Below, in pieces: positions 1 to 35,217 of a DNA stretch of 35,217 nucleotides. The first letter of the stretch is position 1. Every line of letters starts with the position of its first letter. Source of the stretch: a virus; IMG/VR virus record IMGVR_UViG_3300047470_000130, positions 1 to 35,217 of that record; one strand, written 5' to 3'. The notes below the pieces were generated by a model. The model was not told the DNA's origin. It was given only the letters and a program-made list of their open reading frames with translations, and made no database searches. The translations under genes were made by a program, and so were the position numbers.

Positions 1-17
1 AGCAAACCTATAACCTT

Positions 18-299
18 ATGATCGATATTGTCTCTGGCACTACGTATGTTCGTAGCGCTGAGAGCGCTCTGCAAAGTTTGGCACGTAAGCTGCCGATTGC
101 TGGAACAGCGTACAGTTTGAAAAGGCAAATTAACAGGCACAACCACGCCTTTGATCCGGGAACGCCAGTTAACTTGTGGCACGACGACGCTGCCCAGTTA
201 GATAGCATCACCCAAATGTACGATAAAGCGCTAAGCATTCATCCGCCGGTATCGACAATGTTTAATGAGGAAGACTATGAACGTCATACCCGAAGATAA
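18..299 (+). CDS. Unrecognised small protein upstream of a SecB-like gene (possibly 5'-truncated by the window edge)
   Basis: This 93-residue reading frame stays open to the left edge of the window, and no clear Shine-Dalgarno sequence precedes the ATG at 18, so the true start may lie outside. I do not recognise the family. The protein is soluble and mixed alpha in appearance, with an acidic, polar C-terminus and no signal peptide or membrane segment. It overlaps the start of the next gene by 23 bases, so the two are probably translationally coupled and work together. Base composition is richer in A+T than in the phage structural genes, which fits accessory cargo. A partner or toxin/antitoxin role with the SecB-like neighbour is possible, but the sequence does not show it. 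Confidence 0.55.
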   Translation: MIDIVSGTTYVRSAESALQSLARKLPIAGTAYSLKRQINRHNHAFDPGTPVNLWHDDAAQLDSITQMYDKALSIHPPVSTMFNEEDYERHTRR

Positions 300-756
300 G
301 GTGAACCCGGAGTTCAGTGACGTCTATATTGCTGAAACTAAAGCGTTTTTCGCTGACGGCTATGACCCTATTTTCGACAGCGGTCTAGCTTCTCTAAGCT
401 TAAGAAGTCTAGTCTCTGTAAGTAGATCGCAAACTATAGTTTCGAAAAACGACGGAACCGGACGATTTCGAATTTTTTTTGATTTCGGAGCAAGATGGTG
501 GAAAGTAGATAACGATGCCGAGCCAGAGCCTCAAGCAACAGTCGGTTCAAATGACGATAATGCCTTAATTGTCATCGAGTGCGGAATCGTTGCTGAGTTT
601 CTATTATCAAAACGGTACGAGCAAACCGATTTGGACAACTTCGCCATAGGCGAGGCTGTTAATTATGTAATTCCTTACTGGAAAAACTATCTTATATCTC
701 AATGTGGATTGATGCGACTGCAGGACTTAGTGCTTCCAGATGGAGATAACAACTGA
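277..756 (+). CDS. SecB-like chaperone family protein
   Basis: The 159-residue product is read from the ATG at 277, which has a GAGGA Shine-Dalgarno a few bases upstream. An ATG-less extension to 265 is less likely. The C-terminal half has the pattern of SecB-like proteins: a beta-strand stretch around IVIECGIVAEFLL (about residues 100-112), then a segment reading VIPYWKNYLISQCGLMRL (about 130-147), comparable to the SecB helix that follows the conserved Pro-Tyr. SecB proteins hold unfolded clients. SecB-like paralogues outside the main secretion locus often serve toxin-antitoxin-chaperone modules or phage and mobile loci. The coupled upstream gene could supply the client. Family assignment is by eye and moderate. 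The client is unknown. Confidence 0.5.
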   Translation: MNVIPEDKVNPEFSDVYIAETKAFFADGYDPIFDSGLASLSLRSLVSVSRSQTIVSKNDGTGRFRIFFDFGARWWKVDNDAEPEPQATVGSNDDNALIVIECGIVAEFLLSKRYEQTDLDNFAIGEAVNYVIPYWKNYLISQCGLMRLQDLVLPDGDNN

Positions 757-801
757 GCAGCCATCATGATTGGTTTTTCAATCTGATATCGTATCGTCGC
801 T

Positions 802-996
802 TCATGACACACTTTTGAAGAACGCATGATGGCCTCGGGTCAGCATCATCTTAGCGCGGTTCGTCCACTTCGGCGCTACCGGCAATCGTGGTCGCCTCAT
901 TGTGCGTTGCCCGCTGGTAGGGTCCGGCACCTTCCCGTCGATCACTTTGTCAGCGGCTACCGGGCACTGCGCGAGTTCCGCCGTCAATCTAACCAT
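802..996 (-). pseudogene. Relic C: C-terminal fragment of a SleB-type cell wall hydrolase
   Basis: The minus strand encodes a degraded match to the C-terminal half of the intact hydrolase at 5074-5499. The relic reads ELAQCPVAADKVIDGKVPDP where the intact gene reads EFAQAQIAADQVIDGKVPDP, and it ends HHAFFKSVS against QHIFFKDVP. The middle (about 860-925) has lost the conserved Tyr-Tyr-Ala-Thr region through small indels. The N-terminal half, with the catalytic Glu, is missing. It is therefore non-functional. It occupies the 757-1073 gap between the SecB-like gene and the plus-strand cargo, and nothing else is recognisable there. Confidence 0.85.
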
Positions 997-1073
997 CGCA
1001 ATCCCCCTCCCGGCGTTCTGCCGACCGCCCCCCCTCTCCCTGCTACGCTTCCTCCATCCACGGAGGACTCACA

Positions 1074-1283
1074 ATGCCAGATTCCGATATACTCCCGACC
1101 CTTCTCTTCAAGATCAACGAAAACCAGCTCGCCCTGGAAGCCACCATCATGGAGCTTTCGAACTGGGTAGAGCAGCGAGGAGCGGCCGACGTCGCCGACA
1201 ACGTGCGTGGCGCCTTGGACACCATCGATAAAAATGAAGAGTTCATCAAGCTGACGCTCGCGGTACTGACGACGCCGGAGTGA
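1074..1283 (+). CDS. Small hypothetical protein (69 aa)
   Basis: The product is a 69-residue acidic, mostly helical soluble protein, read from an ATG preceded by a GGAGGACTCACA Shine-Dalgarno region. The strong ribosome binding site and normal codon use support a real gene. I do not recognise a family or catalytic motif. It precedes the LexA-boxed operon, but its own promoter region does not contain the box, which lies downstream at 1332. It may be a host-type accessory gene carried with the SRAP protein. Confidence 0.6.
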   Translation: MPDSDILPTLLFKINENQLALEATIMELSNWVEQRGAADVADNVRGALDTIDKNEEFIKLTLAVLTTPE

Positions 1284-1331
1284 TCCGTTTGCATTCCGTC
1301 GCGAGCATTCGCCATCGCACCCCGCCTCGTT

Positions 1332-1351
1332 TACTGTATATTCAAACAGTA
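1332..1351 (+). promoter_or_regulatory. LexA (SOS) box upstream of the coiled-coil/SRAP operon
   Basis: The sequence TACTGTATATTCAAACAGTA matches the gammaproteobacterial LexA operator core CTG-N10-CAG (CTG at 1334, CAG ending at 1349) with an AT-rich spacer. It lies 17 bp before the GTG of the next gene, where bound LexA would block transcription. Binding is inferred. Confidence 0.85.
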
Positions 1352-1367
1352 TCCGTAAGGCGCAACA

Positions 1368-1688
1368 GTGGACCCCTACGACATCGAAGACACTAGCGAT
1401 TGGCTCGGCACTCCGACCAGGCTGGAAACCGTCAAACATTACGCCCATATGCTCGAGGAGGACATCGAAGAGCTGAGGCGGCAACTGCATGCGGCGAAGG
1501 AAAACATTTCCACCCTTGTCGAAATGAACGACCAGCTGTCAGCCGAACTCCAAAAGAAGCGGGTATGGATGGCGAGCCTGGAGGCGGAGACAACCGACCA
1601 GCTTTCCCAGATCCAAAGCCTGACTCGGGTCTTGGATCAAAAAGAAAGGATCATTCGCGAGTTGCAAGCGGGCAATCTGAGGGGCTGA
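1368..1688 (+). CDS. SOS-controlled coiled-coil protein (106 aa)
   Basis: The frame starts at a GTG just downstream of the LexA box, with an AAGG Shine-Dalgarno element about 8 bases upstream. Residues 20-100 form an almost continuous heptad-like coiled coil rich in Glu, Leu, Gln and Lys, with no membrane segment. It resembles the small coiled-coil proteins that often accompany SRAP genes in Pseudomonas genomes and phages, but I know no assigned function. Only two bases separate its stop from the SRAP start, so the two are cotranscribed and probably coupled, under SOS control. Confidence 0.7.
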   Translation: MDPYDIEDTSDWLGTPTRLETVKHYAHMLEEDIEELRRQLHAAKENISTLVEMNDQLSAELQKKRVWMASLEAETTDQLSQIQSLTRVLDQKERIIRELQAGNLRG

Positions 1689-1690
1689 AA

Positions 1691-2383
1691 ATGTGCGGAC
1701 GACTTTCCCAATACGATGGCATTCACGACTTCGTGGCGGCACTCAGCATGCCCAACCCTTTTGTTAACAGTACCGGTGACCAGCCGTTCGAGCGGTACAA
1801 CGCCGCCCCGACAACCCAGCTCGCCATCTTTCACCAGGAAGGTGAATACCTGCACGCCGACATGGTGCGCTGGGGCTGGCGCCCGCATTGGGCCAAGGAC
1901 CGGGCTGCACCGATCAATGCCAGGGTGGAGAAAGTCGCACACGGCCCCTTCTTCCGCGCAATTTGGCCGCACCGGGCAATCATTGCCATCAACAACTGGT
2001 TTGAATGGGTGGATGAAGGCGGACCGAAGAAGCAGCCCTATCTGATCCGCCGCCGTGACGGGGCGCCGATACTGTGCGCAGCGATTGGCCAATACCCGAA
2101 CGCCGAGCATGAACCGAGCGAGCATGACGGCTTCGTCATCATCACCGCCGACAGCGCCGGTGGCATGGTGGACATCCACGACCGCCGACCAGTGACGCTA
2201 TCGTCAGAACTGGCCCGTGAATGGCTCGACCCGGCCACGCCAAAGGAGCGTGCTGAACAAATGGCGATGCACCAGGGCGAGCCCACCGATGCATTCGAGT
2301 GGTTCAAGGTGGACCGCGCGATTGGCAATGTGCGCAATCAGGGTTATGAGCTGATTAAGCCGGCCCATCATTCATTTCTCTGA
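1691..2383 (+). CDS. SOS response-associated peptidase (SRAP/HMCES/YedK family)
   Basis: The 230-residue protein begins MCGRLSQ. Cys2 becomes the catalytic N-terminal nucleophile after Met removal and forms a thiazolidine crosslink with abasic sites in single-stranded DNA. Other hallmarks are visible: the asparagine of APINARVE (about residues 76-83), the active-site glutamate in NNWFEW (about 103-108), and the histidine in DIHDRRPV (about 162-169). The length is typical of the family. The protein shields abasic sites at replication forks in the cytoplasm. It follows a coiled-coil gene by two bases behind a LexA box, so it should be induced by DNA damage, the same signal that would induce the prophage. 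It could equally be host-derived cargo. Confidence 0.92.
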   Translation: MCGRLSQYDGIHDFVAALSMPNPFVNSTGDQPFERYNAAPTTQLAIFHQEGEYLHADMVRWGWRPHWAKDRAAPINARVEKVAHGPFFRAIWPHRAIIAINNWFEWVDEGGPKKQPYLIRRRDGAPILCAAIGQYPNAEHEPSEHDGFVIITADSAGGMVDIHDRRPVTLSSELAREWLDPATPKERAEQMAMHQGEPTDAFEWFKVDRAIGNVRNQGYELIKPAHHSFL

Positions 2384-2445
2384 CTATCGCATTGGACCAG
2401 ACAAGCTGGGTCTCTGTAGACTCGCCCACAAAAAATGGGGCGGCA

Positions 2446-3324
2446 ATGAACGATTTCTTGCAGTACATGATCCAGGTGTTTCAGGGTAACGCCAAAGCAG
2501 TGCTCGTCGCAGCCATGATTACGGCTGCCGTTTGGTTGCTTGAAAGGTGGAGGCCAGCCGTGGCCGACCCTGGCTTAGGTGGTAGGTGGCACAATGTCAA
2601 AGTCTTCATTTTATTGCTAATCGGCTTAACATTCGCAGCTCCCTTATTAAATCTATGCTCGCAACTCTTTCCGAGCATTTCACTGCTTGACCGCATGGTG
2701 CCGGATTGGCAATCAGGAGGCATAGTCGGTGGTATCCTTGCCACTCTCATATATGCATTCATTTGGGACTTTTTCCAATATTGGACCCATCGACTTGAAC
2801 ACAAATATGGTGCCCTGTGGGCATTTCATCGTGTGCATCACAGCGATTCGGACATGAATGCATCAACCGCTTTACGCCAAAGTTTAGGAGGCGCACTAAT
2901 CGGCTACTTCCTTGCGCATATACCGACTTCAATTATATGTGGTGGAAACATGCTGCCATATCTTGGCTCGCTGATATTATTCAGCGGCTGGGGCTACTTC
3001 AATCATGCAAATTTTCGCGCCTCACTAGGGCCAATAACATACATCATTTCTGGCCCACAATGGCATAGACTTCACCATGGAAAAGATAGCAAATATCACA
3101 ACTCAAATTATGCCGCATTTTTTCCTGTTCTAGATCTGATCTTTGGAACTCTGCAGATCCCCGAAAAAAACGAATGGGTGAAAACAGGCATTGAAGATGA
3201 TGTATCACCGCAAAAACCGCTCCCACAAGCATTCCTATCATGGCGAGACAAGTTGCCAGCCACTTCATACATACCTCGACGATATAAACCTGCAATGCTT
3301 TCAAGGCTGCTTGGTCGGCAATGA
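2446..3324 (+). CDS. Sterol desaturase / fatty acid hydroxylase superfamily membrane protein
   Basis: The integral membrane di-iron oxygenase carries the histidine cluster HRLEH, HRVHHSD and HRLHH, spaced as in the fatty-acid-hydroxylase superfamily. About five hydrophobic segments are present. I prefer the ATG at 2446 (292 aa) over the TTG at 2392, because the product then starts directly before the first membrane segment. The substrate is probably a lipid acyl chain or a related lipid, and the family does not tell which. The gene is more AT-rich than its neighbours, suggesting transfer. Its last 9-10 codons (from about 3295) and its stop lie in sequence homologous, on the opposite strand, to the spanin 3' end at 4847-4899. 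Its C-terminus is therefore hybrid. The expression partner is unclear. Confidence 0.85.
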   Translation: MNDFLQYMIQVFQGNAKAVLVAAMITAAVWLLERWRPAVADPGLGGRWHNVKVFILLLIGLTFAAPLLNLCSQLFPSISLLDRMVPDWQSGGIVGGILATLIYAFIWDFFQYWTHRLEHKYGALWAFHRVHHSDSDMNASTALRQSLGGALIGYFLAHIPTSIICGGNMLPYLGSLILFSGWGYFNHANFRASLGPITYIISGPQWHRLHHGKDSKYHNSNYAAFFPVLDLIFGTLQIPEKNEWVKTGIEDDVSPQKPLPQAFLSWRDKLPATSYIPRRYKPAMLSRLLGRQ

Positions 3325-3472
3325 TCTAGGCACGGATACTGAAAACAGACTTGGCTTAGCGTCGTTCACGCGGTTGCAAATGGTCCCACGGCGATCTGGC
3401 CGGCCGACGATTCGCCACGGGCCTCGCTCCATTGCGAGCGAGAATGTCGCGGTCATTTTCGGTTGCCCCCAT
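3297..3472 (-). pseudogene. Relic B: hydrolase N-terminus fused to spanin 3' end
   Basis: On the minus strand a start-like region at 3472 encodes MGATENDRDILAR, matching MTATEKDRDVLAR of the intact endolysin. Indels and frameshifts follow, and the homology resumes at a segment matching its NRVND. At about 3358 the match switches directly to the 3' end of the spanin-like gene: 3297-3349 aligns almost base for base with 4847-4899, with an in-frame stop in the relic. The hydrolase C-terminus and spanin N-terminus are deleted. The relic keeps the same upstream hairpin region as the intact copy. It is non-functional. Confidence 0.85.
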
Positions 3473-3483
3473 ACTTTTCCCCA

Positions 3484-3507
3484 AACAAAAAAGCCCGCGC
3501 AGTGGCG
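3484..3507 (-). terminator. Decayed copy of the terminator found before the intact endolysin
   Basis: The A-run followed by GCCCGCGCAGTGGCGG corresponds to the A-run and GCCCGCGCTTGGCGGGC of the terminator at 5515-5540. The 3' arm has lost pairing, so function is doubtful. It shows that the duplicated block extended upstream of the endolysin. The rest of 3508-3703 holds no recognisable gene, only a short CACGCT/AGCGTG hairpin at 3673-3688 without a U-tract. Confidence 0.6.
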
Positions 3508-3703
3508 GCTCCGTCGTAATGGCCAAACAGTACATCCGTAACCGAAAGGGAAAAAAGGTCTTGCTAACCAAATGAATTGAGGACCAGATCAATAATTGCG
3601 GAGGAGAACAAACAGGGTTTGCATTGGATTTCGCCCGCAAACCGAAGCAATCGACCTATGCGCAATGCCGCCCACGCTTATGAGCGTGAGCAAAGGCGCA
3701 AGC

Positions 3704-4693
3704 TTAAGATCCCTTCTGCATGGTGCAAGCTATGAAATCCCCGTCGCGCACCCAGTCTGTTATGTGCAATCCGGACCTATCAGCCAGAATCTCTGGAGAT
3801 TTCCCAGTGAAGAAAAATACGTGGTAGTGACTAAAGTCGAATCGATAATCAAAGCATGGCGTAGCATGAACAATTCGACCTCCGGGGGACAGCAGCGCAC
3901 CAAGTCTTCGCGTCGTCGCAGCAGGATCAAAAAGATGTTCTAGGACATTATGAGAAAGAATCCCATCGAACTGCATAGACTCGATCTCCGCCCAAGTGGA
4001 GAAGACATGCTCGGAAGAATGGGTGGCACTTGGCTCAAACCCATAAATATCCCATCCTTCTTGTCTAAGGCTTTGTATAGTTTCTGACCACTCACCTCCG
4101 CACCCAAAATCTAAATACACTCCATCCTTTTTTGGCTTAAGCAGTTGGAAGGTTCGAATGATCGACTCGCTCGAATTACCTTCGGAGTAAATGCGATACA
4201 GATTTCTGTAGTCGAGATCGAGCATCTCTTCATCAAGGGCAAGCATCTTTTGAGGCCCAAATATTACCTCGCAGCTCGGGCATACGTGGCGCAATAATCG
4301 ACCGCCAAGGAATGCGCACTGGCTGATCAACTCCTTGAAGTCACCTTCACTACCATTGTGCCCGCAAAGTGGGCATGTGCTGGGCTTATCTGAACCTGAA
4401 ACCTGTTCAATTAAATCAACAGTCCGCCAATGAGCCTTCATGGCATAACGGATAACATTTTGAAGCGCCTGCTCGTCTGGTCGCGCTTCTAAAGCGGCGA
4501 TCCTGGACTCCAAAGAGCTATTAAAGCGTTCAATTTCTTGCTCAAAATTCGCAGCTTCAATAACTTGCTCTTTATACTTGTAGTTATTCAGCACCAGATC
4601 TTCTAACGTGGATGTCCGAACAATTTGCAGCCCGGTCTTCCGCAGCAGTTTATTTACGAACTCGGCTAGCCTTACGGATATTTGTGCGGACAT
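3704..4693 (-). CDS. SAM-dependent methyltransferase with N-terminal coiled coil and zinc-binding Cys cluster
   Basis: The 329-residue protein has a short N-terminal segment and a heptad region (about 40-70). A CPLC...CPSC cluster follows (Cys107, 110, 138, 141), probably a structural zinc site. Next is a class I Rossmann methyltransferase domain with motif I YLDFGCGG (193-200), an acidic strand end in YGFEPS, and a post-motif segment HNVLEHL (249-255) typical of Methyltransf_23-type enzymes. Such proteins are frequent in surface glycan and O-antigen clusters. The substrate cannot be read from the sequence. The gene is AT-rich, stands alone between two copies of the lysis cassette, and looks like a moron. 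Serotype or receptor modification is my inference. Confidence 0.82.
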   Translation of the reverse strand: MSAQISVRLAEFVNKLLRKTGLQIVRTSTLEDLVLNNYKYKEQVIEAANFEQEIERFNSSLESRIAALEARPDEQALQNVIRYAMKAHWRTVDLIEQVSGSDKPSTCPLCGHNGSEGDFKELISQCAFLGGRLLRHVCPSCEVIFGPQKMLALDEEMLDLDYRNLYRIYSEGNSSESIIRTFQLLKPKKDGVYLDFGCGGEWSETIQSLRQEGWDIYGFEPSATHSSEHVFSTWAEIESMQFDGILSHNVLEHLFDPAATTRRLGALLSPGGRIVHATPCFDYRFDFSHYHVFFFTGKSPEILADRSGLHITDWVRDGDFIACTMQKGS

Positions 4694-4812
4694 ATCGGAT
4701 TCTCTTTCAACTTATCACGATCGCTCTTTTTCTGGACCAGTTCGACACAGTCAAAAACGCCCGCAATTCTAGCGGCAGCTGGCAGCGAATGCTCGCTTTT
4801 TTGGGTCAGAGC

Positions 4813-5059
4813 TCATCGGCAGACATTTATCACATCCGACTGAAGCGCCTTCAAGGTTGCTTGGTCAGCAATGATCCCGGCCCGGGTATCGAAAACAGTT
4901 GTTCCAGCAGCTGCAGTGAGTTCGACGGTTCCTTCATCGCCCAGGCCTGCTACTGGTTTCACCGGACACGTTCCCACCACTGGCACGTCAACTTCCCCGT
5001 GATGCGCAGCCGGCAAGCCGAATCAGCAGCACGACATGCGACAGCCAACTGACAAGGCG
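4813..5059 (-). pseudogene. Rz1-like lysis lipoprotein (o-spanin), frameshifted
   Basis: In one minus-strand frame, the codons just after the endolysin stop encode VSWLSHVVLLIRLAGCAS, a signal-peptide core with a lipobox (LAGC) as in outer-membrane spanins. That frame stops at 4988. The adjacent frame carries the rest, from EVDVPVVGTCPVKP to QATLKALQS, ending at 4813. Dropping one base in the run of four G (4995-4998) joins them into a single lipoprotein. It directly follows the endolysin, where spanins lie. No Rz-type inner-membrane partner is visible, and no good start codon or Shine-Dalgarno is seen. A sequencing error in the homopolymer is possible. The family call is moderate. Confidence 0.6.
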
Positions 5060-5073
5060 CTACGCAGGGGGGC

Positions 5074-5499
5074 TTATGGTACGTCCTTAAAGAAGATGTG
5101 CTGGCCGAGCTTCAGCGTCTGCTTCGCTCCTTGAGTCCAGGCCGGAGCAGCTTTCATGCTGGTCGCGTAGTAGTGCGTGGCGCCGCCGGTGGGGTCCGGC
5201 ACTTTGCCGTCGATGACCTGGTCGGCAGCGATCTGGGCTTGGGCAAACTCACGGAAAGGAATCGGCTTGGCGCCACTCAAATAGGCGAAGTTCGGATCGT
5301 TTTTGTTCCAACAGCTGAACTGGTAGGGCTTCTGGCACACGCCGGCATAGCCCTCCCCCCACCAGGACCTTGCCGTGCCATCGTTCACGCGGTTGCGAAT
5401 GGTCCAGGCTACGGCGATCTGGCCAACGAGGCTTTCGCCGCGGGCCTCACCCCAAAGCGTGCGAGCGAGAACGTCGCGATCTTTCTCAGTTGCGGTCAT
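5074..5499 (-). CDS. Phage endolysin, SleB-type cell wall hydrolase (Hydrolase_2)
   Basis: The 141-residue protein begins MTATEKDRDVLARTLWGEARGE, which must be read as two parts: MTATEKDRDVLAR and TLWGEARGE. The WGEARGE segment (about 16-22) carries the catalytic glutamate of SleB/CwlJ-type lytic enzymes. AVAWTIRNRVND, the Trp-Gly and Cys-containing middle, and THYYAT near residue 107 complete the fold. It would cleave peptidoglycan glycan strands at lysis. There is no signal peptide, so export needs the holin. A GGAG Shine-Dalgarno precedes the ATG. The gene follows a terminator and precedes the spanin relic. Two decayed partial copies lie at 802-996 and 3297-3472. The holins sit more than 20 kb away, so the lysis functions are split. 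Confidence 0.9.
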   Translation of the reverse strand: MTATEKDRDVLARTLWGEARGESLVGQIAVAWTIRNRVNDGTARSWWGEGYAGVCQKPYQFSCWNKNDPNFAYLSGAKPIPFREFAQAQIAADQVIDGKVPDPTGGATHYYATSMKAAPAWTQGAKQTLKLGQHIFFKDVP

Positions 5500-5514
5500 G
5501 ATTTTCTCCAGGCG

Positions 5515-5540
5515 AAAAAAAGCCCGCGCTTGGCGGGCTT
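5515..5540 (-). terminator. Rho-independent terminator before the endolysin gene
   Basis: Read on the minus strand, GCCCGCC/GGCGGGC-type arms with a short loop are followed by a run of seven T. It would stop transcripts coming from the DUF6270 gene, so endolysin expression needs antitermination or a local promoter. Confidence 0.8.
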
Positions 5541-5608
5541 GATAAGTGTCGCGATGCTTCAGCTTCAGGCGTGCTTACGATTTACCGCCGAACTGAGTGT
5601 TTAAACCC

Positions 5609-6676
5609 TCAATTGACTTCTCCCCAAGAGTTTACCCCGTTGCCGTATACATCTTGATAAAACGCTCTAACCTGCAACTTTCCTGCGAGGGATGGAAGCC
5701 GGAAGCGAACACTATTTGAACTCTGATACCATCGCACATCTTGGCGAACACCATCGACGTACAGATAGAAAGCAAAACAGGAGGCATCGCACCCCTCACC
5801 ACGCGAAGACAACGAGCACTCTGCTACGACCTCGCCTCTATCTACATATCCAGAAACGCTAATATCTAGATCAGGCGAAACCAATGGCGATTGAACTCGC
5901 AACGGGCTGTGACCAACGCTCATGAACTGATGGCTCTTCCTTATCAATTGCAGCAGCGCATCCTTATAGTAACGATCGCCATAGTGGAAAGGAGAGATAC
6001 CCCAGCGATGGGATTCACTGGCAGTACAAATACCTGATTGGAAGGTTAAGAACTGGTCCTCACGTATGTCATTTCTCAGAGCATCGTACATCCAGTCAAG
6101 GTCTCGATTCGCCTCATCAACTTTATGGCGGTCGACCGGATAGACCGTATCGGTCTTACCCTCAAACTCAGTAGCCCAGTAGGCCTTATTGACTAACACT
6201 CGATTTAGCTTGTTATGTGCTTTCAAAAGATCGAAGAACATCCTAATCCCTTGAAGCCAATATTCGCGACGCTCAGCTGAACCTTGTTTAACCAGCCTGA
6301 ACTCAAGTCCAGGCTCTTTCAGCAATCTGCTTGTAGCCAACTCATCTGATTTGGTTATCATTTCACCAGACGGGAAAACTACCAAATCGTATCTTTCGTC
6401 GATAAAGTCGATCAGGATGATATCTGCCTTATCGATTTTAGCTCCTGCCGTTAGTACTTCTTTAGAGAAGTCATTTGAAACCATGCTACGTTGAAATTTG
6501 GAAGAAATATTATTTAAAGCAGTATCGTTGTCGTATGCCTTTCCAACTAAAGATGCAAACGATGACCTAGCATAGTAGTTGCTCACCTTGAAGCCTCTAG
6601 AGTATTCAATATTAAAAATATCTCTAGATACGCAGCTACCGAAAATCAGGACATTCTTAGTCAATTCGTTAACCAT
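5609..6676 (-). CDS. DUF6270 / SGNH-like protein with C-terminal beta domain
   Basis: The 355-residue product is read from the ATG at 6676 (MVNELTKNVLIFGSCVSRD). The GSCVSRD motif (about 13-19) is the signature start of DUF6270 proteins, an SGNH-hydrolase-like fold whose Ser would be the nucleophile. The late SPFHYGDRYY segment (about 237-246) could supply the catalytic His. Residues from about 260 form a predicted beta-sandwich of alternating strands, possibly carbohydrate-binding. Family members occur near glycan loci and may handle acyl groups on polysaccharides, but no reaction is established here. The gene is AT-rich and lies between the tailspike and lysis genes, the usual moron position. 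A role in surface glycan alteration or in virion-associated deacylation is inference. Confidence 0.7.
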   Translation of the reverse strand: MVNELTKNVLIFGSCVSRDIFNIEYSRGFKVSNYYARSSFASLVGKAYDNDTALNNISSKFQRSMVSNDFSKEVLTAGAKIDKADIILIDFIDERYDLVVFPSGEMITKSDELATSRLLKEPGLEFRLVKQGSAERREYWLQGIRMFFDLLKAHNKLNRVLVNKAYWATEFEGKTDTVYPVDRHKVDEANRDLDWMYDALRNDIREDQFLTFQSGICTASESHRWGISPFHYGDRYYKDALLQLIRKSHQFMSVGHSPLRVQSPLVSPDLDISVSGYVDRGEVVAECSLSSRGEGCDASCFAFYLYVDGVRQDVRWYQSSNSVRFRLPSLAGKLQVRAFYQDVYGNGVNSWGEVN

Positions 6677-6950
6677 CCATGATTCAAATGTGGGTATTAT
6701 TGCCTCGAAAGCCTGACAATGAAACCCCCACGTGATAGCGGCGCGGCGCATTCCGCGCCTCGTTTTCAGCGGTGCGGGGGGAGCGGGGTCTTTCCAACCG
6801 GTCAACCCATACCTGGGCGAGAGGAATAACGAGGAAAAGCCAGGCGACATACATGTTAACGATGTGGTGTGGAGGGCCGCTCGATGGAGGCTGCTCTACT
6901 AAACAATCGCAAATGGCATTGAGCATCTATCAGAGCTGCCCAAGCCGACC

Positions 6951-7154
6951 TCAGTCCGAATTTTCTCTTGGGTATGATACGTCGTATGGCTCCTTGAACT
7001 GGTCACCTGCTGCCCGCAGCGATATGTTCGACGCCGCAGGCCAGTCGTAGAGGATTGCGCTCACAGTGGCTCGCGCCTCGTTTTCATAATCCGAGACAAA
7101 TTCGAAGTGCTGGCTTTCACCTTTTACCGAATTAAAAGTAAGATCGTAACGCAT
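6951..7154 (-). CDS. Small hypothetical protein downstream of the tailspike (67 aa)
   Basis: The frame is read from the ATG at 7154 (MRYDLTFNSVKGE), with GAGG about eight bases upstream. An upstream Met in the same frame has no ribosome binding site. It is a compact alpha/beta-looking soluble protein of unknown family, about 100 bases downstream of the tailspike. It may be a tailspike-associated chaperone or a moron. Nothing in the sequence decides. The following stretch 6677-6950 holds no supported gene, only a GC-rich hairpin near 6738-6765. Confidence 0.55.
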   Translation of the reverse strand: MRYDLTFNSVKGESQHFEFVSDYENEARATVSAILYDWPAASNISLRAAGDQFKEPYDVSYPRENSD

Positions 7155-7255
7155 TGTGGAGCCCTCTTCTTTAATTGGCTCCAACCCTTATTATAAGAGT
7201 TGAAGGTATAACCCAAGCGTATTCCCCGATGAGTATTTGACGTTTGGATCAAGCA

Positions 7256-9547
7256 TCAAGCTGCCTGGGTGACCAGTTTCCAGCCGTTAACTCCGGTACC
7301 AGTTTTGTTGTACGACTGCCCGGTATCGGAGCGCTGCGCCGAGCTGCCTGGGCCGCCATCCAGCACACCCTCGGGGTTGCCGATCACTGCGTAGTAGTGC
7401 TTTTGTCCGCCTGGCGTCACAAAGGGCCTTGCGCCTGCCGTATCGAAGCAGTTCTGCTCCATCCTCGAGCCCGACGGGAGCCCTGTGAAACTCTGCAGCT
7501 TGGAGTTGGTTATGCAGCTTTTGCTGGTGCCGGTGATTGTCAGGCCAATCGGATTTTCGCCGCCCTTGATCTCGCCCTCGACGTTGTCGATTGTGACCTT
7601 GCCGCCAGAACTGCTACCCAAGATCTGCTGGGCAACCACGCCTCGGATGTAGCCATTCCTCAGCGTCAGGAATGGCACACTGGAGAAGAATACGCCACGT
7701 CCGCTACCCAGGAGATAAGTCGGATCGTTATCGATATCGAAGCCATCTATGGTCACCGTCGAGAACAGTGGGTTGCCACCTTCGATGATCGTGGTATAGG
7801 TGTTTATGTCAATGTTCCAATTCTTGCCGCGCGCGCCGAATATCTGGATCTTTCCGGTGACCTGATCTTTGTTCGCCTCATAGCCCTGCTTGGAAATCTT
7901 AATTCCTGGTCTGATTAGGCCCAGGGCCCCGTGCAGAGGCGACACAATCGAAGGTAAGGTGTTTCGGGTATCTAAGTCGTAGACCGTCACGTCCGAACTG
8001 TCGTCGATCCACAGTCCTATGGCGTCATCACGCGAACGCAGCCCGCGCACGGATATGTCCTTGCAGCCGTTCTCGATTTCAGCGGAGGCGTAAAGACTGA
8101 GCCATGATTCACAATTTTGGATGGTGCCCGTATCCACGCCTACATAGTTGAACGATGATGCAGTGGCACCGTTCCATGCCTTGCAGTCGATCATATTAGC
8201 GTTTTTGATCTTGTGCGGCGGATTGGATCGGAAGTTGAAGTTGCCCGAGGAAGTGTTTCCAGGCTTGGCAATCGACCTGCACCGATCATAGGTAAGGTCC
8301 TCCCAGAATATGGTCCCATCATCAAGAGTGCCAAACTGGAACGAAATAGTTTGCCACAGGCTGCTTGACTTGCACCGCTCTGCGTTGAACCCTCGATAGG
8401 TGCGATTGGAGCCTATGAGGCTGTCATATGTGCTGCCGCCACCGATACCAATCGCGAAGCTTGATCCACTGGTGTCAGAGAATTCAAGGTCTTCGAACGA
8501 GACATAATCACCGCGAATTAGGAAGATCACCGCACGATTGGAAAAATCAATAGCGGTGCTGATAAGTGCATCTTTTGCCGCTGTGATTGCCACACCGTCT
8601 CCCACAAGAACACAGTGCCGCCAATCCGTGGAGGCGTGGTAGAACTGCGGGGTAAGGCGCAGCTTACCAGACAGATGCACCCTGGCACGCCTGCCTGTAG
8701 CAGCGGCTAAGGCCTTGGCGGCATTGACTGCTTTTTGCACGGCAATGGTACTGTCGGAAACCCCGGTAAGGTCCGCGCCATACCACTCCGGCAGGATCGG
8801 CCCCGAAAACAGACGCTGCCACCCGCGCCCAAGTCCATCGACAAAGGTTATGCCGCCATCGCCGGATACAACTGATTCATTTTGGGCGAACTCCCCCTCT
8901 ACGCCTGGATTCGTGATACGAATCCGCTTTGCTCGACCCGTGTAGGCCAGAAGGACGGCGTAATCTTGCAGCGGGCGCGACTGGTCCAGAATATCGGACA
9001 CAGTGGCGCCGTCATATCCAGCGAGGGTTGCGCCTTTGGCTGGGTCGTCGGGGTTCTGGATGTCGGCAATCGCCGCCAGGCTGTCGTTCGAAACCCAGCC
9101 GTACGCCTTGTAGATGTACTCAGCCTGGTTTCCGGTGTTGACGTACCGGTCGCCAATCTGCAACGGCGTGCCGTCGCCGCGGACTGTTGGGGCGGTTGGA
9201 GACGGCGCGATCAGTCGGTCGGCGTGGCTTTTCGCATTGGCTGCACTGATTCCGGCGCTGTATTCGCTGCTGGCGGCGTCGGCCGCTGAATAGGCCGCGC
9301 TTGCGCTGCTCGCCGCTGCGCTGTTGGCGCTAGTGGCGGCATTAGTTGCGCTGCCGGCAGAATTTGTCGCCGAGGTGGCAGCAGCATTTGCGCTGCCAGC
9401 AGCAGCGGATTGCTTGGCGTTCACGTCCACCTGAAGCAGGTTCGCCTCAGCGGCAAAGCCTGGAACCTGCGACGCGAAAAATAGATCAACATCAGCTTTA
9501 AAGGTGGGAGACGTACGATCCAAAGCAGGTAGCGGAGTAATTGCCAT
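7256..9547 (-). CDS. Tailspike / tail fibre with right-handed beta-helix
   Basis: The 763-residue protein starts at an ATG that overlaps the stop of the preceding tail gene (TAATG). It has a short N-terminal virion-binding segment (1-45), then a long Ala/Ser/Asn-rich stalk of near repeats (about 45-112). A small adaptor region follows (GDRYVNTGNQAEYIY). At about residue 255 is the segment WYGADLTGVSDSTIAVQKA, the classic entry to pectate-lyase-type beta-helices. The remainder alternates short strands and asparagine ladders as in polysaccharide-binding or -degrading spikes. It probably recognises, and may depolymerise, host surface polysaccharide. The DUF6270 gene lies just downstream. The catalytic residues cannot be assigned without a structure. 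Confidence 0.85.
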   Translation of the reverse strand: MAITPLPALDRTSPTFKADVDLFFASQVPGFAAEANLLQVDVNAKQSAAAGSANAAATSATNSAGSATNAATSANSAAASSASAAYSAADAASSEYSAGISAANAKSHADRLIAPSPTAPTVRGDGTPLQIGDRYVNTGNQAEYIYKAYGWVSNDSLAAIADIQNPDDPAKGATLAGYDGATVSDILDQSRPLQDYAVLLAYTGRAKRIRITNPGVEGEFAQNESVVSGDGGITFVDGLGRGWQRLFSGPILPEWYGADLTGVSDSTIAVQKAVNAAKALAAATGRRARVHLSGKLRLTPQFYHASTDWRHCVLVGDGVAITAAKDALISTAIDFSNRAVIFLIRGDYVSFEDLEFSDTSGSSFAIGIGGGSTYDSLIGSNRTYRGFNAERCKSSSLWQTISFQFGTLDDGTIFWEDLTYDRCRSIAKPGNTSSGNFNFRSNPPHKIKNANMIDCKAWNGATASSFNYVGVDTGTIQNCESWLSLYASAEIENGCKDISVRGLRSRDDAIGLWIDDSSDVTVYDLDTRNTLPSIVSPLHGALGLIRPGIKISKQGYEANKDQVTGKIQIFGARGKNWNIDINTYTTIIEGGNPLFSTVTIDGFDIDNDPTYLLGSGRGVFFSSVPFLTLRNGYIRGVVAQQILGSSSGGKVTIDNVEGEIKGGENPIGLTITGTSKSCITNSKLQSFTGLPSGSRMEQNCFDTAGARPFVTPGGQKHYYAVIGNPEGVLDGGPGSSAQRSDTGQSYNKTGTGVNGWKLVTQAA

Positions 9548-10449
9548 TAAATAAGGCCCTCAATTTCAAGCGAGCAAAGATGGTGTTTCGGGTACTGGAT
9601 ATCGATCGAGAAGTCCCGGAAAAAACCATAGATCAACAACGGCTCGTAGCCGTCTGCTTCAGTGCCGATGTACACGCAGGGGGTAGCTCGCAAGCTGGCG
9701 AGCGTTCGGTAAATGCGGTTGAAACTGGACAGAGTTGTCAGCAGCGAGAAGTTGGCTTTCTTGCTGTAAGCCCGCTCAACAACAACCACGTTGCCGAAGT
9801 CGTCGCGCTCTTTCCGGCTGTAATCCGTGATGCTCACAGTTGCCCCGGCCTGCGTCTGACCAATGTCTGCGGCCAAGCCAGGCTTGAGCACGCCTACCGC
9901 CGTATCTCCGCTTGTTGCAGTAACCGTCACGGTTAGCTCGGCATTGGCAAAGTGGCTCGGCAGGTCGGTCAGTACGATGTCCGCGCGCTGCGAGAAGTCG
10001 CTATGGAAGAACCACTCATAGAATGATTCGATCTCCGTGGCATCCAGATCGACGGTGCGGTCATACACAACCGTGCCGCCCGTGACGTCCTTCATCACGA
10101 CCTGGGCAGCTCTCCCGGTCAGCTCAAACAGCGCCAGGCTGTCGGTGCTGCCGGTACGAATCACATAGGTCAACGGAGACGGCCCGCGGCTCGTCGTGCC
10201 CACCAGGTTATCGAAGGCGGCCCACTTGTTGGTCGGCCCGACATTCAGCCAGGTAGCAGCATCAAGCTCCGGCGCGATGGCGCTCGAACCAGCCGCCAGG
10301 CGCTCATAGATGCAATGCGTCTGCGTGCGGATAACCCGGTCACCGAGCGCATAGGTAGCGCCCGACACCCAAGCCGGGTGATCGGTCTCGGTTAACGAGC
10401 TGCTGAGCATCATCGCGTCGGTGATTTGGTGCGGCTTGATGATCTTCAT
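9547..10449 (-). CDS. Phage tail protein (300 aa) between tape measure and tailspike
   Basis: The product begins [17 protein letters not shown] and contains a segment [17 protein letters not shown] (about 27-43) with a following WLNVGPTN, resembling carbohydrate-binding-like modules in phage tail proteins. The rest is rich in beta strands (a [10 protein letters not shown] run and similar). It overlaps the tape-measure stop by four bases (ATGA) and the tailspike start by one, so all three are coupled. Position right after the tape measure is where distal-tail or baseplate-hub proteins lie. No NlpC/P60, J-like or other tail-tip gene is present, so it may be the sole adaptor between tube and spike. 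The family is recognised only as conserved phage tail protein. Confidence 0.65.
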
Positions 10450-13400
10450 ACGCTCTCCGTTACTTGCATGGCTTCGCCTCCCTGCGTGACGCGCTCAAGG
10501 ATGCGAGCAGCCTTGCTGCTGTGTTGCGCACTGGCCTGAGTGTTGGCTTTGATGTTTTCCAGCTCGGCACGCAGGACACGAAGCTCAGCCACCACGTTGG
10601 TGTTGCTGTTGCCGGTGAGCATCGCCGCCGTCTGACTGGCATTGTAGATCCGGCTCGGGCCTGTAACCTCCAGTTCCGGGCCGTTCTCGCCGACCAGGCG
10701 CAACCCGCCGCCGAAGTCTCCGCCTGAGGCAAAGCCCGGGACGCCGGCTGCTTTTTTCTGCGCGTACTCCTGGGATCCGATCAGCGCCGCCATCAGCTGG
10801 TCGGCGTCAATCGCGCCAGAGCTAAGTCGGCTGACCCAAAAATCAAGTCCAGCCTTATCAGCGTCGCGCTTCAGTACCGACTGGTAGGCGGACGACACAT
10901 AACGCTCCAGGTAGCTTTTGCCATTGACCTGATCGGGTGAGCCGCCATTGGATTTCGTCCCGGCGGCCGCCAAGGCGACAGCGATCTGGTCATAGGTCAT
11001 GGAGCCTGACTGCAGTGCATTGACCCAGCCGGCTTTACCTGCTGGATCCGATGCGCGACCCAGCACAACCTTGTAAATCGACTCGACCAAGGCGGCGTTG
11101 TTTTCGGGCGTGTTGGCCTTGGCTGCACCGTCATCCATCACCGACAGAGCCGCCACAACCGAAGTGTTCATGGCCGCAACGGCGTCCTTGACGGTCTTGA
11201 CAGAGGTGTCGATGCCGTTGAGGGCATCAAGTTGAGCCTGGGCGAATGACAGTTGCTGATCAAACGTCGCCATTTGAGCGTCATACGCCTGCTTGCCCTG
11301 CTCCAGCTGGTCCTGCAGCGTCTTCACGGTCTGCTCTGCGGTGGTCAACTGCTTGCCGTTGATCCGGTCCAGTTCCGCGATGACATTGGCGGTGCGCCCC
11401 TGGTCACGCTGGAAGTCCACCTTCGAGCCGTACTGGTCGGTGGTGTTGTTGCCGAGCGTGTCGAGCGCATCGTTGAGCCCGGTGAAGCCTGCCAGCGATC
11501 CGCCAGAGCGAGCCGTTTGCAGGGCGTTTTGCAGCGTGGCCTGGGCCTGGCTGCGCAAAGCCTTTACGGTCTCGTTCGAGTCACCACGGAGCTTTTTAAG
11601 CGCCGCCCCAAGGTCATTGCTGACTCCCGTCAGTGACTGAACTCCCGAGGTCGCCGTTTTGAGCATGTCGTTGATCGAAGCTGTGCGAGCGTTATAAGCA
11701 TCGGTCGCCGCCTTCTGCTCAGCAGCAACAGCCCGCTTCACCGCATCGCCGGCCCCGGTCGCCGCGCCCTTCAGTGCGTCGACAATGGCCTGAGCCACTG
11801 CTGCCGCCGCCTGTTGCGCTTCCGCCGCGCGCTGCTCAAGCATCGAGTAGGCCGACGCGGCGTTACCTGCCAGGCCGGTCAGTGTGACGAACATGGACCG
11901 ACCGGATTCGGTGGTCACGTCCAGCGCCTCGATCATATCCCGGTAGCCCTGGCGGGTTTCCGGCAGCGCGATATTCAGCGCCGCGAACTGCTTGTTGACG
12001 GCCTCCAGGGTGTCGTCAGCCTTCTCGGTTTCGCTGAAGAAGTTGGCGTAGTAGGTATTGACGCGAGTGGACAGGGCATCGAATCCGCCCGCCATGGCCG
12101 ACAACTGCTCGGCCATCTTGCCGCCGGCAACCGACACATCGAACAGGCCGACGTTCAGGTTGGTCATGACCGTGTTGACGTTTTCGAGGTTCTGCACGAA
12201 CGCCGTCAACGCCTCGACGTTATAGCCATCCAGGCCTGCACCTGTTGCCGAGTTAATCGCCGAAGCCATTGATTCAGCGGTGCTGCTGAACCACTTGGTC
12301 ACCTCCTCCTGGATCTGCTCGGCAGTCTTGTCCTTGGTGCTGATCTTTGTGGCGGCAACGTTGAGGCCGTCGAGCACCCCGTCGTCCAAAGTGACATTGA
12401 GGCGATCGAACAGACCCAGCACGGCCCCCTCGGTAGCGTCATAGGTCGCGTCCAGCGATGCCTGCATTTCTGGATCGAGCGCAGATAGACGGGTGCGCTT
12501 CTTGTTGCTGGAGAACAACCCGCCTTTTTTCTTCTGGAACTCGAACTGCTGGGCGCTGAGATCTCCATCCTCGACGCCGAGCTGAATGCCCTGGTCCTTG
12601 GTCTGCCATTTGCCGCCAAACAGTGAGCCGCCCAGGTATCCGCCGATGGCCGCACCAATGGCTGCGCCAATGCCTGGAATCGGGATCAGGATCTGCCCCG
12701 CTACAGCGCCGGCTGCAGCGCCGACACCGCCAGCTACAGCGCCCTTGACGCCGCTTTGCCCGTAACCGTACAGCGCACCGCCGATCCCATAACCGGCGGC
12801 GCTCAAGCCACTCAGGCCCGAGCCTGCGATCCCGTTAACGCTGCCACCAGCCCCGGCCGAGAAGTTCGAGACGTTGGCATAGCCAGCCGCGGTGGAGCCG
12901 CTACCGCTGCTGAACATTCCGCCGACTGCGCTGCTGCCGTAGTCGTAAACGCCGCTCAGGCCGCCCGACTGATAGGCGCTGTAGAGGTTGCCGCCGGCGC
13001 CACTCAGGAACTTGTATGCCGACGTGCCGTAGCTGGCGAGGTCCGCAAGGCCAAGGCCGCCCGAACCAGCAGGACCAGCAGATCCGCCAAGAGCGCTCGC
13101 TGCTGCGCCGGCACTGCCAGTAAGGCCAAGCGCCCCGAGAATGACCGGCATCACCTGGGACTTAACGGCAATCCGGGCGATCTCGGCAATGATGGTGTCG
13201 GCGAAGTCCTTGAACGACGCCTTGCCAGTCGTGACAAAGCTGACCAGCACGTCCTCGAGGCCGGTGAAGGCCTTGGTGAAAGCCGAGTTGACCTGTCCGG
13301 CAACGTTCTTGACCTGCTCAAGATACGTCTCATAGGCCGATGTGGCGCCGTTGAGCCAGTTGGTTTGCTCGGCCTCGACCGCTTTGTAGTAATCCCTCTG

Positions 13401-15455
13401 CATGTCCAGGCGTTGAGCCAGGGCCTGCCGGACAGCCGCCGTTTCCTGCTTGTAAACACTGTCGTCGATCTGCTTTTTGTTTTTCTGAGCCAGCAGCTTG
13501 TCCAGCTTGTCCTGGTACTCCTGCTGGATCTTGATGTCTTCCTGTAGGCGCCGGCGGGCCTCATCACCCATGCCAACACCAGCAACCGACAGTTCCAGCT
13601 GCTTCTTGGTCGTTGACAGCTGATCGTTCAGCGCATCGACGTAGGTCTGCACTGCTGCCGTTTGCTTTTGGATGCGGCCCGTTTCATTGGTGGACAGGAT
13701 GCTGAGCTTGGTGTCGGCGTCCTGCTCGGCCTTGACCATATTGGCCCGGGCGTCGGCGATCTTCTGGTCGAGTGCTATGCGCTGATCGGCTGAAGTGCTT
13801 TTTTTGCCTTTGGCAGCTTCCAGCGCGGAAATCTCCGACTGGTAGGCGGCGGCGATCCGCCCCTTTTCCTGCTCAATGAGGGCAGCGCTCTGCTCGCTGT
13901 AGTCCTTTTGTGAAAGCAGACCACTCTTTTGCGCCGCATCCAGTACCCGCTGGGAGTTTTGGTATTCGCTAACGATCAGCTTCAGCTGGTTCTGCGCTGC
14001 GTTGAAGGCAGAGAGGTCGACGGCGGATGCAGCCGTAGGCGCAGCATCCTTGAACTGTGCCTTGATGTTGGCAATGTTCTTGTCGATTGCCGTTTGGTCG
14101 AGGCGCTGATCTTTCGGGCTCGACTTCCGGATAGCATCGAGCTGCTTCTGGTATTCCTTGAGCGCCTCGTTGCGCTTCTGCTCATTGGTCCAAGCTGACT
14201 TGGTGAGCGCGTCAACCTTGGTCATAGCCGCAATGCCGGCGCTCTGGACGCGATTGTTTTCCATCTCCGCCTGAACCGTCTCTGCGATTTCAGTCTTGCG
14301 GTTCTTGAGAAGAACAATCTGCTGCTCTAGAAACTTCGTCGAGTCGCTATCAGCCCCGAGATCGTCGCCGAACAGCGACGTCAACAAACCGCCTTTCTTC
14401 CGGCTATCGATGATTTTTTGATAGTTGGCAATCTGCTCATCGATCGAGCGATCCCGGCCAACTTCAAGCGTGGAGTCTAGCGCTCCGGCTGCTGCCGCCT
14501 TGATGCCTTTCCAGGCGCTCTCGATCAGGCCCAGATTTCCAACAACCTGTTTGGCGCGAGTTTCTACCGTATCGGCATAGGTGTCGGTCAAGAGCCTGAC
14601 CGCTTCCTGCTCGCGCCCCTGCTCCTTGAGGGAGATGATCTGCGCGTAAACGGACGCCGTCAGGAAGTTGTATTGATCGTTGAGCTCTTTGGCTGCCGCG
14701 ACAGGGTCCTTACCGATCTTGACGAACTCGGCAATCGTGTCGGCAACGGCCTTGCCGGTGGCTTCCTGCATCGAGATTGCCGCTGTGGCGATCTCCTCGA
14801 AGCTGCCGGATGCAATCTTGCTGCTGCCTGCCAGCTGAGCCAGTGCATCGGCGGCCTTGCCTGTGGTGCCAACAGTTTCTCCGATCTTCGTGGCCATGGC
14901 CGCAAGGCTGTCAGCCGAGGTGCCGGCCGCGTTACCGGTAAGGATCAGGGTCTCGCGATAGCGCGCGGATTCTTCAGCGCCCTTGTAGTAGGCCAGGCCA
15001 AGACCAGCGGCAGCCGCAGCCGCCAGGGTGAACGGGTTGATCAGCCCTGCGACATAGCCACCCAGCGCCTTGGCTGCCGGGCCGACGCCACCAAACATGT
15101 CCTTCAGCTGGCCGCCCTGCTGCAGGAGCACGGTCAGAGGGGCTTGACCAGCCTGGATACTGGTCACAATGTCAGTGAACTGCGCTGGCACTCCACGCAG
15201 GGCTGCGGATGTCTGCTTGGCTGACATACCGAGCTTTTCGGTTTGCCTGGTCAGTCCTTCAGTGGATTTCTCGGCGGTCTTGGTCTGAGTCCCCAGGCCC
15301 TGCATGGACTCTTCAGCATTATCAGCAGACTGGGCCAGCGACAAGGTGGCCTTTTCGGCCTTGCCGCCAGACAGGGCCAGCTTGTCGAGGTCGTCTGCCG
15401 CCTGCGTGGCCTCGTCCGAGTTAATGCGTATGCCAAGCTCGGCAATCGAGGTCAT
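10446..15455 (-). CDS. Tail length tape measure protein with two C-terminal DUF4214 repeats
   Basis: The 1669-residue protein has an early coiled region, then a hydrophobic stretch near residues 120-165 ([19 protein letters not shown]) as in TMP_2-type tape measures. Long coiled coils run from about 300 to 700, a glycine/alanine-rich membrane-like zone from about 780 to 950 ([12 protein letters not shown]), and more coiled coil follows. Near 1450-1570 two DUF4214-like units occur ([13 protein letters not shown] and [13 protein letters not shown]). The C-terminus has [14 protein letters not shown], typical of tape-measure ends. It sets tail length and helps DNA entry. By the lambda rule of about 0.15 nm per residue the tail would be near 250 nm. 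GGAG precedes the ATG. Confidence 0.93.
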
Positions 15456-15472
15456 ATGAGTCTCCGGGCAAT

Positions 15473-15492
15473 AAAAAACCCGCCGATGCGGG
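15473..15492 (-). terminator. Intra-operon terminator between tail chaperone and tape measure
   Basis: On the minus strand CCCGC-ATCG-GCGGG is followed by six T. The stem is short. It lies in the 51-base gap before the tape-measure gene and could cut its transcript level unless antiterminated. Confidence 0.65.
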
Positions 15493-15506
15493 CCGTGTGT
15501 TCTGAA

Positions 15507-15830
15507 TTAATCGCCGCGCTTCGCCTGCATCACCTCAAGCGCCGCCGCTTCCATCGTGCGGATATCCTCGAAGGTGCTTTTGTGCTCGGCCCTTGGGATG
15601 CCCTGTAGGCGCATGACCGGCTCAAGTGCCACGTAGTCGAGGCCGGTGGCACCAGACATGCCCGAGCGCCACTGGGTCTGCATCGCTGCAAAACACTCAA
15701 AAGACGCCCAGCAATCCGGCCAGACGCCGACCTCGACCTCGAAGTCCTCGGCGTCGAAGCCGAACGCCGCCATTTCATCCTCAGCCGCTGCGCCCTGGTA
15801 CAGAGCGCGAGCCGAGGCGATTAGTTTTTT
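15507..15830 (-). CDS. -1 frameshift extension of the tail assembly chaperone (gpT-like, DUF1799)
   Basis: This frame has no good start of its own near the DUF1799-like region. It continues, in the -1 frame, from the slippery heptamer at 15824-15830 and adds about 105 residues (KLIASARALYQGAAAED onward), including the aromatic core VGVWPDCWASFECF. The combination mirrors lambda gpG and gpGT: most ribosomes make the short chaperone, and a minority slip to make the long form that binds the tape measure during tail assembly. Length, order and position before the tape-measure gene all agree. Confidence 0.85.
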   Translation of the reverse strand, partial: KKLIASARALYQGAAAEDEMAAFGFDAEDFEVEVGVWPDCWASFECFAAMQTQWRSGMSGATGLDYVALEPVMRLQGIPRAEHKSTFEDIRTMEAAALEVMQAKRGD

Positions 15831-16132
15831 TGGCGGGCCTGGTTCAGTTCGCCGAGATAGGCGTCCAGGATCACGCGCGGGGCGCCGGCGAAGTTCTGGC
15901 AAAGCAACTCCAGCGATTCGCGGCAGTACGGCTCGTCAATGTTCCAGCCGGCCAGCACGTCGTCGAGCAGATCGACGTCCTTGAGCTTGGCAAGGCCCTT
16001 GGCCCACTCGGCAAGCTGGTCGCGAGTGCGGTGCTTGAATTCGAACTCCAGCTTGACGGTGTCGCCGCCGTGGAGTGGCATCTGGATTTCAGATTTGAAG
16101 GTCGGTTTTACTTCCAGCTTGAACTTGGCCAT
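15821..16132 (-). CDS. Phage tail assembly chaperone (gpG-like)
   Basis: The 103-residue protein, MAKFKLEVKPTFKSE and onward, is read from an ATG with an AAGGAG Shine-Dalgarno. It has a beta-rich N-terminus and a helical C-terminal half. It lies between the major tail protein and the tape measure, the fixed position of this chaperone in siphoviruses. Its last codons run through a seven-A stretch straight into a TAA, and the overlapping -1 frame carries the longer gpT-like extension, supporting the assignment. It helps the tube protein polymerise around the tape measure and is not expected in the virion. Confidence 0.88.
   Translation of the reverse strand: MAKFKLEVKPTFKSEIQMPLHGGDTVKLEFEFKHRTRDQLAEWAKGLAKLKDVDLLDDVLAGWNIDEPYCRESLELLCQNFAGAPRVILDAYLGELNQARQKN
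15824..15830 (-). other. Programmed -1 ribosomal frameshift site A AAA AAC
   Basis: Read on the minus strand the 0-frame codons are CAA AAA AAC TAA. The heptamer A-AAA-AAC fits the X-XXY-YYZ rule exactly, and the stop follows at once. Slipping back one base opens the frame to 15507. Confidence 0.88.
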
Positions 16133-16154
16133 GTCGGCTCCTTATGGGGTAGAG

Positions 16155-16186
16155 AAAATAAGGCGAGGGACCGTCTCCCCCGCCTT
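16155..16186 (-). terminator. Terminator after the major tail protein gene
   Basis: Eleven-base arms with one mismatch (AAGGCGGGGGA on the minus strand against TCCCTCGCCTT) enclose a five-base loop and are followed by ATTTT. The structure is strong but the U-tract is short. It would let tube protein outnumber the chaperone. Confidence 0.7.
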
Positions 16187-16195
16187 CACCGCTAT

Positions 16196-16843
16196 TTAGG
16201 CGGCGTAACGGGTTGGGCGGGAGAGCAGGGAGAAGGACGACTTCACAGTGTCGACCTGGCCCTTGTTCTTGGATGGGGTCTCGTTCAGCGAGACGTAGCC
16301 GTAGTAGTAAATCTTCGAACCGTTCTTGTTCTGCAGCAGCAGAGGACGGATGGCGCGGGCGTCAGCGGCCTTTTTCAGGGCCTGGTAGCCAGCCAGGGTC
16401 GGGTCGTCGCCGATGTCCATGGACAGGCTCTGCGCCGAGTACATGGTCGGGATCTGGATCTCGAAGTCGGACTCGAGCGGCGACACGGTGGCGAACTGCT
16501 GGTCACCGCCCGAGGTGCTGATGCCGATCACCTGAGTGATTTGGGTGAATGTCAGGGTTTTGACCGCGCTGCCCGACGAGGTACCAATCGGGAAGGCGCT
16601 GGTGTCGCTGGTGTCCAGACCTTCCAGTTCGAAGGTTCCGGCCAACGGGTTGGCTACACGGAAAACACGCTCGTTGATGCGCTGCCAGCCGCTCTTGACG
16701 GTGATGATGTCGCCGGCGGACAGGCCGTGCGCAGCAGCAGTCACGACCGCGGTAGTCGCGTTGCTGATCGAGGTGATGGAGATCGCGGAGCCGAAGGTGG
16801 CGCCCAGGTGAATGGTGGTGCCGTCAGGGATCGAGAAAGCTAT
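16196..16843 (-). CDS. Major tail (tube) protein, apparently with an ATA start codon
   Basis: The protein is about 215 residues when read from an ATA at 16843. That codon has an ideal AAAGGA Shine-Dalgarno six bases upstream and gives the usual N-terminus (M)AFSIPDGTTIHLG. The only in-frame conventional alternative, a TTG at 16897, sits in the terminator U-tract without a ribosome binding site and adds an unlikely 18 residues. The fold looks like a siphovirus tube protein: strands, an Ig-like GTSSGSAV region, and a C-terminal YYYGYVSLNETPSKNKGQ segment common in this family. It polymerises into the tail tube and lies between tail terminator and chaperone. The start assignment is the uncertain part. 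Confidence 0.85.
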   Translation of the reverse strand: MAFSIPDGTTIHLGATFGSAISITSISNATTAVVTAAAHGLSAGDIITVKSGWQRINERVFRVANPLAGTFELEGLDTSDTSAFPIGTSSGSAVKTLTFTQITQVIGISTSGGDQQFATVSPLESDFEIQIPTMYSAQSLSMDIGDDPTLAGYQALKKAADARAIRPLLLQNKNGSKIYYYGYVSLNETPSKNKGQVDTVKSSFSLLSRPTRYAA

Positions 16844-16898
16844 GGTAGTTCCTTTGCGGCCGCATGGGCCGACGCTGGGTTGCGCCCGAACGGGCAAT

Positions 16899-16921
16899 AA
16901 AAAACCCGCTCAGTGGCGGGT
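16899..16921 (-). terminator. Terminator between tail terminator gene and major tail protein gene
   Basis: On the minus strand CCCGC-(loop)-GCGGG is followed by six T. It lies only about 45 bases upstream of the tube-protein ribosome binding site. Confidence 0.75.
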
Positions 16922-16944
16922 TGTGGTTTTGCGGTGCGGGTGGA

Positions 16945-17361
16945 TTAGTTGGTGTCGGCCCGGTACTGGAAGGACGCAGGCACTGTCCAGTTGCTGCCAT
17001 CCGGGATGCCTGGGCCTTGCTCAACCGGCGTCATCGTCACGACGGTTAGGCCTGCCTTGCTGTATCGATCGAACAGCGGGAACAGGGCGGCCAGCTCGTC
17101 GACGATGCCCTCGGACTTTCCGGTGCCGGATCCTACTGGCGTCACTACGCTGACCTGGAACAGGCCGATGAAAGCCTTGTGGTCGCCGGCCAACGCATCG
17201 CTATTGGTTCCAGCTGGCAGCGTGAAGGCCTCCAGGTAGGTTTCGCCGGCAGTCTGGGTGAAAGTCACGCCTTGGTAGGCGATACGCAGCGCCGGCACTC
17301 TGGCGGCGGCCCATGCAGCGAGGTGGGCCTCGTAAATCTGGCGGATCAGCTTGTGGCTCAT
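16945..17361 (-). CDS. Tail terminator-like protein (DUF4128)
   Basis: The 138-residue product, MSHKLIRQIYEAHLAAWAA and onward, has the DUF4128 layout: an N-terminal helix, a short beta segment with FTLPAGTNSDALAGD, then GLFQVSVVTP and a C-terminal EQGP...GSNWTVPASFQYRAD strand pair. Such proteins cap the tail tube (lambda gpU-like role) and lie directly upstream of the tube gene, as here. It overlaps the previous gene by four bases (ATGA). Confidence 0.8.
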   Translation of the reverse strand: MSHKLIRQIYEAHLAAWAAARVPALRIAYQGVTFTQTAGETYLEAFTLPAGTNSDALAGDHKAFIGLFQVSVVTPVGSGTGKSEGIVDELAALFPLFDRYSKAGLTVVTMTPVEQGPGIPDGSNWTVPASFQYRADTN

Positions 17362-18032
17362 ATCTGGTTGTTCCTTGCCGCCTCTTTGACGATTGACTGA
17401 AAGCGGGCCAGGGTCACCCTGACCATGCCTTGCGGCGCCTGCTTCGAGTGACCGTACTCCAGCGGGATGGCATAGGGCAGGTTATTGATCAGGTAGGCCG
17501 TCTGTCCGGCCGTGAAGTCGCTGATAGCCGATACCAGCGCAGCGATCGTCTCCTGACCGGTCGGGTCGACCTCGTCGAATGTGACGTTTTCCACTACGTC
17601 GATGGACAGGTGCCAATTCGCCCTGAAGCGCCCGCCGACGTAGCCTTTGCCGGACACCAAGCCATTCACATTGAAGTTCTGGTCGCGCTCGGTCTTGGTC
17701 AGCGGCTTGGCGTACTTAACGCCTTTTTTCAGGTTGCCCGACTTGGTGAAATTGCTTTCGGTCAGGTTCGTGACCGTGTTGCGCAGCTTCACGTTGTAGT
17801 CGTAGGCGTCCGCTGCTGCGGTGTTCTTCGCTCGGTGCGCGACGTTTTCAGTCCACAACTCAGGGTTGCCGACTGGCGACATCCTGATGAGGCTGCTGCC
17901 GATCTCGATCACGATCTCGCGCAGGCTTGCGTCGATAGCGCCCTGGGCCTGCTCGGCGAACTGCTGCAACTGATGTGCAAAGTCCCCGCTCAGTCCGCCG
18001 TATCGCGCCTTCATGGCGCTGCCGCGGGCCAT
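17358..18032 (-). CDS. Tail completion / neck protein (HK97 gp10-like)
   Basis: The 224-residue protein starts MARGSAMKARYGGLSGDF at an ATG overlapping the upstream stop (TGATG). It has an N-terminal helix, the pattern RMSPVGNPELW followed by a long insertion, a GGRFRANWHLS segment (about 132-142), and a C-terminal NNLPYAIPLEYGHSKQAPQGMVR motif. The last is the hallmark of HK97 gp10-like neck proteins, which link the head connector to the tail. Gene order, after the connector and before the tail terminator, agrees. Confidence 0.82.
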   Translation of the reverse strand: MARGSAMKARYGGLSGDFAHQLQQFAEQAQGAIDASLREIVIEIGSSLIRMSPVGNPELWTENVAHRAKNTAAADAYDYNVKLRNTVTNLTESNFTKSGNLKKGVKYAKPLTKTERDQNFNVNGLVSGKGYVGGRFRANWHLSIDVVENVTFDEVDPTGQETIAALVSAISDFTAGQTAYLINNLPYAIPLEYGHSKQAPQGMVRVTLARFQSIVKEAARNNQI

Positions 18033-18403
18033 CAGCTGCGCACCTGCAATTCGTACAGCAGCGGCGTGCCGGCCGGGTTGATCTCTTTCAGCGGCGGCAC
18101 GATGGCGTAGGTCTTGCCGTCGGCGATGACCTTGCTCAGCAGTGACGGCGCCGAAGTCAGGCCCTTGGCCGCGAGCTTGAGCTTCTTGTCGCCCTGCTTG
18201 ATCAGGCTGTTTGCCTGGAATTCCTGACCGGTGAAGTCGAGCAGGATGCCTTGGCCGATCTGATCGACGATCGTGTCAGGCGCCGTCTCGCTCGCCTCCG
18301 GGTCGTACCCGCCCGGGGTGACGGTGCGCAGGGTGACGGCCAGGCCGTATTGCGCGATAAGGCGCAGGGCCGTTGCGGCCATTCGGTCGTAGAACTCGCT
18401 CAT
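18032..18403 (-). CDS. Head closure / head-tail joining protein
   Basis: The 123-residue protein begins with a helix (MSEFYDRMAATALRLIAQYG) followed by a beta-barrel-like region with GYDPEAS, GILLDFTGQEF and a C-terminal VPPLKEINPAGTPLLYELQV. This is the layout of head-closure proteins of the SPP1 gp16 / lambda FII type. It lies between the connector and the gp10-like neck protein. Function is by position and shape. Confidence 0.7.
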   Translation of the reverse strand: MSEFYDRMAATALRLIAQYGLAVTLRTVTPGGYDPEASETAPDTIVDQIGQGILLDFTGQEFQANSLIKQGDKKLKLAAKGLTSAPSLLSKVIADGKTYAIVPPLKEINPAGTPLLYELQVRS

Positions 18404-18405
18404 AG

Positions 18406-18900
18406 TCAGGCCCTGATGGCGAATCGGCCCTTGATGGCCAGATACGACTTGAAGTTGATGCTGCTCGACCTCGATGCCACGGAGCGCGTCTGCTGCACGG
18501 TAGGCGCGGCGTATTGCACGTCTACAGCGCCTTCGACGCGCTCCTTGGTGATCGGGCCCTGGCGTTTCTCGACAGGATCGAGGTCGTCAGCGTGGATCTC
18601 GGCGGCAAGCGCCATCTGCCCGTGTTTGATTCGAGCAGGGATTAAGTCGGACGGCTTTACATCGCCGTCGATGTCAACATATCGGCGCGGCCACGACAGG
18701 GCCTGGTCGCCGTTGGTGCGCTCGCCCTTCCAGTTGTAGTCGTCCATGGCCACGGCTGCGCGGCGCAACAGAGCTTCCTGGGCTGGCTCATCGGCAGGGA
18801 TGGTCGCGCCGTATTTGGCGGCGTAGTCGACCAGTTCGGCGGACGTGGTGAAGCTCTCGGCGTCCGGCTTCCCGGTGCCATCTTCAATGATCAGTGACAC
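18406..18900 (-). CDS. Head-tail connector protein (DnaT-like family, gp6-like)
   Basis: The frame is taken from a GTG at 18900, because GGAGG lies seven bases upstream and the product then begins (M)SLIIEDGTGKPDAESF, a typical start of this family. The in-frame ATG further upstream has no ribosome binding site. The 164-residue protein has helical bundles with WPRRYVDIDGD (about 72-82) and LIPARIKHGQMALAAE, as in connectors that attach below the portal. These are often annotated as DnaT-like. Position after the capsid gene fits. Confidence 0.75.
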   Translation of the reverse strand: MSLIIEDGTGKPDAESFTTSAELVDYAAKYGATIPADEPAQEALLRRAAVAMDDYNWKGERTNGDQALSWPRRYVDIDGDVKPSDLIPARIKHGQMALAAEIHADDLDPVEKRQGPITKERVEGAVDVQYAAPTVQQTRSVASRSSSINFKSYLAIKGRFAIRA

Positions 18901-18948
18901 GGTTACCCCTCCGAGGTGCGCCCCTCCGAAGAAGGGCTGCATTGCTGG

Positions 18949-19473
18949 TTACTCGCCGGCCTGGGCCGCCTTGTCAGCGGGCTGCTTGGCGTCAGGCTTT
19001 GGCTTTGCGGTCTTCTCGACGCGCTCGGTTTCGGCCTTCTTCAGCGCCTCAACCTCTACCTGCAAGGCGTTACGCTCCTGGGCGATCTGATCGCGACTTT
19101 CTGCCAGCTCGTCAACCTTGAGGCGGATATGGTCGAGGGAATCGAACAAGCGAATCGCCAGCTCGCCAGCATCTGGCTTTAAAATCTCGCCGGAGTCCAG
19201 GCCGTCGACCAGCACGCGAATGGCGTCGCTTTCGGCTTGCAGCTTGCCGATCAGCTCTTCCATCACAGATTTGTCATCGCCGACTACCGCTACCACCAAG
19301 GGGGCCGGCAACTCCTTCAGCGCCACCTTTGGCGGCTTCTCGTACTCGCCGTCGCGACTCTCGGTCACGTTGGCGTCGACGATACGCAGGCCATGCTTCT
19401 TGGCGATGGCCTTCACGTCGTCTTCGTAGCGGTGAAACGGGCCTGGCAGATACCAGATGTTGTTGTCGGTCAT
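18949..19473 (-). CDS. Hypothetical virion-region protein with coiled coil (174 aa)
   Basis: The product begins MTDNNIWYLPGPFHRYEDDVK. It has a small alpha/beta N-terminal part, then a long helical coiled coil (about 75-150), and a Lys/Ala/Pro-rich tail. It lies between the major capsid and connector genes, and GAGGA precedes the ATG. Similar proteins occur at this spot in related Pseudomonas prophages, but I know no tested role. A minor head or head-fibre role is possible. Confidence 0.6.
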   Translation of the reverse strand: MTDNNIWYLPGPFHRYEDDVKAIAKKHGLRIVDANVTESRDGEYEKPPKVALKELPAPLVVAVVGDDKSVMEELIGKLQAESDAIRVLVDGLDSGEILKPDAGELAIRLFDSLDHIRLKVDELAESRDQIAQERNALQVEVEALKKAETERVEKTAKPKPDAKQPADKAAQAGE

Positions 19474-19522
19474 GCTTAATCCTCATCCGCGCCAGGATTC
19501 GCCCGGCGCGGCATTCAGTGGG

Positions 19523-20491
19523 TTACTTGGAAGCGTCACCGATCAGGGCCACGCCAGCGGTGTGCTTGATGCTGGTCGCGGTCTTGTCCCAGTTGGTACC
19601 GGTCGCCAGCTCGGCGTCGGTTGGGGACTTGCCGCCGTTGGTGACATCCCAGGTGTAACCCTTCAGGCCCAGGCCGAAGGTGTAGTCGACCTGGATGGTG
19701 GTCTCGATGCGCTCCTTGCCGTTCGAGGTGTCGACGTTCGAGATCTGGTCGCGAGCGTCGTGGACCAGCGCGGCGCCCGACACCAGAGACAGGATGATCT
19801 CCTTGTTCGGCGTGCCAGCTTGGGCCAACGCCGGGGCGTCGGTGACGACGGAGACCTTGCCGAGGATGTCGACGACACGGACGTTACCGGCCTGGAACAG
19901 CTGCGCGGCGTTGACCAGGTTCTGGCCTACCAGCTTGTGGTAGGTGGTGCCCTGCATGATCTGGGCTACCAGGTTCTGCGAGGCATCGCCGAACTTGGCG
20001 TGAGCGTTGTTCAGGGCAGCCTGGCTGATGCCCAAGGTTGCCGATACGTCGTTGGTGGCGGTTGCCTGGGCAGTGATCGCGGCAGTCAGCGCGGCGATGG
20101 CGGTGTTCAGCTGGTCTTTCAGCAGGATCTCGGCGAAGGCGCGCGATGCGACCTCGATGCCCTGCACGGTTGGGCGCTGAAGCCAGGTCATCTGGGATGG
20201 CTCGTAGCGGATCGGACCGAAGCCGCCGGCAACCTTCACCGTGGCGTTTTTCAGCTCGGTCAGGTCGGTGACAGCTGCTGCGCCGTTGGCAGCGTAGCGA
20301 TCTACGCGGCGCTGGGCAGCGGCCAGGGTCTGGAAGAACGACTCTTGCAGGAAGTCGCCAGTGAAGCCGTCCGGAGACAGGATGATCGCGCCATTGCTGG
20401 CAGCGTTGAACGCCGCGGTCATCTGGTCCAGGGATTCCAGCGCAGCCGGCATGATGTATTCGTTGAACACTTGCATTTGAGACAGGGACAT
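19523..20491 (-). CDS. Major capsid protein
   Basis: The 322-residue protein, MSLSQMQVFNEYIMPAALE and onward, follows a scaffold gene and has the features of HK97-fold capsid proteins. An N-terminal helical arm is followed by FQTLAAAQRRVDRYAANG, then a long alanine-rich spine helix (AIAALTAAITAQAT, about 130-145), then beta-rich A-domain segments ending GLGLKGYTWDV. No protease domain is seen. AAAGGA precedes the ATG. It assembles the icosahedral shell around the scaffold. Confidence 0.85.
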   Translation of the reverse strand: MSLSQMQVFNEYIMPAALESLDQMTAAFNAASNGAIILSPDGFTGDFLQESFFQTLAAAQRRVDRYAANGAAAVTDLTELKNATVKVAGGFGPIRYEPSQMTWLQRPTVQGIEVASRAFAEILLKDQLNTAIAALTAAITAQATATNDVSATLGISQAALNNAHAKFGDASQNLVAQIMQGTTYHKLVGQNLVNAAQLFQAGNVRVVDILGKVSVVTDAPALAQAGTPNKEIILSLVSGAALVHDARDQISNVDTSNGKERIETTIQVDYTFGLGLKGYTWDVTNGGKSPTDAELATGTNWDKTATSIKHTAGVALIGDASK

Positions 20492-20503
20492 AAAGTCAAT
20501 CCT

Positions 20504-21214
20504 TTACTTGAGAGGGAGGTCTGGGTACTTGCTTGCGATCGCCTTGGTGCGCTCGTCTTTGTTGCCGCCGATGTTGCCTTTTGCGGCCCCGCCGCCATTC
20601 CCAGCACCTGAAGCCCCGCCACCAGATGCCTTACTACCCGCGATCAACGGCGCGAAGGCCGTGTTGTTTGCGAATTCTGCTTTCAGCTCGTCCAGCGTTG
20701 CCGCCGAGAGCTTGCCCTGCTTGTCGAGCACGACCACAACAGGCTTGCCGTCGCGCTGCTCGACGCTCAGACGGCGCTCAATGTGTGGCAGCAATGCTTC
20801 GGCACTGCCTGGAATTGCCAGGGAAGACGCGATGTCAGTAGCGGTGCGGCCGACAGTCAGATCGCGGATCTGAGTGCTCAGCGTGCCGCGCTCGCTTTCC
20901 AGCATGCCGTTCAGCTCAGCTTCGCGGCGGGCGTACTTCTCGGACCAGGAGCGCTCGAGTTCTTCGACGTTTCCGGACTTGCGGGCCGCCTCTTCACGAT
21001 CAAGGCGGGCCTGTTCTTCGGCGTCTTTCCGAGCCTTGTCGGCTGCCTTCTTCTCGTCCAGGAGCTCTTGGACCTTCGACTTCAGGCCAGACACGTCTTC
21101 AGGCTGCGGCAGCCCCTCGATGTTCAGGACGTACTTGCCGCCCTTCTCGACGTACATGGTCTGGATGGATTCATCGACGCCTTCGAGGCTGTCCAGTTGA
21201 AATTTCAAAGTCAT
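20504..21214 (-). CDS. Capsid scaffold protein
   Basis: The 236-residue product has a short N-terminal domain (MTLKFQLDSLEGVDESI), a long charged coiled coil (about 40-115, many Glu/Lys/Arg/Ala), a compact central part, and a glycine-rich linker before a basic C-terminus (KAIASKYPDLPLK), which in scaffolds binds the capsid protein. It sits 12 bases upstream of the capsid gene. It would guide shell assembly and then leave the procapsid. Confidence 0.82.
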   Translation of the reverse strand: MTLKFQLDSLEGVDESIQTMYVEKGGKYVLNIEGLPQPEDVSGLKSKVQELLDEKKAADKARKDAEEQARLDREEAARKSGNVEELERSWSEKYARREAELNGMLESERGTLSTQIRDLTVGRTATDIASSLAIPGSAEALLPHIERRLSVEQRDGKPVVVVLDKQGKLSAATLDELKAEFANNTAFAPLIAGSKASGGGASGAGNGGGAAKGNIGGNKDERTKAIASKYPDLPLK

Positions 21215-21259
21215 TGCTGTCTCCCAGAGACTTTCGTGCAGGCCCTGCCCGCAGATGTG

Positions 21260-21284
21260 AAAAACCCCGCACTTGGCGGGGCTT
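21260..21284 (-). terminator. Terminator upstream of the scaffold gene
   Basis: On the minus strand CCCCGCC-(loop)-GCGGGG is followed by five T, in the 86-base gap between the Tad2-like and scaffold genes. Confidence 0.75.
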
Positions 21285-21300
21285 GGTGATTACGTTGCTG

Positions 21301-21798
21301 TCAGTCGATCATCTGCCAGTCATCGGCAAGCATGTCGGTCTGCGATGCGAGCCAGCCCGGCTGCATTTCACCGGTTGCTGTCTTCATGTCGATGTGAGGA
21401 TTGATCGTGAACGAACCAGTCACGCCGGCCTTGTGGTACGCGCTGCCCTCTCGAACTTCGCTGACGACAGATCCTGGATCGAGAACAAGCCACATGCCCT
21501 TGCCATTCCAGCCGGCACGGGCAACGCGCGCCCCAAGCCTCAGTGCTTCGATGGCCACTCCAAAGGTCAGCCCTCGGGTTGGTCGATAGGCGTTATCAAA
21601 TTGCGCCTTTGGCGACCAGCTGATGTAACCGGCGTGGCCTGGATGGTTTGGCTCGCCGCCATCGGTGTACTCGACCAGATAGCCTTCGTCGGCACCGTTC
21701 TCGTTCTCCGGAAGCTCCCAGCCGCGGTACTCGTTGTAGGCGAACCGGGTCATTGCCAGGGCCATGATGATTTTGGTTCCGATGAAGCGCTGACTCAT
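21301..21798 (-). CDS. tad2: Tad2-type anti-Thoeris protein (DUF2829) with N-terminal extension
   Basis: The 165-residue protein is read from the ATG at 21798 (MSQRFIGTKIIMALAM), which has GGAG upstream. Residues from about 78 form a clear DUF2829 domain: FGVAIEALRLGARVARAGWN, GKGMWLVLDPG, then INPHIDMKTATGEMQPGWL and a closing SQTDMLADDW. DUF2829 proteins characterised as Tad2 sequester the cyclic ADP-ribose-type signal of Thoeris defence and so protect phage. Family members are usually shorter. The first ~75 residues (YNEYRGWELPENENGADEGY and YISWSPKAQFDNAY) form an extra module also seen in phage proteins. It is embedded in the head operon after MuF, so it would be made late. Anti-defence activity is inferred from the family. 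Confidence 0.85.
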   Translation of the reverse strand: MSQRFIGTKIIMALAMTRFAYNEYRGWELPENENGADEGYLVEYTDGGEPNHPGHAGYISWSPKAQFDNAYRPTRGLTFGVAIEALRLGARVARAGWNGKGMWLVLDPGSVVSEVREGSAYHKAGVTGSFTINPHIDMKTATGEMQPGWLASQTDMLADDWQMID

Positions 21799-21856
21799 GT
21801 GTCTCTCCAAGATATTTATCCGCGCCACACTTGGCGCATTCGCAATTCGTGGCGCG

Positions 21857-22927
21857 CTACAGTCCTGCCCGCTTAAACATTTCCGGCTCAAGCTCGCGCA
21901 TGCGGTCCAGGGTGATCGGCTTGAAGTTCTTCCCCAGCTGCAGGGCGGCGAACTTGTCAGCGTCGAGGCCGCCATCCCGAAACAGCTTGCCCCTCGTCGG
22001 GCCTATCGCAAGATCCTGAAACGATACAGGCTGCGTCTTTAGCCACTCGAAGTAGCTCAAAGATGCCGGCACCTGACCGTTGACGCTCGCACGGGTCGCG
22101 CCCTTGCTGAACATCTGGCTGTGCTTGGTCAGCAAGATGAAGCTCGTTCTGCAGCGGACGTGAAACGGGGGCCGCGGACCTGAGTCGACCGGATAGACCT
22201 GATGGTCGATCGATCGGCAGTAGGGCGTCGTCTTGCTGTCCAGGGTGGCAATCATCTGCACGCCCATGACGAAGTCGTCGTTGGCCTTGGCCGTCTCGTT
22301 TCGAGCTTGGCTGGCGACGTGCTGCACAGACGTATGCACGACCGCCTGGGCGTTGCGCTCTGTCGTAGCCAGGATGCCGTCGTAGTAGGCCAGCGCCTTG
22401 GTACCCCGGATCTGCCGAGCTATCTCGGCGTTGGTCTGCCCTTCGAACCAGCCTTGCCGGATCGCGCCGCTGATCTTCTCAACCTCGGCCGCCGACCAAT
22501 CCTTGATGAATGGCTCAAGCAGCTTGCCGCCACCCTGCCCCTTGATGCTGAGCGGGTTCTTGAAGGCCGCTGTCTTGAGCGCCTGGAGCGCAGGCACCGC
22601 GACGTCGAGGCTGATGCCGACCGGTAGCGTATTGGTCAGCAGCGCGGCTTCGAAACTGGCCTGCGACTGCGCGATGTCCATCAGATCGAGCTGTAGCTGA
22701 TCGGTGAAGCCGGAAAGGATGTCGACCAGGACCGCGTCGACGTCCTTCAGCAACTTGTCCAGGCGCGCCCGGGTGAAGTCGGTCAGCTCATCGCCGCTCA
22801 ACCTCTCCCGGATGCGCTGATCGATCCGCACCAGGAAGGGCGCGAACTTATTCGCCTCCCCCGCCTTCAGCCGCTCGAGCATGACCATGTTGCGGATGCT
22901 GCTGTCGAGCTGCTCGATGGCCGTCAT
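21857..22927 (-). CDS. MuF-like minor head protein (SPP1 gp7 family)
   Basis: The 356-residue protein starts at an ATG overlapping the portal stop. It has an N-terminal helical region, then the phage_Mu_F domain at about residues 165-275: GTKALAYYDGILATTERNAQ, VVHTSVQHVASQARNE, and the zinc-like or structural motif TPYCRSIDHQVYPV followed by PPFHVRCRTSF. Such proteins join the portal inside the head and can be ejected with DNA. The C-terminal ~80 residues (SLSYFEWLKTQPVSFQDLAI) are a common extension. No fused toxin domain is seen. Confidence 0.87.
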   Translation of the reverse strand: MTAIEQLDSSIRNMVMLERLKAGEANKFAPFLVRIDQRIRERLSGDELTDFTRARLDKLLKDVDAVLVDILSGFTDQLQLDLMDIAQSQASFEAALLTNTLPVGISLDVAVPALQALKTAAFKNPLSIKGQGGGKLLEPFIKDWSAAEVEKISGAIRQGWFEGQTNAEIARQIRGTKALAYYDGILATTERNAQAVVHTSVQHVASQARNETAKANDDFVMGVQMIATLDSKTTPYCRSIDHQVYPVDSGPRPPFHVRCRTSFILLTKHSQMFSKGATRASVNGQVPASLSYFEWLKTQPVSFQDLAIGPTRGKLFRDGGLDADKFAALQLGKNFKPITLDRMRELEPEMFKRAGL

Positions 22928-24351
22928 CAGTCACCGCCAAGGGCCAGGCCCGCCGCGCTGGACTCCAGTTCGCCCCGGATGTCCTCGTCGGTCTTCTCGG
23001 CGTCGATCACCCCGCGGTCGCGCAGGTATTGCCAGAAGTCCGACGCAGGTAGGCGACCGCCCTGCACAGCGTTGAACAGGGCGGACATGATCGCTGCGTC
23101 CAGACTGACTTGGGTGAAGTCCTGATTGATCTTGTAGACGGTCTCGCCTGCAGCGTTCGAAAAATCAGCCATCCAGGCCAGACACTGACTGTATGCCTCG
23201 CTGACGTTGCTCACGATCAGCGACAGGACGCTATGCTCGGCGGCGCTGTCATTGTCGGCCTGGGTTGCGGTCTTCACCGCGCTGCCTCGTTCGATCAGCC
23301 GGGCGCCGAGAGAGACCATGTCCCCCTTCTTGGCGTCCATGGCCTCTTTTACGAGGGTGTTTGGCTCAGGCTGGGCAAACCCGCACGACCCTTCCCTTGG
23401 CAGCGTGAGCGGAGCGCGAGAGCCAACATAGATGCCGTTTTTCTCCAGATGGTCGCGCCACTGCTCATCAAGGCCGGCGATCCAGAACTGAGGCTGGCCG
23501 GCAAAGTAGGCCGAATCCTCATAGTCCGCGCTGTTGCGATAATGGCCGATGTTGATCTCGGCCATGTCGTACAGCGGGGAGTCGTCTATCGAAGAATCGT
23601 TGTTCTCGCTGCCCAGGAACTGGAACGGGATCACGCGCCAGGGCTGGCCGAGGCCATTTAGCGGGGCAAAGGGTGCGGTGACCATTGCCGTCTGGCTGCC
23701 CCCTGCTTCCCACACCTCTTGCGTATAAACGCCGGCGGCATCCAGCCGTAGCACCCGAAACTGAACCTTCTGTTCGCTGCCGAAGCCGTCCTCAGTGTCG
23801 ACATCCACCGTCTCGCGCAGCACTACCAGACACAGCAGATGCTGGCCGCCGACTTGGCGAGTCTTCCAGTTGATGATGGCCTCGGCCGGGTAGCTGGCAA
23901 TGTTCGCCCGAGCGCGACCGGATTGTTCGTCCGCCTTGCTCACGGTGCCCGCCTGGACAGCGACGTAATCCACCAGCAGCCCGTGCCGGCCGACTTCGAG
24001 CAAATGCCCGGTGACCGACTGAGATTGCTGATAGATGCTCACGGCCTGCCCGTCGACGTCCTTGGCTACGTAGTCGAGAGCGCCGGGAACAGTCAGCGTG
24101 GGCCAGGTGCGGAACGCTGCCCCAACCAGACTATGCTTCGTCCGGCCGGTGGCGTTGTAAAACACCGCTCGCTTCTTGTAATCCTCATAGCGCGCCTTGT
24201 TCTCGGCGCTGGTATCCGTCGAGTTAGGCCGAGGCAGGTACAGGTCGCCAGCCGCCTTGATGGTTTCCGAGCCCTTGCAGACGTCGCGCACCAGGCGCCA
24301 GCGGGACTGTGCCGCGTCGTACTCCGGGCGGGTGAAAGTGACGTCTGCCAT
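22927..24351 (-). CDS. Portal protein (DUF4055)
   Basis: The 474-residue protein begins MADVTFTRPEYDAAQSRWRL at an ATG sharing one base with the large-terminase stop (TAATG). It has the DUF4055 portal pattern: LYLPRPN and YKKRAVFYNATGRTKHSLVG (about 42-90), a central beta region with GRHGLLVDY, then WRVIPFQFLGSEN and a helical stem region with YRNSADYEDSAYFAGQPQ. It forms the dodecameric DNA gate of the head. Order (large terminase, portal, MuF) is as expected. Confidence 0.88.
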   Translation of the reverse strand: MADVTFTRPEYDAAQSRWRLVRDVCKGSETIKAAGDLYLPRPNSTDTSAENKARYEDYKKRAVFYNATGRTKHSLVGAAFRTWPTLTVPGALDYVAKDVDGQAVSIYQQSQSVTGHLLEVGRHGLLVDYVAVQAGTVSKADEQSGRARANIASYPAEAIINWKTRQVGGQHLLCLVVLRETVDVDTEDGFGSEQKVQFRVLRLDAAGVYTQEVWEAGGSQTAMVTAPFAPLNGLGQPWRVIPFQFLGSENNDSSIDDSPLYDMAEINIGHYRNSADYEDSAYFAGQPQFWIAGLDEQWRDHLEKNGIYVGSRAPLTLPREGSCGFAQPEPNTLVKEAMDAKKGDMVSLGARLIERGSAVKTATQADNDSAAEHSVLSLIVSNVSEAYSQCLAWMADFSNAAGETVYKINQDFTQVSLDAAIMSALFNAVQGGRLPASDFWQYLRDRGVIDAEKTDEDIRGELESSAAGLALGGD

Positions 24352-25652
24352 TAGCGTGCGAATCCCATTTTGATGGAGGTAACCGGTTTGATGATCGGAT
24401 AGTCCCGATGGATGAAGTAGCCGCCCGCGTCGTTCGCGTGGTCGACGCCGGATTTCTTGTCGGGCTCGCCATTGGGAGCCCACACTTGCTGCTCAATGCC
24501 GTCTGCGTATGTCGGGCAGCGCAGGGGGTTGATTAGATAACGGCGTTCGCCGTTGGCGTTGCAGAACATCGAATTCATGGCGTTGATGCGATCTTTCACC
24601 GGCGGGTTGGCGTCTGGAGCGATCACGCTGAAGCCGGCCTGGCGCAGGATGGCGATATCAGTCTCGCTGGCATTTACCGACTTGCGGGAGCCGCCCGAGG
24701 CGTCCGGGTAGATCCGGATCTCGCAGGTTTTCTCGAAGTCCTTGCCGTTGTGCCGCCAGTAGCGCTCCTTGATGCGCCGGACCATGTCCGGGGTGTCGAA
24801 GCCATCAATCAGTTCATCCACCGCTCGCGGCATGCCATCGGCGCGCTTGACGTGGGTGATCGCAGCCATCTTCCCGACGTTGAAGTCCATGCCGATGTAT
24901 AGCGGCTCGCCCGGTTCGACCGAGTCGAAGCAAGTGTTCAGCTTGCGGTCGTAGGCGTGGTAGATCGACCCGGCATTCAGGTTGACGAACTGGCCGTTTA
25001 GGTAGGCCAGGATCAGCTGGGGTGGGTACGACTCCATCAGCGATGGAATGTAGTCAGGCGGAAGGTTCAGCTCATTGTCGAATGTGCTGGCCTGCACCAA
25101 CCCATACATGCCATTTAGCGCCGGCTTCTCGCGTAGCTGCTTCACGAACTGCTGGTAGACGAACTTGAATCCCTCGGGCGTGGTGGTCACATCCACACCA
25201 TTCTTCAATCCGGGTGCGTTGTATCGCATCCGCGCGATGATCTTGCGCCAGGCGTGCTCGGCCTTAAGCGCCGGCAGAACATCCAGCTCATCGACCAGGG
25301 CATGCCCGATCTTGAAGCCCACGATGGTCTGCGGCTTCTCCATCGACCGGCATATGGTCGTGCTGCGGTACTGACCACCGCTGTAGAACTCGACCTCCTT
25401 GTCACTCTCCTTCGTCTTGACCTTCAGGCCCCAGTCATAGGCGACCTCCTCGATCGTCGGGAAGAAGATGTCGCGGATCTGTGGATAGGTCGGGGCGAAG
25501 TAGCCAGAGTTGATTCGTGGCCACTCCCAGACGTGCTTGCAGATGCCTGCGCAGCCTACCCAAGTCTTGCCAGAGCCGAACCCCGCGACGAAGCCGCGAA
25601 ACTTGTTCTCCATCTGAAGGAATCTGGCCTGCGGGACGTTAAGCGTCGGCAT
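24351..25652 (-). CDS. Terminase large subunit
   Basis: I chose the ATG at 25652, because GAGGA stands six bases upstream and the product then begins MPTLNVPQARFLQ (433 aa). Walker A is GFGSGKT (24-30), and the Walker B-type stretch HALVDELDVL lies near 120. The C-terminal RNase H-like nuclease shows the first acidic strand in YIGMDFNVGKMAA and a later PDASGGSRKS segment. It is the packaging motor ATPase and endonuclease. It overlaps the small-subunit gene by 14 bases. Confidence 0.93.
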   Translation of the reverse strand: MPTLNVPQARFLQMENKFRGFVAGFGSGKTWVGCAGICKHVWEWPRINSGYFAPTYPQIRDIFFPTIEEVAYDWGLKVKTKESDKEVEFYSGGQYRSTTICRSMEKPQTIVGFKIGHALVDELDVLPALKAEHAWRKIIARMRYNAPGLKNGVDVTTTPEGFKFVYQQFVKQLREKPALNGMYGLVQASTFDNELNLPPDYIPSLMESYPPQLILAYLNGQFVNLNAGSIYHAYDRKLNTCFDSVEPGEPLYIGMDFNVGKMAAITHVKRADGMPRAVDELIDGFDTPDMVRRIKERYWRHNGKDFEKTCEIRIYPDASGGSRKSVNASETDIAILRQAGFSVIAPDANPPVKDRINAMNSMFCNANGERRYLINPLRCPTYADGIEQQVWAPNGEPDKKSGVDHANDAGGYFIHRDYPIIKPVTSIKMGFAR

Positions 25653-26100
25653 CAGACTTCCTCGCATCCACCACGTCGACCTGCACCCGAGTAGGAGGAA
25701 CGTTGTCGTGCGGGCTTTCGTTCTTGGTCTGGCGATTCACATAGACATCGCCGACCTCTTTGGCTGCCTGCTCGAGTAGCTGGGCAGTCAGCGCCATGTT
25801 CTTCATGTTCTCGGCTTTCTCAGCCATACGACCAAGCGCCCGGAGCCGATACGCTCGGTTGGCTATCGGGATATCCGCAGTCTCTTCACGGAAGCGCTTG
25901 CGGGTGTCGTGAAACAAGGTCTGCCACTTCACATGCAGGTTGCGTCCGACGTACTTGGTCGGGTCGTATGCTTCACACTGCTGGCGAGTGACATCAAGGC
26001 CAAATCTCTCTTTGACGGACGCCGCCACTTGCGATGGCGTGTCAAAGCAGGCTAGCGCCTGTACTACAAAGGCTTTCACCTCGTCTCTGAGTGCGGCCAT
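25639..26100 (-). CDS. Terminase small subunit-like protein (DUF2280)
   Basis: The 153-residue protein matches the DUF2280 pattern over most of its length: MAALRDEVKAFVVQALACFD, then RQQCEAYDPTKYVGRN, and IPIANRAYRLRALGRMAEK. The N-terminal half looks like a helix-turn-helix (TPSQVAASVKERFGLDVTRQQ). These are placed directly before large terminases in many Pseudomonas phages and act as the DNA-recognition subunit. The packaging role is inferred from family and position. Confidence 0.85.
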   Translation of the reverse strand: MAALRDEVKAFVVQALACFDTPSQVAASVKERFGLDVTRQQCEAYDPTKYVGRNLHVKWQTLFHDTRKRFREETADIPIANRAYRLRALGRMAEKAENMKNMALTAQLLEQAAKEVGDVYVNRQTKNESPHDNVPPTRVQVDVVDARKSDADA

Positions 26101-26130
26101 AAGTGGGCATCCGTCAAAGTGCTGTCAAAG

Positions 26131-26754
26131 TCAGGCCGACTTGAGCAGACAGGTTCCGCAGGCCCTCGATATGTTCAATTTCCCCACCTCAGCAGGCTTG
26201 TTCGCAGCGTCTACCAACTCCTGCACGTCAGGGCTCGCACCGTAGCGGCGAACCACACCGACGAACTCTTCGACGTCATGGCCGCGCATCTCCAGCTTGG
26301 GCAATCCTTCCTGCGTGAACTTGGGGGCGCCGTACTGATCCTTCGCCTGGGCGATGTGATACAGCTCATGCTCGACCAAGGCGCAGAAGTCAGCGTCGGA
26401 GCACTGGGCGCAGTAATCGGCAGCCAGGGTGATGATGTAGGTCGGCACATCGCCAAACCAATCGATCATTTGCTGTTCCATCCGAGCCTTCTGCCAGCCA
26501 CCCGCACGGAAAGCCACTTGCTCGGCCTGGCCAACCACCGTTCGCCCCTTCTTGCTGAATGCAGCCGATGCCCACATCACGCGAATGTCAGCGTCGATCA
26601 GATGAGCGTGGTCTTCGTTGTGGATGCTGCCGGTGTCGGAAAGGATCTCGGTCTGGAGCCAATCCCATACCTCTGGGGCCGGAGTCAGGCGGATACTAAA
26701 GTCGGATAGCTCCGACAGTTCAAGTAGTGATGATGGAGGGTATGGCCTTTCCAT
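26131..26754 (-). CDS. Putative metallopeptidase with HELYH motif
   Basis: The 207-residue protein is read from the ATG at 26754 (MERPYPPSSLLELSE), with GAGG upstream. The HELYH motif in FCALVEHELYHIAQ is the HExxH zinc-binding site of zincin-type peptidases. A downstream MRGHDVEEF could supply the third ligand. Four Cys (two in CAQCSDADFC, two in ACGTC) may bind another metal. Such 'putative metallopeptidase' genes are common between the lysis and terminase genes of Pseudomonas phages, but their substrate is not known. No signal peptide is present, so action is cytoplasmic. Confidence 0.75.
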   Translation of the reverse strand: MERPYPPSSLLELSELSDFSIRLTPAPEVWDWLQTEILSDTGSIHNEDHAHLIDADIRVMWASAAFSKKGRTVVGQAEQVAFRAGGWQKARMEQQMIDWFGDVPTYIITLAADYCAQCSDADFCALVEHELYHIAQAKDQYGAPKFTQEGLPKLEMRGHDVEEFVGVVRRYGASPDVQELVDAANKPAEVGKLNISRACGTCLLKSA

Positions 26755-26777
26755 AAACCCTCTCTCGACTAGTTTTT

Positions 26778-27194
26778 TTACACGTACGTACAAAGAACCT
26801 TTGCAGCAATGTAGCCAGTGAAGCCGAGCAGCAAAGTCATATTTCTCAACTGGTAGTAGATCTCTGTTAGGCGAGCCACATGCCTTAATTCAGGAATTAC
26901 TATTACAGCCTTTGCGTGATCGCTTGTTTCTTGGGCATGGAGAAAATCACTATTGGCCCTCCTTGCCCTCAACACAGCCTCAATACGCTTGAAACCCAAA
27001 TACGCGCTCAACCCTAGGATCAAAAGTGAGCATAGAAACATCGTTGAAATGTTCCAGCCCAAATGCCCGTAGGGGATGGTCTGACCCAGGTAAGCGCAGC
27101 CGGCCAATGTCGCACCCAACACAAAACGATCAAACTGCCCCATCTCTTCGTTGTGGCTTTGATGCAACAAAACACTTCGTTGATCCGCTCCCAT
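26778..27194 (-). CDS. Unrecognised membrane protein with three helices (138 aa)
   Basis: The product is read from the ATG at 27194 (MGADQRSVLLHQSHNEEM), with AAGGA eight bases upstream. Two adjacent hydrophobic helices (FVLGATLAGCAYLGQTI and MFLCSLLILGLSAYLGF, about 29-70) precede a charged cytoplasmic stretch (KRIEAVLRARRANSDFLHA to about 108), and a third segment ends the protein (LLLGFTGYIAAKVLCTYV). It is more AT-rich than flanking genes. I recognise no family. Its place between lysis and packaging genes suits a moron, for instance a superinfection-exclusion or effector membrane protein, which is only inference. Confidence 0.6.
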   Translation of the reverse strand: MGADQRSVLLHQSHNEEMGQFDRFVLGATLAGCAYLGQTIPYGHLGWNISTMFLCSLLILGLSAYLGFKRIEAVLRARRANSDFLHAQETSDHAKAVIVIPELRHVARLTEIYYQLRNMTLLLGFTGYIAAKVLCTYV

Positions 27195-27286
27195 ACCCAC
27201 ATTCCTTAATTTCAGGTGATATTTCCCTTGCCATATTTTACGGCAACGCAGCGCCGAGCGGTTCACTGCACTCACCTGCGGCCTTC

Positions 27287-27475
27287 CTACCCCACCATCT
27301 TTGCTGTCTCGCTGTGGGCGTGTCCGTGCAATACCGCCACGACCAGGCCCTGAGGCAGACCATCACCCTTTGCAGCATCGATCGCTTTGGCGATGACGCT
27401 ATCCAGATCGGCGATGGCCTTGTTAATTGCTGGGCTGAGTGGCAATGCGTGATGTAGCCGAGTGACGCTGCTCAT
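27287..27475 (-). CDS. Small hypothetical protein in the lysis region (62 aa)
   Basis: The product MSSVTRLHHALPLSPAINK and onward has one amphipathic helix (IADLDSVIAKAIDAAK) and a histidine-rich C-terminus (VLHGHAHSETAK). The start overlaps the stop of the holin-like gene by four bases (ATGA), implying coupled translation in the lysis cluster. No family is recognised. It could modulate holin timing, but nothing in the sequence shows this. Confidence 0.55.
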   Translation of the reverse strand: MSSVTRLHHALPLSPAINKAIADLDSVIAKAIDAAKGDGLPQGLVVAVLHGHAHSETAKMVG

Positions 27476-27666
27476 TTGCTCAACTTCGGCTGAAGGATGA
27501 CTCGGGCAATCATCACCAGTAGGCCCAGCACACCATAGGCCACCGGCGGCAGCACAGCCTGAAGTTGCGGCATCAACTGCTCAGCGATACCCAGGGCGGC
27601 GATGGCGCCGCCCGCCTGAACGCTGGTCATGCTCAGCGCTTGTTTCCAGTTGTCGATCAGTTGCAT
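27472..27666 (-). CDS. Small holin-like membrane protein (64 aa)
   Basis: The product begins MQLIDNWKQALSMTSVQAGG. It has a hydrophobic first segment (GGAIAALGIAEQL) and a strong second one (PVAYGVLGLLVMIARVIL) before a short basic end (QPKLSK). The NWKQAW-like start and two weak-to-strong helices match small phage proteins of the holin-associated DUF7940 type. It lies three bases after the larger holin gene. It may be a holin partner or antiholin. Confidence 0.65.
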   Translation of the reverse strand: MQLIDNWKQALSMTSVQAGGAIAALGIAEQLMPQLQAVLPPVAYGVLGLLVMIARVILQPKLSK

Positions 27667-27669
27667 GGG

Positions 27670-28002
27670 TCACTCCTGCCGCTTGGGCAATTTGAAGTCG
27701 GTGAATCGGTCGGCCAGGGCGGCAACCTTCTTCACGCCGAGGGTGCCGATGCAGGCGCCGACGGCAGCTGCGAGGCTTGATGGAAGGTTGAAGTATTCGA
27801 GCAGCGGGAACGCACCGGCCGTGATCGCACCGCACAGGCAGGACTCAAGCAGGGCCTGCCGCCTTCCCCCGCCGCCGTAGATGACGCGCAAGAAGGCGAT
27901 CCAGCACGACAGCGCCGCGGCATAGAGCATCGGTGAGTTCTGGCTGAGCCAGGCCATGACGATGAGCCAGGTTTCTGGGTTCTTCTCTGGCATATGTGAC
28001 AT
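27670..28002 (-). CDS. Phage holin (lambda-type, three helices)
   Basis: The 110-residue protein begins MSHMPEKNPETWLIVMAW at an ATG with an AAGGGAGGA Shine-Dalgarno. Three hydrophobic helices are visible: MLYAAALSCWIAFLRVIY, LLESCLCGAITAGAFPLLEYF, and SSLAAAVGACIGTLGVKKV, with a charged C-terminus (FTDFKLPKRQE). The layout matches the lambda-family holin 3 (N-terminus out). It would form membrane holes at lysis and let the distant SleB-type endolysin out. It is the first gene of the late operon after the pR'-tR'-like promoter. Confidence 0.85.
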   Translation of the reverse strand: MSHMPEKNPETWLIVMAWLSQNSPMLYAAALSCWIAFLRVIYGGGGRRQALLESCLCGAITAGAFPLLEYFNLPSSLAAAVGACIGTLGVKKVAALADRFTDFKLPKRQE

Positions 28003-28098
28003 CCAGCGTCCTCCCTTGTGGGGAGCGAGAATAGGTCCGGCACTCCCCGCCTCTCTCATCCGCTCGGAGCAAGGACGATGGCGTGGGTGCCAGATACG

Positions 28099-28124
28099 AA
28101 AAGGCCCCTGCGGATGCAGAGGCC
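28099..28124 (-). terminator. Second leader terminator before the holin gene
   Basis: Nine-base arms with one mismatch (GGCCTCTGC / GCAGGGGCC on the minus strand, loop ATCC) are followed by four T. It lies between the late promoter and the holin. Confidence 0.65.
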
Positions 28125-28190
28125 TGAATGAGGCCCTCTTACGGCGCGACGAACTACCGCGCTGAGGGCATGGGAGGAAACTGGAGACGC

Positions 28191-28217
28191 AAAAAACCCC
28201 GCTCGAAAGCAGGGTTA
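28191..28217 (-). terminator. tR'-like terminator just downstream of the late promoter
   Basis: On the minus strand CCTGCT-TTCG-AGCGGGG-type arms are followed by six T, about 60 bases after the expected transcription start near 28251. A Q-type protein would need to read through it. Confidence 0.75.
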
Positions 28218-28257
28218 GGGAGCAAGTTGCCGCAGGCAAAATACTCAATATGGCGAA

Positions 28258-28286
28258 ATGATGCCCTCAGCCGTGCGGGAAGTCAA
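28258..28286 (-). promoter_or_regulatory. Putative late promoter (pR'-like) overlapping the stop of the Q-like gene
   Basis: On the minus strand TTGACT (-35, 28286-28281), exactly 17 bases, then CATCAT (-10, 28263-28258). The -35 matches sigma70 at five of six positions and the -10 at four. It lies between the early and late genes and points at the holin. Activity is inferred. Confidence 0.7.
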
Positions 28287-28864
28287 GCGGCCTCTCGCAT
28301 CTTGTAAATCACCCCACCTATCGGGCTCAGCGCCTTCGCGTCGATGTCATAGCAGGCGTCGAAGCAGAGTTGAACAAATGGCTCCCAGTCACGGCCCCAG
28401 GCAGCGGATGGCAGCTTGACCCCGTACTCGGCATTCACCCAGGACCTGAACAGCTCAGGCTTGATCAGCGGGTCATCGTTGGCCGACTGGCCGCCCTGGT
28501 GCATGTACCGGTAGCGACGGAACACGCCTTTGGCCACATACTCGGCTCGCTCCCTCTTGTCGGCGGTCATGCGCGGTGCCCGGGTGCACGCCAGATTGAA
28601 CACCGCCTCTTCCGCCTCTTCCCGGTCATCATCGGTCGGCTCGGCCGCGTACATGGCATTGCCGAATGCGCGGAGCTGGTGGTGAAGGCGCGCGATCGCC
28701 GACTGAATCTGGCCAGCCAATGCGCCGTGCACTGCGTGATTAGCAGTTGGGCCGCGCTCGGTGCTCTGGACCACAACGCCCAGCACGGCGACGTCCGAGG
28801 TCTGACCCGGGGCGGGGTTGTACGTGCAGTCATGCCATGCCTGGCGTGCAGAATTGATCTTCAT
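28283..28864 (-). CDS. Putative Q-type late antiterminator (193 aa, by position)
   Basis: The frame starts at an ATG overlapping the NinG stop by four bases. The product is a soluble, helical protein with no membrane segment. An N-terminal module contains HDCTYNPAPGQTSD. A central DREEAEEAVFN region is followed by ADKRERAEYVAKGVFRRYRY (about 101-120) and a C-terminal WGRDWEPFVQLCFDACYDI. I do not recognise a named domain with certainty. It is the last early gene, and a promoter with an immediate terminator begins at its stop codon, exactly where lambda has Q and pR'. I therefore infer a late-gene activator. It could be a conserved nin-region protein instead. Confidence 0.55.
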   Translation of the reverse strand: MKINSARQAWHDCTYNPAPGQTSDVAVLGVVVQSTERGPTANHAVHGALAGQIQSAIARLHHQLRAFGNAMYAAEPTDDDREEAEEAVFNLACTRAPRMTADKRERAEYVAKGVFRRYRYMHQGGQSANDDPLIKPELFRSWVNAEYGVKLPSAAWGRDWEPFVQLCFDACYDIDAKALSPIGGVIYKMREAA

Positions 28865-29442
28865 GCTGCTGCTCCCTTCAATTCTCTGGTCAGGGCCCGG
28901 TACTCGGCCTTGATGGTCTTGATCTCGTCGACGGTGTACTTTCGGGCCGAATGAGGCCCTTCGAGCCACTCGACCTGTGCGTCGCCGATCAGCTGTAGGA
29001 GCGAAAGGCGGTAATTCACCAGGTTGCCGGACAGGTGCGTATTGCACGGGGCGCACTGCTTCCACACGTTGAGCGGCTCGAATCGCAGTTCGGGGCTCGC
29101 TCCCACAGAGCGGTAGTGCCCAGCGTGGTATTGACCTTCGTGGTGGCGACCGCAACTCACACAAGGACGATCGGCGTCACGCAGGCGAATCCACTCGTTG
29201 AATGCGGCCTGGGCTTCGCGCAGGTGTTCCGCCCTGCTCTTCAGCTTCTCCTTGCGGACCTTGATCTCCCGGCGTTCGATCTGGGCCAGCGACTTGCGTG
29301 CCTTCTCCTGATTCACGTCCTTGATGGCCAGGCCACACTTGGGACTGCACACTGCCTGCCCCAGGCGCTGCGGCGGGAAGCTGATGCCGCAGGCCGGGTT
29401 CTTGCACTTCTTCGAGCGGGGTTGCTTGGCGGATAGGCTCAT
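28861..29442 (-). CDS. ninG: NinG recombination protein
   Basis: The 193-residue protein is read from the ATG at 29442 (MSLSAKQPRSKKCKNPACG), which overlaps the previous stop by four bases. It has the NinG features: an N-terminal zinc cluster (CKNPACGISFPPQ, later VCSPKCGL), a long charged helix (about 45-90), then the HNH-like core with CVSCGRHHEGQYHAGHY (about 108-124) and CAPCNTHLSGN (about 147-157). NinG of lambda can stand in for RecF/O/R-type functions and acts on recombination junctions. Its place in a nin-like region before the Q-like gene is standard. Confidence 0.92.
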   Translation of the reverse strand: MSLSAKQPRSKKCKNPACGISFPPQRLGQAVCSPKCGLAIKDVNQEKARKSLAQIERREIKVRKEKLKSRAEHLREAQAAFNEWIRLRDADRPCVSCGRHHEGQYHAGHYRSVGASPELRFEPLNVWKQCAPCNTHLSGNLVNYRLSLLQLIGDAQVEWLEGPHSARKYTVDEIKTIKAEYRALTRELKGAAA

Positions 29443-29819
29443 GCCAGAAACTCCAAGGTGTGACGCTCCTTCCCGGTGCGGCGCAGGTAGTCTTGGCGCT
29501 TCGATACAGCAAGCAAGTAGCACTGAGCGCATGCAGAGTCAGCCGGCGCCTTGAGGATTGTTCTGGCGAGGCGGATGCAGTAGTTCCCACAAACGCAACG
29601 GCAGACCCATCTGTTTTTAGGCCCGTCGTAGCGACCGATGACGAGAAGCCGACCGAATCTTGTGCCGACAAAACCTCTGTCGCCTTCTGGGCTTTGCTTC
29701 GTCGGCAACGGAAGCGCCGAGCAGATCTCGGTAGCCAGCGCGCGATATTCGAAAGACTCTCCACGCGAAACCACTCGCGCGGCACTTCCATTCACTGGAG
29801 TCTCATGTCCTGGTCTCAT
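29439..29819 (-). CDS. Zinc-ribbon protein in the nin region (126 aa)
   Basis: The product starts MRPGHETPVNGSAARVV at an ATG overlapping the upstream stop. The central part reads FGRLLVIGRYDGPKNRWVC, then CVCGNYC and CAQC, a four-to-five Cys cluster like the zinc-ribbon start of phage HNH-type or regulatory proteins ('RWxCxCxCG'). No HNH histidines are obvious. It probably binds DNA or RNA in the cytoplasm. No function is known to me. Cotranscription with ninB-like and ninG suggests a recombination or regulatory role. Confidence 0.6.
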   Translation of the reverse strand: MRPGHETPVNGSAARVVSRGESFEYRALATEICSALPLPTKQSPEGDRGFVGTRFGRLLVIGRYDGPKNRWVCRCVCGNYCIRLARTILKAPADSACAQCYLLAVSKRQDYLRRTGKERHTLEFLA

Positions 29820-30286
29820 GCCGCCACCTCGCCCAGCAGATCCGTAAACACCACACCGCGCTCCGAGAAGTCAGCGACAATGCGGTCGGTGTAGGCGATG
29901 CCCTGGGCGCGACTGAACAAGCGGGTCACCGGGAATCCGTCCGGACCAAACAGCGAGCACCCTCCCATCATTTCGAGCTTTTGCCCGTAGCTCAGGTGAC
30001 GCATGGTCTGGTACCAGGCCGCGCGGAAATCGTCTTCCTCGTTCAGCAGGATCTGGACCCCGAAGTGCAACTTGCAGTAGCGGCGGGCGTCCTCCACGTC
30101 ACCGATCTGCGTCATCGCAGCGATACGCTGGTACAGGGAGAACCACAGGGCGTTTTGATCCAGGGTGCGATCCTTGCCCGGGCGCAGCGACACAACGACG
30201 AACTTCTTTTCCCGGAACATGGTGGTCAGGCTGGTGATGGCCTCGGACAGTTTGGCCTGGCAGTTGACGCTGATCTTGTCGGTCAT
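29816..30286 (-). CDS. ninB: NinB/YbcN-like recombination protein
   Basis: The 156-residue protein starts MTDKISVNCQAKLSEAI and contains KKFVVVSLRPGKDRTLDQNALW (read as KKFVVVSLRPGK and DRTLDQNALW, about 27-48). The RTLDQN-W pattern is the hallmark of NinB-type phage proteins ('R-S/T-L-x-QN'). NinB of lambda binds single-stranded DNA and aids Red-type recombination. The C-terminal half differs in detail from lambda NinB, so this may be a branch of the family. It lies between small genes and ninG in a tight operon with four-base overlaps. Confidence 0.65.
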   Translation of the reverse strand: MTDKISVNCQAKLSEAITSLTTMFREKKFVVVSLRPGKDRTLDQNALWFSLYQRIAAMTQIGDVEDARRYCKLHFGVQILLNEEDDFRAAWYQTMRHLSYGQKLEMMGGCSLFGPDGFPVTRLFSRAQGIAYTDRIVADFSERGVVFTDLLGEVAA

Positions 30287-30600
30287 GGCTTCCTCCGGTC
30301 GTGGAAGTTCCCACCTCGACGCTTGTAGGGGGTGTTGAATTGAGCGTTTGCAGCGCGCCCCGCGTCCTTCAGGCTCACTTCGCCATTGTCCTCATACCCC
30401 TTCCAAACAACCTCATCTCCAGTCCGCCCAGAGAGAACCAGCACCAGCGCGGTCGGCTCACACTCGACGTCATCACGCTGTATCCATGTCGCGACAGTCC
30501 TGAGGTACTCGGCCAGCACGTTCCGCTTGTCCTGTTCGCTTGCGATTCGTCTGTTTTCGAGGCGTCGAGATGCAGGAAACTGATGAATTTCTGCACTCAT
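30283..30600 (-). CDS. Small hypothetical early protein (105 aa)
   Basis: The frame is read from an ATG at 30600 overlapping the upstream stop by four bases. The product begins MSAEIHQFPASRRLENRRIA and contains an acidic core with TALVLVLSGRTGDEVVWKG. It has no membrane segment. It looks like the small conserved phage proteins next to replication genes of Pseudomonas prophages, without assigned role. The C-terminus is very basic (YKRRGGNFHDRRKP), suggesting nucleic-acid contact. Confidence 0.6.
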   Translation of the reverse strand: MSAEIHQFPASRRLENRRIASEQDKRNVLAEYLRTVATWIQRDDVECEPTALVLVLSGRTGDEVVWKGYEDNGEVSLKDAGRAANAQFNTPYKRRGGNFHDRRKP

Positions 30601-30704
30601 GCCGTCACCGCCATTGTGAACAGGACGCAGAACACGCCGATGGAAAAGCCAGCCATGGTGCAAGCCAGCGTGGTCATGGTTTTGTTGATCGTCGGCTTAC
30701 CCAT
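30597..30704 (-). CDS. Tiny single-helix membrane protein (35 aa)
   Basis: The frame from the ATG at 30704 encodes MGKPTINKTMTTLACTMAGF followed by a hydrophobic stretch to the end. It has GGGAGG eight bases upstream, overlaps the end of the P-like gene by eight bases, and its stop overlaps the next start by four. One transmembrane helix (about 12-33) makes up most of it. The ribosome binding site and perfect operon packing support a real gene. Function is unknown. Confidence 0.6.
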   Translation of the reverse strand: MGKPTINKTMTTLACTMAGFSIGVFCVLFTMAVTA

Positions 30705-31356
30705 GGGCATGCCCTCCCCGGCTCTTGCGCAAGTCGGCCAGGGCCTGGTTGCCGATCGCCGCGGTAACGCGACCGTCGACCCGCTCTGGCAAGGCCAGCG
30801 GAATGTTCCGCAGGCGCTCACCGGCCAGCATCATGCGGATGGTGATGTCGTAGTTTCGGTCGAACAGCTTGCGGCTGACCTCGGCCTTCATCGTGTTCAG
30901 CGCGTGGAAGCCACACTGGCTGGCAGCGTGGTACACGGCCTGGTGCGACCACTCCCGCCCTCCCGCCATGCTCGGGTGAGCATTGGCGACGGATTCGGCG
31001 TAGGCCGATTCGTGGGACGGAATGCCGAGGGTTTCAGGGGTTGGCTGGCACATGGCGATGAACTCGCCCACGCTCGGCGCGAACGGCTTCTGGAGCTTGC
31101 GGCAGTTCTCGATGCCGTACCGGATCTGGTCCAATTGGTTGATGCCCTGGGCCATGAATGCCTTGATCCAGCTGCGTTTCGCCGCCTTCAGGGCGTTGTC
31201 ATCCGGCCAGGCCTGCCGCCACGCCGGGAAGATCGCCTGCAATTCCTTGAACAGCGAGTTCACGACGTCGGTGGTACCGGTGTCGATCTTGAGCGGAGCA
31301 GTCTCCACCGCAGGCAGGTTGCCCAGGGTCTGCATGAGCTGATTCGGAGTCTTCAT
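30697..31356 (-). CDS. Replication protein P-like helicase loader
   Basis: The 219-residue protein begins at an ATG sharing a base with the upstream stop (TGATG). It carries the lambda P family pattern: VNSLFKELQAIFPAWRQAWP (about 32-51), then WIKAFMAQGINQLDQIRYGI and PFAPSVGEFIAMCQP (about 91-105). P proteins bring the host DnaB helicase to the O-marked origin. It directly follows the O-like gene as in lambda. Confidence 0.87.
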   Translation of the reverse strand: MKTPNQLMQTLGNLPAVETAPLKIDTGTTDVVNSLFKELQAIFPAWRQAWPDDNALKAAKRSWIKAFMAQGINQLDQIRYGIENCRKLQKPFAPSVGEFIAMCQPTPETLGIPSHESAYAESVANAHPSMAGGREWSHQAVYHAASQCGFHALNTMKAEVSRKLFDRNYDITIRMMLAGERLRNIPLALPERVDGRVTAAIGNQALADLRKSRGGHAHG

Positions 31357-32117
31357 CACAGCGCCCCCAAATCATCAGCCCAACTCCGGTCGTCGAAGTC
31401 GGGGCCGTTGGCTTGGCGGCGTGGCGGGAACGGGTGGACGTTGCTGTACACCTTGACCTCGTCCTCCCAGCGCATACCGTTGAGCCAGGTGGTCGGCATT
31501 GGGATGTACTTCCCACCATCCTTGATCCAGTCAGCGGAGACGACCTGCGCAGCCAGTCCCTTGGCGATCACGGCGAACAGATCATCGGTGACCTTGAGCT
31601 TCGCCCACGCCTTCTGCGCCTTGGCCTTGTCCTGCTTGCGGGGATACAGCGCCCAGAACCTCGGGAACAGTTCATCGGCCGTCGCTTGCGACGTATGCTT
31701 TTGATCTATTGGTTCATGGTTAGTGGTTAGTGGTTCTTGGTTAGGTGCCGATTCGTGCACGACTGGTGCACGCTGCGTGTTGTTTCCTGCACGCTTCGTG
31801 CGCTTGTCCGCTTCACGCTTTTCTGCAATCTCCTTATTTTTCAGGGCTGTAGCGTGATAGGCGCTAACTTCATCCTGAATGCGGGCCTGGACGTAACGAC
31901 CATCAACAAGCTCGAAGAACTTGCGCAAAACAAGCTCAACTGCGTCGACTTCGTCCTTATTTCTGGCCCAGCACCAGTCGATTGCTTCTTCCAGCGTAGG
32001 GAAACGTTCACGGTCATAGCACGCATCGAGCAAGAGCGTGTACGCACCGTGCTCTAGCATGGTGAGGCGGCCGGCCTTCTTGTGGTAGTCACCGATGTTG
32101 CGTTTGAAGTAATGCAT
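31356..32117 (-). CDS. DUF1376 replication initiator, O-like (YdaU-type)
   Basis: The 253-residue product starts MHYFKRNIGDYHKKAG, a textbook DUF1376 start. The second of two adjacent ATG codons is chosen because its spacing from GGGAGG is better (seven bases). DUF1376 covers about residues 1-85, with MLEHGAYTLLLDACYDRE. A low-complexity linker follows (PNQEPLTTNHEPIDQKHT), and a C-terminal helical domain PRFWALYPRKQDKAKAQKAW leads to PTTWLNGMRWED. The family acts as phage origin-binding initiator, paired with a P-like loader, and the linker DNA carries tandem repeats that may be the origin itself. Confidence 0.85.
   Translation of the reverse strand: MHYFKRNIGDYHKKAGRLTMLEHGAYTLLLDACYDRERFPTLEEAIDWCWARNKDEVDAVELVLRKFFELVDGRYVQARIQDEVSAYHATALKNKEIAEKREADKRTKRAGNNTQRAPVVHESAPNQEPLTTNHEPIDQKHTSQATADELFPRFWALYPRKQDKAKAQKAWAKLKVTDDLFAVIAKGLAAQVVSADWIKDGGKYIPMPTTWLNGMRWEDEVKVYSNVHPFPPRRQANGPDFDDRSWADDLGAL
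31708..31742 (-). repeat. Five tandem 7-bp repeats, candidate replication origin inside the O-like gene
   Basis: On the minus strand the units are AACCAAG, AACCACT, AACCACT, AACCATG and AACCAAT, end to end. Nearby (31755-31780) GTGCACG occurs twice 11 bases apart. Lambda also has its iterons inside the O gene. Origin function is inferred. Confidence 0.6.
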
Positions 32118-32932
32118 CATGCGACCTCCCGAATTTGATACTGAGCCCATAAGCCAGCAACCCAGGTGACGCCCTTGGGGGTGAATTTGGACTGGTTGAA
32201 GGCATGCCCGCCGTCAGTGGTGCCGGCTCGCACCTCAAAGCGCCCTGCGTCGATGTGAGGCTGATACGCCTGCCATTCGCCGCCCATGCGGTACATGATT
32301 TTCTTGTCGAGCAGGAACTCACGGAACCGGGACTCGTTGGCCTTTAGCAGCTTGGCGGTCTGACGGAAGCCCTTGAGGCCGGTGGAATCGACGTAGTTGT
32401 CGACGAAGGCGATCTTCGGCGCCGCTTCAATGAGGGCCTGGCTGGCGATCTGCTGGAGTTCGAATTGCTCGGCCCAGGCACGCGCGGCAGCAGCTGGATT
32501 GGAGAAGTCAGGGAGCGTTGCAAGAACTCGCTCCCCGGCGTCGTAGCTTCCGCTTTTGCGGATGCTCGGCAGAACCTCGCCGACCACCCAGTCCTCGAAT
32601 CGCTCAGCCTCTGGCATCTTGGAGCGCATAACCAAACGGTACACATCGCGCTCTGGGATGATGTTCGCCATCGGTCCAAGGGTGAACGATTCGTTCACCC
32701 CTACCTGCCGGGCTGACTTGCAGTGATCGCGAACAGCTTTCTGTGGATTCGTATATCCAAGACGGTGCGCAACATCCTTGGCAGAAAACCACGGATCACC
32801 ATCGACCATCACGACGCGAACATCGAATCCATCGAAATTGAAAAGCTTTATCGAGCGCGACACATTTTCGGAACTGGGAAAACGTGTCGCGACATTGTTC
32901 TGGGGATTGCTGGTTTCTATTGAATGGTGCAT
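32117..32932 (-). CDS. Phage antirepressor, Bro-N plus KilA-C-type domain
   Basis: I chose the ATG at 32932 (MHHSIETSNPQNN), because GGAG lies six bases upstream. An upstream in-frame ATG at 32968 has no ribosome binding site. The 271-residue protein has a Bro-N domain at about 30-125 (FDVRVVMVDGDPWFSAKDV, then LGYTNPQKAVRDH) and a C-terminal region with GLKGFRQTAKLLKANESRFRE (about 180-200) and YQPHIDAGRFEVR. That is the usual Ant architecture. Such proteins bind repressors and trigger induction. A convergent terminator and a strong inverted repeat lie over its 5' end. It follows Arc-like small proteins as in P22 immI. Confidence 0.88.
   Translation of the reverse strand: MHHSIETSNPQNNVATRFPSSENVSRSIKLFNFDGFDVRVVMVDGDPWFSAKDVAHRLGYTNPQKAVRDHCKSARQVGVNESFTLGPMANIIPERDVYRLVMRSKMPEAERFEDWVVGEVLPSIRKSGSYDAGERVLATLPDFSNPAAAARAWAEQFELQQIASQALIEAAPKIAFVDNYVDSTGLKGFRQTAKLLKANESRFREFLLDKKIMYRMGGEWQAYQPHIDAGRFEVRAGTTDGGHAFNQSKFTPKGVTWVAGLWAQYQIREVA
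32856..32891. repeat. 14-bp inverted repeat within the antirepressor 5' coding region
   Basis: GCGACACATTTTC (32857-32869) and GAAAACGTGTCGC (32878-32890) pair with one mismatch, extended by an outer C-G, around an 8-base loop. As RNA on either strand it gives a stable hairpin about 15 codons into the gene. As DNA it could be an operator. Confidence 0.75.
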
Positions 32933-32957
32933 GATTCGCTCCACAGCGTTTGAAGAG

Positions 32958-32985
32958 AGCCGGGTCACTACCCCGGCTTTTTTTT
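32958..32985 (+). terminator. Plus-strand terminator facing the antirepressor gene
   Basis: AGCCGGG and CCCGGCT arms with a short loop are followed by eight T on the plus strand, opposite to all genes here. It would end an RNA running antisense across the antirepressor start. Confidence 0.8.
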
Positions 32986-32998
32986 GCCTACTGAAAAC

Positions 32999-33047
32999 CT
33001 CAGTCCCTTTAAAGGGACCTTTCTTCGGTCCCTAATAAGAGACTGAG
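32999..33047. other. Nested inverted repeats between small early gene and antirepressor
   Basis: Outer arms CTCAGTC (32999-33005) and GACTGAG (33041-33047) enclose an inner stem AGGGACC/GGTCCCT (33013-33033). In addition GTCCCTTTAAAGGGAC (33003-33018) is a perfect palindrome that competes with the inner stem. The RNA could switch between folds. The role is unknown. Confidence 0.65.
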
Positions 33048-33050
33048 CGC

Positions 33051-33263
33051 TTACCTTCGCGGTCCGAATGGGACTACGTTGTCCGCACCCGATTTCCCCC
33101 TTCGCGAGAGAAACCGACCGGCCTTGCGCAAGATCTGCGATGCCAGCTCATCAGTGCTCACTCCCATCTCCGAGGCCCAAAGTTCTAGGTCCTCGAAGTC
33201 GTTCTTCCTGAACTGCGCGACCTCAACCTCACGGATAGGCGTTGCATCGTTTGCTGCTGGCAT
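33051..33263 (-). CDS. Small ribbon-helix-helix-like early protein (70 aa)
   Basis: The frame is read from the ATG at 33263 (MPAANDATPIREVEVAQFRK), which has GGGAGG a few bases upstream. Another Met four codons earlier lacks this. A predicted strand (REVEVAQF) is followed by two helices (FEDLELWASEMG and TDELASQILRKAGRFL), as in ribbon-helix-helix proteins. It is the last of four such small genes before the antirepressor. It may be a DNA-binding regulator. The fold call is by pattern only. Confidence 0.6.
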   Translation of the reverse strand: MPAANDATPIREVEVAQFRKNDFEDLELWASEMGVSTDELASQILRKAGRFLSRRGKSGADNVVPFGPRR

Positions 33264-33282
33264 CGGTCCTCCCATGACCTAT

Positions 33283-33489
33283 TCAGGCCCTGAGCTTTTT
33301 TTCGCTAATTAACGGCAGGTAGCCGTGCTCTTTCTTGAATGCCAAGGCGGCGAGGATGATCTCGCGAGCCAGCACGCTGTGTTGCGCCTTGAGCTCGTGG
33401 GCGTATCCCTTGAGCTCATGGAAGTCTTCGTCATCCAGACGAACCTTGACCTGGTGGTCGTGGCGGTGGGCTTTGTCGTCATAGGCCAT
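33283..33489 (-). CDS. Arc-like ribbon-helix-helix DNA-binding protein (68 aa)
   Basis: The product begins MAYDDKAHRHDHQVKVRLDD. The strand HQVKVRLDDED is followed by helix A (FHELKGYAHELK) and helix B (SVLAREIILAALAFKKEH), the compact Arc/MetJ layout, with a basic strand for the DNA groove. Its strand-helix pattern parallels that of the 62-aa gene at 33759-33947, so the two are probable paralogues. AGGGGA precedes the ATG. Target DNA is unknown. By analogy with P22 Arc it could repress the early or antirepressor promoter. Confidence 0.75.
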   Translation of the reverse strand: MAYDDKAHRHDHQVKVRLDDEDFHELKGYAHELKAQHSVLAREIILAALAFKKEHGYLPLISEKKLRA

Positions 33490-33560
33490 CAGGTGTTCCC
33501 CTGCTTGCTTCTGTGATCGTGTGGTCTGGATGAACTTTGCAGTTACGCTTCAGGGCCTGC

Positions 33561-33740
33561 TCAGTCCCTTCTTCGGAAAGGCTTTACTGCTCCCCGCGGA
33601 TTTCGGGGTTTTGTCCGTTGAGCCAGCTCTCGACGCATCAACTCGGCGGCCAGTTCTTCGGGGGTTACCCCCCTCTTCTCTGCCTCACGCTCAAGCTGCT
33701 CCATCTCTCGCTGGCCCAACTGGACCTGTTCGATAGGCAT
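33561..33740 (-). CDS. Small helical, RHH-like early protein (59 aa)
   Basis: The frame from the ATG at 33740 has an excellent AAAGGAGG five bases upstream. The product starts MPIEQVQLGQREMEQLEREA and contains EKRGVTPEELAAELMRRELA, the helix-turn-helix part of many RHH antitoxin-like proteins, then a basic tail (KPRNPRGAVKPFRRRD). It is probably a small DNA-binding protein in the cro operon. It is separated by 18 bases from the gene before it. Confidence 0.7.
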   Translation of the reverse strand: MPIEQVQLGQREMEQLEREAEKRGVTPEELAAELMRRELAQRTKPRNPRGAVKPFRRRD

Positions 33741-33758
33741 GGGGCCTCCTTTGGGCCT

Positions 33759-33947
33759 TCAAGCCACTTGGTGTTCGTCGGTATTCTCCGAAGCCAATGC
33801 AGCGAGCTGCGCTTCCAGCAGCTCACGGCACAAAACCGCTCGCTGAGTTCGGTGGAACTTGGCCAGGGCCTGGATTAACTCGAACGTGTCCTCATCAACC
33901 CGGACCTTGATCTCCCGGTCATGTAGGTGCTTGGGATTGGCGTACAT
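33759..33947 (-). CDS. Arc-like ribbon-helix-helix DNA-binding protein (62 aa)
   Basis: The frame is read from the ATG at 33947 (MYANPKHLHDREIKVRVDED), with AAGGAG about ten bases upstream. Strand REIKVRVDED, helix A (TFELIQALAKFHR) and helix B (QRAVLCRELLEAQLAAL) give the Arc/MetJ layout. It parallels the 68-aa protein at 33283-33489 in the same operon. Probably a dimeric repressor of early promoters, in the cytoplasm. Target unknown. Confidence 0.75.
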   Translation of the reverse strand: MYANPKHLHDREIKVRVDEDTFELIQALAKFHRTQRAVLCRELLEAQLAALASENTDEHQVA

Positions 33948-33978
33948 GCAGGTCTTGCTCCTTGCGATAGAAATTGGG

Positions 33979-34188
33979 TTAGGCGGCGGATTTCTTGAGC
34001 GAACTGGCCGGATCGTCTTCACGCTTGGCGATCAGCGCCCCGCTCGACTCCTTTTCCAGCACGCATTGCATTGGGTAGGAGAACCCGCCTGTTGTACGGC
34101 ACTGAGATACGCGGCTGCCGGTGACACCTAGGGCATCTCCGATCGCGCGTCCGGTGCCGAAATATTTCAGGGCTTCGTTGTAGGTCAT
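33979..34188 (-). CDS. Cro-like repressor
   Basis: The 69-residue protein is read from the ATG at 34188 (MTYNEALKYFGTGRAIGDAL), eight bases after GGAG. An upstream in-frame start would cross the operators and is rejected. Residues 1-45 form a Cro/YdaS-like helix-turn-helix (AIGDALGVTGSRVSQCRTTG), and the C-terminus is basic and flexible (KREDDPASSLKKSAA). It is divergent from the cI-like gene and is the first gene of the early operon. It should bind the three sites between them and shut off cI. Confidence 0.82.
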   Translation of the reverse strand: MTYNEALKYFGTGRAIGDALGVTGSRVSQCRTTGGFSYPMQCVLEKESSGALIAKREDDPASSLKKSAA

Positions 34189-34213
34189 GGGAAAAACTCC
34201 ATTGTCTGCGTCG

Positions 34214-34242
34214 AGTTTAGAGTTCTTAACAGCACAAGGCAA
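34214..34242 (-). promoter_or_regulatory. Putative early promoter pR for the cro operon
   Basis: On the minus strand TTGCCT (34242-34237), a 17-base spacer, then TAAACT (34219-34214). The promoter lies across two of the operator-like sites, so repressor bound there would block it. Confidence 0.7.
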
Positions 34243-34277
34243 GTTATCTAAACATCGTTATGTTTAGAATCCTTAAT
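34215..34277. promoter_or_regulatory. Three operator-like sites between cro and cI
   Basis: Three related 16-bp sites share GTTTAGA-NNN-CTT: GTTTAGAGTTCTTAAC (34215-34230), GTTTAGATAACTTGCC (minus, 34253-34238), and GTTTAGAATCCTTAAT (34262-34277). Centres are 23 and 24 bp apart, as in lambda OR. The inner two also form a perfect 8-bp inverted repeat, TCTAAACA/TGTTTAGA (34247-34268). Confidence 0.75.
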
Positions 34278-35105
34278 ATGGAATTTAAAGACCGCGTCGT
34301 AGCGCGCATGAAAGAGCTGAATCTCAGCTCAACCGACATCAGCAGATTGGCCGGCGTATCGAAGGCAACCGTTAGCTTTTGGGTGAACGGTACCAATGGC
34401 GCTAAGGGCAAGAATTTGCTCGCCTTGGCAAAGGTTCTTGAGTGTTCGCCTGACTGGCTTTCAGATGGAACCGGATCGGCGAATGATCCTTCCGAGGCAA
34501 GCGTCGGGCCAGGGTCGACGACTGCTGCGATAGTGGCGCAGATGCTTTCGTCCAGGGCAGGCAAAAACCTGTCAGACAAAGCGCGCGAGGCGATGCTTGC
34601 AGCAGCCACCGAGGCGGACAGCAGCCCCCAGGAAACGCAAGATCACCTACCCGCTGCCTACTCCAGCCTCCGCCCGATCCAGGACGAGATCCTGATACCG
34701 CAATACGACGTGCGCGCCGCTATGGGACACGGTCAGGTCCCGGCCGAATACAGCGAGGCCGTCCGAAACCTGGTGGTTCGCGAGGCTATTCTTCGCGAGA
34801 AGGGCGTTACGTATACCTCCTCCACAGCTTTGGCGATGATCACTGGCTGGGGCCAGAGCATGGAGGGCACGATCAACGACAAGGATCTCGTCATCGTTGA
34901 CCGAGGAATCAATGATTTCATTGGTGAAGGGATTTATGTGATTACCTGGCACCAGGAGCTCTATATCAAGCGCATGATGCGCCTGGATGAAGAACACTTT
35001 CGGCTGATCTCGGACAACCCGCATTATGAGAATCAGACCGCACGCGTAGATGACGTAGCGATCCACGCGAAGGTGTTGCTGATCTGGAATGCGCGCAAAG
35101 CATAG
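34278..35105 (+). CDS. CI-like phage repressor with S24 peptidase domain
   Basis: The 275-residue protein is read from the ATG at 34278 (MEFKDRVVARMKEL). A slightly earlier ATG (34260) lies inside an operator and is less likely. Neither has a Shine-Dalgarno, so the mRNA may be leaderless as for lambda cI from pRM. The N-terminal helix-turn-helix is at about 16-36 (LSSTDISRLAGVSKATVSFW). A linker follows, then the self-cleavage domain with catalytic Ser194 in GWGQSMEG and Lys231 in ELYIKRMM. The usual Ala-Gly cleavage pair appears as RAAMGHGQ (about 146-153), slightly atypical. It keeps the prophage silent and is inactivated by RecA during SOS. Confidence 0.92.
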   Translation: MEFKDRVVARMKELNLSSTDISRLAGVSKATVSFWVNGTNGAKGKNLLALAKVLECSPDWLSDGTGSANDPSEASVGPGSTTAAIVAQMLSSRAGKNLSDKAREAMLAAATEADSSPQETQDHLPAAYSSLRPIQDEILIPQYDVRAAMGHGQVPAEYSEAVRNLVVREAILREKGVTYTSSTALAMITGWGQSMEGTINDKDLVIVDRGINDFIGEGIYVITWHQELYIKRMMRLDEEHFRLISDNPHYENQTARVDDVAIHAKVLLIWNARKA

Positions 35106-35120
35106 TCGTACGTTGACGTG

Positions 35121-35147
35121 AAAAAGCCCGCTGATGCGGGCTTTTTT
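35121..35147. terminator. Bidirectional terminator after cI
   Basis: GCCCGC-TGAT-GCGGGC is flanked by five A on one side and seven T on the other, serving the converging cI gene and the gene at the right edge. Confidence 0.85.
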
Positions 35148-35152
35148 TATGA

Positions 35153-35217
35153 CTAGAAAGGCGCGGGCTCTTCCACAGACACAAACTCATCCCGGGCTTC
35201 TACCTGAGGGTCATCGT
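35153..35217 (-). CDS. 3' end of a minus-strand gene cut by the window edge
   Basis: An open minus-strand frame enters from the right edge and stops at 35153. It encodes about 20 residues, DDPQVEARDEFVSVEEPAPF. The acidic tail ending in Pro-Phe resembles the tails of single-stranded DNA-binding proteins, but this is too short to assign. It converges on cI across a bidirectional terminator. Confidence 0.5.
   Translation of the reverse strand, partial: DDPQVEARDEFVSVEEPAPF

Follow-up and report, generated by a model that had tools for sequence, protein, structure and literature searches.

Several described systems resemble the locus analyzed here. In P. fluorescens Pf-5, 84-bp direct repeats at tRNA-Cys enclose the 2.6 kb that remain of prophage 05, including a truncated integrase; another remnant, prophage 04, lies at tRNA-Pro, and at prophage 06 an endolysin lies beyond attR that may come from another phage (PMC2647930). 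Incomplete prophages preferentially lose lysis and structural genes, while integrase genes persist (PMC7744054). CIMEs are decayed ICEs and IMEs that lie in tandem with newer elements, accreted at tRNA sites (PMC7563491), and the P2/P4 hotspots are an example of moron stacking and cargo hotspots in phages (PMC9122126). The stretch of DNA studied here (the window, 35,217 nt, positions 1-35,217 of IMG/VR record IMGVR_UViG_3300047470_000130) carries several lysis-gene relics in its left part. The left 3.7 kb of this Pseudomonas phage region probably represent what is left of two older prophages, their left ends compressed and placed ahead of the present one.

Layout of the window and of the phage group

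In phages pAN and PseuP_222 and in IMG/VR relatives, the gene order of the phage group is attL, ORF69, variable cargo, a coil gene and an SOS peptidase, facing Rz, endolysin and tail; the far end consists of CI, integrase and attR. ORF69 has 439 relatives in IMG/VR, and several prophage records start exactly at this gene. The features of the window are as follows.

18..756, plus strand: unit C cargo, two overlapping ORFs (18-299 and 265-756), initially called SecB-like
808..981, minus strand: relic C, C-terminal part (about 0.59-1.0) of a SleB-type endolysin gene, frameshifted (blastn, tblastn)
993..1073, plus strand: ORF69 leader, joined to relic C within about 12-60 bp
1074..1283, plus strand: ORF69 (phrog_12397), att-proximal gene of the phage group
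1368..1688, plus strand: coiled-coil gene, left-end module, convergent with the lysis genes
1691..2383, plus strand: SOS-response-associated peptidase (PF02586, E=2e-46), left-end module, convergent with the lysis genes
2446..3324, plus strand: fatty-acid-hydroxylase-superfamily gene, unit B cargo (PF04116, E=5.5e-27), 3' end overlapping the Rz 3' end
3290..3348, minus strand: relic B part 1, Rz (spanin) 3' end, 80% identical to 4840-4898 and 81% to L090
3350..3508, minus strand: relic B part 2, endolysin 5' end and near part of the upstream hairpin, about 75% identical to 5369-5536 (cassette A)
3511..3575, plus strand: integrase relic, last 20 codons (VVMAKQYIRNRKGKKVLLTK) and stop, 79-84% identical to integrase 3' ends of Pseudomonas genomes
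3576..3643, no strand assigned: integrase-to-tRNA-Leu(UAA) spacer with tRNA terminator, homology stopping 12-13 bp short of the tRNA
3704..4693, minus strand: class I SAM methyltransferase, unit A cargo (PF13489, E=1.2e-16)
4813..5016, minus strand: Rz spanin of cassette A, truncated, C-terminal part only (PHROG_13 positions 88-152 of 154)
5074..5499, minus strand: SleB-type endolysin of cassette A, intact (PF07486, E=1.3e-18)
5504..5541, minus strand: terminator-like hairpin upstream of endolysin A (MFE -17.6 kcal/mol over 5500-5545, z=-2.9)

Gene order and neighbouring genes were given correctly in the initial annotation, apart from two labels. For the "SecB-like" pair, Pfam, NCBIfam, PADLOC and PDB sequences gave no support, and 265-756 gave no family match in any of the four. 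A relative 58% identical to this unit C cargo is present in the IMG/VR prophage L011, in the same att-to-lysis zone and 5.5 kb from an intact endolysin. The "desaturase" belongs to the fatty-acid-hydroxylase superfamily, its nearest curated model being OlsE with a score well below the cut-off. The role given to the SOS operon, which had been read as inserted cargo, also had to be revised. The order of coil gene and SOS peptidase (module 1368..2383) recurs in pAN, PseuP_222 and many IMG/VR prophages, and in relatives ORF69, coil and SOS peptidase form the resident left end, facing the lysis genes. Thus, the SOS module is the normal att-proximal end of the phage group. Unit A lacks ORF69 and the att core, and its methyltransferase has no relatives in IMG/VR or in 399 Pseudomonas genomes.

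Three lysis-gene lineages and an integrase end

The Hydrolase_2 domain of endolysin A (profile 1-100 of 100) covers the whole protein, and the gene shares 93% nucleotide identity with L017, the similarity starting at its 3' end. The Rz of cassette A comprises 67 aa and aligns to residues 113-165 of the 165-aa phiAH14a Rz, falling short of a full-length Rz with an N-terminal membrane anchor; the stretch 4816-5033 is 80% identical to L090 and 78% to phiAH14a. Hence, of the "intact endolysin plus Rz1-like gene" originally described, the endolysin is intact, whereas the spanin is a C-terminal Rz fragment, neither Rz1 nor intact. Cassette A is a mosaic of an L017-like endolysin and an L090/phiAH14a-like Rz fragment.

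Nucleotide alignment of the relics to cassette A gave 108, 52.5 and 72.5 bits, far above the maximum of 24-25 bits obtained in 100 shuffles per alignment. Relic C (815-964) is 68% identical to 5087-5236 of cassette A and 72% to L086 (both blastn; tblastn, 65 bits). It aligns with the 3' part of endolysin A, confirming its assignment as a hydrolase C-terminus, and is joined to the ORF69 leader of the next unit (joint 981-993). Homology of this leader with other prophages begins at 993 (L046) or at about 1040 (L014, L013). Relic B was likewise correctly described as a hydrolase N-terminus joined to a spanin 3' end: both pieces align with cassette A and abut at 3348/3350, the endolysin piece spanning fraction 0.01-0.30 of the gene with 76-78% identity to the intact endolysins of L071, L114 and L055. 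This exact joint had no match in the viral contigs searched. The claim that relic B retains the same upstream hairpin did not hold, as the next junction truncates the far arm, and what is left (z=+0.5, compared to -2.9 in cassette A) folds no better than shuffles. B and C are two separate copies and neither is a recent duplicate of A. The idea that they arose by duplication of cassette A was considered and rejected, since both are nearer to the endolysins of other phages than to A.

Directly beyond relic B, at 3508/3511, the unit formed by ORF69, coil, SOS peptidase, cargo and lysis stump is joined to the 3' end of an integrase. A complete relative of this relic, a tyrosine integrase of 343 aa, is carried by L171. 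The segment 3511-3643, which the initial annotation had passed over, is matched in 37 of the 399 Pseudomonas genomes. Among the matches listed, almost all end at 3643, and in 15 of 15 fetched loci tRNA-Leu starts 12-13 bp beyond the point where the window diverges. Unit B therefore combines left-end and right-end genes of a prophage while the body is missing. Since the integrase end normally adjoins the attachment site at the far end of a prophage, the joint points to loss of the prophage body.

The hydroxylase gene has five close copies (window, L009, L010, L213, L214), every one facing an Rz 3' end, with dN/dS values of 0.10-0.31 between copies. In viral contigs it adjoins lysis stumps, and in two genomes it is the sole intact gene of a phage remnant. 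The Rz 3' end in relic B was perhaps spared because it doubles as the 3' end of the hydroxylase gene, which is presumably retained for a benefit to the host.

Origin of the stacked units

Three lysis-cassette lineages thus follow one another in the window, and att cores are absent between the units. In the most probable scenario, the body of each older prophage would have been deleted, the deletion starting in or just upstream of the lysis genes. In unit B it would end in the 3' end of the unit's own integrase, and in unit C at the ORF69 leader of the next unit. Left behind in each case would be att-proximal cargo with a lysis stump, and if phages kept integrating at a single tRNA attachment locus and then collapsing, such cargo would be stacked before the newest prophage. 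We infer both the order of these events and tandem lysogeny as the starting state; the window has no att core, complete integrase or host flank, so tandem integration is not directly visible. Cryptic prophages are usually flanked by direct-repeat att sites, which disappear once decay extends to the edges; none were found in the window, where 3560-3720 has no significant second copy. The collapse model offers no explanation for how 3643 came to be joined to the methyltransferase. The initial annotation had set an unrelated ancient prophage against its own model as the source of the relics. This was half right: the relics would stem from older prophages, but from related ones.

Relatives show the same kind of stacking. 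In the isolate genome L163, a 119-nt direct repeat (94%), one copy of which lies inside tRNA-Cys, brackets ORF69, cargo, an Rz relic and a decayed integrase within 7.9 kb in total. In L068, an Rz relic is joined to a 3' fragment of an integrase; att-like repeats lie on either side, at 5538 and 9709, and a further ORF69 follows at 10494. L214 contains an ORF69 relic, the hydroxylase gene, an Rz relic, an integrase relic and tRNA-Pro within about 1.9 kb, flanked on either side by chromosomal genes. A lysis-integrase junction like that of unit B is therefore found in L163, L068 and L214. In L009, hydroxylase gene, Rz relic and ORF69 leader are arranged as at relic C. L234 carries an ORF69 relic flanked by two truncated integrases, then tRNA-Leu and another ORF69 beyond; both L068 and L234 contain serial units with integrases. 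The break points vary: truncated integrases at tRNA-Leu were predicted to lie against lysis stumps, but in none of the five fetched cases (L230-L234) did they.

The same joints could also arise by unequal, homology-poor recombination between replicating phage genomes. The lysis region of one phage would thereby be joined to the integrase, att site and left end of a second one, and C, B and A would move together within a single phage. Integrase, attP, ORF69 and lysis genes are contiguous when phage DNA is circular or concatemeric, and one misaligned crossover would suffice. The mosaic cassette A fits such exchange, as does L114, where a complete endolysin is accompanied by a second N-terminal stump joined to the tail. 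However, the solitary collapsed units of L163 and L214, with direct repeats or beside tRNA genes, are chromosomal and lack a phage body, and in L213 the Rz-hydroxylase pair persists without any phage. Moreover, ORF69 relatives occur in just two annotated phage records, and none of the arrays seen was in a free phage. We consider this explanation unlikely, although it is the strongest of the alternatives.

The initial annotation proposed that cargo entered step by step through recombination at the lysis genes and that a piece of a lysis cassette stayed behind every time. Stumps indeed flank cargo in many relatives: outside the window 23 lysis relics were found, 20 of which keep the 3' end, a strong bias that, for Rz, partly reflects detection, the Rz C-terminus being the better conserved part; in L036 and L158 the Rz gene may be divergent but intact. 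In L017, L052 and L103, the SOS peptidase is separated from a newer lysis cassette by a lysis stump. If cargo had entered at the lysis genes, the joints should hold cargo and lysis sequence only, but the window shows the integrase end (3511-3575) with its tRNA flank (to 3643) and the ORF69 leader at 993, and ORF69 leaders, coil genes or integrases abut the stumps of L009, L036, L068, L163 and L214. Stumps of tail genes occur as well. As a control, 266 tail-side ORFs from relatives were used in place of the window's own tail, head and early proteins, the relatives having other tail types; the same intervals contained 6 tail-gene clusters versus 16 lysis relics. In L021 and L117 the deletion ends within tail genes, preceding a second ORF69, hence lysis genes are not a special site. 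What survives of the proposal is a stepwise build-up in which part of a phage is left each time, with cargo between the stumps; that recombination at the lysis genes drove it is very unlikely.

Misassembly of several related prophages is, if anything, less credible still. The window is an IMG/VR contig, many related prophages exist in the source environments, and no relative carries the exact order C-B-A, but the same kinds of joint are present in the isolate genome L163 and in the genomes L214 and L234, and five records share the hydroxylase-Rz joint. One of the two origins initially considered for B and C, a single copy into which the SOS/hydroxylase block was inserted, can practically be dismissed: their endolysin portions do not overlap, but B also holds the Rz 3' end, expected on the side of C after a single split, C lies outside ORF69, and the ORF69-coil-SOS block is the resident left end.

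Comparison with described elements

The proposed stacking of collapsed prophages would be accretion of decayed elements at tRNA attachment sites, which is already known; it would extend prophage decay and introduces no new mechanism. As in CIMEs, the elements would have decayed by internal deletion and would lie in tandem with newer ones at a single attachment site. Unlike CIMEs, the elements of the window are temperate phages, and the att core between the units has been lost. It is conceivable, if rather doubtful, that the collapsed left ends play the part of CIMEs among phages: they would hold cargo modules at tRNA attachment loci, to be picked up whenever a related phage integrates next to them. 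If so, the newest phage could carry off the passenger genes of its predecessors. Such loci also provide a readable record of phage passenger genes turning into bacterial genes, and prophage callers may merge stacked prophages into one and count the stumps as moron insertions.

Compared to the Pf-5 remnants, the window probably holds two or more remnants one after another ahead of a third prophage, lysis and integrase stumps are directly joined, and the cargo is kept. The study of biased gene loss relies on gene-content statistics, whereas the window allows individual joints to be read at single-base resolution. Akin to cargo hotspots of phages, the group keeps its variable cargo in one fixed position, between att and the lysis genes. 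However, in those hotspots cargo is exchanged inside an intact phage, while in the window it probably sits in the stumps of separate prophages.

Attachment flank and layout of the left end

Relics B and C, the two decayed lysis-gene stumps, lie where the initial annotation had placed them, and their similarity to cassette A (endolysin 5074-5499 and Rz fragment 4813-5016, both minus strand) scores far above shuffled sequence (maximum 24-25 bits in 100 shuffles each).

Features of the window (bit scores against cassette A)
808-981: relic C, C-terminal part of a SleB-type endolysin, frameshifted (72.5 bits)
1074-1283: ORF69 (phrog_12397)
2446-3324, plus strand: fatty-acid-hydroxylase-superfamily gene, weak match to ornithine-lipid hydroxylase OlsE
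3290-3348: relic B, 3' end of Rz gene (52.5 bits)
3350-3508: relic B, 5' end of SleB-type endolysin gene and part of upstream hairpin (108 bits)
from 3511, stop 3573-3575: final 20 codons of a tyrosine integrase gene, VVMAKQYIRNRKGKKVLLTK
up to 3643: spacer that in Pseudomonas chromosomes lies between an integrase of this type and tRNA-Leu(UAA)
5609-6850, minus strand: DUF6270 protein (PF19786, E=2.6e-62), with tail spike and endolysin as neighbours on either side

The stretch adjoining relic B (3511-3643), an integrase end and tRNA spacer, had been overlooked. A complete relative of the integrase (343 aa, C-terminal end VVMTEQYIRNRKGKKVSPTK) is encoded in L171, one of the related loci from IMG/VR records or genomes. 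The stretch has matches in 37 of 399 Pseudomonas genomes; among the matches listed, nearly all stop at window position 3643, and tRNA-Leu(UAA) begins 12-13 bp beyond the match end in all 15 fetched loci, indicating that the window departs from chromosome-like sequence just short of the attachment core. Host flank, att core and complete integrase are absent from the window.

The layout was compared in phages pAN and PseuP_222, 79 IMG/VR loci and 79 genome loci (loci found via ORF69). Where the genes are present, the usual order runs from integrase and att through ORF69, variable genes, a coiled-coil gene (coil) and SOS peptidase, which face Rz, endolysin and tail. Since this layout is resident and several IMG/VR prophage records start exactly at ORF69, the SOS operon, previously described as inserted cargo, forms a prophage's left end and did not arrive by a later insertion. 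Relic C and its two ORFs, like anything else on the left side of ORF69, are most likely part of a different element. At least two ORF69 copies per locus occur in L027, L030, L033, L046, L055, L067, L086, L112 and L132, possibly marking further stacked units.

The best reading is one of serial prophages, in which successive phages would have integrated at a single attachment locus and each older prophage would have collapsed via a deletion sparing att-proximal cargo, that of unit B ending in its own integrase and that of unit C in the leader of the next unit. We infer the starting state and the order of events. Lysis stumps are common because lysis genes come first past the cargo zone. The main rival, unequal recombination between phage genomes, would yield identical joints.

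Lineages of the lysis genes

Relics B and C do not overlap each other and, by similarity, belong to separate lineages. Relic B is nearest to the L071 endolysin (78%, versus 75% for cassette A) and relic C to that of L086 (72% versus 68%); as each is nearer to other phages' endolysins, an origin as duplicates of cassette A was rejected. Nor are they halves of one split copy, which had been suggested as one of two possibilities, because B combines the 3' end of Rz with the 5' end of the endolysin. The relic B hairpin, previously described as the same as that of cassette A, is cut and folds no better than shuffles, versus z=-2.9 for cassette A.

Cassette A is a mosaic; its endolysin shares 93% identity with L017, beginning at the endolysin 3' end, and its Rz fragment is similar to L090 and phiAH14a. 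The supposedly intact spanin corresponds only to the C-terminal end of Rz (67 aa; PHROG_13 positions 88-152 of 154). Complete SleB-type endolysins beside an N-truncated or missing Rz are frequent (L031, L051, L088, L092, window 4813-5016), and of 57 complete endolysins, only 32 adjoin an open ORF whose length falls in the range of Rz genes.

One prophage, L053, carries two near full-length SleB-type endolysin copies (3655-4071 and 6125-6547) 2 kb apart. L114 is a mirror case of the window: beyond its complete endolysin (10744-11166), towards the tail genes, comes an N-terminal stump of a second endolysin (13622-13723; 95% to L085), still joined to the tail region. A small holin-like ORF in the window (27475-27669, minus strand; MQLIDNWKQALSMTSVQAGGAIAALG...) has the terminase on one side and early genes on the other. 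At the DNA level it shares 75-81% identity with L092 and L106, where the sequence is beside lysis genes, and with L019, L028, L110 and the L068 Rz/integrase joint, so that a probable lysis gene has moved position between phages.

Cargo genes

The hydroxylase gene, the cargo of unit B, scores 71.9 bits against the OlsE model (cut-off 475), and close homologues are rare in Pseudomonas (2 of 399 genomes). The Rz 3' end of relic B sits within its 3' end, and all five close copies found face an Rz 3' end; this overlap and recurrent pairing may explain the persistence of the Rz 3' end. The reading frame is open in 5/5 copies, and pairwise dN/dS (0.10-0.31) fits selection, which does not imply timing after collapse. 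The DUF6270 protein and the methyltransferase may modify surface glycans.

Collapsed units in relatives and known systems

Parallel collapsed units occur in relatives. In L163, ORF69 and cargo share a 7.9-kb stretch with a stump of Rz and a decayed integrase, bracketed by a 119-nt direct repeat with one copy inside tRNA-Cys. In L214, stumps of ORF69, Rz and integrase, with the hydroxylase gene between the first two, occupy about 1.9 kb next to tRNA-Pro, flanked on both sides by chromosomal genes. In L213, no phage-derived piece was recognised besides the hydroxylase gene and an Rz stump, which have an efflux gene on one side and an acyl-CoA ligase gene on the other. In L068, att-like repeats enclose a stump of Rz that runs into the 3' fragment of an integrase, and another ORF69 comes next; L009 runs from hydroxylase gene to Rz stump to ORF69 leader, a joint of the relic C type; and in L036 the coil-SOS module directly follows an Rz. 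Similarity-based stump counts are biased toward the conserved Rz C-terminus.

Lysis stumps had been predicted to abut truncated integrases at tRNA-Leu. They did not do so in any of the five fetched cases, and the lysis-integrase joint is therefore one among several outcomes. Before tRNA-Leu in L234, an ORF69 stump lies between two truncated integrases, with ORF69 also past the tRNA; tail-gene stumps precede a second ORF69 in L021 and L117.

Small prophage remnants are found in Pf-5 at tRNA-Cys and tRNA-Pro, one of them flanked by direct repeats and containing a truncated integrase; Pf-5 also has an endolysin located past an att site (PMC2647930). Incomplete prophages have retained integrases and lost lysis genes (PMC7744054). 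CIMEs are decayed conjugative elements in tandem stacks at tRNA genes (PMC7563491); the window probably resembles them in its accretion of decayed elements, although its elements are phage. The mechanism itself is not new, and the window is best read as a well-resolved phage case of such accretion.
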